From contig NZ_JANUDX010000003.1 of the NCBI RefSeq assembly GCF_024810105.1, positions 124,001 through 188,000 of the forward strand: DNA of 64,000 bases, read 5' to 3'. The first letter of the stretch is position 1; each line of letters opens with the position of its first letter. Under the pieces are notes generated by a model. It saw only the letters and a list, made by a program, of their open reading frames with translations, made no database searches and was not told the origin of the DNA. Below are positions 1 through 64,000 of the stretch, one piece after another. This DNA comes from Stenotrophomonas sp. BIGb0135 (GTDB lineage: Bacteria; Pseudomonadota; Gammaproteobacteria; Xanthomonadales; Xanthomonadaceae). A program made the position numbers and the translations under genes.

Positions 1-268
1 GATGCACGAAATAGGTGGCGGTCCAGCCGAAGAAGGCCAGCAGCGCGATCACCAGCATCACCGGTGCGCCGCCCAGGCCGAGCCGCGAGAACATGCCGGA
101 AATGCCGTGCAGACCGTCATCGCCCAGATGCAGGTCCATGCCGTCGTGGGCCATGCCGTCATCGACCACGCCGCAGGCGGCCAGCATCCAGTACAGCACG
201 GCAAACGCCAGCACGACGCTGTAAGGCAGCGTGGGAAACGTCAACGCGACGTTGAGGAACTCGTTCAT
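1..268 (-). CDS. YqiJ/DUF1449-like inner-membrane protein, N-terminal part
   Basis: Only the first 89 residues are inside the window; the gene runs off the left edge. The ATG at 268 begins MNEFLNVALTFPTLPYSVVL, followed by a hydrophobic segment (about residues 10-33), a short Asp/His/Gly-rich loop and a second hydrophobic stretch (about 68-89). This pattern resembles the membrane part of YqiJ-like OB-fold proteins that often sit beside flotillin genes. The family call is from memory of that pattern. The partner gene would lie off the left edge. The reading frame is open from 268 to base 1. Confidence 0.55.
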   Translation of the reverse strand, partial: MNEFLNVALTFPTLPYSVVLAFAVLYWMLAACGVVDDGMAHDGMDLHLGDDGLHGISGMFSRLGLGGAPVMLVIALLAFFGWTATYFVH

Positions 269-464
269 TCCGTGTCTTCCCTGCGATGGCGGCCGACCTT
301 TCCCCCGGCTGCCTCCTGTGGGCACGCGCTCCGGCGTGCCCCGACTACGCGCCGTGCCGGCCGCGCCATGTCCTGTCGATGCTACGTGAAATTTGCGGCT
401 ACGCCCATAGCGGCGCTGCCGCGCCAGGCGAGGCGGGCATCGAGGGTGTCGGCAATGGTCGGCC

Positions 465-483
465 CGGCCCCCTGCGGGGGCCG
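465..483. terminator. GC-rich hairpin downstream of trpF
   Basis: An 8-bp perfect stem (CGGCCCCC/GGGGGCCG) with a 3-base loop lies just past the trpF stop codon. There is no U-tract, so termination is only possible. It may mark the end of the asd-to-trpF run. The rest of 269-490 shows nothing I recognise. Confidence 0.35.
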
Positions 484-490
484 CCGTCGA

Positions 491-1147
491 TCAATCGGCC
501 TCGTGGCAGTCGGCGCGGCGCACTTCTTCGACGAACTTGCGCATCTTGTAGCCGTCCTTGATGCCCGGCTCGGACTCGATCCCGCTGGACACGTCCACGC
601 CCCAAGGCAACGTGGCCACGATCGCGTCGAACACATTGTCCGGGGTAATCCCACCGGCGAGCAGGAACGGCCGGTGCAGCCCGGTCGGCAGGCGGGTCCA
701 GTCGAACGCCACGCCGGTGCCGCCACCGCCGCCCGGGGCGTGGCTGTCGAACAGGAAGCCGGCCGCGCTGGGGAAGCGCAGCTGCAGTTGGCGGGCATTG
801 ACGTCGTCACGCCCGCCCATCGCCACGGCCTTCAGGTACGGCATGTTGAAGCTGCGGCAGAACGCCTCGTCCTCGTCGCCGTGGAACTGCAGCAGGGTCG
901 GCCGCACGGTGCGCAGCACCTCGCGCACTTCTTCCTTGCTGTTGTCGCGGAACAGCGCCACCACGTCGACCATCGGTGCGATCGCCTGGCGCATCGCACG
1001 CGCCTCGGCCGGCGCGACCCGGCGCTTGCTCTCGCGGGCGAAGATGAAGCCCACCGCGTCCACCCCCAGTTCCCCCGCCAGGCGTACGTCGCCGGCGCGG
1101 GTCATGCCGCAGAACTTGATTCGGGTGCGATAGAAAGAGCGGCTCAT
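491..1147 (-). CDS. trpF: Phosphoribosylanthranilate isomerase
   Basis: 218 residues, the usual size for monofunctional TrpF. It isomerises N-(5-phosphoribosyl)anthranilate in tryptophan synthesis, in the cytosol. The N-terminus RIKFCGMTR carries the catalytic Cys of strand 1, and [15 protein letters not shown] near the end matches the phosphate-binding, catalytic-Asp region of the (beta/alpha)8 barrel. The start is the ATG at 1147, because its ATGA overlaps the truA stop, which suggests translational coupling; an upstream open frame would run into truA. In many relatives trpB and trpA follow trpF. Here the next gene downstream is an unrelated membrane protein. Confidence 0.95.
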
Positions 1148-1917
1148 AAAGTGACCTCGGCGGGCAGGTGCCAGTTGTCGGGGTACAAGGGTCCAACGAA
1201 CACCAATCCCTGTGGCGGTGCGGTCGGTCCGGCCACGGTGCGGTCCTGGCCGGCCAGCAGCTCGGCCATCCACGACACCGGTTTGTCCCCGGATCCAACC
1301 AGGATCAGTGAACCGACGATATTGCGCACCATGTGATGAAGGAATGCATTGGCCTGAACGCAGACCTCCACCACCTCACCGTCGCGGCGCACGCTGATGG
1401 CCTGCAGCTCGCGACGGGCATGCAGGGCTTCGCACTGGATGCTGCGGAAGGCGCTGAAGTCGTTTTCGCCCAGCAGCGCCTGCGCCGCCGCGTGCATCCG
1501 CCCCGCATCGAGCGGGCGCCGCTCCCAGCTCAGGGTCTGGCGCTCCAGCGCGGGCCGCACCTGGCGGTTGAGCAGGCGGTAGCGGTAGCGCCGGGCCCGG
1601 GCCGAGAACCGCGCATGGAAGTCGTCGGCCACCGGTGCGCACCAGCGCACTGCGATCGACCGCGGCAACCGGGTGGTGGTCCCCAGGGTCCAGCCGCGCG
1701 GATCGCGGACCACCTCGGTGTCGAAGTGGACCACCTGGCATTGGCCGTGCACGCCGGCATCGGTGCGCCCGGCGCAGGTGACGTGGATGGGCGCATCGGC
1801 CACCGAGGACAGCGCCTCCTGCAGGCTGGCCTGCACGCTGGGGCAGCCACTTTCGCCCAGTTGCTGCCAGCCCTTGTAGTCGCTGCCGTCGTATTCCACG
1901 CCCAGTGCGTAGCGCAT
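1144..1917 (-). CDS. truA: tRNA pseudouridine(38-40) synthase
   Basis: 257 residues. TruA converts uridines 38-40 in the anticodon arm of many tRNAs to pseudouridine. The motif [11 protein letters not shown] contains the catalytic Asp (about residue 52), and [11 protein letters not shown] near the C-terminus is the conserved second-half motif. I chose the ATG at 1917 over the TTG two codons upstream because an AGAGG lies 6 bases before it. It overlaps trpF by 4 bases downstream. Upstream, 48 bases separate it from the VOC gene, so the genes are probably co-transcribed. Confidence 0.96.
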
Positions 1918-1965
1918 GGTCAACCTCTGTAAGTCGGGGGAAACCGGCCAGGGCCGGCCAGGGGG

Positions 1966-2346
1966 TCAGGCCGGGTCGCGTTCGGACCACACCGCCAGTT
2001 CGTTGCCACCGGGCTCGACGAACTGGAAGCGGCTGCCGCCAGGAAAGGAGAACACCGGTTTGACCACCCGGCCACCGTGGGCGGCAACCGCCTCGGCCAT
2101 CGGCGCCAGGTCATCGGCATAGATCACCAGCAGGCCGGCGCCGGCGCTGGCGGTGCACGGGGTGCCGCGGAAGAACCCGCCCTGCAGGCGGCCATCATCG
2201 AAGGCCGTGTAGTCCGGGCCGTAATCGACGAAGGACCAGCCGAACACCGCGCTGAAGAACGCGCGGCTGGCGGCCGGGTCGGTGGAGGCGAACTCCACGT
2301 AATCCAGCCGCCGCTCCCGCCCGGGGTGTGCAGGCGCCGCGCTCAT
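1966..2346 (-). CDS. VOC (glyoxalase-like) family protein
   Basis: 126 residues, one vicinal-oxygen-chelate module. It starts RRLDYVEFASTDPAASRAFF, the common opening of bleomycin-resistance/glyoxalase-like proteins, and ends FQFVEPGGNELAVWSE, with the Glu/Asn-Glu pattern of the last beta-strand. Substrate and metal are unknown; small stand-alone VOC proteins of this type are mostly uncharacterised. The ATG at 2346 overlaps the fimV stop codon as ATGA, so it is probably translated from the fimV transcript. Confidence 0.8.
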   Translation of the reverse strand: MSAAPAHPGRERRLDYVEFASTDPAASRAFFSAVFGWSFVDYGPDYTAFDDGRLQGGFFRGTPCTASAGAGLLVIYADDLAPMAEAVAAHGGRVVKPVFSFPGGSRFQFVEPGGNELAVWSERDPA

Positions 2347-4325
2347 CCCAGCCGCGCCAGCAGTTCGCGCGCCTGCGCCTGGCTGTGCGGATCGGCGGCC
2401 TGGGCCACTTCCTGCAGCAGGATGCGGGCGGTATCGGCATCGCCCAGGTCCAGGTAGGCGATCGCCAGTTCCAGTCGATCACGGCCGGCGGTCGGAATGG
2501 CATGCGCGTCGGCAGCGCCGCTGTCATCGCCGTGCGCGGGAGTCTCGTTCACCGGTTCGTCGGCCACGGCCTCGGGATCGGCGTGGGCGGCGGCGCTGTC
2601 GTCGGGGAATTCGAACACGCCGCGGAAGGACGGTTGCGCGGCGGCCGCCAGCGCATGCGCCGGCGGCGCGACGAAGGCGTCGGTGTCAGCGTCGATGTCG
2701 GCCACGGCCGGTACGGGTACCGCATCGGCGACCACGTCGTCCGCCGGGGCCACGTGCGGTGCGCGATGGCCGGGCTCCGGTTCCAGGCTGAACACCGGCT
2801 CGCGACGCTGGCCATCGAGCACGTAGTCCGGCGGCGTGGCGTAGTCCTCGCTGTCCAGCGCGTCCGCCGCCGGTGCGTCCTGCTGGGCGGCCAGTTCGTC
2901 CACGTAGTCGGCGGCAGGCACGGCAGCGGCCAGCGCGGCGGCGTCAAGGCCATCGCGACGCAGCGGCGGCAGCGGCGAGGGCTTGCGCCGGCGTGCCACG
3001 GCCCAGCCGGCGACGACCAGCAGCAGGATGCCCAGGCCCAGCCAGTACCAGCCCGCGCCCCCACCCTCGCGCGCGGCCGGGGCCTGGCCCAGGCGCTGCT
3101 GCGCGGCGGCCAGGTCACTGTCTTTCATCGCGATCAGGGAGTCCTGCTGCTTCTGCAGTTTTTCCAGCTCGGCCACGCGGCCGCGCAGTTCCTGGATCTC
3201 GGCATCGCGCGTGGCCACGTCTTCCTTGGCCTGGCGAAGTTGGTCGTTGCCCAGCATGTCACCCTCACTGCCGGCGGCGGTGCCGGTGGTTGTCCCTGCG
3301 TTGTTGTCGGTGGCCGCGACCGCCGGGGCGATCTCCAGGCGTGCACCGCTGGCCGCGGCCGGCGCGGTGGCCGGGCCCGGGGTGGCGGCGACGCCGCTGC
3401 TGGCCGGTTGCGGGATGGCTGCACGCGACTGGCGCCACTGCGCGGCATGCTCGCGCACGATCGCGGCCGCTTCGTTGGCATCGATCGGCGTGGCATTGTC
3501 GCCAGCGGGACCACGCAGCACCGCGCCCTGCTTGAGCAGGTTGACGTTGCCACGGATGAAGGCCTCGGGATTGGCCCGCAACAGCGCGATCATCGCCTGG
3601 TTGCGGTTGATGCCCTGCTCGCGCGCCATCGCACCGGCGATCTGCGACAGGGTCTGCCCGCGCTGGACGGTGATGCTGCCATCGGCGGCCAGGCGCGCCG
3701 CGGGCGGCGCCGGTGCGGGTGCGGCGGCACGTGGGCTGGCGTTGCGCGGCGGCACCGGGGTGGTGCGCGACGGGGTGTCCTGGGCTGGCGGGGTGGGCCT
3801 TGCCGCCGCCGCTGCAGCTGCCGGCACCGGTTCCGGGTCACGCACGATCGCGTTGGACATCGCGCCGGCGGGGGCGACGATTTCCGGTTCGGCCACGGCC
3901 AGCGCGCTGTTGGGCGCATCGACCAGGGCCGAGTACTCACGGACCAGGCGGCCCTGGCCCCAATCGGCTTCGATCAGGAAATTGAGCGAGGGGGTCGTCA
4001 CCGGGGCCTGGGTGCTGACCCGGACCACCGCCCTGCCCTGCGCGTTGCGGGTGAGCTCGAACTGCAGCTCGCTGACCAGCCCGACCGGGCGTTCCAGCCC
4101 CACCCGGGCGAACGTCACCGGCGACGCGAGGGCGACGCGCAGGTTCTGCAGCTCGGCCGGGTCGGCCGAAATGACCGGAATTTCGGCCAGCAATGGCTGG
4201 CCGGGCTTGGACAGCACGCGGATATCGCCCAGGCCCAGGGCCATGGCGGAGCTGCTGGCGAGGGCCAGCACCAGCGTGGAGACATACTTGAGCGGGCGCA
4301 GTGCGCCCGGAGCCCGGTTCTTCAT
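2343..4325 (-). CDS. fimV: FimV-like polar/pilus assembly protein
   Basis: 660 residues. FimV is an inner-membrane hub for type IV pilus assembly and polar localisation that binds peptidoglycan through LysM. Visible parts: a signal sequence ending SSSAMA; the N-terminal FimV domain (LGLGDIRVLSKPGQPLLAEI); a Pro/Ala linker; a LysM (ITVQRGQTLSQIAGAM, about residues 215-270); a coiled coil (about 355-410); one membrane span (WYWLGLGILLLVVAGWAVA); an acidic cytoplasmic region; and the C-terminal FimV motif (LELAIAYLDLGDADTARILL). The start at 4325 begins the signal peptide; the longer open frame upstream has no such sense. It is shorter than the roughly 900-residue Pseudomonas protein because the acidic region is reduced. 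Confidence 0.88.
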   Translation of the reverse strand: MKNRAPGALRPLKYVSTLVLALASSSAMALGLGDIRVLSKPGQPLLAEIPVISADPAELQNLRVALASPVTFARVGLERPVGLVSELQFELTRNAQGRAVVRVSTQAPVTTPSLNFLIEADWGQGRLVREYSALVDAPNSALAVAEPEIVAPAGAMSNAIVRDPEPVPAAAAAAARPTPPAQDTPSRTTPVPPRNASPRAAAPAPAPPAARLAADGSITVQRGQTLSQIAGAMAREQGINRNQAMIALLRANPEAFIRGNVNLLKQGAVLRGPAGDNATPIDANEAAAIVREHAAQWRQSRAAIPQPASSGVAATPGPATAPAAASGARLEIAPAVAATDNNAGTTTGTAAGSEGDMLGNDQLRQAKEDVATRDAEIQELRGRVAELEKLQKQQDSLIAMKDSDLAAAQQRLGQAPAAREGGGAGWYWLGLGILLLVVAGWAVARRRKPSPLPPLRRDGLDAAALAAAVPAADYVDELAAQQDAPAADALDSEDYATPPDYVLDGQRREPVFSLEPEPGHRAPHVAPADDVVADAVPVPAVADIDADTDAFVAPPAHALAAAAQPSFRGVFEFPDDSAAAHADPEAVADEPVNETPAHGDDSGAADAHAIPTAGRDRLELAIAYLDLGDADTARILLQEVAQAADPHSQAQARELLARLG

Positions 4326-4413
4326 GGCGGCCAATATAACGGCTCCCCCCGTGATCGGCGATGTTTTGTAGTGCAGCCGCCGATGGCATCCCCATGCCAC
4401 CGGCGGCACGGGA

Positions 4414-5439
<1,026 letters not shown>

Positions 5440-5459
5440 GGGGGAACCTCGTGTTGGGT

Positions 5460-5609
5460 GTACCGACCGTCGGTCGGTACCTGCCTTGTTTGGGGGATGG
5501 GCACCGACCAACGGTCGGTACCTGCCGGAATGTTGAATGTGCGTGCCGACCAACGATCGGTACCTGCCGTGCCTTGGAGATGTGTACCGACCCACGGTCG
5601 GTACCTACC
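5460..5609. repeat. Array of four REP-type palindromic repeats
   Basis: Four 26-bp units begin at 5460, 5501, 5543 and 5584, a period of 41-42 bases. Each is an imperfect palindrome around CCGACCGT/ACGGTCGG, ending GGTACCTGCC (TACC in the fourth). Read on the minus strand each starts GNAGGTACCGACC; the fourth has the full GGTAGGTACC head. All four point the same way. The head plus palindrome resembles the GTAG-headed (SMAG-like) REPs of Stenotrophomonas. The 15-16-base spacers are unrelated to one another. The array lies between the dehydrogenase stop and the asd start and would be transcribed into a row of stem-loops. Confidence 0.88.
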
Positions 5610-5645
5610 GGTTCGGGAACCTCGCCTGTTGGCCGGCGCGGTTCC

Positions 5646-6701
5646 CTATCGTTTTGCGTCGTCGATTTTCTTGCCGCCCACGGTCGCGCCGCCGGTTTTC
5701 ACGGCAGCGACAGCATCAGCGTTGATCGCGCTCGGCGGGTGGCCGGCGTTCGGGCCCTGCCCGAGTGCGGCGGTCAGGTTGTCCACGGCCAGCTGCACCA
5801 TCGCCCGGCGCGTGGCCTGGCTGGCGCTGCCGATGTGCGGGGTCAGCACGATGTTGTGCAGGGCGAGCAGTTCCGGGCGTACCGTCGGCTCGCCTTCGAA
5901 CACGTCCAGCCCGGCCGCGGCGAGCCGGCCGTTGGCCAGGGCGTCGGCCAGTGCGAGCTCGTCGACGATGCCACCGCGGGCGATGTTCACCAGGGTGGCG
6001 GTGGGCTTCATCTTCGCCAGTGCGGCGGCATCGATGATGTGGTGCGAGGAGGCGTTGTAGGGCAGCACCAGCACCAGGTGATCGACCTGCCCGAGCAGCG
6101 TGTCCAGGTCCACGTACTGCGCGCCGACCTCGGCCTCGGTGGCCTCGGGCAGCCGCGAACGGTTGTGGTACAGCACGCGCATGCCGAAGCCGAGCGCACC
6201 GCGGCGGGCGATGCCCTGCCCGATCCGGCCCATGCCGAGGATGCCCAGCGTGCTGCCGTGGATGTCCGCGCCGAGCATGGTCTGGAACGACCACTGGCCC
6301 CACTGGCCGTCGCGCAGCCAGCGCTCGGACTCGGTGATGCGGCGCGCGGTGGCCATCAGCAGCGCGAAGCCGAGGTCGGCGGTGGTCTCGGTGAGTACGT
6401 CCGGGGTGTTGCTGGCCAGGATGCCGGCGGCGCTGAGCGCGTCGACGTCCAGGTTGTTGTAGCCCACCCCGACGTTGGCGATCGCGCGCAGCTGCGGCGC
6501 GTTGCCGATCTCGGCCGCGCCGATGCGTTCGTTGAGGGTGATCAGCGCCCCGTCCACGCCGGCCAGCCGTTCGGCCAGCTGCTGCGGCGTGTAGCGGGTG
6601 ACGTCGCTGGTCATGTCCAGGTCGAAATGCTGCCCGAGCTGCTCGATGACATCATCGAACAGCGGCTGGCTGACCCAGACCCGGGGGCGCCGATCAGCCA
6701 T
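5646..6701 (-). CDS. D-2-hydroxyacid dehydrogenase (glyoxylate/hydroxypyruvate reductase type)
   Basis: 351 residues. NAD(P)-dependent reduction of 2-oxo acids is expected. The Rossmann motif [15 protein letters not shown], then [10 protein letters not shown] (substrate Arg), the Asp/Glu region GLDVFEGEP and TPHIGSA with the catalytic His, are all present. The N-terminal half ([20 protein letters not shown]) also fits. It most resembles GhrB-type reductases; SerA is less likely because the ACT domain is missing. The ATG at 6701 overlaps the aroC stop by 8 bases, giving an aroC-linked transcription unit. The tail is Lys/Gly-rich and low in complexity. Confidence 0.88.
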
Positions 6702-7797
6702 CGATCGTGCCCGGGATGCGCGGGGTGATCTCGCCGACATCGCCACACTGGGCGCGGTGGCGCAGTGCCTGGTCCATCAGCACCAGGGCCATCATCGCCT
6801 CGGCGATCGGGGTGGCGCGGATGCCGACGCAGGGATCGTGGCGGCCGGTGGTGATGACATCGACCGCGTTGCCGGCCGCATCCACCGTGGCACCGGGCAA
6901 GCGCAGGCTGGAGGTGGGCTTGAGCACGATCGAGGCGGTGACCTGCTGGCCGGTGGAGATGCCGCCGAGGATGCCGCCGGCGTGGTTGCTGGCAAAGCCC
7001 TGCGGGGTGATCAGGTCGCGGTGCTCGGTGCCAAGCTGGGCGGCGCTGGCAAAGCCGTCGCCGATCTCCACGCCCTTGACCGCGTTGATGCTCATCAGCG
7101 CGGCGGCCAGTTCGCCGTCGAGCTTGCCGTAGATCGGCTCGCCCCAGCCGGGCGGCACGCCATCGGCGACCACGTTGACCCGCGCGCCGACCGAATCACC
7201 GGACTTGCGCAGCGCATCCATGTAGCTCTCCAGCGCCGGCACCTGGTCGGCGACCGGCCAGAAGAACGGGTTGTCTTCCACCGCCGACCAGTCATGCCCG
7301 GTCGGGGTGATCTCGCCCAGCTGCGAAAGGTAGCCGCGCACGGTCACGCCGAAGCGCTGCCGCAGCCACTTCTTGGCGACGACGCCGGCGGCCACGCGCA
7401 TGGTGGTTTCGCGCGCGGACGAGCGTCCGCCACCGCGCGGGTCGCGGATGCCGTACTTCTGCCAGTAGCTGTAATCGGCGTGGCCCGGGCGGAACTGCTG
7501 GGCGATGTTTGTGTAGTCCTTGCTGCGCTGGTCGGTGTTGCGGATCAGCAGCGCGATCGGGGTGCCGGTGGTGCGGCCTTCGTACACGCCGGACAGGATC
7601 TCGATGTCATCGGCCTCGCGCCGCGCCGAGGTATGCCGGCTCTTGCCGGTGGCGCGACGCTGCAGGTCGTGGGCGAACTCGTCGGCACTGATCTCCAGCC
7701 CGGGCGGGCAGCCATCGATCACGCAGCCGATCGCCGGACCGTGCGATTCGCCGAAGGTGGTGACGGTCAGCAGTCTGCCGAAGCTGTTGGAACTCAC
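6694..7797 (-). CDS. aroC: Chorismate synthase
   Basis: 367 residues, full length. It catalyses the last shikimate step, EPSP to chorismate, using reduced FMN. Signature stretches are [19 protein letters not shown] at the N-terminus, [18 protein letters not shown] in the middle and GISTGQQV towards the end. It overlaps prmB upstream by ATGA (7794-7797) and the dehydrogenase downstream by 8 bases, so the three are probably one operon. Confidence 0.97.
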
Positions 7798-8723
7798 GGC
7801 CGCTGCGCTGCCAGTTCGGTGATGCGGGCGCTGTGGGCGATCAGTTCACGGCATTCGACGGCAAAAATGCCCATCTGGCCGACCTTGAACTCGACCCAGG
7901 CAAAGTCGACTTCCGGCAGCAGCTTGATGAGGTGCTGTTCGGACTCGCCCACTTCGCAGATGAGCAGGCCATCCTCGCTGAGGTGCAGCGGGGCGTCGCG
8001 CAGGATCTTGAGGACCAGGTCCAGGCCATCGGGGCCGGCGCGCAGGCCCATGTCCGGCTCGTAGGAGTACTCCTGCGGCAGGGCATCGGTTTCGTCGTTG
8101 GTGACGTAGGGCGGGTTGGTGACGATGAGGTCGTAGTGGCGGCCGGTGAGACCGTTGAACAGGTCGGACTTGAGCAGGGTGACGTTGTGCGCCTGCAGGC
8201 GTTCCTTGTTCTCGTGCGCCAGCGCGAGGGCGTCGTCGCTGAGGTCGACGCCGTCCACTTCCCAATTGGGGTAGTAGTGGCCGATGGCGATGGCGATGCA
8301 GCCCGAGCCGGTGCACAGGTCCAGGGCGCGATGGACGTCGCGGCCGGCCAGCCACGGCTCAAAGCCGGTTTCGATGAGTTCGGCGATGGGCGAGCGCGGC
8401 ACGAGGGCGCGGCGGTCGCTTTTGAAGCTCAGGCCGGCGAACCAGGCTTCACCGGTGAGGTAGGCAGCCGGGAGGCGTTCGCTGATGCGGCGTTCGAACA
8501 GGGCCAGGACCTCGGCCTTCTCCGCGGAGGTGACACGGGCGGCACCATAGGCCGGGCCGAGGTCGTGCGGGAGGTGCAGGCTGTGCAGGACGAGCTGGGT
8601 GGCTTCGTCCAGGGCATTGTCGTAGCTGTGCCCGAAGGTGAGCCCGGCGGCATTGAAACGGCTGGTGCCGTAGCGGATCAGGTCGATGATCGTATGGAGT
8701 TCGGCGGCCGTTTCGGCAGTCAT
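7794..8723 (-). CDS. prmB: Ribosomal protein uL3 N5-glutamine methyltransferase
   Basis: 309 residues. It methylates a glutamine of ribosomal protein L3 using SAM. The SAM-binding [16 protein letters not shown] and the catalytic NPPYV are clear; [13 protein letters not shown] upstream of the SAM motif separates PrmB from PrmC-like enzymes. The ATG at 8723 was chosen because it begins [19 protein letters not shown], the usual PrmB N-terminus. It is the first gene of the leftward prmB-aroC-dehydrogenase group. Confidence 0.95.
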
Positions 8724-9053
8724 GGCAAGGCAACAGACAAAGTGGCCCCCGATTATAGGCGACCCCATGCCCCCCGGCATCCGTTGCAGTGGAAAGTGGT
8801 TGGGTTGGGGGCTGGCGGCCTGCAGCAGGGTCAAGCGCAACGTCCGTGGCGGGTACCGCGTTGTTCGCGGGCTGGGGCGGTGCGGATGGGTTCACGGCGC
8901 GTCCGGGAAGCCCACCATTCCGGTGCCCTCCCCGTTTTCAGCCCACCAGGGCCTTTGACGGTGCGGCTGCCTCCTGCGTGGAAGAACCCCAAAAAACCCA
9001 CCAGCGCCGCCTCCCCCCCTATCATGGTGGCCCCTTCCGGGAACGGGCTTTCC
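8724..9053. other. Divergent intergenic region prmB/sco, nothing recognised
   Basis: 330 bases between two divergently read genes, so it should hold both promoters. I see no clear -35/-10 pair, operator, RNA gene or repeat. Stretches of C and G runs (8941-9025) and the sequence before the sco start (GGGAACGGG) are the only notable points. Confidence 0.5.
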
Positions 9054-9704
9054 ATGTTCAACCGCAACGCAGGCATCATTTTGCTCATCGCCCTGGCCGC
9101 CGGCCTGGGGCTGGTCGCCGCGCAGAAAGTGTTCGCGCCCTCCCCGGCCAGCGATCGCCCCGCCACCGAATCGATCACCTTCTACCCCCAGCCGCGTCCG
9201 CTGCCCGACTTCAACCTGGGCCAGTCCGACGGCACCCGCCTCATCCCCGGCGAGCTCAAGGGCCATTGGACCCTGGTCTTCCTCGGCTTCACCTTCTGCC
9301 CCGACGTCTGCCCGACCACCCTGGCCGACCTCGCCCAGGCCCAGAAGCAGTGGGAAGCCCAGCCGGACACCCTGCGTCCGCGCCTGGTCTTCATCTCCGT
9401 CGATCCCGAGCGCGACACCCCCACCCGCCTGGGCGAATATGTCCACGCCTTCCACAAGGACACCCTCGCCGCCACCGGCGACGTCCCCTCGCTGGAACGC
9501 TTTGCCACCTCGCTCGGCTTCGTCTTCCAGAAGGTGCCCGGCAAGCACTTCGACGAGAATCCCGAGGATTACACCCTCGAACACTCGGCCAGCCTGGCCG
9601 TGCTGGACCCGGACGGCAAACTCGCCGGCCTGATCCGCCCCCCCTTCAATGCGCAGGCCATTGCCCGCGACCTGCAGACGCTGACCGAGAAAACCGCACC
9701 ATGA
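9054..9704 (+). CDS. SCO1/SenC family copper-binding protein
   Basis: 216 residues, anchored by an N-terminal hydrophobic segment ([17 protein letters not shown]) with a periplasmic thioredoxin-like fold. SCO proteins deliver copper to the CuA site of cytochrome c oxidase or act in thiol redox. The copper motif [10 protein letters not shown] and the later His in [11 protein letters not shown] are present, as is SVDPERDTP. The ATG at 9054 starts directly at the membrane anchor. Its stop overlaps the psd start (ATGA at 9701), which suggests co-expression with a membrane-lipid enzyme. Confidence 0.93.
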
Positions 9705-10543
9705 GCCTGACCACCACGCTGAGCTACGTCCTGCCCCACCGCCTGCTGTCCTCGATGGCGCGGCGCCTGGCGTATTCCAGCAACCCGCGGATCTCGCGCT
9801 GGCTGATCGATACCGTCACCGAGAAGTTCGGCGTCAACCTCGCCGAGGCCGCCAACCCCGACCCGCGTAGCTACGCCACCTTCAACCAGTTCTTCACCCG
9901 CGCCCTCAAGCCCGGCGCACGCGTGCCCGCGCCCGATCCGCGCACCCTGGTGATGCCCGCCGACGGCCGCATCAGCCAGCTTGGCGCGATCGAGGACGGC
10001 CGCATCTTCCAGGCCAAGGGCCAGTCTTTCACCGCCGCCGAACTGCTCGGCGATGCCGCCGATGCCGAGGTGTTCCGCCACGGCCTGTTCGCCACCGTCT
10101 ACCTCTCGCCCAAGGACTATCACCGCGTGCACATGCCGTGGACCGGCACCCTGCGCGAAACCGTGCACGTGCCCGGGCGTCTGTTCAGCGTCGGGCCGGC
10201 GGCGGTCAACACCGTGCCGGGCCTGTTCGCCCGCAACGAGCGCCTGGTCTGCCACTTCGATACCGACTTCGGCCCGATGGTCTCGGTGATGGTCGGCGCG
10301 CTGCTGGTCTCCGGCGTGGAAACCGTCTGGGGCGGCGAAGAAATTCCTGCCTACGGCGACACCATCACCCGCAAGGATTACCGCAACAAGGGCATCACCC
10401 TGGAACGGTTCGCGGAGATGGCGCGCTTCAACTACGGCTCCACCGTCATCGTGCTGCTGCCGCCGGGCGTGGCCGAGTTCGCCCCGCACCTGGATGCCGA
10501 GCATGCCGTGCAACTCGGCCAGCCCCTGGCTACCCTGCGGTAA
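9701..10543 (+). CDS. psd: Phosphatidylserine decarboxylase proenzyme
   Basis: 280 residues, the short bacterial type. It makes phosphatidylethanolamine on the inner membrane using a pyruvoyl group formed by self-cleavage at Gly-Ser. The cleavage site appears as [13 protein letters not shown]; the usual LGST is YGST here. The catalytic Asp ([11 protein letters not shown]) and His (DYHRVHMP) are also present. The start overlaps the sco stop by 4 bases. A strong hairpin terminator follows. Confidence 0.95.
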
Positions 10544-10586
10544 CACCGCGCCATGCGTGGCAACCGCGCATCAACGCCGCACCATC

Positions 10587-10615
10587 AAAAACGCCCCGGT
10601 TTCCCGGGGCGTTTT
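10587..10615. terminator. Bidirectional intrinsic terminator, psd / rraB-like
   Basis: Perfect 9-bp stem ACGCCCCGG/CCGGGGCGT flanked by A5 on the left and T4 on the right, between two convergent genes. Confidence 0.85.
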
Positions 10616-10637
10616 CATTGGACGTGATCCGATCCGC

Positions 10638-10979
10638 TCAGATCTCGACCGGGCCGACGTCCATGCCGTCGTAATCCTCGACGCCATTGGCCTCGGCCAG
10701 CGCCTGCAACTCGTGGTTGCGGGCATCCAGCGACGCCTCGTCGTGCACCTCGGCGCGCTCCACGTGCAGCACGTGGTACGGCGCCTCGCCTTCCTCCAGG
10801 TCCGGTTCGAAGATCTCCACCAGCGTGTAGCCCATGTCGACCAGCTTCTCGGACAGGCCGGTCAGCGGCTCCGGGGTGGTGTTGACGAAGAAATAGCCCC
10901 ACAGCATCGGGCCATTGAGGTCCCAATCGGTGTTCTCGCGGATGTTGGCGAACATCTCGTTGATCGCGGTGATATCCAT
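10638..10979 (-). CDS. RraB-family protein (ribonuclease E inhibitor B-like)
   Basis: 113 residues, acidic. The sequence MDITAINEMFANIRENTDWD, then MLWGYFFV, LHVERAEVHDEASLDARNHEL and a final DYDGMDVGPVEI matches the family annotated as RraB-like regulators in Xanthomonads. In E. coli RraB binds RNase E and alters mRNA decay; that role here is inferred only. The ATG at 10979 was preferred over one 13 codons upstream because MDITAINEMF is the family's usual beginning. It ends against the psd terminator. Confidence 0.75.
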   Translation of the reverse strand: MDITAINEMFANIRENTDWDLNGPMLWGYFFVNTTPEPLTGLSEKLVDMGYTLVEIFEPDLEEGEAPYHVLHVERAEVHDEASLDARNHELQALAEANGVEDYDGMDVGPVEI

Positions 10980-11099
10980 CTTGCTGTCCTGTGTGCGTCT
11001 ACCTGTGGGCCGTGGCACGCAGCCCCGGCCGGCGATGGATGTGCTGCAGCGCGCGGGCTGCAGGCGTAATGCCGGCAGCCTACTCCTTTCCGGCGGCGC

Positions 11100-12710
11100 T
11101 TACCTGTCGCAGCCCTGCAGCTTGAGCACCTGCCCCTGCTTGAGCGCGTAGGCCGGCGCCTTGAGCCCGTTGGCACGCGCCAGCTCGCGCACGTCGCATT
11201 GGAACTTGTCGGCGATCGCGCCCAGGGTCTGGCCCTTGCCGACCTTGTGGCTGCGTACCGGCTTGGCCTTGGCCTTCGGCTTGGCGGCCGGCGTGGCCAC
11301 CGGCGCGATCGGCGTGGCGGCCACGGCCGTGGCCTGCACCTGCGCCACCGGCACCACGCTGCCCACCGCCACGTTGCCGGTATAGCTGGCCGCGCTCGGC
11401 CGCACGATCGCCGCATTGAGGTCGGCGGTGATCAAGGTGCGCGCCAGGTCCGCACGCGGACCGCTGACGCAGTAGCGGTTGTAGAGACCGGCGATGCGGG
11501 TGGTGGCGTTGATCGTGGTGCCGGCCGGGATCCAGCCGTCGGCCTCGTACCGCGGGTTGAGGTTGCGCAGCGCGCGCATGTAACCGTCGCGGGTGCCGGC
11601 GCTGCCCAGGCAGATGGTCAGCTCATAGATGCTGGTCGACTTGACCAGGCGGATCGTGGCCGGCTGCGCGCTGATCTTCGGGAACTCCACGCCGTACTGC
11701 TGCGGGTGCAGGTAGATCCACGCCGCGGCGATCACCATCGGCACGTAGTCCTTGGTTTCGCCGGGGAACTGGTTGTACACGCTATCCACCCAGAAGCCCT
11801 GTCCGCCACTCTGCTTGAACACGCGCGCGGCGCGGCCTTCGCCGCCGTTGTAGCCGGCCAGCGACAGCTCGACGTTGCCGTTGAGCTCGCGCATGCGTTC
11901 ATTGAGATAGGTCGCGCTGGCCTCGGCGGCGCTGCGTGCATCGAAGCGGGTGTCGAACCCGGTACCGTCCGGGCCCAGCCCGAAGCGACGCCCGGTAGCG
12001 GGCATGAACTGCATCAGCCCGGCGGCGCCCGCACGCGAAGAGGCATGCACGCGGCCATTGGACTCCTTGGCCATGATCCCGAACAGCAGCGCTTCTGGCA
12101 GGCCCCGCTTTTCCCACTCGGGCCACATCACCGCACGCAGGTTCTGGTAGTTCTCGTAGGTGGTCATCAACGCCGGGCGCATGTCGGTCAGCCAGCGGCG
12201 GATGCCGGCCTGCACGGCCGGGTTGTACTCCACCATGCTGTCGAAGGCGTGGCGCTTGTCATTCAACAGTGCCGCGGCGCGCGCGGCCTCGGGCACGTCG
12301 GCGGCGAGCGGACTGGTGTGGTCCGGGTCGGCCTCGAGCAGGCCGCCATCGCTGGCCAGCGTGGCGTCGTCGCTGTCGCGGGTATCGGCGTTGTCCTTGA
12401 GCAGGCGCTTGTAGGCCGGCAGCATGTTGCTCACCTGGCAGCCCTTCTGGGCCACGCAGGCACTGATCACGTCCTCCATGTCCTCCAGCGCGGCATCGCC
12501 TTCGTTCTTGCCCTTCGGATCGGCGTTGGCCACCAGCACCAGCGCGTCGCGGTAGCGCTTTTCGGCGGCGGCCATGCGCTGGTCCAGCGCCTCGATCTTG
12601 GCCTTATCACGCGCGGAAACCCGCTGGGCATGTGCCTCGGGCACGAACGACAGCATCGCAGCCAGCGCCAACAGCGGCCAACCACGGACAAGCAAGACAG
12701 GAACGGGCAT
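11100..12710 (-). CDS. Exported lytic transglycosylase with C-terminal LysM (MltD-like)
   Basis: 536 residues. A signal peptide (MPVPVLLVRGWPLLALAAML, cleaved near AHA-Q) leads into a helical N-terminal region. An SLT domain follows, with the catalytic Glu at about 216 in MAKESNGRVHASSRAGAAGL, then GLMQFMPATGRRFG and LAGYNGGEGR. After an Ala/Pro/Lys linker comes one LysM (SHKVGKGQTLGAIADKFQ). It should cleave peptidoglycan glycan strands in the periplasm. The ATG at 12710 starts the signal peptide; the open frame continues far upstream against the HerA-like gene, but only as antisense shadow. Confidence 0.88.
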   Translation of the reverse strand: MPVPVLLVRGWPLLALAAMLSFVPEAHAQRVSARDKAKIEALDQRMAAAEKRYRDALVLVANADPKGKNEGDAALEDMEDVISACVAQKGCQVSNMLPAYKRLLKDNADTRDSDDATLASDGGLLEADPDHTSPLAADVPEAARAAALLNDKRHAFDSMVEYNPAVQAGIRRWLTDMRPALMTTYENYQNLRAVMWPEWEKRGLPEALLFGIMAKESNGRVHASSRAGAAGLMQFMPATGRRFGLGPDGTGFDTRFDARSAAEASATYLNERMRELNGNVELSLAGYNGGEGRAARVFKQSGGQGFWVDSVYNQFPGETKDYVPMVIAAAWIYLHPQQYGVEFPKISAQPATIRLVKSTSIYELTICLGSAGTRDGYMRALRNLNPRYEADGWIPAGTTINATTRIAGLYNRYCVSGPRADLARTLITADLNAAIVRPSAASYTGNVAVGSVVPVAQVQATAVAATPIAPVATPAAKPKAKAKPVRSHKVGKGQTLGAIADKFQCDVRELARANGLKAPAYALKQGQVLKLQGCDR

Positions 12711-12857
12711 TTTTGGCACTGTGTGCGAAAGAAGGGGCAGAGTAGCCGCGCCGCTTGCATCGGGGCAACCCGGCAGGCAGCCGGACCTGCGCCGACGTTT
12801 AGAATCCAGCCTATTCAGATACCCTCCCCACACCGCACGTCCACCAGCGAGTTGACC

Positions 12858-14363
12858 ATGGATCCGATCCTGCTCGGCAAAGGCATCACCGACGACATCG
12901 CCGTGACCCTGCAACCCCGCCTGGGCAACCGCCACGGCCTGGTGGCCGGGGCGACCGGCACCGGCAAGACGGTCACCCTGATGACCCTGGCCGAAGGTTT
13001 CTCGCGGATCGGGGTGCCGGTGTTCCTGGCCGACGTGAAGGGCGACGTGTCCGGCCTGGCCGTGCCCGGCGCGGGCAGCGAGGCACTGCTGCAGCGGGCC
13101 GCCGAAATCGGCGTGAGCGACTACGCGCCCGCGGCCAGCCCCACCATTTTCTGGGACCTGTACGGCAAGCTGGGGCACCCGGTGCGCACCACCGTGAGCG
13201 AAATGGGCCCCACCCTGCTCGCGCGCATCCTGGAACTCAACGACACCCAGTCCGGCGTGCTCGACATCGTGTTCAAGCTGGCCGACGACCGCGGCCTGCT
13301 GCTGCTCGACCTGGACGACCTGCGGGCGCTGCTCGGCCTGGTCGCCGACGAGCGCAAGGACATCTCCACCGAATACGGCCTGGTCAGCGCGCAGACCGTG
13401 GCGGCGATCCAGCGCTCGCTGCTGCGCCTGTCCCAGGATGGCGGCGAAGCCTTCTTCGGCGAGCCGGCCCTGGAACTGGCCGACATCATGCGGGTCAACC
13501 ACGATGGCCGTGGCGTGATCGGCATCCTGGCCGCCGACCAGCTGGTGCTCAAGCCCCGGCTGTACTCCACCTTCCTGCTGTGGCTGCTGTCGGAGCTGTT
13601 CGAGACGCTGCCGGAAGTGGGCGACCTGGACAAGCCCAAGCTGGTCTTCATCTTCGACGAGGCCCACCTGCTGTTCGACGACGCCCCGCCGGCGCTGGTC
13701 CAGCGCATCGAGCAGGTGGTCCGCCTGATCCGCTCCAAGGGCGTGGGCGTGTACTTCTGCTCGCAGTTCCCCGATGACGTGCCGGCCAATATCCTGGGCC
13801 AGCTCGGCAACCGCGTGCAGCACGCGCTGCGTGCCTTCACCCCGCGCGACCAGAAGGCGGTGCGGACCGCCGCCGAAACCTTCGTCCCCAATCCGAAGCT
13901 GGACGTGGCCGCCGTACTGGCCAAGCTCGGCACCGGCGAAGCCCTCGTCTCGACGCTGCAGGACAAGGGCATTCCTTCGCCCGTGCAGCAGACCCAGATT
14001 GCACCGCCGCGCTGTCGGATGGGCGCGATCAGCGAGGCCGAGCGCGCCCAGGTGCGTGCCGGCAGCCCGGTCGGCAGCCGCTACGACACCGCCATCAACC
14101 GCGAATCGGCCGCCGAACTGCTGGCCCAGCGCGCGCAGAAGGCGGTCGAACAGGCGGATGCGCCCAAGGCCCGCACCCGCGAGCAGGACGACCAGCAGGA
14201 AGGCGGCTTCGGGCAGTCGATCAAGGACGCCATCTTCGGCACCAAGCGCCGCCAGGGCATGATTGAAACGATGGCCAAGCAGACCACCCGCACCGTCGGC
14301 GCCAAGCTGGGCAACCAGATCGTGCGCGGCATCCTGGGTGGCCTGTTCGGCGGCAAACGCTGA
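12858..14363 (+). CDS. HerA/DUF853-like ATPase
   Basis: 501 residues. P-loop [10 protein letters not shown] at 31-40, Walker [15 protein letters not shown] and a C-terminal part ([24 protein letters not shown]) match the DUF853 helicase-like ATPases related to HerA/FtsK. The true substrate is unknown, although HerA homologues translocate DNA. The ATG at 12858 follows GCGAGTTGACC. It is divergent from the lytic transglycosylase and 55 bases upstream of greB in the same direction, so the two may be co-transcribed. Confidence 0.88.
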
Positions 14364-14418
14364 TACTCGGTGCCGCGCCGCCTGCCGCGGCACCTTTCGA
14401 AGAGCACAGACAGACCCG

Positions 14419-14925
14419 ATGTCGCGTTGGCGCCCCCCTGCGGAAAAAAGTACGGCCCTGATCACCGCACAGGGCCACCAGCGACTCAAGCATGAGCTGG
14501 ATGACCTGTGGCGCGTGCGCCGTCCCGAGGTGGTCAAGGCACTGGCCGCCGCGGCCGCGGAAGGCGACCGCTCGGAGAACGCCGAGTACACCTACCGCAA
14601 GAAGCAGCTGGGCGAGATCGACCGCCGCGTGCGCTACCTGACCAAGCGACTGGAATCACTGCGCGTGGTCGATACCACGCCGAGCGACCCGCAGGCGGTG
14701 TTCTTCGGGGCATGGGTGGAACTGGAGAACGTGGACAGCGGCGATGTGAGCCGGTATCGCATCGTCGGCCCGGACGAGACCGACGCCGCCACCGGCTGGA
14801 TCAGCATCGACTCGCCGCTGGCGCGCGCGCTGCTGAAGAAGCGCGTGGACGAAGAATTCGAGGTGGAACTGCCCAGCGGGCGCACCGGCTTTGCGATCCT
14901 CGCGGTGGAGTACGGCGTGGGCTGA
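14419..14925 (+). CDS. greB: Transcription elongation factor GreB
   Basis: 168 residues. It inserts a coiled coil into the RNA polymerase secondary channel and stimulates cleavage of backtracked RNA. The coiled-coil tip motif [20 protein letters not shown] with its acidic residues and the C-terminal FKBP-like domain ([20 protein letters not shown]) are present. [15 protein letters not shown] sequence and the basic linker fit GreB better than GreA. Confidence 0.93.
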
Positions 14926-14972
14926 GGCGTTTGCGCCGTTCAACGCACGGCGTCACCGCGCGTGGTGCAGCG

Positions 14973-15845
14973 CTATCGGCGGGTGCTGGGCAACCTACCC
15001 TGCCGTGTGCGTGTCACCCGCGTCGTGGGCGCGGGATAGCACCGGCCCTCGCGCAGCGGCCGGAAGTAGTCGGCCTGCCGGTAAAACGCCGCATCCTGCC
15101 GCCGATGCCAGCCCGGAATGCCGGCCAATGGCAACGGCCGCAGTTCCAGCGGGTCGTCGAGGACGCAACCGCTCTCGATCATCTGCGCGACCTGCGCCAC
15201 GGCGCACGCGTCCTCGTCGGCGCACACCACCACGCACTTGCCCACCAGCAGACGCCCCGGCAGCAAGGCCTGCTCCATCAAGGCATGCCCGATCACCGCC
15301 GCCACGGCGATTTCGCCGCTGCGCCAGCGCCCTGCTCCGTCCACGAACATCGCCGCCCAGTCATGCCGATCCCAGGCCTGCACCATCGCCGGATCGTGGA
15401 CGCGCACGATCACGCCGGTTTCGTCGAACTGGGTCAGCGCCGCCTGCGCACGGTTGCGCTGCCGCGGACCGTGGCAGCCGATGTGCAGGCATTGGCGCGC
15501 GTTGAGCGCCTTCTTGATGGCCGGATGGCGCGCCCACACCAGCGCGTTGAACAGGTCGTGCCAGTTCTCCGCGCGCGTGGCGATGCGGCCCTGGGCAATG
15601 CGTTGCTCGTAATGCAGGCCGTCGGCCAGCAGCGCCTCGTCCTGCTCGACCAGCTGACGGCCCGGCAGCATCAGTCGGGCATCCAGCGCCGCGACGGTCG
15701 GCCAGTCGGCCGCCGTCATCAGATCGGCGTAGCGGGAAACGCCGGCAAACAGCGGCTGGGCGAAGACGTCCGCGGCCACCGCGCCACGCGGCGGTGCGAT
15801 GAAACGGCGGCGCGTGCCACCGGCATCGACCGCCGCCGCGGTCAC
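14973..15845 (-). CDS. DUF3025 domain-containing protein
   Basis: 290 residues from a GTG start. The sequence has [20 protein letters not shown] near the start, [20 protein letters not shown] and [18 protein letters not shown], which fit the DUF3025 family. No function is known to me. The start is fixed by context: its GTGA overlaps the rimO stop codon, and an AGGTG lies just before it, so translation is probably coupled to rimO. No signal peptide or membrane span is evident. Confidence 0.8.
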
Positions 15846-17206
15846 AGCACCTGCAGATCGAACGGCTTGCGCGCCGTTTCCACGATCAGTGCATCGCCGT
15901 ACAGGTCGTGCTCGTCGCTCTCGGTGATCTCGACATCGACGAACTGACCCACGCGCAGCCTGGCTTCCTCGGCATTCTGGATATGCACCAGGCCATCGAT
16001 CTCCGGCGCATCGGCCTTGGAACGAGCCACCGCGATGCCGTCTTCGATCGCATCGACCAGGCACTGCTGCACGCTGCCGATCTTGGCCTCCAGGCGCGCG
16101 GCGGAAATCTCCGCCTGGCGGGCCATGAAGCGGGCCAGGCGTTCCTGCTTCACTTCCTCAGGCACCGCATCGGGCAGGTCGTTGGCGGTGGCACCGGTCA
16201 CCGGCGAGTAGGCGAACGCACCGACGCGGTCCAGCTGCGCCTCGTCCAGGAAGCCCAGCAGTTCCTCGAACTCGGCCTCGGTCTCGCCGGGGAAGCCGAC
16301 GATGAAGGTCGAGCGCACGGTGATGTCCGGGCAGAGCTGGCGCCAGCGCTGCACGCGCTCCAGGGTCTTGTCGACCGCGCCCGGGCGCTTCATCAGCTTG
16401 AGGATGCGCGGGCTGGCGTGCTGGAACGGGATGTCCAGGTACGGCAGGATCCGGTTCTCGGCCATCAGCGGCACGATCTCGTCCACGTGCGGGTACGGGT
16501 AGACGTAATGCATGCGGGTCCAGGCGTCCAGTTCGGACAGGCCTTCGCACAGTGCCTTCAGCCGGGTCTGGTACGCCTTGTCGCGCCACATGCGTTCGGC
16601 GTATTTCACATCCACGCCGTAGGCCGAGGTGTCCTGGGACACCACCAGCAGTTCCTTCACGCCGCCGCGCACCAGCCGCTCGGCTTCGCGCAGCACTTCA
16701 TCGACCGGGCGCGAGACCAGCTTGCCGCGCATCGAGGGAATGATGCAGAAGCTGCATTTATGGTTGCAGCCTTCGGAAATCTTCAGGTACGCGTAGTGGC
16801 GCGGGGTCAGCTTGATGCCGTAGTCGGGCACCAGGTCCACGAACGGATCGTGCTTGGGCGGCAGCGCGGCATGCACGGCCTCCATCACGCTCAGGTAGTC
16901 CTGCGGGCCGGACACGGCCAGCACGTTCGGGTAGGCCTCGCGGATCTGTTCCGGACGCTTGCCCAGGCAGCCGGTGACAATCACCTTGCCGTTGGCATTC
17001 ATCGCCTCGCCAATGGCATCCAGCGACTCGGTCACGGCCGAATCGATGAAGCCGCAGGTGTTGACCACCACCACGTCGGCCGAATCGTAGGAAGGGACGA
17101 TGTCGTAGCCTTCGGACCGCAGCTGGGTAAGGATGCGCTCGGAATCGACGAGGGCCTTCGGGCAGCCAAGGCTGACGAAGCCGACTTTGGGGTTCAGCTG
17201 GGACAT
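15842..17206 (-). CDS. rimO: Ribosomal protein uS12 methylthiotransferase
   Basis: 454 residues. A radical-SAM enzyme that methylthiolates an Asp of ribosomal protein S12. N-terminal UPF0004 domain with cysteines 15, 51 and 80 for the auxiliary 4Fe-4S cluster; radical SAM motif CNHKCSFC (Cys 147, 151, 154); C-terminal TRAM region ([16 protein letters not shown]). The ATG at 17206 begins [20 protein letters not shown], the family N-terminus. It is followed by the coupled DUF3025 gene. Confidence 0.96.
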
Positions 17207-17410
17207 GGAATCGCGGGACTCTGGGGGCCTGGGCCCATGCCGGAATGGCGTGGGGACCTGGGGCCGGAAACGGCGGCAAGTATACCGGCGTTGCGCCCCG
17301 CCCCCTGAATCGGATCGCGACGATGCCGCCCGATCCGGCATGGCCGCTGACATCCCGCTAACCGGTGGCGGCCGGATAATGAATGCCTGAACCAACAGGA
17401 GTCACGCATC

Positions 17411-18082
17411 ATGGGTGAGTGGGTCACGCTCGATACGCATCACGGTCCGGTCCGCGCCTGGCAGGCCACCCCGGAGGGCAGGCCCCGGGCCGGGCTGGTG
17501 GTCATCCAGGAGATCTTCGGCGTCAACCCGCACATGCGCGAGGTGGCCGAGGGCTTTGCGGCGCAGGGCTATGCGGTGCTGGCCCCGTCGTTCTTCGACC
17601 TCATCGACGGGGTGGACGCCGACCCCGATGCCCTGCCCTACACCCCCGAGGGCGTGAAGCAGGGGCTGGAGCGGGTGGACGCGCTGGGCGTGGAGAGGGC
17701 CCTGGAGATGGTGCGCGCGGCGGCCTCGCGGCTGGCCCCGGCGGGCAAGGTCGGCACGGTGGGCTATTGCTGGGGCGGCAGCATCGCGCTGCTGTCGGCG
17801 CTGCGGCTGGGCCTGCCCTCGGTAAGCTATTACGGCGCGCGCAACGTGCAGTTCCTGGATGAAACGCCGAAGGCGCCGGTGATGTTCCACTTCGGGGCGC
17901 AGGACAAGAGCATCCCGCCGGAGGCGGTGGCGGCCCATCGCGAGAAGCTGCCGCAGATGGCCACCTTCGTCTACCCGGCCGACCACGGCTTCAACCGCAG
18001 CGTCGGACATGCGTATGATCCAGACAGCGCCGCCCTGGCGCTGGAACGCACCCTGGACTTCTTTGCGGAGCATCTTGGATGA
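17411..18082 (+). CDS. Dienelactone hydrolase family protein
   Basis: 223 residues, alpha/beta hydrolase. The nucleophile is Cys 120 in GTVGYCWGGS, with Asp 165 (FGAQDKSIP) and His 192 (PADHGFN) completing the triad; QEIFGVNPHM supplies the conserved Glu. This is the family signature, but the substrate is open: generic members hydrolyse lactones or esters and few belong to real chlorocatechol pathways. AGGAG lies 8 bases before the ATG. It overlaps the HIT gene as ATGA. Confidence 0.9.
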   Translation: MGEWVTLDTHHGPVRAWQATPEGRPRAGLVVIQEIFGVNPHMREVAEGFAAQGYAVLAPSFFDLIDGVDADPDALPYTPEGVKQGLERVDALGVERALEMVRAAASRLAPAGKVGTVGYCWGGSIALLSALRLGLPSVSYYGARNVQFLDETPKAPVMFHFGAQDKSIPPEAVAAHREKLPQMATFVYPADHGFNRSVGHAYDPDSAALALERTLDFFAEHLG

Positions 18083-18501
18083 GCGAGTTCGAACTGGATT
18101 CACGCCTGGCCACCGATAGCGTACTGGTAGCAGAAGGGCCGTTGTCGCAAGTGCGACTGATGAACGACGAGCGGTACCCCTGGTTGATCCTGGTGCCGCG
18201 CCTGGCCGGCATCACCGAGTGGATCGACCTGGACGGGGAGCAGCAGGACAAGCTGCGGACCGAGTTGAACCGCGCCTGCAAGGCGCTCAAGGGCACCGAT
18301 GGGGTGGAGAAGATCAACATCGGTTCGCTGGGCAACATCGTGCGCCAGCTGCACTTCCACGTGATCGGCCGCCACGTCGGTGATCCGGCCTGGCCCGGAC
18401 CGGTGTGGGGCCAGGGCCAGGCGCACCGTTACGACGGCCAGGTGCTGTCCGAACGTGTCGCCTACTGGAAGGAACGGCTAGGATATTCGCCCCAGCCCTA
18501 G
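18079..18501 (+). CDS. HIT family protein (histidine triad variant)
   Basis: 140 residues. HIT proteins hydrolyse or transfer nucleotidyl groups. The motif reads QLHFHVIGR: the first His of HxHxH is Gln 90, with His 92 and His 94 kept, as in a common proteobacterial subgroup. DPAWPGPVWG follows. The ATG lies in the stop codon of the dienelactone hydrolase gene (ATGA), so the two are translated together. A 55-codon membrane gene follows after 15 bases. Confidence 0.88.
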   Translation: MSEFELDSRLATDSVLVAEGPLSQVRLMNDERYPWLILVPRLAGITEWIDLDGEQQDKLRTELNRACKALKGTDGVEKINIGSLGNIVRQLHFHVIGRHVGDPAWPGPVWGQGQAHRYDGQVLSERVAYWKERLGYSPQP

Positions 18502-18516
18502 CGGACCCTGCCCCTG

Positions 18517-18684
18517 ATGCGTTCCAACCTCGTCGCTGCCATCGTCCTGATCGTCGTCGGCCTGTTCCTGCTGGCCAGCAACCTGGGCTGGACCAACATG
18601 AACCTGGGTCGCCTTATCCTTACCTGGTGGCCCGTGATCCTGGTGGCGGTCGGCATCGGGTTGCTGTTCGGTCGCGGCAAGTAG
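18517..18684 (+). CDS. Small two-span membrane protein (LiaF/DUF5668-like)
   Basis: 55 residues. Two hydrophobic helices (LVAAIVLIVVGLFLLASNLG and a second containing WWPVILVAVGIGLLFG) separated by a short polar turn, ending GRGK. The SNLGW...LILTWWPVILVAVGIGLL pattern is the one often called LiaI-LiaF-like transmembrane region. Function unknown. It sits 15 bases after the HIT gene and just before a strong terminator, so it closes the operon. Confidence 0.72.
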   Translation: MRSNLVAAIVLIVVGLFLLASNLGWTNMNLGRLILTWWPVILVAVGIGLLFGRGK

Positions 18685-18752
18685 GGCGGACCGTTGGTCC
18701 AATGCTGTTGGGTCTACTGACAGTCCGGTTACCTGCCGGACTCCGGACCAGG

Positions 18753-18790
18753 CCACAAAAAAGCGCGGCGTACGCCGCGCTTTTTTGTGG
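18753..18790. terminator. Perfectly palindromic bidirectional terminator
   Basis: 38 bases with perfect twofold symmetry: CCAC, six A, GCGCGGCGT and the exact mirror ending six T, GTGG. It works as an intrinsic terminator on either strand, between the convergent HIT operon and dcd. Confidence 0.93.
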
Positions 18791-18824
18791 TCGCCACCAT
18801 TGAAGGGTAACGGTAACCGCAGAG

Positions 18825-18849
18825 GCAGCCGACCAACGCTCGGCGCTAC
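18825..18849 (-). repeat. Single GTAG-headed REP element
   Basis: On the minus strand it begins GTAGCGCC and contains the imperfect palindrome GCCGAGCGTTGGTCGGC. It is the same kind of element as the array at 5460-5609 but carries the full GTAG head. It lies in the dcd 3' flank. Confidence 0.75.
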
Positions 18850-18912
18850 CAGGCCCGGACGCGGCCGCACGCCCGGGGATTGACCAGGTGCGCCGCGCCA
18901 CCCGCGTGGTGA

Positions 18913-19485
18913 TCAGGTGCGCGGCAGGGTGACGCCGGTCTGGCCCTGGTACTTGCCGCCGCGATCCTTGTAGGAGGTCTCGCAGATGTCGTACTTGTCG
19001 GCCTGGAAGAACAGCATCTGCGCCACGCCTTCATTGGCATAGATGCGCGCCGGCAGTGGCGTGGTGTTGCTGAATTCCAGCGTGACGTGGCCTTCCCACT
19101 CCGGTTCCAGCGGGGTCACGTTGACGATGATCCCGCAGCGCGCGTAGGTGCTCTTGCCCAGGCACACCACCAGCGTATCGCGCGGAATGCGGAAGTATTC
19201 CACCGTGCGCGCCAGCGCAAAGCTGTTCGGCGGGATGATGCACTCGTCGCCGACGATGTCCACGAAACTGCCCGGATCGAAGTGCTTGGGGTCCACGATC
19301 GTGGAGTTGATGTTGGTGAACACCTTGAACTCGCGCGAGCAGCGCACGTCGTAGCCGTAGCTGGAGGTGCCGTAGCTGACGATGCGCTGGCCGTTGGCCT
19401 GCTTGACCTGGCCGGCTTCGAACGGCTCGATCATGCCCTGCTGTTCGGCCATCTGACGGATCCAGCGGTCACTCTTGATGCTCAT
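18913..19485 (-). CDS. dcd: dCTP deaminase
   Basis: 190 residues. It deaminates dCTP to dUTP for thymidylate synthesis. The sequence [39 protein letters not shown] and the catalytic-Glu region [20 protein letters not shown] match the enzyme. The ATG at 19485 begins the standard N-terminus; the open frame extends 13 codons upstream without a better start. Its neighbour upstream is apbC. Confidence 0.96.
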
Positions 19486-19599
19486 GGGGGGTCCTGGGTG
19501 CGAAAGGAACAACGGCACCGCCAACGGGCGCCCGGGCCACGATTCTAAACAGCCGCCCCCGCCGCGACCAGCGGCGCCGCCCCTGGCCCGGGCAGGACA

Positions 19600-19620
19600 C
19601 GGCCCGGCAGAGCCGGGCCG
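19600..19620. terminator. GC hairpin downstream of apbC
   Basis: Perfect 9-bp stem CGGCCCGGC/GCCGGGCCG with a 3-base loop, 30 bases past the apbC stop. No U-tract, so it may be a weak terminator or an RNA-end stabiliser. Confidence 0.45.
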
Positions 19621-19649
19621 GGCGCCACGCGCCGCCAGGGCAGCCGCGC

Positions 19650-20507
19650 TCAGATCAGCGAGGACAGGATCGGGATGCTCGCGCGCGGACGCTTGCCCAT
19701 TTCCTCGACCAGCCGCTCGGCCGCACGCAGGTAGGCCTGCGCCGCCGTCGACTCCGGCGCTGCCGCGGTGATCGGCGTGCCCGCATCGCCCTGCTCGCGG
19801 ATGCCGATCTCCAGCGGCAGCGATCCCAGCAACGGCACGCCGTACTGCGCCGCCATGCGCTCACCGCCGCCCTCGCCGAACAGGTGCTCGACCTGGCCGC
19901 AGTTGCTGCAGGTATGCACGGCCATGTTCTCGATGATGCCCAGCACCGGCACCTCCACCTTCTCGAACATTTTCAGCGCCTTCTTCGCGTCCAGCGTGGC
20001 GATGTCCTGCGGCGTGGTCACGATCACCGCCCCGGCCAGCGGAATCTTCTGGGTCAGGGTCAGCTGGATGTCGCCGGTGCCCGGCGGCAGGTCGATCAGC
20101 AGGTAGTCCAGGTCATCCCACAACGTGTCATTGAAGAACTGGGTCATCGCCGAGGTGGCCATGGGGCCGCGCCAGATCATCGGCGTCTCGTCCTCGATCA
20201 GGTAGCCGATCGACATCGTTTCCACGCCGAACGCGCGCATCGGCTCGATCGACTTGTTGTCCGGACTCTCCGGGCGGCCGCTCAGGCCCAGCATCGCCGG
20301 CACGCTCGGGCCGTAGATGTCCGCATCGAGCAGACCCACGCGCGCGCCGAGCCTGGCCAGCGCCACGGCGAGGTTGACCGCGGTGGTCGACTTGCCCACC
20401 CCACCCTTGCCCGACCCCACCGCGATCACGTTGCGGATGCGCGGATGCGGGCTGAGGCCCTTCTGCACCTGGCTGGCATGGGGACGACGCGTCTGGCTGC
20501 TGCTCAC
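19650..20507 (-). CDS. apbC: Mrp/ApbC-type iron-sulfur carrier ATPase, short form
   Basis: 285 residues from a GTG start. Deviant Walker [34 protein letters not shown] and the cluster-binding CSNCG place it in the Mrp/ApbC group that carries 4Fe-4S clusters. It lacks the roughly 90-residue N-terminal MIP18-like domain of E. coli Mrp. The GTG at 20507 has GGAG 8 bases upstream; an in-frame TTG at 20543 is the alternative, and the nearby ATG at 20514 is out of frame. It is divergent from the first TonB receptor. Confidence 0.9.
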
Positions 20508-20582
20508 TGCATGACTCCGAAAGAAAACGGCACGAATAGCCAAACATCATACAACCTTGACCAACGCTGACTGGAAATCGCA

Positions 20583-20631
20583 ATTGCTAGCAATCCATGC
20601 AATTTTCGTTAAGTTCATGTTAGGTTCGAGT
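20583..20631 (+). promoter_or_regulatory. Candidate control region of the first TonB receptor
   Basis: A perfect 12-bp palindrome ATTGCTAGCAAT (20583-20594) is followed by a 24-base element (20608-20631: GTTAAG..TC.TGTTA then TTCGAGT). 20 of its 24 positions recur upstream of the second receptor at 23840-23863. This is seen in the sequence; that it controls transcription is inference. Confidence 0.5.
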
Positions 20632-20714
20632 GGCACTACGTTCAGCGTTTTCCGCGCATTGCGGGAGGGAATCTTGGCGTGGGTGCGTTCTCGTTTCTGC
20701 ACTTTGGACTATTG

Positions 20715-23516
20715 ATGACTTACAGCTCTACCGCACGTCGCAACACGCTCGCCGCTGCACTGTTCTCCGCCCTGATCGCCACCGCAGCCGCTCCGGCCAT
20801 GGCACAGGAAAAGGCCACGACGCTCGACAAGGTCACCGTCACCGGCTCGCTGATTCCGCAGACCGATCTCGAAACCCAGACCCCGGTGATGTCGATCACC
20901 GCCGAGGACATCCAGACCCGCGGCTTCACCAGCGTCGCCGAGGTGCTGCAGCAGTCCTCGCTGACCACCGGTGGCCTGCAGGGCGGCCAGACCTCCGCCT
21001 CGTTCACCCAGGGCGCTGAAGCGGCCGGCATGTTCGGCCTGAACCCGGGGTACACCAAGTACCTGATCAACGGTCGCCCGATGATGTCCTACCCGGCGCT
21101 GTACAACGGCGGCGACACGTTCAACAACATCAGCGGCATCCCGATCGACATCGTCGAGCGCATCGAAGTCCTGCCGGGCGGCCAGTCGTCGCTGTACGGC
21201 TCGGACGCGATCGCCGGCGTGGTCAACATCATCCTCAAGGAACGCATGGACGGTGGCACCGTCACCGTGCGTGGCGGCAGCTACACCGAAGGCGGCGGCA
21301 ACAGCGTGCGCCTGAGCGCCGCGCATGGCTTCAGCGCGTTCGACGACCGCTTCAACGCACTGGTCAACGTGCAGATCGAGTCGAGCAACCCGATCTGGGG
21401 CTACCAGCGCGACCTCACCCGCACCACCAACGCCAACGGCTACACCGCGCAGGTGCCGGGCAATGACTTCGCGGTCATCGATGCCGATACCAACCGCCTG
21501 TACATGATGGACCCGAGCAACTGCGCCAGCGTCGCCGGCCAGTTCGGTGGCACCACCGTGATGGGCACGCGCGCATCCGGCCTGTCCTGCGGCTCGGTGT
21601 ATGGCGCCGGCTACAAGACCGTCAAGAACGGCAAGGACAGCGGCCAGTTCTATTCCGCGCTGACCTTCGACGTCAACGACAACCTGCAGCTGTTCGCCGA
21701 CCTGCTCTACAGCAAGGAAAAGACCGAGTACACCTCCGGTTCGAACTACCTGTGGTGGGGCACCAAGAGCACCATGGGCGGCTTCTACGACCAGTCCTCG
21801 GGCAAGGTGGTCAACCTGCAGCGCGCCTTCGCACCGGAAGACATCGGTGGCCAGGGCTACAACGACGTGCTCAACAGCGACGAGAGCCGCTCCTACCAGG
21901 TCACCCTGGGCGCCAAGGGCGCGGCCGGCAACTGGGACTACAGCGCCAGCTTCACCCGCGGTGAGTACAAGCTCACCGAAAACAAGTTCATGCGTTGGCA
22001 GGACCCGATCAACAACTACTTCGCCGAACACGTGCTGGGCCCGAGCCTGGGCACCAACGAAGACGGCTGGGACATCTACAACCCGAACTGGGGCGCGTTC
22101 TACTCGGCGATCTCGCCGGAAGATTTCGCCAGCTTCACCGGCTACGCGCACAACCGCAGCCGCACCTGGCAGAACCTGGCGCGCGCGCAGGTCACCAACG
22201 GCTCGCTGTTCACGCTGCCGGGCGGCGATGCCGGCTTTGCAGTCGTCGTCGAAGGCGGCAGCGAAGGCTGGGACTACTCGCCCGACCAGCGCGTGCTCGA
22301 TGGCCAGGCGTGGGGTTCGTCGGCCGTGGCCGGCAATGGCCACCGCAGCAACTACGCGGTGACCTCCGAGCTGCGCATGCCGGTGCTGGAACAGCTCACC
22401 GTGACCGCCTCCGGTCGCTATGACGCGTTCAAGATCGCCGACAACACCGTCGACAAGGCCACCTACAGCCTGGGCCTGGAATACCGTCCGCTGCAGAGCC
22501 TGCTGGTCCGCGGCAAGTACGGCACCGCCTTCCGCGCGCCGACCCTGTCCGATGCCTTCCAGGGCACCAGCGGCTACTACGCCAACAACTCGACCGACTA
22601 CTACCGTTGCGGCCAGTTGGGCTATGCGCCGGGCAACACCGCCGACTGCCGTTACGACAACAGCGTCTCGGTGTACTCCGAGCGCGCCGGCAACCCGGAC
22701 CTGGAGCCGATCACCGCCGATGTGTGGAACGCCGGCCTGGTCTGGGCCCCGATGGCGAACCTGTCGATCTCGGCCGATTACTACAACTGGAAGATCGAGA
22801 ACGAGGTCGACACGGCCAGCACCGACCAGCTGCTGCTGGCCGAGTACTACTGCCGCAACAGCCTGCCCAACGCCGCCTCGGCCACCTGCCAGAACGTGGC
22901 CGACTGGGTGGTGCGTGACGCCGCCGGCAACCTGAGCAGCCTGTACACGCCGAAGATGAACGTGGCTCGCCAGAACCTGCAGGCCGTCACCGTCGGCTTC
23001 AAGTACCTGCAGGACATCGGCCGTTTCGGTGCGCTGCAGTTCTCGGGCAACTACACCAACATGCTCAAGCGTGAAGTGCAGTCCGAGCCGGGCGAGGACT
23101 TCCAGGACCTGCTGGGCAACCCGGTGGCGATGTGGAACTACGACAACTACGCCAAGGTGCGCAGCGATGCCGCCGTGGCCTGGTCGCTCGGCAGGTTCAC
23201 CACCACCGCCTACGCCAACTACGTGGGCAAGACCCCGAACTACCTGGCCGGCCTGAATGGCTACGACTACGTGCACACCGCGTCGGGCAAGGCCGCAGGC
23301 AAGTGGGGCTCGTACACCACCTACAACCTGAGCGTGAACTATCGCGCCCAGGATGACCTGACCCTGTCGCTGATGGTCAACAACGTGTTCAACAAGATGC
23401 CCGAAGGCCAGGCATACAGCTACCCGGGTACCTCCGGCACGCCGTACAACAGCGCCTTCTACAGCATCTACGGGCGCGCCGTGTATGCGCAGATGAAGTA
23501 CGACTTCGGCAAGTAA
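20715..23516 (+). CDS. TonB-dependent receptor
   Basis: 933 residues, outer membrane. A signal peptide ends APAMA-Q, followed by the plug domain (LDKVTVTGSLIPQTDLETQT, then GGQSSLYGSDAIAGVVNIIL) and a beta-barrel with aromatic strands ending AQMKYDFGK. There is no secretin-like signalling domain. The ligand is not evident; receptors of this large subtype in Xanthomonads often serve peptides or carbohydrates, and the neighbouring peptidase genes favour peptides. I chose the ATG at 20715 because it begins the signal peptide. However, an in-frame GTG at 20679 has an excellent GGGAGGGA 8 bases upstream and would add 12 hydrophobic residues. Confidence 0.92.
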   Translation: MTYSSTARRNTLAAALFSALIATAAAPAMAQEKATTLDKVTVTGSLIPQTDLETQTPVMSITAEDIQTRGFTSVAEVLQQSSLTTGGLQGGQTSASFTQGAEAAGMFGLNPGYTKYLINGRPMMSYPALYNGGDTFNNISGIPIDIVERIEVLPGGQSSLYGSDAIAGVVNIILKERMDGGTVTVRGGSYTEGGGNSVRLSAAHGFSAFDDRFNALVNVQIESSNPIWGYQRDLTRTTNANGYTAQVPGNDFAVIDADTNRLYMMDPSNCASVAGQFGGTTVMGTRASGLSCGSVYGAGYKTVKNGKDSGQFYSALTFDVNDNLQLFADLLYSKEKTEYTSGSNYLWWGTKSTMGGFYDQSSGKVVNLQRAFAPEDIGGQGYNDVLNSDESRSYQVTLGAKGAAGNWDYSASFTRGEYKLTENKFMRWQDPINNYFAEHVLGPSLGTNEDGWDIYNPNWGAFYSAISPEDFASFTGYAHNRSRTWQNLARAQVTNGSLFTLPGGDAGFAVVVEGGSEGWDYSPDQRVLDGQAWGSSAVAGNGHRSNYAVTSELRMPVLEQLTVTASGRYDAFKIADNTVDKATYSLGLEYRPLQSLLVRGKYGTAFRAPTLSDAFQGTSGYYANNSTDYYRCGQLGYAPGNTADCRYDNSVSVYSERAGNPDLEPITADVWNAGLVWAPMANLSISADYYNWKIENEVDTASTDQLLLAEYYCRNSLPNAASATCQNVADWVVRDAAGNLSSLYTPKMNVARQNLQAVTVGFKYLQDIGRFGALQFSGNYTNMLKREVQSEPGEDFQDLLGNPVAMWNYDNYAKVRSDAAVAWSLGRFTTTAYANYVGKTPNYLAGLNGYDYVHTASGKAAGKWGSYTTYNLSVNYRAQDDLTLSLMVNNVFNKMPEGQAYSYPGTSGTPYNSAFYSIYGRAVYAQMKYDFGK

Positions 23517-23537
23517 TCGCCGCCGTCGCGCACGACG

Positions 23538-23567
23538 AAAGGCCCCGCTTCGGCGGGGCCTTTTTTT
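23538..23567 (+). terminator. Intrinsic terminator of the first TonB receptor
   Basis: Stem AGGCCCCGC/GCGGGGCCT with a short loop followed by seven T. Confidence 0.92.
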
Positions 23568-23994
23568 GTGCCGCACGCCGGCCGCGGACCCGGGCGAAGG
23601 GGGCAGGACCGCCCTTATTCCGATTTGTTCTTAGCCAGGAAAATGAACGCCCCGTGTATGGCCCGGACTGTCCCCAGCGCCAGTCCGGGACACCGCGAGC
23701 GGTCACCGGGGATGGTTGCAAGCGCAACTAAATTCCTTGCAATCAATCACTTGCGAATATTTCAGCGCAAACCCAACGGCAGCAAGGCGGTTTGCCGATC
23801 GTGTCTTTATGACGCGGTGATGAACAGTTGACAGCGCAAGTTAAGCTCGTGTTAACTTCGAGTCATCGGCTTGTGAAGCTGATTACAGGGGGCAGCGGTA
23901 CGGGCCCGTCGGGAGCAAAAAGGTGTCCGGTTCGGCCAAGAAGGCCTGCTCACCGTCACCTGGCGCACAGAACTGATTTCAAGGGGAACTATTC
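23568..23994 (+). promoter_or_regulatory. Long leader/control region of the second TonB receptor
   Basis: About 430 bases without a gene. It is richer in A and T than its surroundings from 23720 on. It holds several TTGC/GCAA half-sites, such as GTTGCAAGCGCAAC at about 23713-23726, and at 23840-23863 the element GTTAAG..TC.TGTTA..TTCGAGT shared with the first receptor. The start codon is 132 bases further on, preceded by AAGGGGAA. No RNA gene is recognised. Confidence 0.5.
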
Positions 23995-26895
23995 ATGGCA
24001 AATCGCACGCTGCTCAGCCGCAACCCGCTGAGCTTTGCGCTGGCATCGGCGCTGGTCGTTTCGGCCGTCGCTCCGGCGTTCGCACAGGAAGCCGGCAACG
24101 AGGCCGGTGGCAAGAACGCCACCAACCTGGACCGCGTCTCCGTGGTCGGTTCGCGCATCAAGCGCTCGGACGTCGAAGGCCCGGCGCCGGTGACCGTGAT
24201 CACCCGCACCGACATCGACCGCGAAGGCTTCCAGACCGTCGGCGACATGCTGCAGACGCTGACCCAGAACACCACCTCCTCGTTCACCGGCGACCTGGCC
24301 GTGACCGGCTTCACCCCCAACGCGCAGGTGGTCAACCTGCGTAACCTGGGCCCGGGCTACACCCTGACCCTGGTCAACGGCCGCCGTCCGGCGCAGTACC
24401 CGCAGCCGTACAACCGCGACAACAACGTCGCCAACATCAACTCGATCCCGAGCAGCATCGTCGAGCGCGTGGAAGTACTGACCGGTGGCGCCTCGGCCAT
24501 TTACGGTTCCGACGCCGTCGCCGGCGTGGTCAACATCGTGCTGCGCGAGCATTACGACGGCAACCTGGTCCGTCTGACCACCGGCACCACCGCTGAAGGC
24601 GGCGGTGACACGGTCAACCTGGAACTGACCGGCGGCCGTACCGGCGATCGTTGGAGCGCGGTGTGGGCCCTGCAGTACAGCGACCGCGAGGCGGTCTACG
24701 CCAACCAGCGCGAGTGGCTGTCCGACCTGCGTGAAGGCCCGCTGGGCAAGACCGCCAACCCGGGCCTGTCGCTGATCGCGATCCGCGGCCTGACCTCGGC
24801 CAACGGTGCCGTCAACCAGAATGCCTACTACCCGGGCCAGGCCAAGTGCGACGCCCTGGGCTTCACCACGGTCACCACCGCCGCGCGCGGCACCTACTGC
24901 GGCTCGTACGACAGCAACGCGGCGCGCTCGATCTCCAACCAGCGCCAGTTCTACTCGGCGTACGGCTACGGCACCTTCGACTTCACCGACACCACCCAGG
25001 GCTGGGCCAGCGTCAACTACTACACCACCAGCGCCAAGGCCAGCGCCGGCACGGAGTTCTGGGGCACCTCGGGCGACAAGTTCAACATCCTGTCCAACGG
25101 CGCCACCAGCGCGTACTACTACGATGCCGGCCTGCGCGACATCGTGCAGCTGCAGCGCGTCTTCACCGCCGCCGAGCTGGGTGGCAACGATGCGGCCAGC
25201 ACCAAGTACGACGAGTACACCTACGACTTCGCCGCCGGCGTGCGTGGCACCATCGCCGACCGCTTCGACTGGGAAGCCACCGGTGGCTACGGCTACTACA
25301 ACTACAAGATGGACCGCCCGCGCCTGCTCGCGCAGTCGGTGCATGACTACTTCCTGGGCCCGGTCCTGGGCTACAGCAACGCCGGTGGCACCGGTGCGGG
25401 CGTCTACCCGATCCACCGCCTGAACCTGGATCGCTGGTCCTCGCCGATCACCCCGGAGATCTACCAGTCGTTCGCGACCCGCGTGATCAACCGCTCCGAG
25501 ACCAGCGTGGCCAACGCCGCGTTCAACATCAGCGGCGACCTGTTCGAACTGCCGGCCGGCGCCGTTGGCTTCGCGAGCGTGCTGGAGTGGAACCGCCAGA
25601 AGATGGACATGGTGAGCGACCCGCGCACCGACCAGCTGCGCCCGATCGACGGCCAGACCATCTACAACCTGACCAGCTCCGGTGAAACCCACGGTACCCG
25701 CGACCGCTACGCGGTGGGCGCCGAGTTCCGCGTGCCGATCTTCAGCAGCCTCAACGCCAATGCCGCGGCGCGCTACGACAAGTACGACGACATCTCCTCG
25801 GTCGACGCGTCCACCACGTACAACCTGGGCCTGGAATGGCGTCCGTTCAGCAACCTGCTGGTGCGTGGCAGCTACGCCACCAGCTTCCGTGCGCCGGACA
25901 TGCAGCTGATCTACGCCGGCGGTGCCGCGTCCTACACCACCGAGCTGGATGAGTACGCCTGCCGTTCCGGTACCGGTCCGGGCGCTGCCCAGGGCCCGCG
26001 TACCCGCACCCAGTGCAACACCCCGACCTCCGATCCGACCAAGTACTCGGTGCAGACCCTGGTGGCCGGCAACCCGAACCTGACCGAAGAGAAGGGCAAG
26101 TCGTGGGGCGCAGGCTTCGTGTGGGACATCACCGATGGCATGTCGCTGACGGTTGACTACTACCGCATCCGCCTGGAAGACGCAGCTGCCCAGCTCAGCA
26201 ACGACTACCTGCTGCGCGCCGAAGCGGCGTGCCGCCTGGGCACCGCCAGCGACGGTCGCTCGGTGCCGAGTGCCTCGGTCTGCGAAAACGTGCTTGGCCT
26301 GATCACCCGCACCAACCTGCCCGGCTCGCCGGACGACGGCCGCATCCAGCGCATCAACAACGCCTACATCAACACCGCGCTGCAGGACACCAGCGGTATC
26401 GATGCAAGCTACAAGTACACGCTGGACACCGATCGCTGGGGCCGCTTCAACGTTGACCTGGGTTACTCGCTGACCCTGACCAACAAGTACCAGCAGACCG
26501 CCGACGACGAGCTGATCGACTACCGCGACCTGCCGCCGGAGTACTTCAACCCCGAGCGCAGCCGCGCCCGCGGCAGCCTGACCTGGACCAAGGGCGACTG
26601 GGCCACCACCGTGTTCGGTACCCGTTACGGCTCGGCCTTCAGCTATGCCGAAGCCGACGGCACCAACGCCGCCGGCGGTGTCTACTCGCGTCGCCTGGAA
26701 CCGTACTTCCTGTGGAACCTGAGCGTCGGCAAGAAGTTCGGCGAGAACGTGCTGGCGACCTTCCAGGTGGTCAACGTGTTCGACAACCAGTACCGCAAGG
26801 ACAACAGCAACACGACGTACCCGTTCTACGACCCGTTCATCGGCGCCGATCCGCTCGGCCGTCGCTTCTACGTGAGCCTGCAGTACAAGTTCTGA
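23995..26895 (+). CDS. TonB-dependent receptor
   Basis: 966 residues, outer membrane. Signal peptide ending APAFA-Q, TonB-box region NLDRVSVVGSRIKRSDVEGP, plug (GYTLTLVNGRRPAQYPQP; GGASAIYGSDAVAGVVNIVL) and a beta-barrel that ends with aromatic FYVSLQYKF, the usual outer-membrane C-terminus. The ATG at 23995 follows AAGGGG. It is a distant paralogue of the receptor upstream. It is followed after a terminator by a secreted S9 peptidase, so peptide uptake is plausible but not shown. Confidence 0.94.
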   Translation: MANRTLLSRNPLSFALASALVVSAVAPAFAQEAGNEAGGKNATNLDRVSVVGSRIKRSDVEGPAPVTVITRTDIDREGFQTVGDMLQTLTQNTTSSFTGDLAVTGFTPNAQVVNLRNLGPGYTLTLVNGRRPAQYPQPYNRDNNVANINSIPSSIVERVEVLTGGASAIYGSDAVAGVVNIVLREHYDGNLVRLTTGTTAEGGGDTVNLELTGGRTGDRWSAVWALQYSDREAVYANQREWLSDLREGPLGKTANPGLSLIAIRGLTSANGAVNQNAYYPGQAKCDALGFTTVTTAARGTYCGSYDSNAARSISNQRQFYSAYGYGTFDFTDTTQGWASVNYYTTSAKASAGTEFWGTSGDKFNILSNGATSAYYYDAGLRDIVQLQRVFTAAELGGNDAASTKYDEYTYDFAAGVRGTIADRFDWEATGGYGYYNYKMDRPRLLAQSVHDYFLGPVLGYSNAGGTGAGVYPIHRLNLDRWSSPITPEIYQSFATRVINRSETSVANAAFNISGDLFELPAGAVGFASVLEWNRQKMDMVSDPRTDQLRPIDGQTIYNLTSSGETHGTRDRYAVGAEFRVPIFSSLNANAAARYDKYDDISSVDASTTYNLGLEWRPFSNLLVRGSYATSFRAPDMQLIYAGGAASYTTELDEYACRSGTGPGAAQGPRTRTQCNTPTSDPTKYSVQTLVAGNPNLTEEKGKSWGAGFVWDITDGMSLTVDYYRIRLEDAAAQLSNDYLLRAEAACRLGTASDGRSVPSASVCENVLGLITRTNLPGSPDDGRIQRINNAYINTALQDTSGIDASYKYTLDTDRWGRFNVDLGYSLTLTNKYQQTADDELIDYRDLPPEYFNPERSRARGSLTWTKGDWATTVFGTRYGSAFSYAEADGTNAAGGVYSRRLEPYFLWNLSVGKKFGENVLATFQVVNVFDNQYRKDNSNTTYPFYDPFIGADPLGRRFYVSLQYKF

Positions 26896-26923
26896 TCCTC
26901 GCTGCATGAGGTAAGGACGCATC

Positions 26924-26960
26924 GGAAAGCCCGGGTTTGAACCGGGCTTTCCTTTTTTTT
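26924..26960 (+). terminator. Intrinsic terminator of the second TonB receptor
   Basis: 11-bp stem GGAAAGCCCGG/CCGGGCTTTCC followed by eight T. It separates the receptor from the S9 peptidase gene 47 bases downstream. Confidence 0.93.
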
Positions 26961-27006
26961 GGAACCCGGCCGTTTCCACCGCCGGCCAGGACAAGGAACC
27001 TCGATC

Positions 27007-29004
27007 ATGAAGATGACCTCGCTGCTGGCTCCGCTGGCGCTCGCGCTCGCCGCCGCGTTGCCCGCCACTGCCTTCGCCGCCCCCGCAGGCGCGACGGCCG
27101 CCTATTCCATCGAAGACTTCGCCAAGCACGCCAGCTACAGCTCGGCCAAGATCTCGCCCAACGGCGATTACCTCGCCATCAGCGTGGACCTGGGCGACCA
27201 GGACGTGCTGACCATCCTGCGCACCAGCGACCTGAAAGTACTCAAGGTCAACCAGCTGCCCGACAAGAAGAGCGTGGGCAGCTTCTACTGGATTTCGCCC
27301 GAACGGCTGATGTTCAACGCGGTCAAGAAGCAGGGTGGCTATGCCCAGCCCTTCCCGACCGGTGAGTGGTTCGCGGTCAATGCCGACGGCAGCCTGGCCC
27401 GCCCGGTGATCTTCTACGGCACCCGCGACGCGACCCAGCGCGGCAAGAGCGTGGGCAACGAGTCCTACTCACTGCTGGACACGCTGCGCGGCGACGACCA
27501 GAACGTGATCATGCAGGTGCGCTACCCGCGCTCGTCCGAAGGTGCCGGCACCCAGGTGGTCAGCGTGGACACCATCAGCGGCCGACGTACCCCGATGGCG
27601 CGTGCGCCGAAGGAAAACTGCGATATCGCACTGGATGCGGCCAAGGAGCCCCGCTTTGCGGTGTGCAGTTCCAGCCGCGATGAAAGCGGCGAGTACGATG
27701 AGCGCAGCGAGCTGTATCGCCGCGATGGCACCAACTGGACGCTGATCAACGCGTCCAAGGCCGATGGCCAGCACCTGCGCGTGCTGCGCACCACCGCCGA
27801 CGGCACCGTGTACGCCGAGCAGGACGATGGCAAGGCACCGCCTGCGGTCGGCACGCTGGATACCGCCAGCGGGCAGTTCCACCGCATCTTCCAGGACCCG
27901 GTCACCGACGTGTCGCAGCTGATGTGGAGCACCGATGACACGCGCCTGATCGGCGTGGTCAACCAGGCTGGCTCGCCCAAGGTCACCCTGGTCGATGAGG
28001 AACACCCGGATGCGGCGCTGTACCAGTCGCTGAGCGAGGCCTTCCCCAACCAGATGGTGCAGTTCTCCAGCTATACCGAAGACGGCAAGAAGATCCTGGT
28101 CTCGGTCTACAGCGACACCAACCCCGGCGAGCTGTACCTGTTCGACCGTGCCACCGGCCAGGCCCGCTTCCTGCTGCAGAGCCGCGATTGGCTCGATGCC
28201 AAGCGCATGGCCACGGTCAGGCCGTTCACCGTCAAAGCGCGCGACGGCCGCCAGCTCTACGGCTACCTGACCGTGCCCAAGGGCGCGGAAGGCAAGCCGC
28301 TGCCGATGATCGTCAACCCGCACGGCGGCCCGATCGGCCCGCGCGACAACTGGGGCTTCAACCCGGAAGCACAGCTGCTGGCCAGCCGCGGCTATGCAGT
28401 GCTGCAGGTCAATTTCCGCGGCTCGGGCGGGTTCGGCAAGGGCTTCGAGGAGGCCGGCCACCGGCAATGGGCCGACGGCATCCAGAACGACATCCTCGAC
28501 GCGACCCACTGGGCGATCGACCAGGGCGTGGCCGACAAGGACCGCCTGTGCATCTACGGCGGCAGCTTCGGCGGTTACTCGGCGCTGATGGCGCCGATCC
28601 GTGAGCCGGGCCTGTTCAAGTGTGCCTTCGGTTACGTGGGCGTCTACGACGTGGATATGTTGTTTACCAAGGGCGACATCCCGCAGCGCGAGTCGGGCCT
28701 GCGCTACCTGCGCCGCACCCATGGCGTGGATCCGGCCGAACGTGCCAAGGCGTCGCCGGCCAGGCGTGCTGCCGAAGTCCGCATCCCGGTGTACCTGGCC
28801 GCTGGCGCACGCGACATGCGCGCCGTCCCCGAACAGACCGAACTGATGGCCAAGGCGCTGACCGAGGCAGGCAATGCGCCGGAAGGCGTGATCATCCAGT
28901 CCGGCGAGATGCACGGTTTTTACGGGGTGCCGGCGCGGGTCAACCTGTACACCAAGATGCTGGAGTTCTTTGACCGCCATATCGGAACCGCGCGCACGCG
29001 CTGA
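27007..29004 (+). CDS. Secreted S9 (prolyl oligopeptidase family) peptidase
   Basis: 665 residues. Signal peptide (MKMTSLLAPLALALAAALPA, cleaved near AFA-A), an N-terminal beta-propeller (about 30-400) and a C-terminal alpha/beta hydrolase domain. Catalytic Ser lies in CIYGGSFGGYSALM, Asp in AAGARDMRAVP and His in GEMHGFYG. It should cleave short peptides in the periplasm. AAGGAACC lies upstream of the ATG at 27007. The start is chosen because it begins the signal peptide. It follows two TonB receptors, which fits a peptide-scavenging role. Confidence 0.93.
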   Translation: MKMTSLLAPLALALAAALPATAFAAPAGATAAYSIEDFAKHASYSSAKISPNGDYLAISVDLGDQDVLTILRTSDLKVLKVNQLPDKKSVGSFYWISPERLMFNAVKKQGGYAQPFPTGEWFAVNADGSLARPVIFYGTRDATQRGKSVGNESYSLLDTLRGDDQNVIMQVRYPRSSEGAGTQVVSVDTISGRRTPMARAPKENCDIALDAAKEPRFAVCSSSRDESGEYDERSELYRRDGTNWTLINASKADGQHLRVLRTTADGTVYAEQDDGKAPPAVGTLDTASGQFHRIFQDPVTDVSQLMWSTDDTRLIGVVNQAGSPKVTLVDEEHPDAALYQSLSEAFPNQMVQFSSYTEDGKKILVSVYSDTNPGELYLFDRATGQARFLLQSRDWLDAKRMATVRPFTVKARDGRQLYGYLTVPKGAEGKPLPMIVNPHGGPIGPRDNWGFNPEAQLLASRGYAVLQVNFRGSGGFGKGFEEAGHRQWADGIQNDILDATHWAIDQGVADKDRLCIYGGSFGGYSALMAPIREPGLFKCAFGYVGVYDVDMLFTKGDIPQRESGLRYLRRTHGVDPAERAKASPARRAAEVRIPVYLAAGARDMRAVPEQTELMAKALTEAGNAPEGVIIQSGEMHGFYGVPARVNLYTKMLEFFDRHIGTARTR

Positions 29005-29014
29005 GTAGAATGCG

Positions 29015-29044
29015 AGGGCGGGTGGCCTTGCAGCCGCCCGCCCT
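29015..29044 (+). terminator. Hairpin after the S9 peptidase gene
   Basis: 12-bp stem AGGGCGGGTGGC/GCCGCCCGCCCT with one G-U pair. No U-tract follows, so it is a weak or non-classical terminator. Confidence 0.45.
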
Positions 29045-29145
29045 GCCGTTTGGCCTAGTGACCTACGCCGCATGCCTCCGGCCCATGCACGGATGGAGCA
29101 TGTCACCCAAGGTTTTCCGCATGGGACGATCAAGGAACGATGCAC

Positions 29146-29976
29146 ATGAACGCACCACGCTATCTCGGGGCCGCACTGGCCGTCGTGCTGCTGCTGCCCG
29201 GCATGGCCCAGGCCGCCTCACCGGCGACCAAGGCCAAGGCTGCCGCCGCCGCGCCCAGCGACCCCACCGACGATCCGGTGATGATCACCGCCGGCTTCCT
29301 CAACGGCCACCCGGACCTGCGCTTCCGCATGCTCGGGATGGAAAAGCTGCGCGGCAACGATCCGGCGGCCGCCTTCGGTTTCTTCCAGCGTGCCGGCTTC
29401 TACTCGGACAAGGTGTCCCAGGCGATGGTGGCCGAGATGCTCTGGAACGGTACCGGCACCGCGGCCAACAAGCCGTTGGCGTATGCCTGGATGGACCTGG
29501 CCGCCGAACGTGGCTACAAGGGCTTCATCGAGCTGCGCGAACGTTACTGGGCGGCGCTGGATGCGGCCGGCCAGACGCAGGCGATCGCCGAAGGCGAGGC
29601 GGTCTATGCGCGCTTCGGCGATGACGCGGCCATGCCGCGCCTGAACCAGGCGATGCGCCGCGAACGGCGCCGCATGACCGGCAGCCGCACCGGCTTCGCC
29701 AGCAACGTGAAGATATTCGTGCCCGGCCCCAACGGCGTGGACGAGCAGATCGACGGCTCCAAGTTCTACGACGAGCGTTACTGGGATCCGGACAAGTACC
29801 GCCAGTACCAGGACAGCATCTGGATGACCCCGCGCGTCGGCCGCGTCGATGTCGGCACGGTCAGCACGGTTCCGGCCGATCCGGGCCGCAGTTCGCGCAT
29901 TCCCGATGTGGCACCGCAGGCCGATGCGCTCGAGCCGCAGACCGAAGACATCCAGCCCAAGGTTGACCACAAGTAA
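29146..29976 (+). CDS. Exported Sel1/TPR-like protein
   Basis: 276 residues. Signal peptide MNAPRYLGAALAVVLLLPGM (cleaved near AQA-A), then a helical region with a Sel1-like repeat: AMVAEMLWNGTGTAANKPLAYAWMDLAAERGYKG. The C-terminal third (FDERYWDPDKYRQYQDSIWM) is not familiar. Sel1 repeats usually mediate protein contacts; the partner is unknown. The ATG at 29146 has AAGGA at good distance; another ATG two codons upstream is possible. Confidence 0.75.
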   Translation: MNAPRYLGAALAVVLLLPGMAQAASPATKAKAAAAAPSDPTDDPVMITAGFLNGHPDLRFRMLGMEKLRGNDPAAAFGFFQRAGFYSDKVSQAMVAEMLWNGTGTAANKPLAYAWMDLAAERGYKGFIELRERYWAALDAAGQTQAIAEGEAVYARFGDDAAMPRLNQAMRRERRRMTGSRTGFASNVKIFVPGPNGVDEQIDGSKFYDERYWDPDKYRQYQDSIWMTPRVGRVDVGTVSTVPADPGRSSRIPDVAPQADALEPQTEDIQPKVDHK

Positions 29977-30006
29977 TCCCGGCACCGCCGCCGGTGAGCG
30001 GCCACC

Positions 30007-31605
30007 TCAGCCGCGCAGGATCACCTGCGCGGCATTGTGCCCCGGCGCACCGGTCACCCCGCCACCGGGATGGCTGCCGGACCCGCACAGGTACAGCCCC
30101 GGCAGCGCGCCGCGATAATCGGCTTGGCCCAGCATCGGGCGGGCGCTGAACAGCTGGTTGAGGCTGAGCGCGCCGTGGAAGATGTCGCCGCCGACCAGGC
30201 CGAAAATGCGCTCCAGGTCCAGCGGGCTGAGCACCTGCCTGCCCAGCACCGAGGCCGAGAAGCCCGGCGCATGCTGCTCCACCGTGGCGAACATCAGGTC
30301 GGCCACCTCCTCGCGATGATCATCCCAGTGGCGGCCGCCCGGCAGCTGCGGCGCCACGTGCTGGCAGAACAGGCTGGCCACGTGCTGGCCGGGCGGTGCC
30401 AGCGAGTCGTCCAGCGTGCTGGGGATGAGCATCTCCACGATCGGCTGGCGCGACCAGCCGTGGGTGCGTGCATCCACCCAGGCGCGGTCCATGTAGTCCA
30501 GCGAGGGCGCGATGATGATCCCGGCGGTGAGATGGTCGCCGGGCCCGGGCAGGCAGCGGAAGTCCGGCAGGCGCGACAGCGCCACGTTCATGCGGAAGGT
30601 CCCCGAACCACACCGCCAGTTCGCCATCCGCTCGCGCGTGGCCGCGGGCACTTCGCCAGCGCCGAGCAGCTGTTCGTAGAGCAGCTTGGGGTTGAGGTTG
30701 GAGACCACCGCACGCGCGGTGATCCGTTCACCCTGCAGTGTTTCCACCCCGACCGCGCGCCCGCCCTCCACCAGCACCCGGCGCACTCCGGCATCGGTGC
30801 GGATCTGCGCGCCGGCGGCCATCGCCGAACGCGCCATCGCCTGGGTGATCGCGCCCATGCCACCGATTGCATGGCCCCATGCGCCCTTGACCCCGTTGCT
30901 CTGGCCGAAGGCATGGTGCAGCAGCACGTACGCGGTGCCCGGCGCATATGGACTGGCGTAGTTGCCGACCACGCCGTCGAAGCCGAACAGGGCCTTGATC
31001 GGCTCGCTGTCGAACCAGCGGTCCAGGTATTCGGCGGCCGAGATGGTGAACAGGTCCAGCAGTTCCTGGCGCAGCGCCGGCGCCAGCGCATGCAACCGCC
31101 GCCCGAGCTGCCCTGCCCGCCACAGCTGCGGCAGCATCTGCAGCCAGTGGCCGTCGCCGACGTTGGGCGGCGCCTGCAGGGCCACCGCGCGCAGCACGTC
31201 GGCGAACACCTCCAAGCGCTGCTCGTACAAGGGCAGTTGCCGGGCGTCGTGGGCCGAGAAGCGTTGCAGCTCGGCCTGGGTCAGCGCGCCGCCGGCGAGC
31301 AGGTACTGGTCATCGGGCAGCGGCAGGAAGTTGTTGATCCGGCGCGGCACGACCCGCAGCCCATGCGCGGCCAGGTCCAGCTCGGCGATCACCTTGGGCT
31401 GCAGCAGCGAGACCGTGTAGGACGCCACCGAGTTGCGGAACCCGGGATGGAATTCCTCGGTGACGGCCGCGCCGCCCACCACGCCGCGCCGCTCCAGCAC
31501 CAGCACGCGCTTGCCGGCACGCGCCAGATAGGCGGCGCACACCAGGCCATTGTGCCCGGCACCGATGATCACCGCGTCCCACGGCTGCGCAGAAGAGTTC
31601 GCCAT
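30007..31605 (-). CDS. FAD-dependent oxidoreductase, phytoene desaturase/PYROXD2-like
   Basis: 532 residues. An N-terminal dinucleotide-binding fold (DAVIIGAGHNGLVCAAYLARAG) and a C-terminal GLYLCGSGSHPGGGVTGAPG, the second FAD motif of the carotenoid-desaturase family. Nearby genes contain no carotenoid synthesis genes, so a PYROXD2-like redox role is at least as likely as carotenoid chemistry. The ATG at 31605 starts directly before the FAD motif. It is divergent from the first M13 gene. Confidence 0.85.
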   Translation of the reverse strand: MANSSAQPWDAVIIGAGHNGLVCAAYLARAGKRVLVLERRGVVGGAAVTEEFHPGFRNSVASYTVSLLQPKVIAELDLAAHGLRVVPRRINNFLPLPDDQYLLAGGALTQAELQRFSAHDARQLPLYEQRLEVFADVLRAVALQAPPNVGDGHWLQMLPQLWRAGQLGRRLHALAPALRQELLDLFTISAAEYLDRWFDSEPIKALFGFDGVVGNYASPYAPGTAYVLLHHAFGQSNGVKGAWGHAIGGMGAITQAMARSAMAAGAQIRTDAGVRRVLVEGGRAVGVETLQGERITARAVVSNLNPKLLYEQLLGAGEVPAATRERMANWRCGSGTFRMNVALSRLPDFRCLPGPGDHLTAGIIIAPSLDYMDRAWVDARTHGWSRQPIVEMLIPSTLDDSLAPPGQHVASLFCQHVAPQLPGGRHWDDHREEVADLMFATVEQHAPGFSASVLGRQVLSPLDLERIFGLVGGDIFHGALSLNQLFSARPMLGQADYRGALPGLYLCGSGSHPGGGVTGAPGHNAAQVILRG

Positions 31606-31834
31606 GCCCGCTGTATACACCGCCGCAGCCGGGCGTGTCGCCGGCCGGGCCGGGCTTTGCTGCGGCAGCCGGCCCACCGTGCCGGATCGGGCCGACGGTG
31701 GCACGCAGGCCGCGCTTGCCATCGGCCATGACCTTCGACACCCTTGCCGGTCGAGCCAGCGGCGTATCGTCTGGCCCACGGCTCCCCGGTGGGGGGCCAT
31801 CCCCGATGCATTCCAGGCCTGGAGGCCAACCCAC

Positions 31835-33946
31835 GTGATCCGCAATCCCAAGATCGTCCTGCTGACCCTGGCCGTTTCGGCCGCGCTGGTCGGCTGCGGC
31901 AAGACCGACACCCCGGCGAAGGACGGCGCGGCCTCCACCGCTGCCCCGGCCACCACCGCTGCCGCCACCGAGTACAAGCTCGACGAGAGCAAGCTGCCGG
32001 CCTACAACGCCTTCCACCCGTCCGACCTGGACACCAGCCTGGACGCCTGCGGCGCCTTCGGTGACTACGTCAACAGCAAGTGGCTGGCCGCCAATGCGAT
32101 CCCGGCCGACCGCACCAGCTGGGGCGCCTTCACCATCCTGGACGAGCGCTCGGTCGCCGTGCAGCACCAGCTCGCCGAGCAGGTCGCGGCGGTCAAGAAC
32201 CCGAACGGCATCGAAAAGATCGTCGGCGACTTCTGGGCCACCGGCATGGATGAAGCCAAGATCAATGCCCAGGGCATCGAGCCGATCAAGGCCGACCTGA
32301 CCGCCATCGACGGCCTGCAGAGCAAGGACGCCGTCGCCGCCTACCTGCGCACCAGCGCCGCCAAGGGCGACAACGTGCTGTTCGGGTTCGGTCCGGAAGC
32401 GGACTTCAAGAACTCCAGCATGAACATGGCCTACGCCAGCCAGGGCGGCCTGGGCCTGCCGGACACCACGTACTACACCGACGCCAAGAACGCCGACAAG
32501 CTCAAGGCCTACCAGGCCCACGTGGCCAAGGTGCTGGAACTGTCGGGCGTGGCCACGGCCGACGCGGAGAAGCAGGCCGCCGACGTGGTGAAGTTTGAAA
32601 CCCGCCTGGCCAAGGCCTCCAAGTCCAGCGTCGAGCTGTCGCGCGATGTCTCGCTGTTCTACAACCCGGTCACCGTGGCCGATGCGGACAAGCTGACCCC
32701 GAACTTCAGCTGGACCGAGTTCTTCAAGGCGCAGGGCATCGCGACCCCGGAGACGTTCTCGCTGGCCATCCCCTCCTTCCACCAGGAAGTGAGCAAGGCG
32801 CTGGGCGACACCGACCCGTCGGTGTGGCGCGCCTACCTGCGCTTCCACACCGTGGACGGCGCCTCGCCGTACCTGGCCGATGCCTTCGTCAACGAGAACT
32901 ACAACTTCTACGGCAAGACCCTCAACGGCCAGAAGGAACAGAAGCCGCGTTGGAAGCGCGTGCTGGGCACGATCGAAAACGATGCCGGCGATGCCTTCGG
33001 CCAGCTGTACGTCAAGGTCGCCTTCTCGCCCGAAGCCAAGGCCAAGATGGAAGAACTGGTCAAGAACCTCGCCGCTGCGCTCAAGGAGCGGATCCAGGGC
33101 CTGACCTGGATGAGCGACGAGACCAAGGCCAAGGCGATCGCCAAGTGGGAAACCTTCACCCCGAAGATCGGCTACCCGGACAAGTGGCGTGACTGGAACG
33201 GCCTGAGCACCGGTCGCGACAGCTACTTCGGCAACGTGCGCGCGGCCAACGAGTTCAACTACAAGTTCGCCCTGTCCAAGATCGGCAAGCCGGTGGACAA
33301 GACGGAGTGGGGCATGACCCCGCAGACGGTCAACGCCTACTACAACCCGCTGCAGAACGAGATCGTGTTCCCGGCCGCCATCCTGCAGCCGCCGTTCTTC
33401 GATCCCAAGGCGGACGACGCGCTCAACTACGGCGGCATCGGTGCGGTCATCGGCCACGAAATGACCCACGGTTACGATGACCAGGGCAGCCGTTTCGGGC
33501 CGACCGGCAACTTCGAGAACTGGTGGAACGAGGCGGACACCAAGAACTTCAGCGGCCTGACCGGCAAGCTGGTCAAGCAGTTCGACGGTTACAAGGTGGA
33601 CGGCCAGGCCGTCAACGGCAAGCTGACCCTGGGCGAGAACATCGCCGACCTGGGCGGCCTGGCCACCGCCTACGACGCGCTGCAGAAGGCGTCGGCCGGC
33701 AAGGAAGACCCGAAGGTCGACGGCTTCAGCCGCGACCAGCGCTTCTTCTTCAACTGGGCCACCGTGTGGCGCACCAAGTACACCCCGGAGAACGCCAAGG
33801 TCCGCCTGGCCACCGATCCGCACGCACCGGCGCAGTTCCGCGCGATGGGCGCGCCGTCGAACCTGCCGACCTTCGCCGCCGCCTTCCAGTGCAAGGCCGG
33901 CTCGCCGATGGTCCGCGCTGGCGACCAGCAGGTGGTCATCTGGTAA
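31835..33946 (+). CDS. M13 family metallopeptidase, lipoprotein
   Basis: 703 residues from a GTG start with GGAGG 9 bases upstream. A lipobox (LAVSAALVGC) follows the signal sequence, so it is probably anchored by lipid in the envelope. Neprilysin-type zinc site: GHEMTHGYDDQG (His 541 and 545) with the third ligand in GENIADLGG; substrate motif NAYYNP and the later DPHAPAQFRAMG, whose His stabilises the transition state, are all intact. It should cleave oligopeptides. Its paralogue lies 140 bases downstream after a terminator and lacks these residues. Confidence 0.95.
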   Translation: MIRNPKIVLLTLAVSAALVGCGKTDTPAKDGAASTAAPATTAAATEYKLDESKLPAYNAFHPSDLDTSLDACGAFGDYVNSKWLAANAIPADRTSWGAFTILDERSVAVQHQLAEQVAAVKNPNGIEKIVGDFWATGMDEAKINAQGIEPIKADLTAIDGLQSKDAVAAYLRTSAAKGDNVLFGFGPEADFKNSSMNMAYASQGGLGLPDTTYYTDAKNADKLKAYQAHVAKVLELSGVATADAEKQAADVVKFETRLAKASKSSVELSRDVSLFYNPVTVADADKLTPNFSWTEFFKAQGIATPETFSLAIPSFHQEVSKALGDTDPSVWRAYLRFHTVDGASPYLADAFVNENYNFYGKTLNGQKEQKPRWKRVLGTIENDAGDAFGQLYVKVAFSPEAKAKMEELVKNLAAALKERIQGLTWMSDETKAKAIAKWETFTPKIGYPDKWRDWNGLSTGRDSYFGNVRAANEFNYKFALSKIGKPVDKTEWGMTPQTVNAYYNPLQNEIVFPAAILQPPFFDPKADDALNYGGIGAVIGHEMTHGYDDQGSRFGPTGNFENWWNEADTKNFSGLTGKLVKQFDGYKVDGQAVNGKLTLGENIADLGGLATAYDALQKASAGKEDPKVDGFSRDQRFFFNWATVWRTKYTPENAKVRLATDPHAPAQFRAMGAPSNLPTFAAAFQCKAGSPMVRAGDQQVVIW

Positions 33947-33978
33947 ACCATCGCGCCAACGCGTGATGTGATGCAGGC

Positions 33979-34010
33979 AAAGGCCCGGGATATCCCGGGC
34001 CTTTGTTGTT
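33979..34010 (+). terminator. Intrinsic terminator between the M13 paralogues
   Basis: Stem AAAGGCCCGGGA/TCCCGGGCCTTT, nearly without a loop, then TTGTTTGTTT-type T-rich tail. Confidence 0.8.
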
Positions 34011-34087
34011 TGGGGCCGACGCCATCACGCTCGTTTCGCTTTGCTTGGTACACTCGCGCGATCCCAATCCCGCTGGATTCGCTTTAC

Positions 34088-36097
34088 ATGTCCAACCTCC
34101 GTCCGCTCGCCATCGCCCTGGGCCTGAGCCTGGCCTCCCTGGTCATCGCACACGATGCGCATGCCGCGCCGAAGAAGAAGGCCGCACGCGCGCCGGCCGT
34201 CAGCGCGCAGTGCAGCGACTTCTACGAGGCCACCAACGCCACCTGGCTCAAGGCCAACCCGGTACCGCAGACCGGCGCCACCACGGCGCTGGGCCAACTG
34301 GCCGAGCGGACCCGCCAGCAACAGCGTGAACTGCTGGATGCGTCGATGAAGGCGCCGCAGGGCAACGTGCAGAAACTGCTCGGCGACTTCTGGGCCAGCG
34401 GCCTGGACGAAGCGGCGGTGGAAGCCGATGGCTCCAACCCGATCGCCCCGCTGCTGACCCGCATCAATGCCATCAAGAAGGCCAAGGATGTCCCGGCGTC
34501 GATCGCCGCGCTGCACCAGGTCGGCATCCCGGTCGCGTTCAACTTCGCCCCGGATGTGGACCTGAAGGCGCTCGACCGCCACATCGGTTACTTCATGCAG
34601 GGCGGCATGGGCCTGCCGGACCCGGCGTTCTACACCCGCACCGATGCCGACACTGTCGCGCTGATGGGCCGCTACCGCAATTACGTCAAGCAGATCCTGG
34701 CCCTCACCGGCACCCCGGCGGCCAAGCTGGATGAAGAGTCGCAGGCGGTGATCGCGCTGGAGACCGAGCTGGCGCGCAACGCGCAGTCGCTGGCCGGGAT
34801 CAACAACCCGTTCAACAACTACGCCCCGATCTCCACCAAGGACCTCAACAGCCGCTACCGCAACCTGCAGCTGGATGCGTTCCTGAAGGTCCAGGGCGTC
34901 AACGACGACCTGGTCTCGCTGGCCGACCCGGCGCTGTTCAAGCAGCTCGACGGCATGGTCACCCGGATCAAGCCGGACCAGTGGAAGGCCTACCTGCGCT
35001 GGCGCGTGGGCGATGCCATGGCACCGTACCTGTCCAAGGCCTACCGCGATGCCGAGTTCGAGTTCCGTGGCCGCGTGATCCGTGGCGAGACCATCGCGCC
35101 GGCGCGCTGGGAGCAGACCCTGGATGCGATCAATGTCGCCGCCGGCCCGATGCTCGGCCGCGAGTACGCCAGCAAGTTCCTGTCGGCCGACGACCGCCGC
35201 CAGGCCGCGGTGATCGTGGACAAGATCCGCGAAGTGCAGATCGATGCGGTCAAGCGCAGCACCTGGCTGAGCGCCGAGGCCAAGACCGAAGCCCAGGCCA
35301 AGCTGGCCGCGCTGAAGATCGAGATCGGCACCCCGCTGCGCGACCTGGACTACAGCGTGCAGCCGATGGGCCGTGGCAGCTTCGGCGGCAACATGCTGAT
35401 CGCCTCCACCTGGCGCCACCGCGAGGAAATGAAGCGGATCGGCAAGGGCAACGCCGACCGTCGCTGGGACGTGCTGCCGCAGCAGCCGGCGCTGGCCTAC
35501 GACATCGCGCAGAACCGCCTGATCGTCACCGCCGCGGTGCTGCAGGGCCCGGTGTTCAACGCCAAGGCCGATACCGCCGACAAGTACGGCAGCTTCGGTG
35601 CCCTGGTGGCGCATGAGCTCACCCGCGCCATCGATGCCAAGGGCGCGCTGGTGGATGCCAAGGGCGAACTGCGCAGCTGGTGGACCCCGGCCGACAAGAC
35701 CGCCTGGACCCTGCTCGGCACCCGCGTGGCCAGCCAGTACGGCAGCTACGACTTCCCCGGCATCAAGGGCGCCAAGGTCAACGGCGAACTGACCCGCGAA
35801 GAAAACCTGGCCGACGTGGCCGGGCTGGAATTGGCGTGGGAGGCCTACAAGGCGGTGGACCCCAGCGCCAAGCCGGCCACCCAGCAGGGCTTCTTCCGTG
35901 CGTGGGCCAGCCTGTGGGCCCAGCAGCTGTCGCCGAACGAGGCTGCGCAGCGGCTGACCGCCGACGTGCTGGCCCCGGGCCGCTGGCGCACCAACGGCGC
36001 GCTGTCCAACCTGCCCGCCTTCGGTGCCACCTTCAGCTGCAAGCCGGGCCAGCCGATGCAGCGCGTGGACGCCGAGCAGATCAAGGTCTGGCGCTGA
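34088..36097 (+). CDS. M13-family protein with degenerate active site (probable pseudopeptidase)
   Basis: 669 residues. Full-length M13 fold with signal peptide (cleaved near AHA-A). Compared with its neighbour, HEMTH has become HELTR (Arg 513 replaces the second zinc His, codon CGC). The NAYYNP substrate motif is lost (AYDIAQNRLIV), and the transition-state His is replaced by Leu 628 (ADVLAPGRWR). The third ligand region is kept as EENLADVAG. The rest of the fold, including the C-terminal ALSNLPAFGATFSCKPGQPM, is conserved. There are no stops or frameshifts, so the protein is kept. I infer a binding or regulatory role. M13-type activity is unlikely. Confidence 0.9.
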   Translation: MSNLRPLAIALGLSLASLVIAHDAHAAPKKKAARAPAVSAQCSDFYEATNATWLKANPVPQTGATTALGQLAERTRQQQRELLDASMKAPQGNVQKLLGDFWASGLDEAAVEADGSNPIAPLLTRINAIKKAKDVPASIAALHQVGIPVAFNFAPDVDLKALDRHIGYFMQGGMGLPDPAFYTRTDADTVALMGRYRNYVKQILALTGTPAAKLDEESQAVIALETELARNAQSLAGINNPFNNYAPISTKDLNSRYRNLQLDAFLKVQGVNDDLVSLADPALFKQLDGMVTRIKPDQWKAYLRWRVGDAMAPYLSKAYRDAEFEFRGRVIRGETIAPARWEQTLDAINVAAGPMLGREYASKFLSADDRRQAAVIVDKIREVQIDAVKRSTWLSAEAKTEAQAKLAALKIEIGTPLRDLDYSVQPMGRGSFGGNMLIASTWRHREEMKRIGKGNADRRWDVLPQQPALAYDIAQNRLIVTAAVLQGPVFNAKADTADKYGSFGALVAHELTRAIDAKGALVDAKGELRSWWTPADKTAWTLLGTRVASQYGSYDFPGIKGAKVNGELTREENLADVAGLELAWEAYKAVDPSAKPATQQGFFRAWASLWAQQLSPNEAAQRLTADVLAPGRWRTNGALSNLPAFGATFSCKPGQPMQRVDAEQIKVWR

Positions 36098-36120
36098 ACC
36101 TGCGGGACTGAGTGAATCGG

Positions 36121-36144
36121 AAGGGCGCCCTCGGGCGCCCTTTT
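36121..36144 (+). terminator. Intrinsic terminator after the second M13 gene
   Basis: Stem AAGGGCGCCC/GGGCGCCCTT followed by T4, between convergent genes. Confidence 0.85.
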
Positions 36145-36185
36145 CCGTTGTGGAGGGTCGGCCCGTCAGCACGCCGGGCGCGGGG

Positions 36186-37847
36186 CTATGCGGGATCGGC
36201 CTGCAGCGTCCCGCGATACGCGGCGATCAGGCCGACCAGCGGCGCGGCGATTTCCACGTCGAACACGAAGCGACCGTCGCGTTCGGTCTCGAAGGTGCGT
36301 CCAGAGGGGAGCAGCGCGGTCGGCAACGGAATGCCCAGGCATGACCAGCGCCGCGCCACCAGGTGCAGGCGGTCCTCCTCCACCACCAGCGCCAGCGCGA
36401 CATCGACGAGGCCGAAGCGCTCCACCAGCAACCGTGCGTTTCGGCCCTCCCCGCGCCGCTGCCACGAGGAAAACCGTTTGCCGGCGAAGTCGCGGGTCCA
36501 GCGCTCGCCACCGCGCTCCGGCGCGAAGGCCACGCTGACCGCCACGTCCGCACCGGCGGGGGGAAACCCGAACACGCCGCCGACGAGCCGCGACAGCAGC
36601 CCCGTGCCACGCCGGACCTCGGCCACGCCGCGCCATTGCCGCGCGTGCGCAGCGGCGTGCAGCGCCTGCACCTGCCCGGGCAGCGTGGCGAAGGCCGTGC
36701 CCAGCAGGTCCGGGTACAGGCTGGCATCGGGATCGTCGCGACGGAAGCCGGTGAAGATCGAACGGCCGTCGAACAGGCGCTCGTAGTCGGCCAGTTCCAG
36801 CGCGTGCGTGGCCGGACGCGCGCCATCGTGCGGGCGCTCGCCCACCAGCAGCTTGCGCACCACCGCCTCGACCGCCATCGAGGGAATGTAGGGGCCGCCG
36901 TCGCCCTCGGCCAGCAGATGCCAGCTCTGCACCATCTCGCGGCCGGCGTGGGTGCCGGTGGCGCGCACGTACATGCCGCCCCGATGCTCGCCGAACTTCA
37001 TCAGGTTGAGCACGGTGTAGAACAGCCGCGACAGGGGCGCCAGCGAAGGCAGCCCGAACCGCGCGCGCGCCTTGACCAGCAGGTTGAGGAGGCGGTGCAG
37101 CGCCTCGGGTATCGGCGCCGCACCGATCCAGATATCGGTCATGCCCGGGTACTCCAGCGGCAGTACCTGCAGGTCCGGCACGTCCACCAGCGAGAAATGC
37201 AGGTTGCGCAGCGGCACCCTGCCCGGCACGGCCACGGTGAACCGCCGGCTCTCGGCCAGCCCCAGGCCATGCCCGGGCGCGCCATTGCGGCGCAGCTTGA
37301 CCGGTGCGCCGGCGTAGCCGACCACCGCGCGCATCACATTGAGCCCGATGCCCGCATGCGGCGACGGGGCGATACCGCCCTCGACGGTCACGATGTCCAT
37401 GTCGCGCGCCATCCGCCGCACCACGGCGGCCGTCAGCACCGGGAAGCTGCTCACCCCGGACAGCACGTACACCCCGGCCGCCTTGGCCTGCGCATCGAAG
37501 CGGGCCACGCCGAACACGAAATCGGCGCCGTCGGCGAAATCCAGGTACGGGATGCGTGCGGCGATGCAGGCCTCGATCACGCGATAGGGACGCTCGCCGT
37601 ACTCCTGGAACGGGCCGGAGGCATCCACCAGCAGGTCCGGCCGTTCTGCCGCGAGTACCGGCTCGACGCGGTCCCGGTCCACCTGCAGCGCGCGCACCGC
37701 CGGCATGCCCACGTAACCGGCGCAGAAGGCCGAGGCCGCGTCCAGGCGCCGCCCGCAGATCAGCAGTTCGATGCCGGGCACGTCCGCAAGCAGGCCCGCC
37801 AGGCGGCCACCGAACACGCCGTAGCCGCCGAGGATCAGAATTTTCAT
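36186..37847 (-). CDS. Saccharopine-dehydrogenase-like oxidoreductase fused to DUF4166
   Basis: 553 residues. The N-terminus has a Rossmann motif (MKILILGGYGVFGGRLAGLL) of the saccharopine dehydrogenase-like NAD(P)-binding family, about residues 1-370. The C-terminus (about 390-545: LLGTAFATLPGQVQALHAAA, RDFAGKRFSSWQ, FVFDVEIAAPLVGLIAAYRG) matches DUF4166. The reaction is unknown. The ATG at 37847 places the start 3 residues before the glycine motif. The rhomboid gene lies 47 bases upstream in the same direction. Confidence 0.82.
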   Translation of the reverse strand: MKILILGGYGVFGGRLAGLLADVPGIELLICGRRLDAASAFCAGYVGMPAVRALQVDRDRVEPVLAAERPDLLVDASGPFQEYGERPYRVIEACIAARIPYLDFADGADFVFGVARFDAQAKAAGVYVLSGVSSFPVLTAAVVRRMARDMDIVTVEGGIAPSPHAGIGLNVMRAVVGYAGAPVKLRRNGAPGHGLGLAESRRFTVAVPGRVPLRNLHFSLVDVPDLQVLPLEYPGMTDIWIGAAPIPEALHRLLNLLVKARARFGLPSLAPLSRLFYTVLNLMKFGEHRGGMYVRATGTHAGREMVQSWHLLAEGDGGPYIPSMAVEAVVRKLLVGERPHDGARPATHALELADYERLFDGRSIFTGFRRDDPDASLYPDLLGTAFATLPGQVQALHAAAHARQWRGVAEVRRGTGLLSRLVGGVFGFPPAGADVAVSVAFAPERGGERWTRDFAGKRFSSWQRRGEGRNARLLVERFGLVDVALALVVEEDRLHLVARRWSCLGIPLPTALLPSGRTFETERDGRFVFDVEIAAPLVGLIAAYRGTLQADPA

Positions 37848-37894
37848 TGCGGACACATCCTTGTTCCGGGGTCGCGGGCGGCCGGCGGCGGGTG

Positions 37895-38566
37895 CTAGCG
37901 CACGCTCCTGAGGTGGTTCTTGCGCCGCGGGCCACCCGGCGGACGCTTGTTGAACGGCGGTTGCCCGCGCCAGTAGCGGATCAGCAGCCAGCCAAACAGC
38001 ATGCCGCCGAGGTGCGCGAAGTGGGCGATGCCCGGCTGCCACGAGGTGGCGCCCATCACCAGTTCGGTCAGGCCGATCATGATCACGAAGGTGCGCGCCT
38101 TCATCGGAATCGGCGGGAACAGCAGCATGATCCGCTGGTTGGGGAACAGCATGGCGTAGGCCAGCAGCAGCCCGAACACGCCACCGGACGCGCCCAGCAC
38201 CGGCGCCGGGTCGGCCAGCATCGCGCCCACGCCGAGCTGGCAGAGGCCGGCACCGACGATGCACACCAGGTAGTAGGTCAGGAAACGCTTCTCGCCCCAG
38301 GTCTGTTCCAGCGGCGCGCCGAACATGTACAGCGCCAGCATGTTGAACAACAGGTGCATGACGCCACCATGCAGGAAGCCATAGGTCAGCAGCTGCCATA
38401 CCTGGAAATTGCCGCCGGGCGAGAACGGATCGAAGCCACCGCGCAGCGGCTGCAGCATGAACGGCTCGAAGGTGCCGTAGCCGAGCAGGAACGGCTGCTG
38501 CAGCAGGAACAGCACCGCATTGGCGATCAGCAGTGCTTTGGTGACGGTGGGCAATCGCGGAAACAT
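37895..38566 (-). CDS. Rhomboid family intramembrane serine protease
   Basis: 223 residues, about six membrane helices. Catalytic Ser 127 in VLGASGGVFGLLLAYAMLFP and His 185 in AHFAHLGGMLFGW form the dyad; the HxxxN-type segment is GVMHLLFNMLALYMFG. It should cut single-span membrane proteins inside the bilayer. AAAGGATG lies before the ATG at 38566. The basic C-terminus (RRKNHLRSVR) is cytoplasmic. Confidence 0.94.
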   Translation of the reverse strand: MFPRLPTVTKALLIANAVLFLLQQPFLLGYGTFEPFMLQPLRGGFDPFSPGGNFQVWQLLTYGFLHGGVMHLLFNMLALYMFGAPLEQTWGEKRFLTYYLVCIVGAGLCQLGVGAMLADPAPVLGASGGVFGLLLAYAMLFPNQRIMLLFPPIPMKARTFVIMIGLTELVMGATSWQPGIAHFAHLGGMLFGWLLIRYWRGQPPFNKRPPGGPRRKNHLRSVR

Positions 38567-38609
38567 GGGTGCATCCTTTGGAACCATGCCCATCATAGCC
38601 GCAGCACCC

Positions 38610-38975
38610 TCAGTCCGGCCCCCACAGCGCCGCATCCAGCGCGTCGCCGGCGCTGCGCGGCATGTCCTTCACCCGCCCGCGTTCGATCGCCACGCCTTCG
38701 GCACGCAGGCGCTGGCTCTGCTCGCGCCAGCCCCGCGACCCCTCGGGCATGGCGATCCGCCCGTCCGAGCGCAGCACCCGGTGCCAGGGCAGGTCCGGGT
38801 CCTTGTTCATGCCCAGCACGCGCGCGGTCAGTCGCGCCCGGCCCGGCAGGCCGGCCTTGGCCGCCACCTGTCCGTAGCCCATCACCTGCCCGCGCGGGAT
38901 GGCGCGGATCACCGCCAGGATGCGTTGGCGCGCCTGCGCGGCGGCGTCTTCGCCGGCGCCGGCGGGCGGGGTCAC
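38610..38975 (-). CDS. Alkyltransferase-like DNA-binding protein (ATL, MGMT family)
   Basis: 121 residues from GTG. The MGMT DNA-binding winged-helix domain: RILAVIRAIPRGQVMGYGQVA, then DLPWHRVLRSDGRIA. The usual PCHR active site is PWHR with Trp 64 in place of the acceptor Cys, as in E. coli YbaZ. Such ATL proteins flag O6-alkylguanine for nucleotide excision repair but cannot take the alkyl group. The GTG start lies in a GTGA overlap with the stop of the EamA gene, so it is coupled to it. Confidence 0.88.
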   Translation of the reverse strand: MTPPAGAGEDAAAQARQRILAVIRAIPRGQVMGYGQVAAKAGLPGRARLTARVLGMNKDPDLPWHRVLRSDGRIAMPEGSRGWREQSQRLRAEGVAIERGRVKDMPRSAGDALDAALWGPD

Positions 38976-39892
38976 GCGCGTACGCGGCTGACCAGCAGCA
39001 CGCCGACCAGCACCAGTGCCGTCCCCAGGATCTGCCAGGGGCCCATGGGTTCGTCGAGCAGCCATAGACTCATCACGATGGTGGATACCGGTCCGAGCAT
39101 ACCCACCTGCGCGGCCAGCGACGAGCCGATCCGCTTCACCGCCAGCATGATCGCCAGCACCGGCAGCACCGTGCACAGCGTGGCATTGACCAGCGACAGC
39201 CAGTACACCGGCACCGGCGCCTGCCCCAGCGCGGCCAGCGGGTGCAGCAGCGCGAAATGCAGCACGCACAGCACGCAGGCCACGCAACTGGCGTAGGCGG
39301 TCAGGCGGATCGCGCCGATCCGTGCCACCACCTGGCCACTGCCGAACAGGTACAGCGCATAGCTCAGCGCACTGGCCAGCACCAGCGCACTGCCCAGTAC
39401 GATGCGCCCGCCTTCCATCTGCAGGTCGTGGCCGAAGGCCAGCAGCACGCCCAGGTAGCTCAGCCCCAGCGCGACCAGCTGCCAGCGCCCCGGCCGTTTC
39501 TTCAGCAGTACCAGGCTGATCAGCAGCACCAGGGTCGGGTTGAGGTACAGGATCAGCCGTTCCAGGGTCACGCTGATGTACTGCAGGCCCTGGAAATCGA
39601 GCAGGCTGGACAGGTAGTAGCCGGTGAAACCCAACCACAGCACGCGACCGCGATCGCCCCACGTCAGCGCCGTGGCGCGCCGTGCCGACCACGCCGCCAG
39701 CAGCGCGAACAACGGGAACGCCATCAGCATGCGCAGCGCCAGCAAGGTGGTCGCATCCACGCCATGCCGGTAGGCCAGCTTGACGATGACCGCCTTGCCG
39801 GACGCCGCGATGGCGCCGACCGCGGCCAGCGCGATGCCGCCGGCCGCGATGCGGTGCGAGGAGGTGGGGAGCGGGGAAGCAGCAGGCGGCAT
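38972..39892 (-). CDS. EamA/DMT family transporter
   Basis: 306 residues with ten predicted hydrophobic segments in two homologous halves (for example AVGAIAASGKAVIVKLAY and GSSLAAQVGMLGPVSTIVMS). These are drug/metabolite exporters of the inner membrane; the substrate is unknown. The ATG at 39892 is preferred to a GTG two codons upstream. The downstream ATL gene overlaps as GTGA. Confidence 0.9.
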   Translation of the reverse strand: MPPAASPLPTSSHRIAAGGIALAAVGAIAASGKAVIVKLAYRHGVDATTLLALRMLMAFPLFALLAAWSARRATALTWGDRGRVLWLGFTGYYLSSLLDFQGLQYISVTLERLILYLNPTLVLLISLVLLKKRPGRWQLVALGLSYLGVLLAFGHDLQMEGGRIVLGSALVLASALSYALYLFGSGQVVARIGAIRLTAYASCVACVLCVLHFALLHPLAALGQAPVPVYWLSLVNATLCTVLPVLAIMLAVKRIGSSLAAQVGMLGPVSTIVMSLWLLDEPMGPWQILGTALVLVGVLLVSRVRA

Positions 39893-40010
39893 CGGCACGG
39901 CAGACGGCCGCGCGCGGCGGCCGGATCAACGGGGGGAACGGGATTGTCGCATGCTTGGGCGGGGCGATTGCCCCGCCGGGGTGCCACGCGCGGCGCGGCA
40001 CTCCGCGCCT

Positions 40011-41372
40011 TCAGCGCATCAGGACCACTTCTTCCGCCGAGGTTGGATGGATCGCCACGGTGTCGTCGAACTGGGCCTTGGTCACGCCCATTTTCACCGC
40101 CAGCGCGAAACCCTGCAGGATCTCATCGGCCGATTCGCCGAGCAGATGCACGCCGACCACCCGCTCTTCCTCGCCCACGCAGACCAGCTTGAACAGGCTG
40201 CGCTGGGTGCCATCGGAGAGGGCCTGCAGCATGGGGCGGAAGTTGCTGCGGTACACGCGCACGTCGCCGTGTTTCTCGCGTGCTTCTTCCTCGCTCAACC
40301 CCACCGCGCCCAGCGCCGGATGCGAGAACACCACGCTGGCCACGTTCTCGTAGTCCATCTTCGCCTGGGGGTTGCCGCCGAACAGGCGATCCATCAGTTT
40401 GCGTGCCGCGGCGATGGCGACCGGGGTCAGCCCGACCTTGCCGGCAATGTCGCCCACCGCATGCACGCTGGGCACCGCCGTGGTCTGCCCGTCATCCACC
40501 TCCACTTCGCCCTTGTCGCCAACCCCGATTCCCAGCGCTTCCAGGCCCAGGCCGGCGCTGTTGCCGCGCCGGCCGGTGGCGAAGAACAGCTGGTCGAAGG
40601 CCGCTTCGTGCGGGCCGTCATGGCCGTAGGCCACCACGCCATCGCCATCGCCATCGCGGCGCAGCTCGCGCAGCCGGTAATCGAAGTGCACCTGCACGCC
40701 CTGGTGGCGCAGGTTGTCGGCCAGCTGCGCGGTCAGTTCCGCATCGAAGCGCTCCAGCAGCCGCGACCCGCGCACCAGCAGCGTGACCTTGCTGCCCAGC
40801 GCCTGCAGCAGTCCGGCCAGCTCCACGGCGATATAGCCGCCGCCGACGATCGCAACGCGCGCCGGCGCACTGCACAGGTTGAAGAAATCATCGGACACCG
40901 CGCCCAGCTCCGCGCCGGGGATGTCCGGCCGCTGCGGGTGCGCACCGGTGGCGATCAGGATGTGCGTGGCGCTGATGCGCACGCCGTCGCTGCACTCCAC
41001 CGTGTGCGCGTCGACCAGGCGCCCTCGTCGCGGCACGCGCACCACCTTGTTCTCGTCCAGCCGCTTCAGGTAGCTGGCATGGATGTTGGCGATGTAGGCC
41101 TGGCGATGCACCACCAGTTCCTTCCAGTCCAGCGCCGGCCGCACCGGGACGTCGAAGCCCATCGCCGCGGCCATGCCGATCCTGCCGGCCAGGTCAGCCG
41201 CCAGCCACATCGCCTTCTTCGGCACGCAGCCCACGTTGACGCAGGTACCGCCCAGTTCACCCGGCTCCAGCATCGCCACGCGCTGACCATGCTGGGCGGC
41301 GCGGAATGCCGCGGCCAATCCGCCGGAGCCACCGCCCAGCACGATCAGGTCATAGTCGTAATGCTTGCTCAT
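40011..41372 (-). CDS. gor: Glutathione-disulfide reductase
   Basis: 453 residues. A dimeric flavoenzyme that keeps glutathione reduced with NADPH. FAD motif LIVLGGGSGGLAAAFRAA, redox disulfide GGTCVNVGCVPKK (Cys 44 and 49), NADPH fold AIVGGGYIAVELAGLLQALG and the catalytic HPTSAEE near the end are all present. The length is typical. It has no close operon partner; DUF418 is 140 bases upstream in the same direction. Confidence 0.96.
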   Translation of the reverse strand: MSKHYDYDLIVLGGGSGGLAAAFRAAQHGQRVAMLEPGELGGTCVNVGCVPKKAMWLAADLAGRIGMAAAMGFDVPVRPALDWKELVVHRQAYIANIHASYLKRLDENKVVRVPRRGRLVDAHTVECSDGVRISATHILIATGAHPQRPDIPGAELGAVSDDFFNLCSAPARVAIVGGGYIAVELAGLLQALGSKVTLLVRGSRLLERFDAELTAQLADNLRHQGVQVHFDYRLRELRRDGDGDGVVAYGHDGPHEAAFDQLFFATGRRGNSAGLGLEALGIGVGDKGEVEVDDGQTTAVPSVHAVGDIAGKVGLTPVAIAAARKLMDRLFGGNPQAKMDYENVASVVFSHPALGAVGLSEEEAREKHGDVRVYRSNFRPMLQALSDGTQRSLFKLVCVGEEERVVGVHLLGESADEILQGFALAVKMGVTKAQFDDTVAIHPTSAEEVVLMR

Positions 41373-41512
41373 TGGAATCGCTCGACTCGTTAAGGGGCAC
41401 GATCACGCGCCCATGCAGGGACCGAGCATGCCATGTCCGCTCGCGAGCCAGACGTGATGGCAACGCCACGGTCGGTCCCGGTTCAACGGCCGCAGCGCGC
41501 GCCGCGCACTGC

Positions 41513-42742
41513 TCAGGCGCGCTCGGCCCTGCGCAGCGGCGGCCACTGCAGGTAGGTCATCGCCCGCCACACCCACTCCAGCGGGCCGAAGCGGAACAGG
41601 CGCAACCACAGGTGGCTCAGCAGCACCTGCACGGCGAACAGCGCCAGCGCGAACGGCACCTGCCACGCCCGCGACATCTGCTCGAACGCGCCGAGCCCGT
41701 AGCCGTAGAACACCCAGGTGCAGACCAGCGATTGGAGGATGTACTGGGTCAACGCCATCCGCCCCATCGGCGCCAGCCAGTGCAGCCCGGCGCGCAGGCG
41801 CATGATCCAGCCCAGGTAGCCCAGGCACATCAGCAGCGAGGCCACCGAGGCCAGCGCGAACGCGGCACCGCTGGCCGGGGTGAACGTGCCCGGCGCCAGG
41901 TAGGGCTGCCAGATCGCACTGCCCAGCATCACCGCCAGGCCCAGCGGCAACGCGCCCCAGCGCAGCCGGCCGTACAGGCGCGTGAACCGCTCCGGCGTGG
42001 CCAGCGCGCCGCTACGCGCGAACCAACTGCCGATCAGGAACATGCCCAGCACTTCCGGCCCCACCACGATGATCGCGCCAACCTGGGTGACGAGGTCGCG
42101 CAGGCGCTGCAGCACCGCCTGGCCATAGGTGCCATGTGCATAGGCCTGGCGCTGCAGATCGATGGTCTGCTGCGCGCTGTCGATCGCGGCCTGCACCTGC
42201 GCGCCGTCGGGCTGGAGCTGCGCCTCCAGGCCCGTCAGCGCCCCCAGCAGCAGCATCAGCGCTGCCGCGCACAGGTACGTCAGCACGCCCATCACCGGCA
42301 ACCAGCGCGTGGGCGCTTCGCGGCAGGCCAGCAGCGGCAGCGAGATCAAGGCGTAGACCACCAGGATGTCGCCGGACCACACCAGCAGCGCGTGGCACAG
42401 TCCGATCAGCAGCAGGGCCGCGCTGCGGCGCAGGTAGAACGGCGCGAACGCGCGCCGTGCCGCGTCGGCACGCTGGGCCATGATCGCAAAGCCGGCACCG
42501 AACAGCAGCGAGAACAGGGTGAAGAACTTGCCCTGCACCAGCACGTAGATGACCGCGTCCGCCGCGTAGTCCAGGCCCTGCCAGTGCGGGTCGATGCCGG
42601 TGAAGGACAGGTCCAGCGGCCCGCTGAAGGCTTCCATGTTCATCAGCAGGATGCCGAGCAGGGCGAACCCGCGCAGGATGTCCAGCACCGCAATGCGATC
42701 GCCGGTGGCGACCGGCTGCAGGGAAAGGGAAACGGTGTTCAC
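41513..42742 (-). CDS. DUF418 domain membrane protein
   Basis: 409 residues, about ten membrane helices. The start DRIAVLDILRGFALLGILLMNM and the C-terminal DUF418 region (GRMALTQYILQSLVCTWVFYG, then RFGPLEWVWRAMTY) are characteristic. Possible roles include transport, but none is established. A good ATG at 42742 follows in a normal distance from the slyD side. Confidence 0.9.
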   Translation of the reverse strand: MNTVSLSLQPVATGDRIAVLDILRGFALLGILLMNMEAFSGPLDLSFTGIDPHWQGLDYAADAVIYVLVQGKFFTLFSLLFGAGFAIMAQRADAARRAFAPFYLRRSAALLLIGLCHALLVWSGDILVVYALISLPLLACREAPTRWLPVMGVLTYLCAAALMLLLGALTGLEAQLQPDGAQVQAAIDSAQQTIDLQRQAYAHGTYGQAVLQRLRDLVTQVGAIIVVGPEVLGMFLIGSWFARSGALATPERFTRLYGRLRWGALPLGLAVMLGSAIWQPYLAPGTFTPASGAAFALASVASLLMCLGYLGWIMRLRAGLHWLAPMGRMALTQYILQSLVCTWVFYGYGLGAFEQMSRAWQVPFALALFAVQVLLSHLWLRLFRFGPLEWVWRAMTYLQWPPLRRAERA

Positions 42743-42818
42743 AGGCTATCCGTGGACCAGGCCGGCCATTATGCCGTCGGGCCGGGGCGGTGGCCGATCC
42801 CGCGGGCGCGCACATGCA

Positions 42819-42842
42819 AACGGCCCGCCGAAGCGGGCCGTT
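42819..42842. terminator. Hairpin downstream of slyD
   Basis: 10-bp stem AACGGCCCGC/GCGGGCCGTT with a CGAA tetraloop, A3 on the left; on the minus strand this gives a short T3 tail. Confidence 0.6.
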
Positions 42843-42890
42843 GCGTGCTGCGTGTCAGCGGCTAGGCAAGCCCGCTGCGCGGCGCAGGAT

Positions 42891-43370
42891 TCAGTGCTGG
42901 TGGCCGCCATCGCCGTGCACGTGGCCGTGCTCCAGCTCTTCGGCGGCGGCAGCACGCACATCCACGATTTCCACGGCGAAGTGCAGGTCCTTGCCGGCCA
43001 TCGGATGGTTCAGGTCGACGTCGACCACGCTCATGCCGACCTTTTCCACCGTGACCGCGCGCGGCCCGAAGTTGGTCTGCAGTACGACCTGCTGGCCCGG
43101 GATCAGCTTGCTGGTGCCGAAGTGCTTCTTCGGCACGCGCTGGGTCAGGCCTTCGCGGCGTTCGCCGTAGGCATCGGCGGCCTTGACGTCCACTTCGAAG
43201 CTGGCGCCGGCTTCCTTGTCCATCATGGCGTTTTCCAGGCCCGGGATGATGTTGCCGTGGCCGATCAGGATCGCCAGCGGATCACGGTCCTTGGAGCTCT
43301 CGATCGGCTCCTGGCCCTGCTCGGAGACGGTGTAATGGAAACGGACGACGCTGTCTTTTTCGATCTTCAT
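42891..43370 (-). CDS. slyD: FKBP-type peptidyl-prolyl isomerase, SlyD-like
   Basis: 159 residues. FKBP fold with the insert-in-flap chaperone domain (about 65-130), and a short His-rich tail (HGHVHGDGGHQH) that may bind nickel or other metals. The N-terminus MKIEKDSVVRFHYTVSEQG and GHGNIIPGLENAM are typical. It is a cytosolic folding helper. The ATG at 43370 is used; the 25 upstream codons look unlike the family. It is divergent from the first NlpC/P60 gene. Confidence 0.93.
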   Translation of the reverse strand: MKIEKDSVVRFHYTVSEQGQEPIESSKDRDPLAILIGHGNIIPGLENAMMDKEAGASFEVDVKAADAYGERREGLTQRVPKKHFGTSKLIPGQQVVLQTNFGPRAVTVEKVGMSVVDVDLNHPMAGKDLHFAVEIVDVRAAAAEELEHGHVHGDGGHQH

Positions 43371-43480
43371 GCGCAACTCTGGCTGGTCGCTGCCGATGGC
43401 AGACGGGTGGGGCGGGTTGTCGCCCGCCGGATACGCCGCCATCATGACGGCCTCCTGAGGTGGCGCATTATCCGGACATC

Positions 43481-44020
43481 ATGCAGCTGACGCCAGTTTC
43501 GCCCGCATTCCGCCTCATCGCCCGCCTGGCCGCGCTGGCCGCTGTACTCGTGTTGAGCGCCTGCGGCGGCGGCAAGGCCACCCGCCCGACCGCCCCACCC
43601 GCCTCGACCCAGGTCTGGCCGACGGTGGCGCCAAACGACCCGCAGGCCGCCAACGCGGTGCTGATGCGCGCCATCGGCCTGGTCGGTACCCCGTACCGCT
43701 ACGGCGGCAACACGCCCGAGTCGGGCTTTGACTGCAGCGGTCTGGTCGCCTACGTCTACCGGGAAATGCTGGACCTCAAGCTGCCGCGCACCTCGCGCGA
43801 CCTGGCCGCGGTACAGGGCCCGAAGATCGAGCCGACGCGCCTGGCGCCGGGCGACCTGGTGTTCTTCGGCAGCCGCGGCAGCGTGTCCCACGTGGGCATC
43901 TACGTGGGCGAAGGGCGCTTCGTGCACGCCCCGAGCACCGGCGGCACGGTCCGGCTCGACTCGCTCGGCGGGGCCTACTGGAAGGACCACTACACGGGCG
44001 CGAAACGCGTTCTACACTAA
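43481..44020 (+). CDS. NlpC/P60 endopeptidase lipoprotein
   Basis: 179 residues. A lipobox (VLVLSAC, Cys 28) follows the signal sequence, then a C40 domain with the catalytic Cys 85 in GFDCSGLVAYVYREML, His 137 in VSHVGIYVGEG and His 149 in FVHAPSTGG. It should cut D-Glu-DAP bonds of peptidoglycan stem peptides. The ATG at 43481 was chosen over a GTG seven codons upstream. A paralogue follows after a Clp-type box. Confidence 0.92.
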   Translation: MQLTPVSPAFRLIARLAALAAVLVLSACGGGKATRPTAPPASTQVWPTVAPNDPQAANAVLMRAIGLVGTPYRYGGNTPESGFDCSGLVAYVYREMLDLKLPRTSRDLAAVQGPKIEPTRLAPGDLVFFGSRGSVSHVGIYVGEGRFVHAPSTGGTVRLDSLGGAYWKDHYTGAKRVLH

Positions 44021-44045
44021 GATGAACAGGGGCAAGGGCCAAATT

Positions 44046-44061
44046 TGTGATCGAAATCACA
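44046..44061 (+). promoter_or_regulatory. Perfect CRP/Clp binding box
   Basis: TGTGA, six bases (TCGAAA), TCACA: an exact match to the CRP consensus halves, embedded in A/T-rich DNA (TTGTAA at 44065). In Xanthomonads the CRP-like protein Clp binds such sites and responds to cyclic di-GMP. It lies 26 bases after the first NlpC/P60 gene and about 90 upstream of the second, so it probably acts on the second. Confidence 0.85.
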
Positions 44062-44151
44062 CAGTTGTAAACGAAAAATTAACGAAATTTGTACCTAATC
44101 ACTGTTCTTACACGGCATCATCACCCATCGTTTTTATTCAGTGACCGCCGC

Positions 44152-44928
44152 GTGACGACAGCCGACCGGAACTACCCAGGCCAGACCGCCGCCCCCAAGC
44201 GCAGCACGCGACCCGTTTTCCTCGCCCTTGCGCTCTGCCTGGCCAGCCTGCCGGCCTGGGCACAGACCGCACCGGCCACCGCTGTAGACGCCGCCCCGGC
44301 TGGCGCCAGCACCCCCGAATCCTCCGCGGTGGCCAAGCCCAAGGCTGATGGCCCCGCCCGCAGCAAGGCCGACGCCGCTGCCAGCGCCACCCTCGCCGCC
44401 CTGCTTCCGCACCTGGCCGCCAACGACACCATCCCCCTCATGGACCGCTCGGCGATGTTCGCCGGTGACCTGAGCCGCCTGCTCGCCAATTACGATGCCA
44501 GCACCGGTGCCACCGGCGCGGTGGTCGGCGGCGCTGCCGACAACGGCAAGGTGCAGTCGCTGCTGCGCCGTGCGATGACCCTGCTGGGCACCCCGTACCG
44601 CTGGGGCGGCACCTCGCCGGACAGCGGTTTCGACTGCAGCGGCCTGGTCGGCTACGTCTTCCGCACCGCCCTGGGCATCGAGCTGCCGCGCGTCTCGCGT
44701 GAAATGGCGCACGATGGCGAAGCCGAGCTGATCAACGACCGCAATGCCCTGGCTGCCGGCGACCTGGTGTTCTTCGGCCGCAAGGGCCGGGTCGACCACG
44801 TCGGCATCTACGTTGGCGAAGGCCGCTTCCTGCACGCCCCGAGCACCGGCAAGGACGTCCGCGTGGACAGTCTGGTCACCGGCTACTGGAGCGCCAAGTT
44901 CATGCAGGCCCGCCGCGTCGATCTCTGA
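44152..44928 (+). CDS. Exported NlpC/P60 endopeptidase
   Basis: 258 residues from GTG. An N-terminal signal-like segment (PVFLALALCLASLPAWAQ), an Ala/Pro/Lys linker, then a C40 domain: Cys 162 in GFDCSGLVGYVFRTALG, VDHVGIYVGEG and FLHAPSTGKD. The domain is close to that of its upstream neighbour, so the two look like an old duplication. The start is uncertain: GTG 44152 is the first plausible codon before the signal-like segment, while an in-frame TTG at 44089 would give a longer, less likely form. The A/T-rich region with the Clp box lies just upstream. Confidence 0.87.
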   Translation: MTTADRNYPGQTAAPKRSTRPVFLALALCLASLPAWAQTAPATAVDAAPAGASTPESSAVAKPKADGPARSKADAAASATLAALLPHLAANDTIPLMDRSAMFAGDLSRLLANYDASTGATGAVVGGAADNGKVQSLLRRAMTLLGTPYRWGGTSPDSGFDCSGLVGYVFRTALGIELPRVSREMAHDGEAELINDRNALAAGDLVFFGRKGRVDHVGIYVGEGRFLHAPSTGKDVRVDSLVTGYWSAKFMQARRVDL

Positions 44929-44954
44929 CCGACCGCTGGCACCGTAACGACCGG

Positions 44955-44982
44955 AAAGCCGCTGCCCTGCAGCGGCTTTTTT
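44955..44982 (+). terminator. Intrinsic terminator after the second NlpC/P60 gene
   Basis: Stem AAGCCGCTG/CAGCGGCTT with loop CCCTG and T6. Confidence 0.93.
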
Positions 44983-45114
44983 CATGGGCCGCCGCCCCAC
45001 CTGGCCGCCTCGCCATGGCCGCTGCCGCCCCCAACCCGCGTTGTCCCTCATATCGTTTCAGCAGTGACAGCAGAACCAAGTGCCTGCCGGTCCCACCGGG
45101 CAGGCCACGGACCC

Positions 45115-45134
45115 GGACGTGGGGCGGCACGTCC
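45115..45134. promoter_or_regulatory. Inverted repeat upstream of the sigma-54 activator gene
   Basis: Perfect 7-bp arms GGACGTG/CACGTCC around a 6-base spacer, 57 bases before the start codon. It could be an operator, or simply a leader hairpin. The rest of the gap contains no other strong signal. Confidence 0.4.
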
Positions 45135-45190
45135 AAGGCTTCCGGACCCGCATCGGACTCCGCCCATGCTCTTCGTCGACAAGGTGACGC

Positions 45191-46528
45191 ATGGCGGCAG
45201 TCCCCGTTTTTCCGGCCCGGTGTGTGATCTGGTTTGGGCAGCCCCAGGCAAGCGAGCGCGTGGCCCTGGCGGCTGCAGGCTGGCAGGTACGCAGCGTGGC
45301 CACGGACGACTGCGTGGCCATCGGCATGCGCGGCAGCGACCAGGTGGTCGGGCTGCTGGACCTGCGCAGCATCGTGCCGGCCAACCTGGCGCGGCTGCAG
45401 GCGCTGCTCGTCGAGCACCGCCACATGAAGCTGCTGGCCATCCTGCCTGCCGGCGGCGGCACCATCCCGGCGGCCTTGCAGCCGCTGCTGGCGGCCTGCG
45501 TGGAGACCTGGACCGCACCGGTGGCGCTGGGCTGCATCGTGCAGCGCCTGCAGCAACTGGCCGGCGATCCGCAGACGCCGGTTGCCCATGGCCCACAACA
45601 CCTGATCGGTGACAGCGCCGTGCTGCAGGTGGCACGCGGCGCGATCCGCAAATTCGCCCCCGTCGAACTGCCGGTATTGATCACCGGCGAGACCGGCACC
45701 GGCAAGGAGCTGGCCGCGCAGGCGCTGCATGCCCTGTCGCCACGCCACGCCCGGCCCTTCCTGGCGGTCAACTGCGGGGCGATCCCGGCCGCGCTGGTGC
45801 AGTCGGAACTGTTTGGCCACGAGCGCGGCGCCTTCACCGGCGCGGCCAGCCGCCGCCTGGGCCTGTTCGAAACGGCCAACGGCGGCACCGTATTCCTCGA
45901 TGAAATCGGCGACCTGCCGCTGGATGTGCAGACCAACCTGCTGCGCGTGCTGCAGGAAGGCACCGTCGAGCGGGTCGGCAGCAACCGACCGCTGGCGGTG
46001 GACGTGCGCGTGCTGGCGGCCACCCATGTCGACCTGGAACAGGCGGTGGAACGCGGCCAGTTCCGCCGCGACCTGTTCTACCGGCTCAACGTACTGCGCC
46101 TGCCGATGCCCGCCCTGCGCGACCGTGGCAGCGACATCATGCTGCTGGCCCACCACTTCCTGGCCAGCTTCCGCGACCGCCACGTGACCCGCGCGCGCGG
46201 TTTCAGCAGCGACGCCACCCTCGCCATGGAGCGCTTCAACTGGCCGGGCAACGTGCGCGAACTGCTCAACCGCGTGCAGCGCGCGGCGATCGTCGCCGAC
46301 GGCGAGCTGATCGGCGCGGCCGACCTCGAACTGGTCCCGGCGCAGAGGGCGATGCCGCAGAAGATGCTGCATGACGCACGCCAGGTCGCCGAACGCGAAA
46401 CCCTGCTGCGCGCCCTGCGCCAGAACGACTTCAACATCGCCGCCTGCGCCCGCCACATGCAGGTCTCACGCGTCACCGTCTATCGCCTCTGCCGCAAGCA
46501 CCAGCTGGCCCTCCCGGAACTACGCTGA
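45191..46528 (+). CDS. Sigma-54-dependent enhancer-binding protein (VpsR/FleQ-like)
   Basis: 445 residues. The N-terminal 1-130 region is a receiver-like fold without a clear phospho-acceptor Asp, as in VpsR- and FleQ-type regulators. The AAA+ domain has Walker A GETGTGKE (166-173), the sigma-54 contact loop GAFTGA (213-218), Walker B GTVFLDEIGD and the RNAP-facing WPGNVRELLNR. A Fis-type helix-turn-helix ends it (NIAACARHMQVSRVTVYRLC). The last gene of the fap-like operon (fapF) lies 220 bases downstream, read toward it. A -24/-12 promoter precedes fapA, so this protein is the obvious candidate activator. Cyclic di-GMP binding is possible by family but not visible. Confidence 0.9.
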   Translation: MAAVPVFPARCVIWFGQPQASERVALAAAGWQVRSVATDDCVAIGMRGSDQVVGLLDLRSIVPANLARLQALLVEHRHMKLLAILPAGGGTIPAALQPLLAACVETWTAPVALGCIVQRLQQLAGDPQTPVAHGPQHLIGDSAVLQVARGAIRKFAPVELPVLITGETGTGKELAAQALHALSPRHARPFLAVNCGAIPAALVQSELFGHERGAFTGAASRRLGLFETANGGTVFLDEIGDLPLDVQTNLLRVLQEGTVERVGSNRPLAVDVRVLAATHVDLEQAVERGQFRRDLFYRLNVLRLPMPALRDRGSDIMLLAHHFLASFRDRHVTRARGFSSDATLAMERFNWPGNVRELLNRVQRAAIVADGELIGAADLELVPAQRAMPQKMLHDARQVAERETLLRALRQNDFNIAACARHMQVSRVTVYRLCRKHQLALPELR

Positions 46529-46628
46529 GCCAGACCAACAACACGGCCCGCGCACCGGGGCGGCGCTCCCTCTCCCTCGGCGTCACTGCCCAACTGCATC
46601 AGACCAGCAGCCCGCCTCTTGTTGAAGG

Positions 46629-46722
46629 GCGCGCGTCGACGGCGCGGGGTTCAGGACGGTATGCGTGGACTTCCCGGAACGGGAGGTCGCGCGCCGAAGG
46701 CGCAGGGTTCGAGTGGGATGCG
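46629..46722. repeat. Two imperfect direct repeats between the activator and fapF
   Basis: Copies at 46629-46665 and 46687-46722 share CGCGCG, CGA, GGCGC, GGGTTC and a final ATGCG; each can form a small GGCGC hairpin. They are unlike the REP elements elsewhere in the window. They may also end the fapF and activator transcripts. Confidence 0.5.
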
Positions 46723-46750
46723 CATCCGCACATGCATGGAGCGCCTCCGC

Positions 46751-48055
46751 TCACAGCATGTACGGCACCTTGAAGGCCAACGTGAAGTCCGGCGCATCCG
46801 GGGTCAGGCCGATGCCGAGCATGCTCACCAGCGTCGTATTGCGGTTGAGCGCGTAGGTAATGCCGAGGTTGAGCGTGCCGGCATTGGCGTCGCTGCCGAT
46901 CACCTTGAGCCACTGCCCGTTGCGGTAGCGCGTGGAGGCACGGCGGCTCAACTTGTCGCTGAAGGAAATGCTCAGGCTGGTGCGCTCGTTGAACGCGAAG
47001 GCCACGCCGGCGCCGAAGTAGTACGAACCGCCCAGCTTCACCTCGCCCGGGTTGACCGTGTCCGGATTGGCATCCAGGTCATCGAAGCTGCGCGCGAAGG
47101 AATGGATGTAGCCAAGGTTGGCGAACAGGATCGCCGGGTCGGCGGTCTTCACCGCCGACAGGCCGACGTTGGCCTGCCACACCCCGTTGCCGGTGGGCTG
47201 CTGCTCGGGCACCGCGAAGCGGATGAAATCATCGTCGTCGCGCTCGAGCACCTTCCAGTCCACGCCGTAGGGCGCGCGCCCGGTCGGCGCGGTGGCGCCG
47301 ACGGTAAGCACCGTCTCCGGCCAGCGGCCGTGCTCGGCGAACAGACGGTAGTTGCCGCTCAGGCCGACATCGCCGATGCCGTTGCCGGTGGTCTCCTCCT
47401 GCGCGATGGCCGCGGCCGAGCCGCCGGCGCCGCCCTTCTGGAACACGGTCTTGCGTGCCAGGTAGGGCACGTCCAGGTTCAGCGTCAGCCGTGGGCTCAC
47501 GCCCCAGCGCGCGGCGAGGTTGTAGGTGAGCGTGTCCGACTCGACGTTCTCGATGGCGATGTTGCCCAGGAAGATCGCATCCAGCGCCAGGAAGCCGTTG
47601 AGGGTGACCTGCTTGCGGTCATAGCGCGCGTAGGTGAGGCTGTTTTCGATGGTGAAGCGGCGGCTGAACAATGCGGCCTGCTGCTGTTTGACGTCGTCCA
47701 CGCTGCGCCGCGAGGCCTGCTTGGCTTCCTGCGCCTCGGCGGCGCTGCTGGCATAGCCATCGGCGCTGGGCGCCGCGGCCGGCGTGCCGGCGGGCAGCGG
47801 CGGCGGTGCACCAGCCGCACTGGCCACCGGCGCGGTCTTGCCGCTCAGGCGCGCCTGCATGGCCTGCACCTGCATGTCCAGTTCGCGCAGGCGGCGCACC
47901 TCCTGGGCGTAGTTGGCCTTGAGTGTTTCCAGTTGCATGATCAGCGCCTTGACGTCGGCTTCGTCGGCCGGTGCGGCCTGCGCCTGCGCGCCGGCCGCCG
48001 CCATCAGTGCCAGCGCCGCCAGCGCCAGCGGGGTTGCTCGAATCGTGGTCTGCAT
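46751..48055 (-). CDS. fapF: FapF-like outer-membrane channel (functional amyloid export)
   Basis: 434 residues, as in Pseudomonas (about 430). A signal peptide (cleaved near AQA-Q) precedes a coiled coil (about residues 33-72: ALIMQLETLKANYAQEVRRL), an Ala/Pro linker and a plug-like segment. A beta-barrel of about 12 strands follows, ending FTLAFKVPYML. In Pseudomonas the coiled coil forms a trimer and the barrel exports the Fap subunits. It is the last gene of a six-gene operon. The ATG at 48055 starts the signal peptide; the open frame extends upstream but without merit. Confidence 0.75.
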   Translation of the reverse strand: MQTTIRATPLALAALALMAAAGAQAQAAPADEADVKALIMQLETLKANYAQEVRRLRELDMQVQAMQARLSGKTAPVASAAGAPPPLPAGTPAAAPSADGYASSAAEAQEAKQASRRSVDDVKQQQAALFSRRFTIENSLTYARYDRKQVTLNGFLALDAIFLGNIAIENVESDTLTYNLAARWGVSPRLTLNLDVPYLARKTVFQKGGAGGSAAAIAQEETTGNGIGDVGLSGNYRLFAEHGRWPETVLTVGATAPTGRAPYGVDWKVLERDDDDFIRFAVPEQQPTGNGVWQANVGLSAVKTADPAILFANLGYIHSFARSFDDLDANPDTVNPGEVKLGGSYYFGAGVAFAFNERTSLSISFSDKLSRRASTRYRNGQWLKVIGSDANAGTLNLGITYALNRNTTLVSMLGIGLTPDAPDFTLAFKVPYML

Positions 48056-48101
48056 TGCCTTGGCCTGCCTTGTGTTGTCACGCCCCCACCCCGCCGTGCC
48101 G

Positions 48102-48860
48102 TTACTGGCCGGGTCCCATGCCCACACCCCGTACCAGCGTCATCGCCTGGGCCACGTTCTGGCTGAGCGGGACGTTGTTGGCCAAGGACTGGCGGACAAG
48201 ATCGATCTGCATGCGATTGCTTGCCGCCTGGCCATCACTGCCGATGGCGATGCTCTGCCCGACGCTGCCGTTGCGGATCCACTGCTGTACCGCGCCCACG
48301 CCCTCGATCTGCAGCTGGACCCGGGCGTTGTTGCCGTCCAGTTGCGCCACCGCGCTCACCCCGCCCTGCTGCACGCTGGCCAGGTGCTGGCCCTCGCTGG
48401 CCGGTGCCGGCGCCTGGCCGTCACGCACGGTGAGGTGGGTGGTGTTGCTGGCCACGTTGCCGTCGCCGGCCACCTGGATGCTCTGGGTAAGCCCGGCCAC
48501 GTTCTGCAGGCCACTGGCGTCGATGCTGCGGCCGGGGGTCACCGGCAAGGGAGCGTCGGCGGCGGTGACCGTCACCGACGGGGTGAAGCTGACCTTGGGC
48601 GTGCTGCCCTGGCTGAAATCCATGCCCAGCGTGAGCGCGCTGCGCGCGGCCTGCCCACCGCTGTTCCACTGGGTGATCATGGTCACCCCGAACCAGGCCA
48701 CGCTGCTGCCGTTGACCGTATAGCGGCCGCGCATCAGGTTCAGTTCCGGATCCGGGATCTCGCTCAGGCCCTTGCCGGGCCGTCCTTCCTGCGCATGCAG
48801 CGGTGCGGCGCCCAGCAGGGTGAGCAGCAGTACGCCGTGCGTCCATTTCGCGATATTCAT
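48102..48860 (-). CDS. fapE: FapE-like exported amyloid accessory protein
   Basis: 252 residues. Signal peptide MNIAKWTHGVLLLTLLGAAP (cleaved near LHA-Q). The body contains IPDPELNLMRGRYTVNGSSV, then beta-rich, Gln/Asn/Ser-containing stretches (VAQLDGNNARVQLQIEGVGA, NVAQAMTLVRGVGM). No catalytic motif is seen. AGGAGG lies 6 bases upstream of the ATG. It is placed at the FapE position by size, export and order; FapE is a minor fibre component in Pseudomonas. Confidence 0.65.
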   Translation of the reverse strand: MNIAKWTHGVLLLTLLGAAPLHAQEGRPGKGLSEIPDPELNLMRGRYTVNGSSVAWFGVTMITQWNSGGQAARSALTLGMDFSQGSTPKVSFTPSVTVTAADAPLPVTPGRSIDASGLQNVAGLTQSIQVAGDGNVASNTTHLTVRDGQAPAPASEGQHLASVQQGGVSAVAQLDGNNARVQLQIEGVGAVQQWIRNGSVGQSIAIGSDGQAASNRMQIDLVRQSLANNVPLSQNVAQAMTLVRGVGMGPGQ

Positions 48861-48868
48861 GGTGCCTC

Positions 48869-49567
48869 CTAGAACAAGTCGGCATGGGTAAAGCCGAAGT
48901 CCACCAACTCCGCGTCGGTGATCGGCCCCTGCCGGGCGTACAGCGAACGTGCACTGGGCCGTTCACCGGGCTGCAGCAGCACCGTGTTGCGATCGAAATC
49001 ACTGCCGATCACGACAAAGACGGCCCGCGACGGCCACGCCTGGAGAAATTCGCTGACCGGAATGCTGCGGTTGCCCAGGATCGGGTCGGCCACATCGACC
49101 ACGTCGTCACGGACCTGCTTGAGGACCACGAAGTGGCGGAAGCCCCGCACATCCATCAACACCAGCCCGGGCACGCGCAGCGAGCGCAGGCGCTCTTCGT
49201 TGACGCGGTAGCCGCGTCCACGCATGCCCATCGATTCCACGTAACGCTTGATGTCCAGCAGCGAGAAACCGCGCTGGTGGACCAGTTGCGGGTCCGAGAC
49301 CCCCATCATGCCTTCGATCACCGTGCCTTCGTCCGCCTCCAGGTGGTATGCGTAACGCAGGATGGTGGCCAGCGCCGCCGCGCCACAGCTGTAGTCGGTG
49401 TGTTGCCGCACCACGTTGCGGAAGCGCCGTTCCTGCATGCTCTCCACGCGCTGGGTGAGCACCGCGCCGTTGGGCAGTACGCCGCTGAAGCCGATATCGC
49501 CGGCGCGCGCGGCGCCGGACGGCAGCATCAGCAACATCAAGGACCCGCACAGTGCGTGCTTCCACAT
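48869..49567 (-). CDS. fapD: FapD-like C39 peptidase
   Basis: 232 residues. Signal peptide then a C39 papain-like domain: Cys 61 in HTDYSCGAAALATILRYAY, His 145 in GFRHFVVLK and Asp 161 in VADPILGNRS. In Pseudomonas FapD is the only peptidase of the system and is needed for export and assembly of the subunits. C39 domains usually cut leader peptides at double-Gly motifs. GGAG lies 9 bases before the ATG at 49567. It is followed by fapE after 8 bases. Confidence 0.85.
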   Translation of the reverse strand: MWKHALCGSLMLLMLPSGAARAGDIGFSGVLPNGAVLTQRVESMQERRFRNVVRQHTDYSCGAAALATILRYAYHLEADEGTVIEGMMGVSDPQLVHQRGFSLLDIKRYVESMGMRGRGYRVNEERLRSLRVPGLVLMDVRGFRHFVVLKQVRDDVVDVADPILGNRSIPVSEFLQAWPSRAVFVVIGSDFDRNTVLLQPGERPSARSLYARQGPITDAELVDFGFTHADLF

Positions 49568-49623
49568 CGGCTTGGCTCCGGAAAAGGAGGGAGCCCCTGC
49601 CCCAAAGGGGGAGAATGGGACAG

Positions 49624-49660
49624 GGGCCCCCGGGGGCCCGGCCATTGGCGGATGGCCGGG
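49624..49660 (-). promoter_or_regulatory. Stem-loops between fapC and fapD
   Basis: A 9-bp stem CCCGGCCAT/ATGGCCGGG (49637-49660) overlaps a 16-base GC palindrome GGGCCCCCGGGGGCCC (49624-49639). There is no U-tract. Such structures between a major subunit and downstream genes can protect the upstream message or cut read-through; which one applies is unknown. Confidence 0.55.
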
Positions 49661-49704
49661 TTTGTTGCGCTCAACGCGTACTGCTTGCGAAAACGGACAA
49701 CGTG

Positions 49705-51171
49705 TTACTCGCCGGTGCCACCACCGCCCCCGGTGGAGGGCTGGGCAACCGCCAGGGCCAGGCTGTTGGCCTGCAGGTTGCCGGTGCCGGCGGCCACGTT
49801 CACCCCGATGTTGCCGGAGGCGCCGGAGAACGCACTGCCGGACAACGCCGCGGTATTGGTCGCATCCACGTTCACCCAACGGGTGGTGGACACGGTGCCG
49901 CTCAGGCTGGCATACAGGTCGGCCACGCCCAGTTCGACGAACCGGCTGGTGCCACTTTCATCGGTATCGAAGGCGATACCGCCCACGCCTTCCCGGTTCG
50001 GGTTGGGGGTTGCGTTCTGGATCTCGTTGTCCATGTCGATGTGGCCGGTTGCGTTGCCACTCGGATGGTCGAGTTCACCACTCCAGCTATCCAGGTAGTA
50101 ATTGTCTTTCTGGTAGGCGTTGCCGCTGCCACTGTAGGTGCCGGCACCGAAGGCCAGCGTGCCGCCGGCGACGCGACCACGCAGGCTCACATCGACGGTG
50201 TCGGTCATCGAACGCAGGTAGCCTGCGTTGCTGACCGCGTTGCCGGTGGAGACCTGGTTGGAGCTGATGCTCGAGGTGGCATAGGCGCTGGTGGCCACCG
50301 ACGCGGCGAGCGCGTTCTTCTGCTCGTTGTTGTTGCCCGAGGCGACGTTGGCCCCGATGTTGCCGGACGCGTTGCTGAAGGCATTGCCGCCCAGGCCCGC
50401 GGCATTGGTCACGCCGGAGTTGAGGGTGGTGTTGCCGGCGCCGTACTGGTTGACGAACACCTCGGCGTCGGCCATGCCGAAGCTGAAGGAGGCATCGGCC
50501 GCGGACAGCGACGCGGCGTTGTCCTGGGCATTGTTGTCGCCGGCGGCGACGTTGAAGCCGAGGTTGCCCGAGGCATCGGAACCGACGTCATCGGCGATCG
50601 AGGCGCTGTTGGTCACCAGGCTGTTGGCGGCGGCGTTGTCGGTGATCGACTGGCGGTTGTCGATGATCGCGATGGCGGCCGAGTCGAGGTCGATCGAGCC
50701 GGTGATTTCCGGGTCGCCCGAGAAGTTCACGTCCGAACTCAGGCGCATGTCCTTTTCAAGGTTCACATCGACGCCGTGGTTGTTCTTTTCCTGGCGCTCG
50801 TCGGCCTGGATGTTGCTGGTCTTGTTGACGTTCTCGTTGACGGTCACGTCACGGGTACGGGTCACGCTGCTGTTGGTGGTGCTGTTGTTGGTGGTAGTGG
50901 TGTTGCTGGTGGTGTTGTTGTTGCGGGTGTTGTTCCAGGTGCGGTTCCAGGTACGCGAATCGTTGTCGTTGCGCGTATTGGTCTCGATGTTGGTGTCGAT
51001 GTTCGTATCGACATCGGTATCGACGTTGGTGTTGAGGTTGGTGCGGGTTTCAACCACGTTGTGCAGGTGGTTGATGAACGCGCTCTGGTTCTGGTTGTCC
51101 TGCGCGGCGACCGATGCGGACGCGGCTGCGATCGCAATGGCCAATACGGTACGGTGCATGGTGGTGTTCAT
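49705..51171 (-). CDS. fapC: FapC-like major amyloid subunit, divergent
   Basis: 488 residues. Signal peptide cleaved near VAA-Q, then an Asn/Thr/Asp-rich low-complexity region (about 45-105). Three amyloid-type repeats follow, at about 198-222, 262-290 and 445-476, each with the pattern ASGNxGxNVAAGxxNxQ. The first two lie close together; the third follows a 155-residue linker rich in Gly, Asp and Tyr. There is no cysteine, whereas I recall a C-terminal CXXC in Pseudomonas FapC. The ATG at 51171 has AGAGGG upstream. It would form the fibre body. Confidence 0.72.
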   Translation of the reverse strand: MNTTMHRTVLAIAIAAASASVAAQDNQNQSAFINHLHNVVETRTNLNTNVDTDVDTNIDTNIETNTRNDNDSRTWNRTWNNTRNNNTTSNTTTTNNSTTNSSVTRTRDVTVNENVNKTSNIQADERQEKNNHGVDVNLEKDMRLSSDVNFSGDPEITGSIDLDSAAIAIIDNRQSITDNAAANSLVTNSASIADDVGSDASGNLGFNVAAGDNNAQDNAASLSAADASFSFGMADAEVFVNQYGAGNTTLNSGVTNAAGLGGNAFSNASGNIGANVASGNNNEQKNALAASVATSAYATSSISSNQVSTGNAVSNAGYLRSMTDTVDVSLRGRVAGGTLAFGAGTYSGSGNAYQKDNYYLDSWSGELDHPSGNATGHIDMDNEIQNATPNPNREGVGGIAFDTDESGTSRFVELGVADLYASLSGTVSTTRWVNVDATNTAALSGSAFSGASGNIGVNVAAGTGNLQANSLALAVAQPSTGGGGGTGE

Positions 51172-51215
51172 GGTGCCCTCTCTCTCATCACAGACAATCG
51201 GGTGGATGTGACTAC

Positions 51216-51848
51216 TCACGGGGTGGACTGCACCGAGATGCTCAGTTGGTTTGCGGTGGCGTTGCCGGATCCCGCGATCTGATTGAGTTGCAGGACGCCG
51301 TCGAAGCCCTGCAGCGCGGTGCCTTCCACCGCCACGCTGCGGGTTCCGGCCGGCCGACCGCGGTTGACGGCCCCCTGCCCCCCTGCTGACGCGAGCGCCC
51401 CCGACGCGGCCAAGGCCTCGTCGTTCGACTCGCGTATGCCCTGTTGCGCCAGCGTGGCAGTGACGACGTTGCGCGTCGCGTTGCCGGTGCCGCTGGCCTG
51501 GTTGATCATGGCGACGCCGCTGGCGCCGTTCAGTGCCTGCCCGCCGATGCTCGCGCTGGCATGCATCGCGCCGTCGGACAGCACCTGGTTGCCGGCCTGC
51601 CGCTGGCGTGCATCGACGGTGATGTGGGCGGTCTGGCCATTGGCGATCCCGAGCAGGTTGGCCTGCTGGTTGAGGTCGCCGGCGGTCATGTTGACGGTGA
51701 TCGCACCGTCGGCGCCGGACAGCGCACGGCCGTCGATGCGGCTGGTATTGAGGTAGGACAGCATGGCCGCGTAGTCATCGGCCTGCTGCGCATGCAGCGG
51801 CGATGACAGCACCAGGGCCAGCACTGCCAGGCGTGGCCAGCGGTTCAT
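51216..51848 (-). CDS. fapB: FapB-like amyloid nucleator/minor subunit
   Basis: 210 residues. Signal peptide MNRWPRLAVLALVLSSPLHA then three repeats at about 40-69, 102-133 and 176-206. All share GxALxGxxG, then NQASGTGNATxN or NMTAGDLNQQAN and beta-prone tails. They resemble those in the FapC-like protein, as in Pseudomonas where FapB nucleates the fibre. No cysteine. The start overlaps the fapA stop (ATGA), so translation is coupled. It is the shorter of the two repeat proteins. Confidence 0.72.
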   Translation of the reverse strand: MNRWPRLAVLALVLSSPLHAQQADDYAAMLSYLNTSRIDGRALSGADGAITVNMTAGDLNQQANLLGIANGQTAHITVDARQRQAGNQVLSDGAMHASASIGGQALNGASGVAMINQASGTGNATRNVVTATLAQQGIRESNDEALAASGALASAGGQGAVNRGRPAGTRSVAVEGTALQGFDGVLQLNQIAGSGNATANQLSISVQSTP

Positions 51849-52375
51849 TTGCCAGGCCCGCCCGCGGGTTGGCCGAGCGGGAACTGCGCCAGCGCACCGC
51901 GTACCTGGTCGCCGATGCCGCGCGTGGCACCGGTCACCGCGCCCATCGGGCCGCCGATGGCATTGCTGAACTGGCCGCCGGACAACATGCCGCTGTCGGT
52001 GACCTTGCCCAGGGTCGAGTTGACCGTGTTGCCGGTCACCCGCTCGATGGTGGTCTGTGCGTGGCCGACGCCACTGCCGGTGTTGGAGCCGAGCGCGGCA
52101 TAGTCGTCCTCGCTCAACTCATCCATGCCGGTCGAGGTGCCCAGCGCCTGGCCCACCTCACGCTTGGGCGAGGGATCGGCGATGAGCGCCATGCCGGGCG
52201 GCGCGGGCCGATAGGCGGGACGGGTCGAGACATCGCGCAGCAGCACGATTTCACCCGGTTGCGCCTTGACGCCCTGGCGCGCACCCGAGGCGTGCGCGGC
52301 GACCGGTGCCGTCAGTACGACGGCCATCAGCCAGAGGCCGGTGTAGCGAATGCGGTGTGCGACTACGCTGTCCAT
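51845..52375 (-). CDS. fapA: FapA-like exported protein of the amyloid operon
   Basis: 176 residues. Signal sequence (MDSVVAHRIRYTGLWLMAVV, cleaved near AHA-S), then GEIVLLRDVSTRPAYRPAPPG and a C-terminal Gly-rich part (SNAIGGPMGAVTGATRGIGDQV). No catalytic motif. In Pseudomonas FapA modulates the fibre make-up. GGAGGG lies 6 bases before the ATG at 52375. It is the first gene after the sigma-54 promoter. Confidence 0.65.
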   Translation of the reverse strand: MDSVVAHRIRYTGLWLMAVVLTAPVAAHASGARQGVKAQPGEIVLLRDVSTRPAYRPAPPGMALIADPSPKREVGQALGTSTGMDELSEDDYAALGSNTGSGVGHAQTTIERVTGNTVNSTLGKVTDSGMLSGGQFSNAIGGPMGAVTGATRGIGDQVRGALAQFPLGQPAGGPGK

Positions 52376-52408
52376 GGCGCCCTCCTTCGAAACATGCGGA
52401 GGGGTAAC

Positions 52409-52423
52409 GCAGCATTCGTGCCA
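52409..52423 (-). promoter_or_regulatory. Sigma-54 (-24/-12) promoter of the fap-like operon
   Basis: On the minus strand TGGCACG, AATG, CTGC: 10 of 11 positions of the TGGCACG-N4-TTGC consensus, with GG and GC at the right distance. Transcription would start near 52397, giving a leader of about 22 bases that contains the GGAGGG of fapA. Confidence 0.85.
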
Positions 52424-52486
52424 AGTGGCAGAACCCAGCAAACACGGGGGCTGGCGGCACCACGGCGGGTCGCGCGGCGGGCACGA

Positions 52487-52609
52487 TGTTACAGATTCGT
52501 TGGCAACACCCACCGCTGAACAAGCCGTGGCGACGCCGACAGGCCCGTCGTTGCTGGCATGCAGCGCGGTGTATCAGCGCTGTTACACCGGCTGATACAG
52601 CCGTTACAG
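52487..52609. promoter_or_regulatory. Candidate activator binding sites upstream of the sigma-54 promoter
   Basis: Three copies of a (T/C)GTTACA motif (52487-52494, 52581-52588, 52602-52609). A perfect inverted repeat TGTATCAGC/GCTGATACA (52570-52599) encloses one of them. They lie about 65-200 bases upstream of the -24 element, where enhancer-binding proteins act. Confidence 0.5.
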
Positions 52610-52647
52610 TGCCTGCTCAGCTCGGTGACGGGTGCCGGCCGCGCACG

Positions 52648-52673
52648 AAAAAGCCCGCATCCGCGGGCTTTTT
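52648..52673. terminator. Intrinsic terminator of the symporter gene
   Basis: Stem AAAAAGCCCGC/GCGGGCTTTTT around ATCC; works leftward for the symporter message and isolates the fap-like promoter. Confidence 0.92.
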
Positions 52674-52695
52674 CGACACGACCCTGGCGGGCGGG

Positions 52696-54024
52696 TCAGG
52701 ACGACCGCTCCTCCAGTTCGTCCACGCCCAGGTTGGTGGACGGGTTGTCGTAGACCGCCTTGTCCAGCAGCCCGGTTTCCTTGGCCACCAGCACCGGCAC
52801 CAGCATCTGCCCGGTCACGTTGGTCATGGTGCGCATCATGTCCAGGATGCGGTCGATCGCGTACAGGTAGCCGATGGTCTCCAGCGGCAGGTTGGCCGCG
52901 CTCAGCACCACCGTGGCCATCACCACCGCCGTGCCCGGCACGCCCGCGGTGCCGAAACTGCCCAGCACCGAGGCGATCAACACCACGATGTACTGTTCCG
53001 GGGTCAGCGGCACGCCGGTGTACTGCGCGATGAACACCGCGCACAGCGCCGGGTAGATCGCCCCGCAGCCGTCCATCTTGATGCTCGCCCCCAGCGGCAC
53101 CGCGAACGAGGCATAGTCCTTGTTCACGCCCAGGTTGTGGGTGATCGAGCGCATCGCCGCCGGCATCGCGGCAAAGCTGGACGAACTCACGAACGCCACC
53201 TGCATGCCCGGGGCCGCACCACGGAAGAACTTCAGCGGGTTCAGGCCATGCGCGAGCAGCAGACTGCCGTACACCACCACGATGTGCAGCGCGCAGGCCA
53301 CGTACAGCGCCAGCACGAAATTGCCCAACGGCAGCAGCTTCTCGAAACCGTAGCTGCCCACCAGCCCGGCGATCAGGCCGAACGTCCCGAGCGGGGTCAT
53401 CTCCAGCACGAAGCGCGTCACCTGGATCATGATGTCGCTCATCTGCCCGGTCAGCTTGCGCGCCTCGGCCACCTTGTCGCCCAGCTTCACCATCGCAAAG
53501 CCCAGCAGGCCCGCGAAGAAGATCACCGGCAGGATCGACCCGCGCCCGGCCGCCAGGACCGTCTCGCCGGCCGCATTGACCCGCGTGCCGATCCCGGTCA
53601 GCGCGTAGAACACGTTGGAGGGCACCACGTCCATCAGCACCTTGACCACGCTCGGCACTTCGCGCGGTGTGTAGCCGTGGTCCATGCTCAGGCTCAGGTT
53701 GCCGGTGCCCGGCTGCATGATCGTGCCGACCGCCAGCCCCACGCATACCGCCAGCGCGGCAGTGATGATGAACCACAGGAACGTGCGCCCGCCCAGCGCG
53801 GCCACCGATTTCTGGCCGTGCAGCGAGGAGATCGCGTTGATCACCGCGAAGAACACCAGCGGCACCGCGATCATCTTGATCAGCGTCACGTACAGCTCGC
53901 CCAACGGGCCGAACCAGAGTTCCGCCGCCGGCCCCAGCAGCCAGCCGGCCAGCGCGCCGAGCACGAAGCCACCCAGCACGCGTTGCCAGAACGGGATCCG
54001 CAACCACGCAGACACCAGCTTCAT
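52696..54024 (-). CDS. Dicarboxylate/amino acid:cation symporter
   Basis: 442 residues, DAACS (GltP/DctA) family, eight membrane helices plus two hairpins. The hairpin-1 serine-rich VAFVSSSSFAAMPAAMRSI and the helix-7 to hairpin-2 IKMDGCGAIYPALCAVFIAQ (the NMDGT-like motif) are present. It imports C4-dicarboxylates or acidic amino acids with Na+ or H+. GGAAGG lies before the ATG at 54024, which was chosen over one 23 codons upstream because MKLVSAWLRIPFWQRVLGG begins the family's first helix. Confidence 0.93.
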   Translation of the reverse strand: MKLVSAWLRIPFWQRVLGGFVLGALAGWLLGPAAELWFGPLGELYVTLIKMIAVPLVFFAVINAISSLHGQKSVAALGGRTFLWFIITAALAVCVGLAVGTIMQPGTGNLSLSMDHGYTPREVPSVVKVLMDVVPSNVFYALTGIGTRVNAAGETVLAAGRGSILPVIFFAGLLGFAMVKLGDKVAEARKLTGQMSDIMIQVTRFVLEMTPLGTFGLIAGLVGSYGFEKLLPLGNFVLALYVACALHIVVVYGSLLLAHGLNPLKFFRGAAPGMQVAFVSSSSFAAMPAAMRSITHNLGVNKDYASFAVPLGASIKMDGCGAIYPALCAVFIAQYTGVPLTPEQYIVVLIASVLGSFGTAGVPGTAVVMATVVLSAANLPLETIGYLYAIDRILDMMRTMTNVTGQMLVPVLVAKETGLLDKAVYDNPSTNLGVDELEERSS

Positions 54025-54173
54025 GAGCCTTCCAGAGAGAATTCGACAGCTCGCCACATTAGCCCAACCGGGCCGCGGGAACGAGGCGCGCACGGAAAAT
54101 CAGCGTGTCATCGGCGTGCCTTGCAGGGTTCTGCATAATGAACGCCCGTTTCACATGTGAGATACGCGCGTCC

Positions 54174-55883
54174 ATGTCCCGTACCACCTGTCTGGTGACC
54201 GCCGTCGCCGCCACCCTGTTGCTGGGCGCGTGCGCCAGCACCTCCCCCGCGGCCCGTACCCCCGGCGCGATCGCCGTCGATGTCCCCGCCATCGCCCATC
54301 CGGCGGGTGAAACCCCGCAATGGTGGTACCGCAGCGGCGCCGCCCGCGCCGCCGGCAGCGGCGCCATGGACGGCAAGGCCAAAAACGTCATCCTGTTCCT
54401 CGGTGACGGCATGAGCCTGACCACCGTGGCGGCCGCGCGCATCTTCGAGGGCCAGCGCAACGGCAACCCGGGCGAGGAGAACCTGCTGTCCTGGGAGCGC
54501 TTCCCGGCCACGGCGTTCAGCAAGACCTACAACACCGACTCGCAGACCCCCGACTCGGCCGGCACCATGACCGCCATCACCACCGGCGTGAAGACCCACA
54601 TGGGCGCCATCGGCGTCAGCGCCGGCACCCGCAACGACTGCGCCGACAGCTTGAACAAGGGCCTGCTGACCTGGCTGCAGCTGGCCGACAGCGCGCACAT
54701 GGCCACCGGCATCGTGTCCACCGCGCGCCTGACCCACGCCACCCCGGCGGCCACCTACGCGCACTCGCCCGAGCGCAACTGGGAAAACGACACCGACGTG
54801 CCCGAGGCCGCCAAGGCCGCCGGCTGCACTGACATCGCCCAGCAGCTGCTGTCCACCGCGCGCTATGGCCGGGGCCCGCTGGTCGCCCTGGGCGGCGGCC
54901 GCGGTGAATTCACCACGGTGGAAGAGCGCGATCCCGAGTATGACGACAAGGTCGGCCAGCGCCTGGACGGGCGCAGCCTGGTCACCGAATGGCAGCAGGC
55001 CCACCCGCAGGGCGCCTATGTGTGGAACGCCAAGCAGCTGCAGGCCGCGCGCAATGCCCCGGCGCTGCTGGGCCTGTTCGAGCCGGACCACATGCGTTAC
55101 GAGATCGAGCGCAAGGACGACCCGTCCGGCGAACCCAGCCTGGCCGAGCTGACCAAGGCCGCCATCAACACCCTGTCCCGGCACGAGGAAGGCTACGTGC
55201 TGATGGTCGAGGGCGCCCGCATCGACCATGCCAACCACAGCGGCAACGCGTACCGCGCCCTCAGCGACACCGTGGCACTGTCCGATGCCGTGCGCGCGGC
55301 CGTCGAGGCGACCTCCGACCAGGACACCCTGATCATCGTCACCGCCGACCACTCGCACACCCTGAACTTCGTCGGCTACCCGGCCCGCGGCAACCCGATC
55401 CTGGGCAAGGTCAAGGACAAGGGCGGCGAAGACGGCGTGGGCGGCCTGGACGTGGCCCGCGACGGCCTCGGCCTGCCCTACACCACGCTCAGCTATGCCA
55501 ACGGCCCCGGCTATACCGGCGCCACCAACCAGCAGCCGGCCGGCCCGAAGGTGTACCCGCACAACCCGAGCAGCTTCGACCCGGCCCCCGGCCGACCGGA
55601 CCTGAGCCACGTGGACACCGAGCACCCCGATTACATGCAGGAAGCGCTGGTACCGACCAAGAGTGAAACCCATGGCGGCGAAGACGTCGGCATCTGGGCA
55701 CGTGGCCCGGGCAGCAAAGCCATCCGCGGCACCATGGAACAGAACACGATCTACCACATGATCGTGCAGGCCACCCCGCGCCTGCGCCAGCGCCTGTGCG
55801 AGGCCGGTACCTGCGACGCCAAGGGCGTGCCGGTGGACCTGCCCACGCCGAAGGCGTTCGAGCGCAAGGCCGACGCCCACTGA
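54174..55883 (+). CDS. Alkaline phosphatase, lipoprotein
   Basis: 569 residues. Lipobox LLLGAC (Cys 20), then the alkaline phosphatase fold: FLGDGMSLTT with metal Asp 78, nucleophile Ser 128 in TPDSAGTMTAITTGVKT, and the C-terminal HGGEDVGIWARG. VEGARIDHANHSG and TADHSH supply metal ligands. It should release phosphate from esters in the periplasm or at the surface. The ATG at 54174 starts the signal sequence; the upstream open frame has no good ribosome site. It is coupled to the next gene by TGATG. Confidence 0.93.
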   Translation: MSRTTCLVTAVAATLLLGACASTSPAARTPGAIAVDVPAIAHPAGETPQWWYRSGAARAAGSGAMDGKAKNVILFLGDGMSLTTVAAARIFEGQRNGNPGEENLLSWERFPATAFSKTYNTDSQTPDSAGTMTAITTGVKTHMGAIGVSAGTRNDCADSLNKGLLTWLQLADSAHMATGIVSTARLTHATPAATYAHSPERNWENDTDVPEAAKAAGCTDIAQQLLSTARYGRGPLVALGGGRGEFTTVEERDPEYDDKVGQRLDGRSLVTEWQQAHPQGAYVWNAKQLQAARNAPALLGLFEPDHMRYEIERKDDPSGEPSLAELTKAAINTLSRHEEGYVLMVEGARIDHANHSGNAYRALSDTVALSDAVRAAVEATSDQDTLIIVTADHSHTLNFVGYPARGNPILGKVKDKGGEDGVGGLDVARDGLGLPYTTLSYANGPGYTGATNQQPAGPKVYPHNPSSFDPAPGRPDLSHVDTEHPDYMQEALVPTKSETHGGEDVGIWARGPGSKAIRGTMEQNTIYHMIVQATPRLRQRLCEAGTCDAKGVPVDLPTPKAFERKADAH

Positions 55884-56443
55884 TGCCGGCCCGGCTCTCC
55901 GCCGCCCGTAGCAGGGGCCGCCACGTGCGGTTCCTGCTGTTGATGGCCGGACTGGCCAGCACCGGCCACGCGCTGGCCCAGGGCCCGGCCTGCCGGGTCC
56001 TCACCGAGGAACACGGGCTGTGGCCGTTGCCCGGCTGCGAGGTGGTCGACGGCGCGCCCCGGATCGCCGCGGACGTCCTGCCCGACCTGCCTTACGATGC
56101 CGACGGACTGGCGGCGGTGTACGCCGCCGACAGCTTTCATTACGTCACCCGTGCCGGCCGCACCCAGGCCGTCCTGACCTGGGACAGCGGGCCGGACTAC
56201 GTCGAAGAGGGGCTGCTGCGGGGCCGCATCGGCCCACGCGTCGGCTACTTCACCCCCGCGCTTGAACAGGCCTTCCCGGCCACGTTCGACTTTGCCTGGC
56301 CCTTCGCCGATGGCATTGCCCAGGTCTGCGAGGGGTGCCGCCCCGGCACGCCTGACGGCGAGGGCCACACGCCGGTGGAAGGCGGCCACTGGTTCCATAT
56401 CAATCGCCAGGGCATCCGCGTGCCCGAACCGCCCACTCCCTGA
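55883..56443 (+). CDS. WG-repeat-containing exported protein
   Basis: 186 residues. Signal-like N-terminus (VRFLLLMAGLASTGHALAQG), then two WG-type repeats: GYFTPALEQAFPATFDFAWP and HWFHINRQGIRVPEP, plus YVTRAGRTQAVLTWDSG. Function unknown; WG repeats often build beta structure. Its ATG overlaps the phosphatase stop (TGATG), so it is probably co-translated. Confidence 0.72.
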   Translation: MPARLSAARSRGRHVRFLLLMAGLASTGHALAQGPACRVLTEEHGLWPLPGCEVVDGAPRIAADVLPDLPYDADGLAAVYAADSFHYVTRAGRTQAVLTWDSGPDYVEEGLLRGRIGPRVGYFTPALEQAFPATFDFAWPFADGIAQVCEGCRPGTPDGEGHTPVEGGHWFHINRQGIRVPEPPTP

Positions 56444-56510
56444 TCCCCGTGCGTGGCGAGCCTGGCCCGCAGCGTCGATACTGCCTCCCTGCCCGAGCCT
56501 GCCCGAACCG

Positions 56511-57797
56511 ATGTCGTCGCCATTACCCAACCTGTCTGCTGCGCCCCGCCCGGTCCTGGTGGGCTTCAGTGGTGGACTCGATTCCACCGTGCTGCTGCAT
56601 TGGCTGGCGCAGTCGACTGCCCAGCGCGATGCCGGCGTGCGGGCGGTGCACGTCCACCACGGCCTGCAACCGGCCGCCGACGCGTGGGCGCAGCACTGCC
56701 AGGCGATCTGCACGGCCTGGAAGATCGAACTGCAGGTGATCGGCGTCGACGTGGCCCGCGACAGCGGCCACGGCCTGGAAGCGGCCGCGCGGCATGCCCG
56801 CCGCGATGCCTTCGCCCGCGCCCTGCGCCCGGATGAACAGCTGGCCCTGGCCCATCACCGCGATGACCAGGCCGAGACCTTCCTGCTGCGCGCCCTGCGC
56901 GGGTCCGGCGTGGATGGGCTGGCCGCGATCCGCAGCGAGGCCCCGTTTGCCACCGGTACGGTGTGGCGACCGCTGCTGCAGGTGCCGCGCGCGGCGCTGC
57001 TGGCCTACGCACAGTCGCAGGCGCTGCAGTGGGTCGACGACCCCAGCAATGCCAGCGACGCGGCCGACCGCAATTTCCTGCGCCTGCACGTGCTGCCGCT
57101 GCTGCAGCAACGCTGGCCGCAGGCCGATGCCGCCTTCGCACGCAGCGCCGCCCTCTGCGCGCAGGCGCAGCAGTTGCTGGACGTGTCCGACCAGGAAGCA
57201 CTGCGCCGCTGCAGCGTCGTGCCCGGCGTGCTCGACAGCGTGCGGCTGCTGCGACTGCCGCGCGAACGCCGGGCCCGCCTGCTGCGCCAATGGGTGCGCA
57301 ACTGCGGCCTGCCCCCACTGCCGGCCGCCGGCGTGGAGGCGATCGAACGCGAGCTGTTGCCGGCCGCACACGATGCCGATGCCCAGTTCGCCTGGCAGGG
57401 CGCGCGCATCCGCCGCTGGCGCGGCGAGCTGCACCTGCTCTCGGCCACGCTGGCCTTGCCGCCGCACTGGAGCGTGCACTGGGATGGGCGCGCGCCGTTG
57501 GCCCTGCCCGATGGCGGGCAGCTGGAACTGCTGGGCGCGCACCGCCTGGCCACCCCGTTGCAGGTCAGCGCGCGCCGCGGTGGCGAACGCATCCAGCTTC
57601 CCGGGCGCAGCCATTCGCACGCGCTCAAGGACCTGCTGCAACAACGCGGCCTGCCGCCCTGGCAGCGCCGCCAGTTGCCGTTGTTGTTCGACGGCGAGGT
57701 GTTGATGGCCGCGGGCGACCGGATCATCGCCGCGCCGCTGCAGCACTGGCTGGATGAACACGATGCGCAGTTGCGCTGGACCCCGGGCGCGGCCTGA
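56511..57797 (+). CDS. tilS: tRNA(Ile)-lysidine synthetase
   Basis: 428 residues. It modifies C34 of tRNA-Ile (CAU) to lysidine with ATP. The P-loop SGGLDST (20-26), HVHHGLQPAADAW, AHHRDDQAETFLLRALRGSG and the C-terminal tRNA-binding domain (GRSHSHALKDLLQQRGLPPWQR) are typical. The ATG at 56511 begins the family N-terminus. It is 36 bases upstream of xseB. Confidence 0.96.
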   Translation: MSSPLPNLSAAPRPVLVGFSGGLDSTVLLHWLAQSTAQRDAGVRAVHVHHGLQPAADAWAQHCQAICTAWKIELQVIGVDVARDSGHGLEAAARHARRDAFARALRPDEQLALAHHRDDQAETFLLRALRGSGVDGLAAIRSEAPFATGTVWRPLLQVPRAALLAYAQSQALQWVDDPSNASDAADRNFLRLHVLPLLQQRWPQADAAFARSAALCAQAQQLLDVSDQEALRRCSVVPGVLDSVRLLRLPRERRARLLRQWVRNCGLPPLPAAGVEAIERELLPAAHDADAQFAWQGARIRRWRGELHLLSATLALPPHWSVHWDGRAPLALPDGGQLELLGAHRLATPLQVSARRGGERIQLPGRSHSHALKDLLQQRGLPPWQRRQLPLLFDGEVLMAAGDRIIAAPLQHWLDEHDAQLRWTPGAA

Positions 57798-57833
57798 ATT
57801 GACCCCACCGGATTGGCGGCTCACACTTGCGCC

Positions 57834-58094
57834 ATGCCCAAGAAGTCCCCCAACGAAGCCTCCCCGGTCGCCCACTTCGAGCAGTCGCTGGAAGAACTGG
57901 AACACCTGGTGGAGAAGATGGAAGCCGGCGACCTGAGCCTGGAGCAATCGCTCAGCGCCTACGAGCGCGGCGTCGGCCTGTACCGCCAGTGCCAGCAGGC
58001 GCTGGAACAGGCCGAACTGCGCGTGCGCCTGCTCAGCGATCCGGCCCGCCCCGATACCGCCGAACCGTTCGATCCGCCCGGCCATGATGGTTGA
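57834..58094 (+). CDS. xseB: Exodeoxyribonuclease VII small subunit
   Basis: 86 residues. [21 protein letters not shown], then [21 protein letters not shown] is the XseB signature. With XseA (outside the window) it degrades single-stranded DNA. It overlaps ispA by 11 bases. A slightly longer start is possible but MPKKSP is the usual beginning. Confidence 0.96.
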
Positions 58095-58962
58095 GTCCAC
58101 GTTCGCGCGTTGGCGCGACCGCATCGAAAGCCAGCTCGACGCCAGCCTGCCCTCCCCCGAACACGCCCCGCAACGCCTGCACCAGGCGATGCGCTACGCC
58201 GTGCTCGGCGGCGGCAAGCGCATGCGGCCGCTGCTGGTGTATGCCAGCGGGCAGGTGTTCGGGGCCGACGAACATGCGCTGGATGCACCGGCCATGGCGG
58301 TGGAGCTGGTCCATGCCTATTCGCTGGTGCATGACGACCTGCCGGCCATGGACGACGACGCGCTGCGTCGTGGCCGGCCCACCACCCACGTCGCCTTCGA
58401 CGAAGCCACCGCCATCCTCGCCGGCGATGCGCTGCAGACCCGCGCGTTCGGCCTGCTGGCCGACGCGGCGCTGCCGGCGCTGCTGCGCGTGCACTGCCTG
58501 CAGGCGCTCACCCATGCCTCCGGCGCCGCCGGGATGTGCGGCGGCCAGGCACTGGATATCGATGCCACCGGCCACGCGCAAGGCCTGGACGCGCTGCAGC
58601 GCATGCACGCGCTCAAGACCGGTGCGCTGATCCGCGCGGCGGTGCGCATGGGTGCGCTGTGCGGCGAGGCACCGCAGTCCGACCTGTTGCAGCTGGACGA
58701 CTTCGCCAGCGCGCTGGGCCTGGCCTTCCAGGTCCGCGATGACATCCTCGACGTGGAAGCCAGTTCCGAACAGCTGGGCAAGACCGCCGGCAAGGACCAG
58801 GCCCAAGCCAAGTCCACCTTCCCCGCCCTGCTCGGCATGGACGGGGCCAAGGCCGAACTGGCCGCGCTGAGCGAGCGCATGCACGACAGCCTGGCCGGCT
58901 ACGACGAACGCGCCGATGCACTGCGTGCGTTGGGGCGGTTGGCGGTGGAACGCGATCACTGA
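58084..58962 (+). CDS. ispA: Farnesyl diphosphate synthase (short-chain polyprenyl synthetase)
   Basis: 292 residues. First Asp-rich motif DDLPAMDDD (84-92) and second [13 protein letters not shown] near the start: the short-chain isoprenyl synthase type. It makes C15 precursors for ubiquinone and undecaprenol. It overlaps xseB by 11 bases; ATG 58084 is followed at once by a second ATG at 58087. dxs is not adjacent here; DUF4870 is convergent. Confidence 0.95.
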
Positions 58963-59078
58963 ACCGCCTCCACGCACGGCGTGGACCGGCGCCCATGATG
59001 GCGGGCATCGGTCCCCGTGCCGCGCGGCAGTGCATCCAGCACCGCACGCCCGGGCGCATCCCCGGCCCCCACCGCCAG

Positions 59079-59110
59079 CAAAAAAAAACGCCCGGGAATC
59101 CCGGGCGTTC
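59079..59110 (-). terminator. Intrinsic terminator of the DUF4870 gene
   Basis: On the minus strand a 10-bp stem AACGCCCGGG/CCCGGGCGTT followed by nine T. Confidence 0.9.
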
Positions 59111-59131
59111 TGCATCACCACTGCGCGTGGC

Positions 59132-59509
59132 TTACTTGATCAGGCGCAGGGTGAACGGGTAGCGATACGCTTCACCGTTGTTGGCCTTGACCGCGGCCAG
59201 GATGCACAGCACCAGGTTGGCGATCCACACCAGGGTCAGCAGCAGCGCGCCGATCATCACCACCACCAGGATGGTCGAGACGATGTAGGCGATCGCCACG
59301 GTGATCTGGAAGTTCAGCGCTTCCTTGGCCTGGTCGGTGACGAAGCCCTTCTGCGGGTCATCCTTGTTGACCAGCCAGATGATCAGCGCACCGATGAAGC
59401 CGGTGAAGATGCCGAGCAGGTGGGCCACCAGGGACAGGGTGCGCTGGTCGGCCGGGGCATCGCCCGCCGGTGCCGGCGGCGGTACGGTGACGTTATCGAA
59501 ATCGCTCAC
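59132..59509 (-). CDS. DUF4870 membrane protein
   Basis: 125 residues. Polar N-terminus, then about three hydrophobic helices (LVAHLLGIFTGFIGALIIWL; IAYIVSTILVVVMIGALLLT; VWIANLVLCILAAVKANNGE), with the family pattern DDPQKGFVTDQAKEALNFQI and GEAYRYPFTLRLIK. Function unknown. It is followed by its own terminator. Confidence 0.92.
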   Translation of the reverse strand: MSDFDNVTVPPPAPAGDAPADQRTLSLVAHLLGIFTGFIGALIIWLVNKDDPQKGFVTDQAKEALNFQITVAIAYIVSTILVVVMIGALLLTLVWIANLVLCILAAVKANNGEAYRYPFTLRLIK

Positions 59510-59585
59510 GTGGAAACTCCTTGTGCGTTATGTGGGTGGTGCATGGCAGGCTCCCCGCCTGCCTGGGCAGCCCCAATAGAATACG

Positions 59586-60953
59586 TCAATCGTTACCGGC
59601 AACGGTCATTCGTCCTACCAGGATCGAACCGACCTGCACATGCGAGCGGCGGTCCACGTCGCTGCCCACCGCCTCGATGGCGGCGAACATGTCCTTAAGG
59701 TTGCCGGCGATGGTGATGCCGTCCACCGGATAGCTGATCTGGCCGTTTTCCACGCGGAAGCCGCCGGCCCCGCGCGAGTAGTCGCCGGTGACGCCGTTGA
59801 CGCCCTGGCCCATCAGCTCGGTGACCAGCAGGCCGTCGCCCATCTGCGCGGCGATCGCGACCAGGTCGCCGGCGTTGGCCGCGACCTTGAGGTTGTGCAC
59901 GCCGCCGGCGTTGCCGGTGGTGACCAGGCCCAGCTTGCGCGCCGAGTAGCTGCCCAGGATGTAGCGCTGCAGCGTGCCGTCGGTGATCAACGGCGCATTG
60001 CGCGTGGCCACGCCGTCGCCGTCGAAGGCCGACGAGCGCAGGCCGCGGCGCAGCAGCGGCTGCTCATCGATCTGGAACCAGTCCGGGAACAGCTGCGTGC
60101 CCACGCTGTCGAGCAGGAAACTGGCGCGCCGGTACAGCGCGCCGCCGGACACCGCGCCGAGCAGGTGGCCGATCAGCGAGCGCGCCACCTCCGGGGAGAA
60201 CAGCACCGGCATCTGCGCGGTCGCCATCGAGCGCGGCTGCAGCCGGGCCACGGTGCGCTCGGCGGCACGCCGGCCGATCGCCTCGGGCGACTCCAGGTCC
60301 TGCCGTGCCAGCGCGCTGCTGTACCAGCCATCGCGCTGCATGCCGTCGCCCTGCCCGGCGATCAGCGCGCAGCCGATCGAATGGTGGCTGCTGCGCTCGC
60401 GGCCGATGAACCCGTGCGAGTTGGCATACACCGACAGGCTCTGCGAGGTGGCGGCCGAGGCGCCATCGGAGTTGCTGATCCGGCCGTCGGCCTCGCGCCC
60501 GGCCGCTTCACAGGCCAGCGCCAGGTCCAGCGCGTGATCGGCGGCCAGCGCCCAGGGGTGCCAGCTGTCCAGGTCCGGGAACTCACGGGCCATCAGCGCG
60601 GCCTCGGCCAGCCCGGCGGCGGCGTCGTCCTCGGTGTGCCGGGCGATCGCGCAGGCCTGGGCCACGGTCGATTCGAGGCTGGCATCCTGCAGGTCGGCGG
60701 TACTGGCGCTGCCCTTGCGTTGGCCGAAGAACACGGTCACCGCAATGCCGCGATCGCGGGTGGATTCGACCGTCTCGACCTCGCCCAGGCGCACGTTCAC
60801 GTCCAGCCCGCGCTCGTCGCTGCAGCTCACCTCGGCCTGGCTGGCGCCCAGCGCACGGGCCCGTTCCAGCAGGCGCTGGGAGATGTCGGCCAGCTGCTCC
60901 AGGCGCTGCAGGCTGTCGTCGGCCGGGGTCACTTCAGGGGAGATCACGTTCAA
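59586..60953 (-). CDS. pmbA: PmbA/TldE metalloprotease subunit
   Basis: 455 residues. Partner of TldD; together they trim small peptides such as microcin precursors. Here [20 protein letters not shown] and GNLKDMF mark the family. The start is TTG at 60953 with AGGA 7 bases upstream, or GTG at 60947. It is divergent from darP; tldD lies on the other side. Confidence 0.94.
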
Positions 60954-60974
60954 TGCTTTATCCTGTACGGGTGA

Positions 60975-60997
60975 GTGCCTGGCGCGACGCCGGGCAC
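60975..60997 (+). promoter_or_regulatory. Hairpin in the pmbA/darP divergent region
   Basis: 10-bp stem GTGCCTGGCG/CGCCGGGCAC with one G-U pair and loop CGA, 25 bases before the darP start. It may form a leader structure. Confidence 0.4.
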
Positions 60998-61021
60998 AGT
61001 TCTGGATGTGGAAATAAGACG

Positions 61022-61627
61022 ATGCGCGGACGCGACGAAGAAACCGGTGAATTCCTTGATATCAGCCGCAGCCAGAACCGCCGGGATGCCCTGGACGTGC
61101 TGGCCCTCGGCGAGAAGCTGGTGTCGCTGACGGCGGCCCAGCTGGCCCGCGTGCCGGTCCCGGAGGACCTGCTGCCGCACATCGCCGAGGCCAAGCGCAT
61201 CACCGCGCACATCGCCCACAAGCGCCAGCTGGCGTTCCTGGCCAAGCACATGCGCCGCGAAGACGATGCCGTGCTGGATGCGATCCGCGACGCGCTCGAT
61301 GCCAACAGCGAAACCTCGCGCCGCGAAGTGGCCGCCATGCACCGCGTGGAAGACTGGCGCGAGCGCCTGCTCAAGGACGGCGACAAGGCGCTGGGCGCGC
61401 TGCTGGACGAGTACCCGCACGCCGATCGCCAGCAGCTGCGCACGCTGGTCCGCAACGCCCAGGCCGAGAAGGCGAAAAACAAGCCGCCGCGCGCCTACCG
61501 CGAGATCTACCAGACGCTGCGCACCCTGTTGCTGCCCGCCGCGCTGGGCCTGGAGGGGCTGAACGCCGCCGACGACGCGCTCGACGCGCCGGCCGACACC
61601 GACACCGACGACGCCGCCGACGACTGA
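61022..61627 (+). CDS. darP: Ribosome-associated protein DarP (YjgA, DUF615)
   Basis: 201 residues. [20 protein letters not shown] then [19 protein letters not shown] match YjgA/DarP, a late-stage 50S assembly factor. The acidic tail ([13 protein letters not shown]) is an addition. Start ATG at 61022; pmbA is divergent and tldD convergent, the usual arrangement. Confidence 0.94.
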
Positions 61628-61707
61628 GCCCGGCCGCCCACGCGGCTGCGCCAGCACCTGGCTGGCGGCCGCAGGGGCGTGCAGTGCGGGCAGGTCCATC
61701 GCCCGGC

Positions 61708-63153
61708 TCAGGCCTGGGTGCCGCCCACGGTGATGCCGTCGATCAGCAGCGAGGGCTGGCCCACGCCGACCGGCACGCTCTGGCCATCCTTGCCGCAGAC
61801 GCCCACGCCCTCGTCCAGGGCCAGGTCGTTGCCGATCATGCGCACCTTCTGCATGGTCTCCGGACCATTGCCGATCAGGGTCGCGCCCTTCACCGGCGCG
61901 GTGACCCGGCCGTCCTCGATCAGGTAGGCCTCCGTGGCCGAGAACACGTACTTGCCGCTGGTGATGTCGACCTGGCCGCCACCGAAGTTGACGGCGTACA
62001 GGCCCTTCTTCACCGAGCGGATCATTTCTTCCGGATCGTGCTGGCCGGCACGCATGTAGGTGTTGGTCATGCGCGGCATGGTCATGTGCGCGAACGACTC
62101 GCGCCGGCCGTTGCCGGTCGGAGCCACGCCCATCAGCCGCGCGTTGAGCGAATCCTGCATGTAGCCGACCAGGATGCCGTCCTCGATCAGCGTGGTGCAC
62201 TGGGTCGGATGGCCCTCGTCATCGATGTTGAGCGAGCCACGGCGCCCGTCCAGGGTGCCGTCGTCGACGATGGTCACGCCCGGGGCGGCCACCCGCTCGC
62301 CGATGCGGCCGGCATACACGCTGGTGCCCTTGCGGTTGAAGTCGCCTTCCAGGCCATGACCGACCGCTTCATGCAGCAATACACCGGGCCAGCCCGGGCC
62401 AAGCACCACGGTCATCACGCCGGCCGGGGCCGGGATCGCCTCCAGGTTGACCAGCGCCTGGCGCAGCGCCTCGCGGGCGAAGCGTTCGGGCCGGTCGTCG
62501 GCGAACAGTTCGGCATAGCTGAAACGGCCACCACCGCCGGAGTAGCCGGACTCGCGGCGGCCGTGCTGTTCCACGATCACCTGCACGTTGAGCCGCACCA
62601 GCGGGCGGATGTCGCCGGCCAGCACGCCGTCGCTGCGGGCGATCAGCACCGTGTCCACGCCGCCGGACAGGCTCACCATCACCTGCTGCACGCGCGGGTC
62701 GGCAGCACGCAGGTAGCGGTCCAGGCGCTTGAGCACCTCGACCTTGGCCTCATTGCCCATGCCGTCGATCGGGTCCAGCGCCGGGTACAGCGCGCGCGCG
62801 TTGCCGCGCACCAGCGAGCGCGCCTGCTGCGCCCCGCCCTCGCGGGAGATCGCGCGTGCCGACTGTGCCGCGGCCAGCAGCGCATCGCGGTGGATGTCGT
62901 CGGAATAGGCGAAGCCGGTCTTCTCCCCGGCAATGGCGCGCACGCCCACGCCCTGCTCGATCGAATGCGCACCGTCCTTGACGATGCCGTCTTCCACGCT
63001 CCAGCTTTCGCGCCGGGCGTGCTGGAAATACAGGTCACCAAAATCGATCCCCGGCCCCAGCAGGGTGCCGAAGGTGCGTTCCAGGCTGCCGGCATCCAGC
63101 CCGGCGGGCAGGAGCAGGCGGTCGTTGGCGAGGGTCAGTGCGTTATCGGTCAT
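61708..63153 (-). CDS. tldD: TldD metalloprotease subunit
   Basis: 481 residues. The zinc motif [11 protein letters not shown] lies near residue 262; [20 protein letters not shown] is also typical. It forms the active subunit of TldD/PmbA. It lies downstream of yhdP in the same direction. Confidence 0.95.
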
Positions 63154-63207
63154 GTCATCTATCTGAGGGCGCCGGCGGCTATCGCAACCCGGGCGCGGGA
63201 AAGGGGG

Positions 63208-64000
63208 TCAGCGTACCGGAGGTGGGGCCGCCGGCGGGCTGCGCGGCGGCGCATCGTCACGGTCGATCACCTCGACCTTGGGCTCGGCCCACGGCCCGGT
63301 GACCCGATAGGTCTTGGCGCCGATCGCGCCGAGCGGCTTGCCCAGCACCGCATTGGCGGCCGCGCCCACCGCCGCGCCCACCGGGCCGCCGGCCACCGCG
63401 CCGACCACGGTGAGCAGGTTGCCCGAGCGCGGGTTCACGTCGATGGTCTGGTCGAACTGCTGGCGGCGCAGGTCGGTCTGGCCGCGGATGCTGATGTTGG
63501 CGGCCGGCCCTTCGATCAGCACCTTGTCGGTGGTGGCCATGCCGTTGCCGAACGCCAGCGCGCCGTCGACCTGGTTGAACGCGAAGCCCTTGGAGAAGAA
63601 ATCGCGGAAGTCGAACATCAACCGGCGCGGCAGCTGGGTCACGCTGAGCAGGCCGAGGACGCGGCCCGCACCGGGCTCCAGCTCCAGCAACTGGCCGTTG
63701 CGCGCCGTGACCTGCATGTGGCCCTGCAGCGCCCCCAGCTGGAAGTCGGACGGACCGCCCTGCCAGCCGGCGTCCAGCGTGATCTGGCCCTGGCCACCGC
63801 GCAGCTGGCCGCCGTAGTCCAGGTTCTGCATCAGCCCGCCCAGGTCCTCGCTCTTCACATCGACGCTGACCTGGGTGCGGGCGGCATCGCCCATGCCCAG
63901 CCAGCGGCCCTGGATGTCGATGGCCTGCTTGGGGGCACGGAACTGCAGCTGGTCCACGCTCAGGCCGTTGCCGAACGGGCGCGTGCGCAGTACCGCCTGG
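63208..64000 (-). CDS. yhdP: YhdP-family (AsmA-like) envelope protein, C-terminal part
   Basis: 264 residues of the C-terminus; the start is off the right edge. Beta-rich repeats, then FRDFFSKGFAFNQVDGALAF, IRGQTDLRRQQFDQTIDVNP and a Pro-rich tail (PPRSPPAAPPPVR) fit YhdP, which is thought to carry phospholipids between the membranes. The position next to tldD is the classic one. Confidence 0.88.
   Translation of the reverse strand, partial: QAVLRTRPFGNGLSVDQLQFRAPKQAIDIQGRWLGMGDAARTQVSVDVKSEDLGGLMQNLDYGGQLRGGQGQITLDAGWQGGPSDFQLGALQGHMQVTARNGQLLELEPGAGRVLGLLSVTQLPRRLMFDFRDFFSKGFAFNQVDGALAFGNGMATTDKVLIEGPAANISIRGQTDLRRQQFDQTIDVNPRSGNLLTVVGAVAGGPVGAAVGAAANAVLGKPLGAIGAKTYRVTGPWAEPKVEVIDRDDAPPRSPPAAPPPVR

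Follow-up and report, generated by a model that had tools for sequence, protein, structure and literature searches.

The stretch at positions 45191..52423 of the window (the whole 64,000-nucleotide stretch of Stenotrophomonas sp. BIGb0135 DNA that was analyzed) raises the question of whether it encodes a complete system for Fap functional amyloid, and of how such an operon would be controlled. Our results support overall an earlier note, which proposed a Fap-like amyloid operon with its own activator, and all of the elements that it described were found where it placed them. We are highly confident that the stretch represents a complete operon for Fap functional amyloid, controlled by a sigma-54 activator of its own, amyloid formation and the use of sigma-54 being predicted properties.

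Six genes lie in the order fapABCDEF on the minus strand (46751-52375), and each product matched its own NCBIfam Fap model. These are the periplasmic chaperone-like protein FapA (51845..52375, 176 aa; NF058617, E-value 4.2e-8), the minor/nucleating amyloid subunit FapB (51216..51848, 210 aa; NF058557, 2.6e-23), the major amyloid subunit FapC (49705..51171, 488 aa; NF058558, 7.2e-50), the periplasmic C39 cysteine peptidase FapD (48869..49567, 232 aa, with the start codon placed at MWKH; NF058616, 1.3e-76; PF03412, 1.1e-17), the minor/extracellular subunit FapE (48102..48860, 252 aa; NF058559, 5.5e-22) and FapF, an outer-membrane trimer-type barrel with an N-terminal coiled coil (46751..48055, 434 aa; NF058560, 3.9e-113). 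The gene block is syntenic in relatives. Gene order, the six protein families, the three repeats in each of FapB and FapC, the cysteine protease residues of FapD, and the coiled coil and barrel of FapF are all shared with the Pseudomonas systems of UK4 and PAO1.

All six proteins score below the NCBIfam equivalog cut-offs, and FapF is 42% identical to the solved UK4 barrel. FapF falls under its cut-off in every genome surveyed (none passes among 297, 370 and, for the genus, 91), and we therefore take the cut-offs to be fitted to Pseudomonas, the surveyed sets having been scored without Pseudomonas. Accordingly, the locus is named here a divergent Fap system rather than an NCBIfam equivalog. 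FapF also matches FilC (3.7e-20) and FapD also matches FilB (1e-33), as would be expected if the locus encoded a related, Fil-type pilus or secretion system instead of Fap. The Fap models were, however, far ahead (378 versus 73 bits for FapF/FilC and 257 versus 117 bits for FapD/FilB), the FapA, FapB, FapC and FapE models match too, and FapB and FapC carry Fap repeats; the Fil-type assignment was rejected on these scores, which refute it for the window and leave it a negligible probability.

The Fap repeat, in its published form G-x4-N-x3-G-x6-N, occurs three times in FapB and three times in FapC (at residues 202, 270 and 453 in the latter), whereas none of the five remaining proteins encoded here has it; no shuffle of the residues of FapB or FapC reached three repeats (0/500). 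The narrower motif GNxGxNVAAGxxNxQ, which had been attributed to both proteins, holds for two of the three FapC repeats (the third reads VASG), whereas FapB has only the looser form. FapC matches the solved structures PDB 9nqd (3.4e-13) and 9u4u, and the only PDB match of its predicted model at E<=1e-3 (Foldseek) was the solved FapC fibril 9u4u, the model itself being of low overall confidence (pLDDT 59.7). Compared with Pseudomonas, FapC has an N-terminal tract rich in Asn, Thr and Asp, which is variable in length; FapB and FapC contain no Cys residues, which leaves FapC without the C-terminal CxxC present in both of the FapC proteins examined from Pseudomonas. The expected channel and peptidase were also recovered: FapF matches the solved Pseudomonas FapF (PDB 5o65, 2.9e-80), and FapD retains the triad C61/H145/D161.

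Next to the 3' end of the operon, in convergent orientation to fapF, lies the gene of a 445-aa sigma-54 enhancer-binding protein (45191..46528, plus strand; PF00158, 6.3e-69). It is composed of a pseudo-receiver-like N-domain, an AAA+ domain of the sigma-54 type with an intact GAFTGA loop (at residue 213) and a Fis-type HTH; this position and architecture are those of BrfA-type activators. In a phylogenetic tree it sides with the Pseudomonas fap activators, with seven paralogues of its own genome standing apart in 98% of bootstraps (branch 99/66; the SH-aLRT value of 66 is low and the paralogue branches are long). It was the best own-genome match of all 14 Pseudomonas proteins compared, versus 4 of 7 paralogues, and is 43-44% identical to five Pseudomonas activators (alignment A2). 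We propose that it is an orthologue or a close relative of Pseudomonas BrfA.

The N-domain and the FleQ-type ligand contact have diverged from the Pseudomonas BrfA type. The N-domain resembles a degenerate receiver and gives a weak match to the VpsR family (PF20161, 7e-4, under that family's cut-off), and fold matches of the protein (Foldseek 7v2b and 8p53) are of the VpsR/FleQ type, c-di-GMP-responsive enhancer-binding proteins whose domain layout the activator shares. VpsR is not known to carry GAFTGA, unlike the activator described here, and the Arg that contacts c-di-GMP after the Walker A motif of FleQ is replaced by Gln. By analogy with BrfA, the protein may nevertheless sense c-di-GMP.

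The FapF barrel was detected in 83 of the 91 genomes of the genus. The activator accompanies it in 82 of these 83 and both are absent from the remaining eight, and in the 82 genomes the activator gene is always located beside fap. It is convergent and 3' of fapF in 52/82, the arrangement of 76/80 Pseudomonas loci, and divergent and 5' of fapA in 30/82, which departs from the BrfA layout.

A putative -24/-12 promoter element, TGGCACGAATGCTGCG (GG-N10-GC), is located 48 bp before the ATG of fapA (52408..52423, minus strand), its edge coinciding with the end of the stretch delimited by the earlier note. GG-N10-GC and its conserved flanks recur in all 25 Xanthomonad loci at a near-constant place (-40 to -61 from the start codon), and the element is the top-scoring site in 24 of them and tied in L078. 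Approximately 160 bp upstream of the promoter stands an 18-bp palindrome, TGTAACAGCGCTGATACA (52570..52587, minus strand), with a half-site, TGTAACA, proximal to the promoter (52487..52493, minus strand). At up to two mismatches this is the single match in the 4.62-Mb genome. Across the genus, 33/36 palindrome sites fall 4-6.5 kb to the 5' side of fapF, that is, before fapA (reversed-pattern control, 0), and related, looser 18-bp palindromes precede fapA in 71 of the 78 Pseudomonas loci (out of 80) in which a promoter was located, against 0.02 in shuffles. The palindrome is likely the site of the activator, a putative UAS assigned from its sequence pattern. A 2024 paper on BrfA (Microbiol Res 287:127864) may deal with the DNA sites of BrfA.

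Among the 25 Xanthomonad loci, the palindrome agrees at 14-16 of 16 positions in eight and at 12-13 in 16, including all six of the divergent type, and L082 has none (the promoter and palindrome counts leave out the family loci L083-L087, in which no FapA was found). At <=1 mismatch it is absent from 30/30 divergent-type genomes of the genus. This degeneration or absence in divergent-type relatives that retain the activator, together with the putative nature of a palindrome-activator link drawn from sequence, would fit a situation in which the activator controls other genes, with fap and the palindrome obeying another regulator, e.g. of the Clp/CRP type. We consider this improbable: activator and fap co-occur almost perfectly and are constantly linked, the linkage persists though the activator gene has switched flanks, the same family of sites precedes fapA in Pseudomonas, and the palindrome differs from the CRP-type site (TGTGA-N6-TCACA).

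The region between fapC and fapD contains two RNA hairpins (minus strand), the first with a 9-bp stem, CCCGGCCAU/AUGGCCGGG (49637..49660), and the second with a 16-bp stem and a C-rich loop (49589..49631). Covariation analysis, performed with 22 of 25 sequences (in L078, L079 and L082 the cut-out stretch missed the element), revealed 31 cells changed on both sides versus 11.0 +/- 3.1 in shuffles. When the structure was slid by -1 (control b), 11 pairs changed on both sides and 25 further types were obtained, exceeding the observed 10 and 24. RNAalifold gave a different, poorer consensus (15 pairs) because distant rows of the sequence alignment were misaligned in hairpin 1; the structure tested was the window's own fold instead, a choice that favours that fold in the cells-paired measure, and the first model (R1), built on the RNAalifold structure, was set aside. 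A second, weak match of the hairpin model was observed in the same genome (C11:93852, E 0.0086). An Rfam scan of 45000-52800 listed ten matches, all under their gathering scores; those of the hairpin region to 6C RNA (RF01066; 31 bits versus 47, E 0.45) and to BjrC68 (20.5 versus 39) were taken as chance.

The double hairpin, the structure of which is backed by covariation, sets the locus apart from the UK4 and PAO1 operons and probably biases output toward the fibre subunits. Since its stems are strong, and 38/68 Pseudomonas loci have a T-tailed hairpin behind fapC, it might instead be a plain transcription terminator, with fapDEF expressed from another promoter. This seems rather unlikely: few T residues follow the reported stem in 13/14 loci of the genus (1-3 in 8 bases, with five in L064; the hairpin reported for L058 is a different one), and in P. 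fluorescens PF07, according to the available text of PMC9207406, fapA-E rise jointly and fapF does not. No sigma-70-like promoter was found in 44900-52800, which weighs little, as 0.5 would be expected by chance.

The preferred reading, with an output bias set by the hairpins, suggests the following sequence of events. The activator would bind the palindrome and the proximal half-site, and its GAFTGA loop would open Esigma54 sitting at the -24/-12 element. The operon would then be transcribed as fapABC-DEF, and the double hairpin would favour the subunit message over fapDEF, as a 3' stabiliser or a partial terminator. By analogy with Pseudomonas, all six Fap proteins would be exported by Sec, with FapF forming a trimeric gated pore, FapD licensing secretion as a cysteine protease, FapA acting as a chaperone and FapB as a nucleator, and the three repeats of FapC stacking to form a cross-beta fibre of the Greek-key type that serves the biofilm matrix.

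Part of this picture has precedents. In 2013, Dueholm recorded a fap operon for both Stenotrophomonas and Rhodanobacter (PMC3792158), that is, in the same order (Xanthomonadales), with the systems given, in the available text, without a regulator gene, a sigma-54 promoter or an RNA element. In P. fluorescens PF07, a reverse-oriented BrfA gene after fapF, encoding a protein with a Fis-type HTH, and a -24/-12 element before fapA were described in 2022, and BrfA and RpoN mutants support control of fap by BrfA-RpoN (PMC9207406; see also PMC13101488), as far as the available text of these reports goes. The view that a sigma-54-controlled Fap system in a Xanthomonad is little described was thus too strong, and it stands only in that the literature matches listed include no description of a fap regulator in a Xanthomonad. 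An RNA hairpin between fapC and fapD was likewise not found among the matches listed, seen in part. The Fap system and its layout are therefore already known, in contrast to the DNA site and the RNA hairpins with an apparent role in its control, which look new.

On balance we lean toward a broader reading, in which gammaproteobacterial Fap is run by one ancient, co-inherited cassette, composed of an essentially single-target sigma-54 activator, the 18-bp site TGTNWCA-N4-TGWNACA common to Pseudomonas and Xanthomonads, and a structured RNA element behind fapC by which the balance between subunits and export machinery is fixed. Within the genus, the activator gene of one lineage would have jumped across the operon, the site decaying with the move. 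With these observations, a biofilm amyloid well studied in Pseudomonas is extended to a genus where nearly all genomes carry the FapF barrel. The palindrome common to several genera makes the question of the Fap switch directly testable there, and the covarying hairpin offers a possible explanation of how one operon may yield fibre subunits in large excess over the export machinery.

The six leftward fap reading frames (46751-52375, - strand) are open and, as the earlier note had proposed, encode Fap proteins in the order A-B-C-D-E-F: in a search against NCBIfam, each protein matched the model of its own family, at E-values between 4.2e-8 (FapA) and 3.9e-113 (FapF). All six score below the curated equivalog cut-offs; since the FapF cut-off was passed by no genome in any of three surveys (0/297, 0/370 and 0/91), we read it as tuned to Pseudomonas. 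FapF matched the solved FapF of UK4 (5o65; E 2.9e-80, 42% identity), FapC aligned with the solved chains 9nqd and 9u4u, and FapD retains the predicted catalytic residues (Cys61, His145 and Asp161). All six N-termini appear signal-peptide-like by eye, with hydrophobic residues followed by Ala ahead of the presumed cleavage site. The minimal Fap repeat, by the definition quoted in PMC3792158, occurs three times in both FapB and FapC, a number reached by 0/500 shuffles, and is absent from the other five proteins; the strict GNxGxNVAAG form, previously attributed to both subunits, is present in FapC only.

The AlphaFold2 model of FapC has an overall pLDDT of 59.7. Its repeat core is better predicted (block means 63-87 over residues about 171-340 and 421-480) and its N-terminus is disordered (1-162; under 50); the model's sole PDB match at E≤1e-3 was the FapC fibril 9u4u. 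The N-terminal tract, of 145 residues, is rich in Asn (30), Thr (24) and Asp (15) and varies strongly in length among relatives. C-x-x-C, present in the two Pseudomonas FapC proteins examined, is missing from the tail of the window FapC and of its counterparts in the 10 Xanthomonad relatives examined; the window FapB and FapC contain no Cys residues.

Because Fap, its RpoN promoter and BrfA have been published, the operon belongs to an already known kind. Published work reports Fap in Stenotrophomonas and Rhodanobacter (PMC3792158), a survey across GTDB (PMC12392863), the mechanism of FapD and FapF (PMC5557850), a 5′-RACE-mapped RpoN promoter together with deletion phenotypes of BrfA, the reverse gene after fapF (PMC9207406), and, citing a 2024 paper, BrfA as a direct regulator responsive to c-di-GMP (PMC13101488). 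The earlier note proved correct about the genes and on almost every other point, although the system is less surprising than it claimed.

The activator gene (45191-46528, + strand; reading frame open) adjoins the 3′ end of the operon, and just 5′ of it two tandem NlpC/P60-like secreted proteins were read from the translations (43460-44928, + strand). The product of the activator gene is a sigma-54 activator with an intact GAFTGA motif, as noted earlier, and a Fis-type HTH; the match of its N-domain to the VpsR type is weak (7e-4, under the Pfam cut-off). The predicted structure (pLDDT 88) matches those of NtrC1, FleQ and VpsR. In FleQ, an Arg following Walker A is used for c-di-GMP, whereas the window activator has Gln at that position, and c-di-GMP sensing by this protein would therefore be no more than an analogy to BrfA. 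The window activator was the best match in its genome for each of the 14 Pseudomonas activators compared, in a comparison that included 4 of the 7 own-genome paralogues. In a tree of 67 rows (with 14 of 76 Pseudomonas activators), 98% of bootstraps set the seven other activators of this genome apart on one side, but the SH-aLRT for this split is weak (66) and the branches are long. The same genome has two rpoN (sigma-54) genes, matched on contigs C2 (59875-60345) and C1 (113466-113927), the latter approx. 0.9 kb from a match of another sigma-54 activator.

Operon and activator co-occur in Stenotrophomonas, in a survey of the kind that the earlier note proposed. Among 91 genomes searched, 83 have FapF and 82 of these 83, but no other genome, have the activator (threshold E≤1e-110); the sole FapF carrier without it, G716, is 77% complete, and both were missing from eight genomes, including G690 (85% complete) and G719 (76%). 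The complete set of six genes plus activator was present in 14/14 fetched genus loci and in 10/10 family loci (L073-L082) that share their barrel class. The activator gene lies (i) convergently, 3′ of fapF, in 52 of the 82 genomes, or (ii) divergently, 5′ of fapA, in 30. As the tree unites its six divergent-type activators in a single group (100/100), relocation across the operon may be read as a single event. In Pseudomonas the activator is convergent in 76/80 loci (two of the remaining four end just after fapF), and 10 of 12 class-wide loci with barrels above 300 bits have an activator.

The predicted -24/-12 promoter was located 40-61 bp upstream of the fapA ATG in all 25 loci compared (the window, 14 genus and 10 family loci; a count made without shuffle control), being the best site in 24 and tied in L078. 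Upstream of it lies the palindrome TGTAACAGCGCTGATACA; a whole-genome scan with TGTAWCAGNNCTGWTACA (≤2 mismatches) matched at the fapA-upstream site only. The best palindrome match across the 25 loci covered 14-16 of 16 positions in eight and 12-13 in 16 (scores of 12-13 were reached by 0-3/200 shuffles), with no match in L082. At ≤1 mismatch, the 91 genomes contained 36 sites in 35 genomes, and the reversed pattern gave none. Thirty-three sites, each in a genome of the convergent type (33/52), are 4-6.5 kb upstream of fapF; the other three are in G684 (on another contig), G703 (a second site) and G725. The 30 divergent-type genomes had no such site, and the palindrome is degenerate in the six divergent-type loci examined. 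A looser form, TGTNWCA-N4-TGWNACA, precedes fapA in 71/78 Pseudomonas loci (shuffles mean 0.02), which are related, so that these counts are not independent; 63 of 108 sites there lie 81 bp before the -24 element. The exact looser form occurs in 10/25 Xanthomonad loci. We propose the palindrome as a putative enhancer site of the activator. A variant, TGTAACAGCGCTTATACA, common to G703 (C1:1310386, away from fap) and G725 (C61:1524, on a contig other than that of fapF), is a possible second target.

Folding of the transcript between fapC and fapD gives a pair of strong hairpins (z -3.2). Every one of the 22 Xanthomonad loci folded, the window among them, has z≤-2.9; the values are -2.3 and -3.8 in two other class loci and, weaker, -1.3 to -2.1 in three Pseudomonas loci. 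In a 22-sequence alignment (25 pairs, 500 shuffles), 10 pairs changed on both sides (1/500 shuffles as high), the covariation score was 0.233 vs 0.149 in shuffles (0/500) and 24 further pair types were found (18/500); both-side-changed cells numbered 31 vs 11.0 ± 3.1 (0/500). In slid registers the scores were lower and both-side-changed cells dropped to 4-17, but the -1 slide gave 11 pairs and 25 types, slightly above the true register. The structure used is the one into which the window sequence itself folds, a choice that favours it in the paired-cells measure. A double-hairpin model, trained with the window included, had the fapC-fapD element as its top match in the genome (1.2e-12); a weak second match lies at C11:93852-93929 (E 0.0086). 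The hairpin that follows fapC in Pseudomonas is a different one; a T tail accompanies it in 38/68 loci. We infer that the double hairpin would act as a 3′ stabiliser or partial terminator favouring subunits over machinery.

Related cassettes occur in the family. Five loci (L083-L087) contain B, C, D and F together with an activator that is more distant; none yielded FapA, and only L087 yielded FapE, the FapC and FapE models both matching there. FapC-like ORFs number one to three per locus and overlap in some cases. Ten loci of a distant barrel class (L088-L097), with an activator in one, carry a second Fap-like cassette (about 3650-8310 in L089), whose ORFs are present in all 10. It encodes a FapD-type C39 peptidase and a FapF-type barrel, both shown in L089 and L091, and two further small proteins, one FapE-like by eye and one that looks secreted; where Fap-repeat subunits would be, it has a large protein rich in Gly and Asn. 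Its barrels account for 55 rows at 125-169 bits in the FapF survey (one a fragment), and several genomes have both cassette kinds. The second cassette possibly makes a different fibre, exported through a Fap-type pore.

A literature search that left out most subscription papers yielded, among the matches listed, no paper on the Xanthomonad regulator, palindrome or hairpin. Three features may be new to a specialist: the palindrome shared with Pseudomonas, the regulator gene's change of place and the covarying hairpin.
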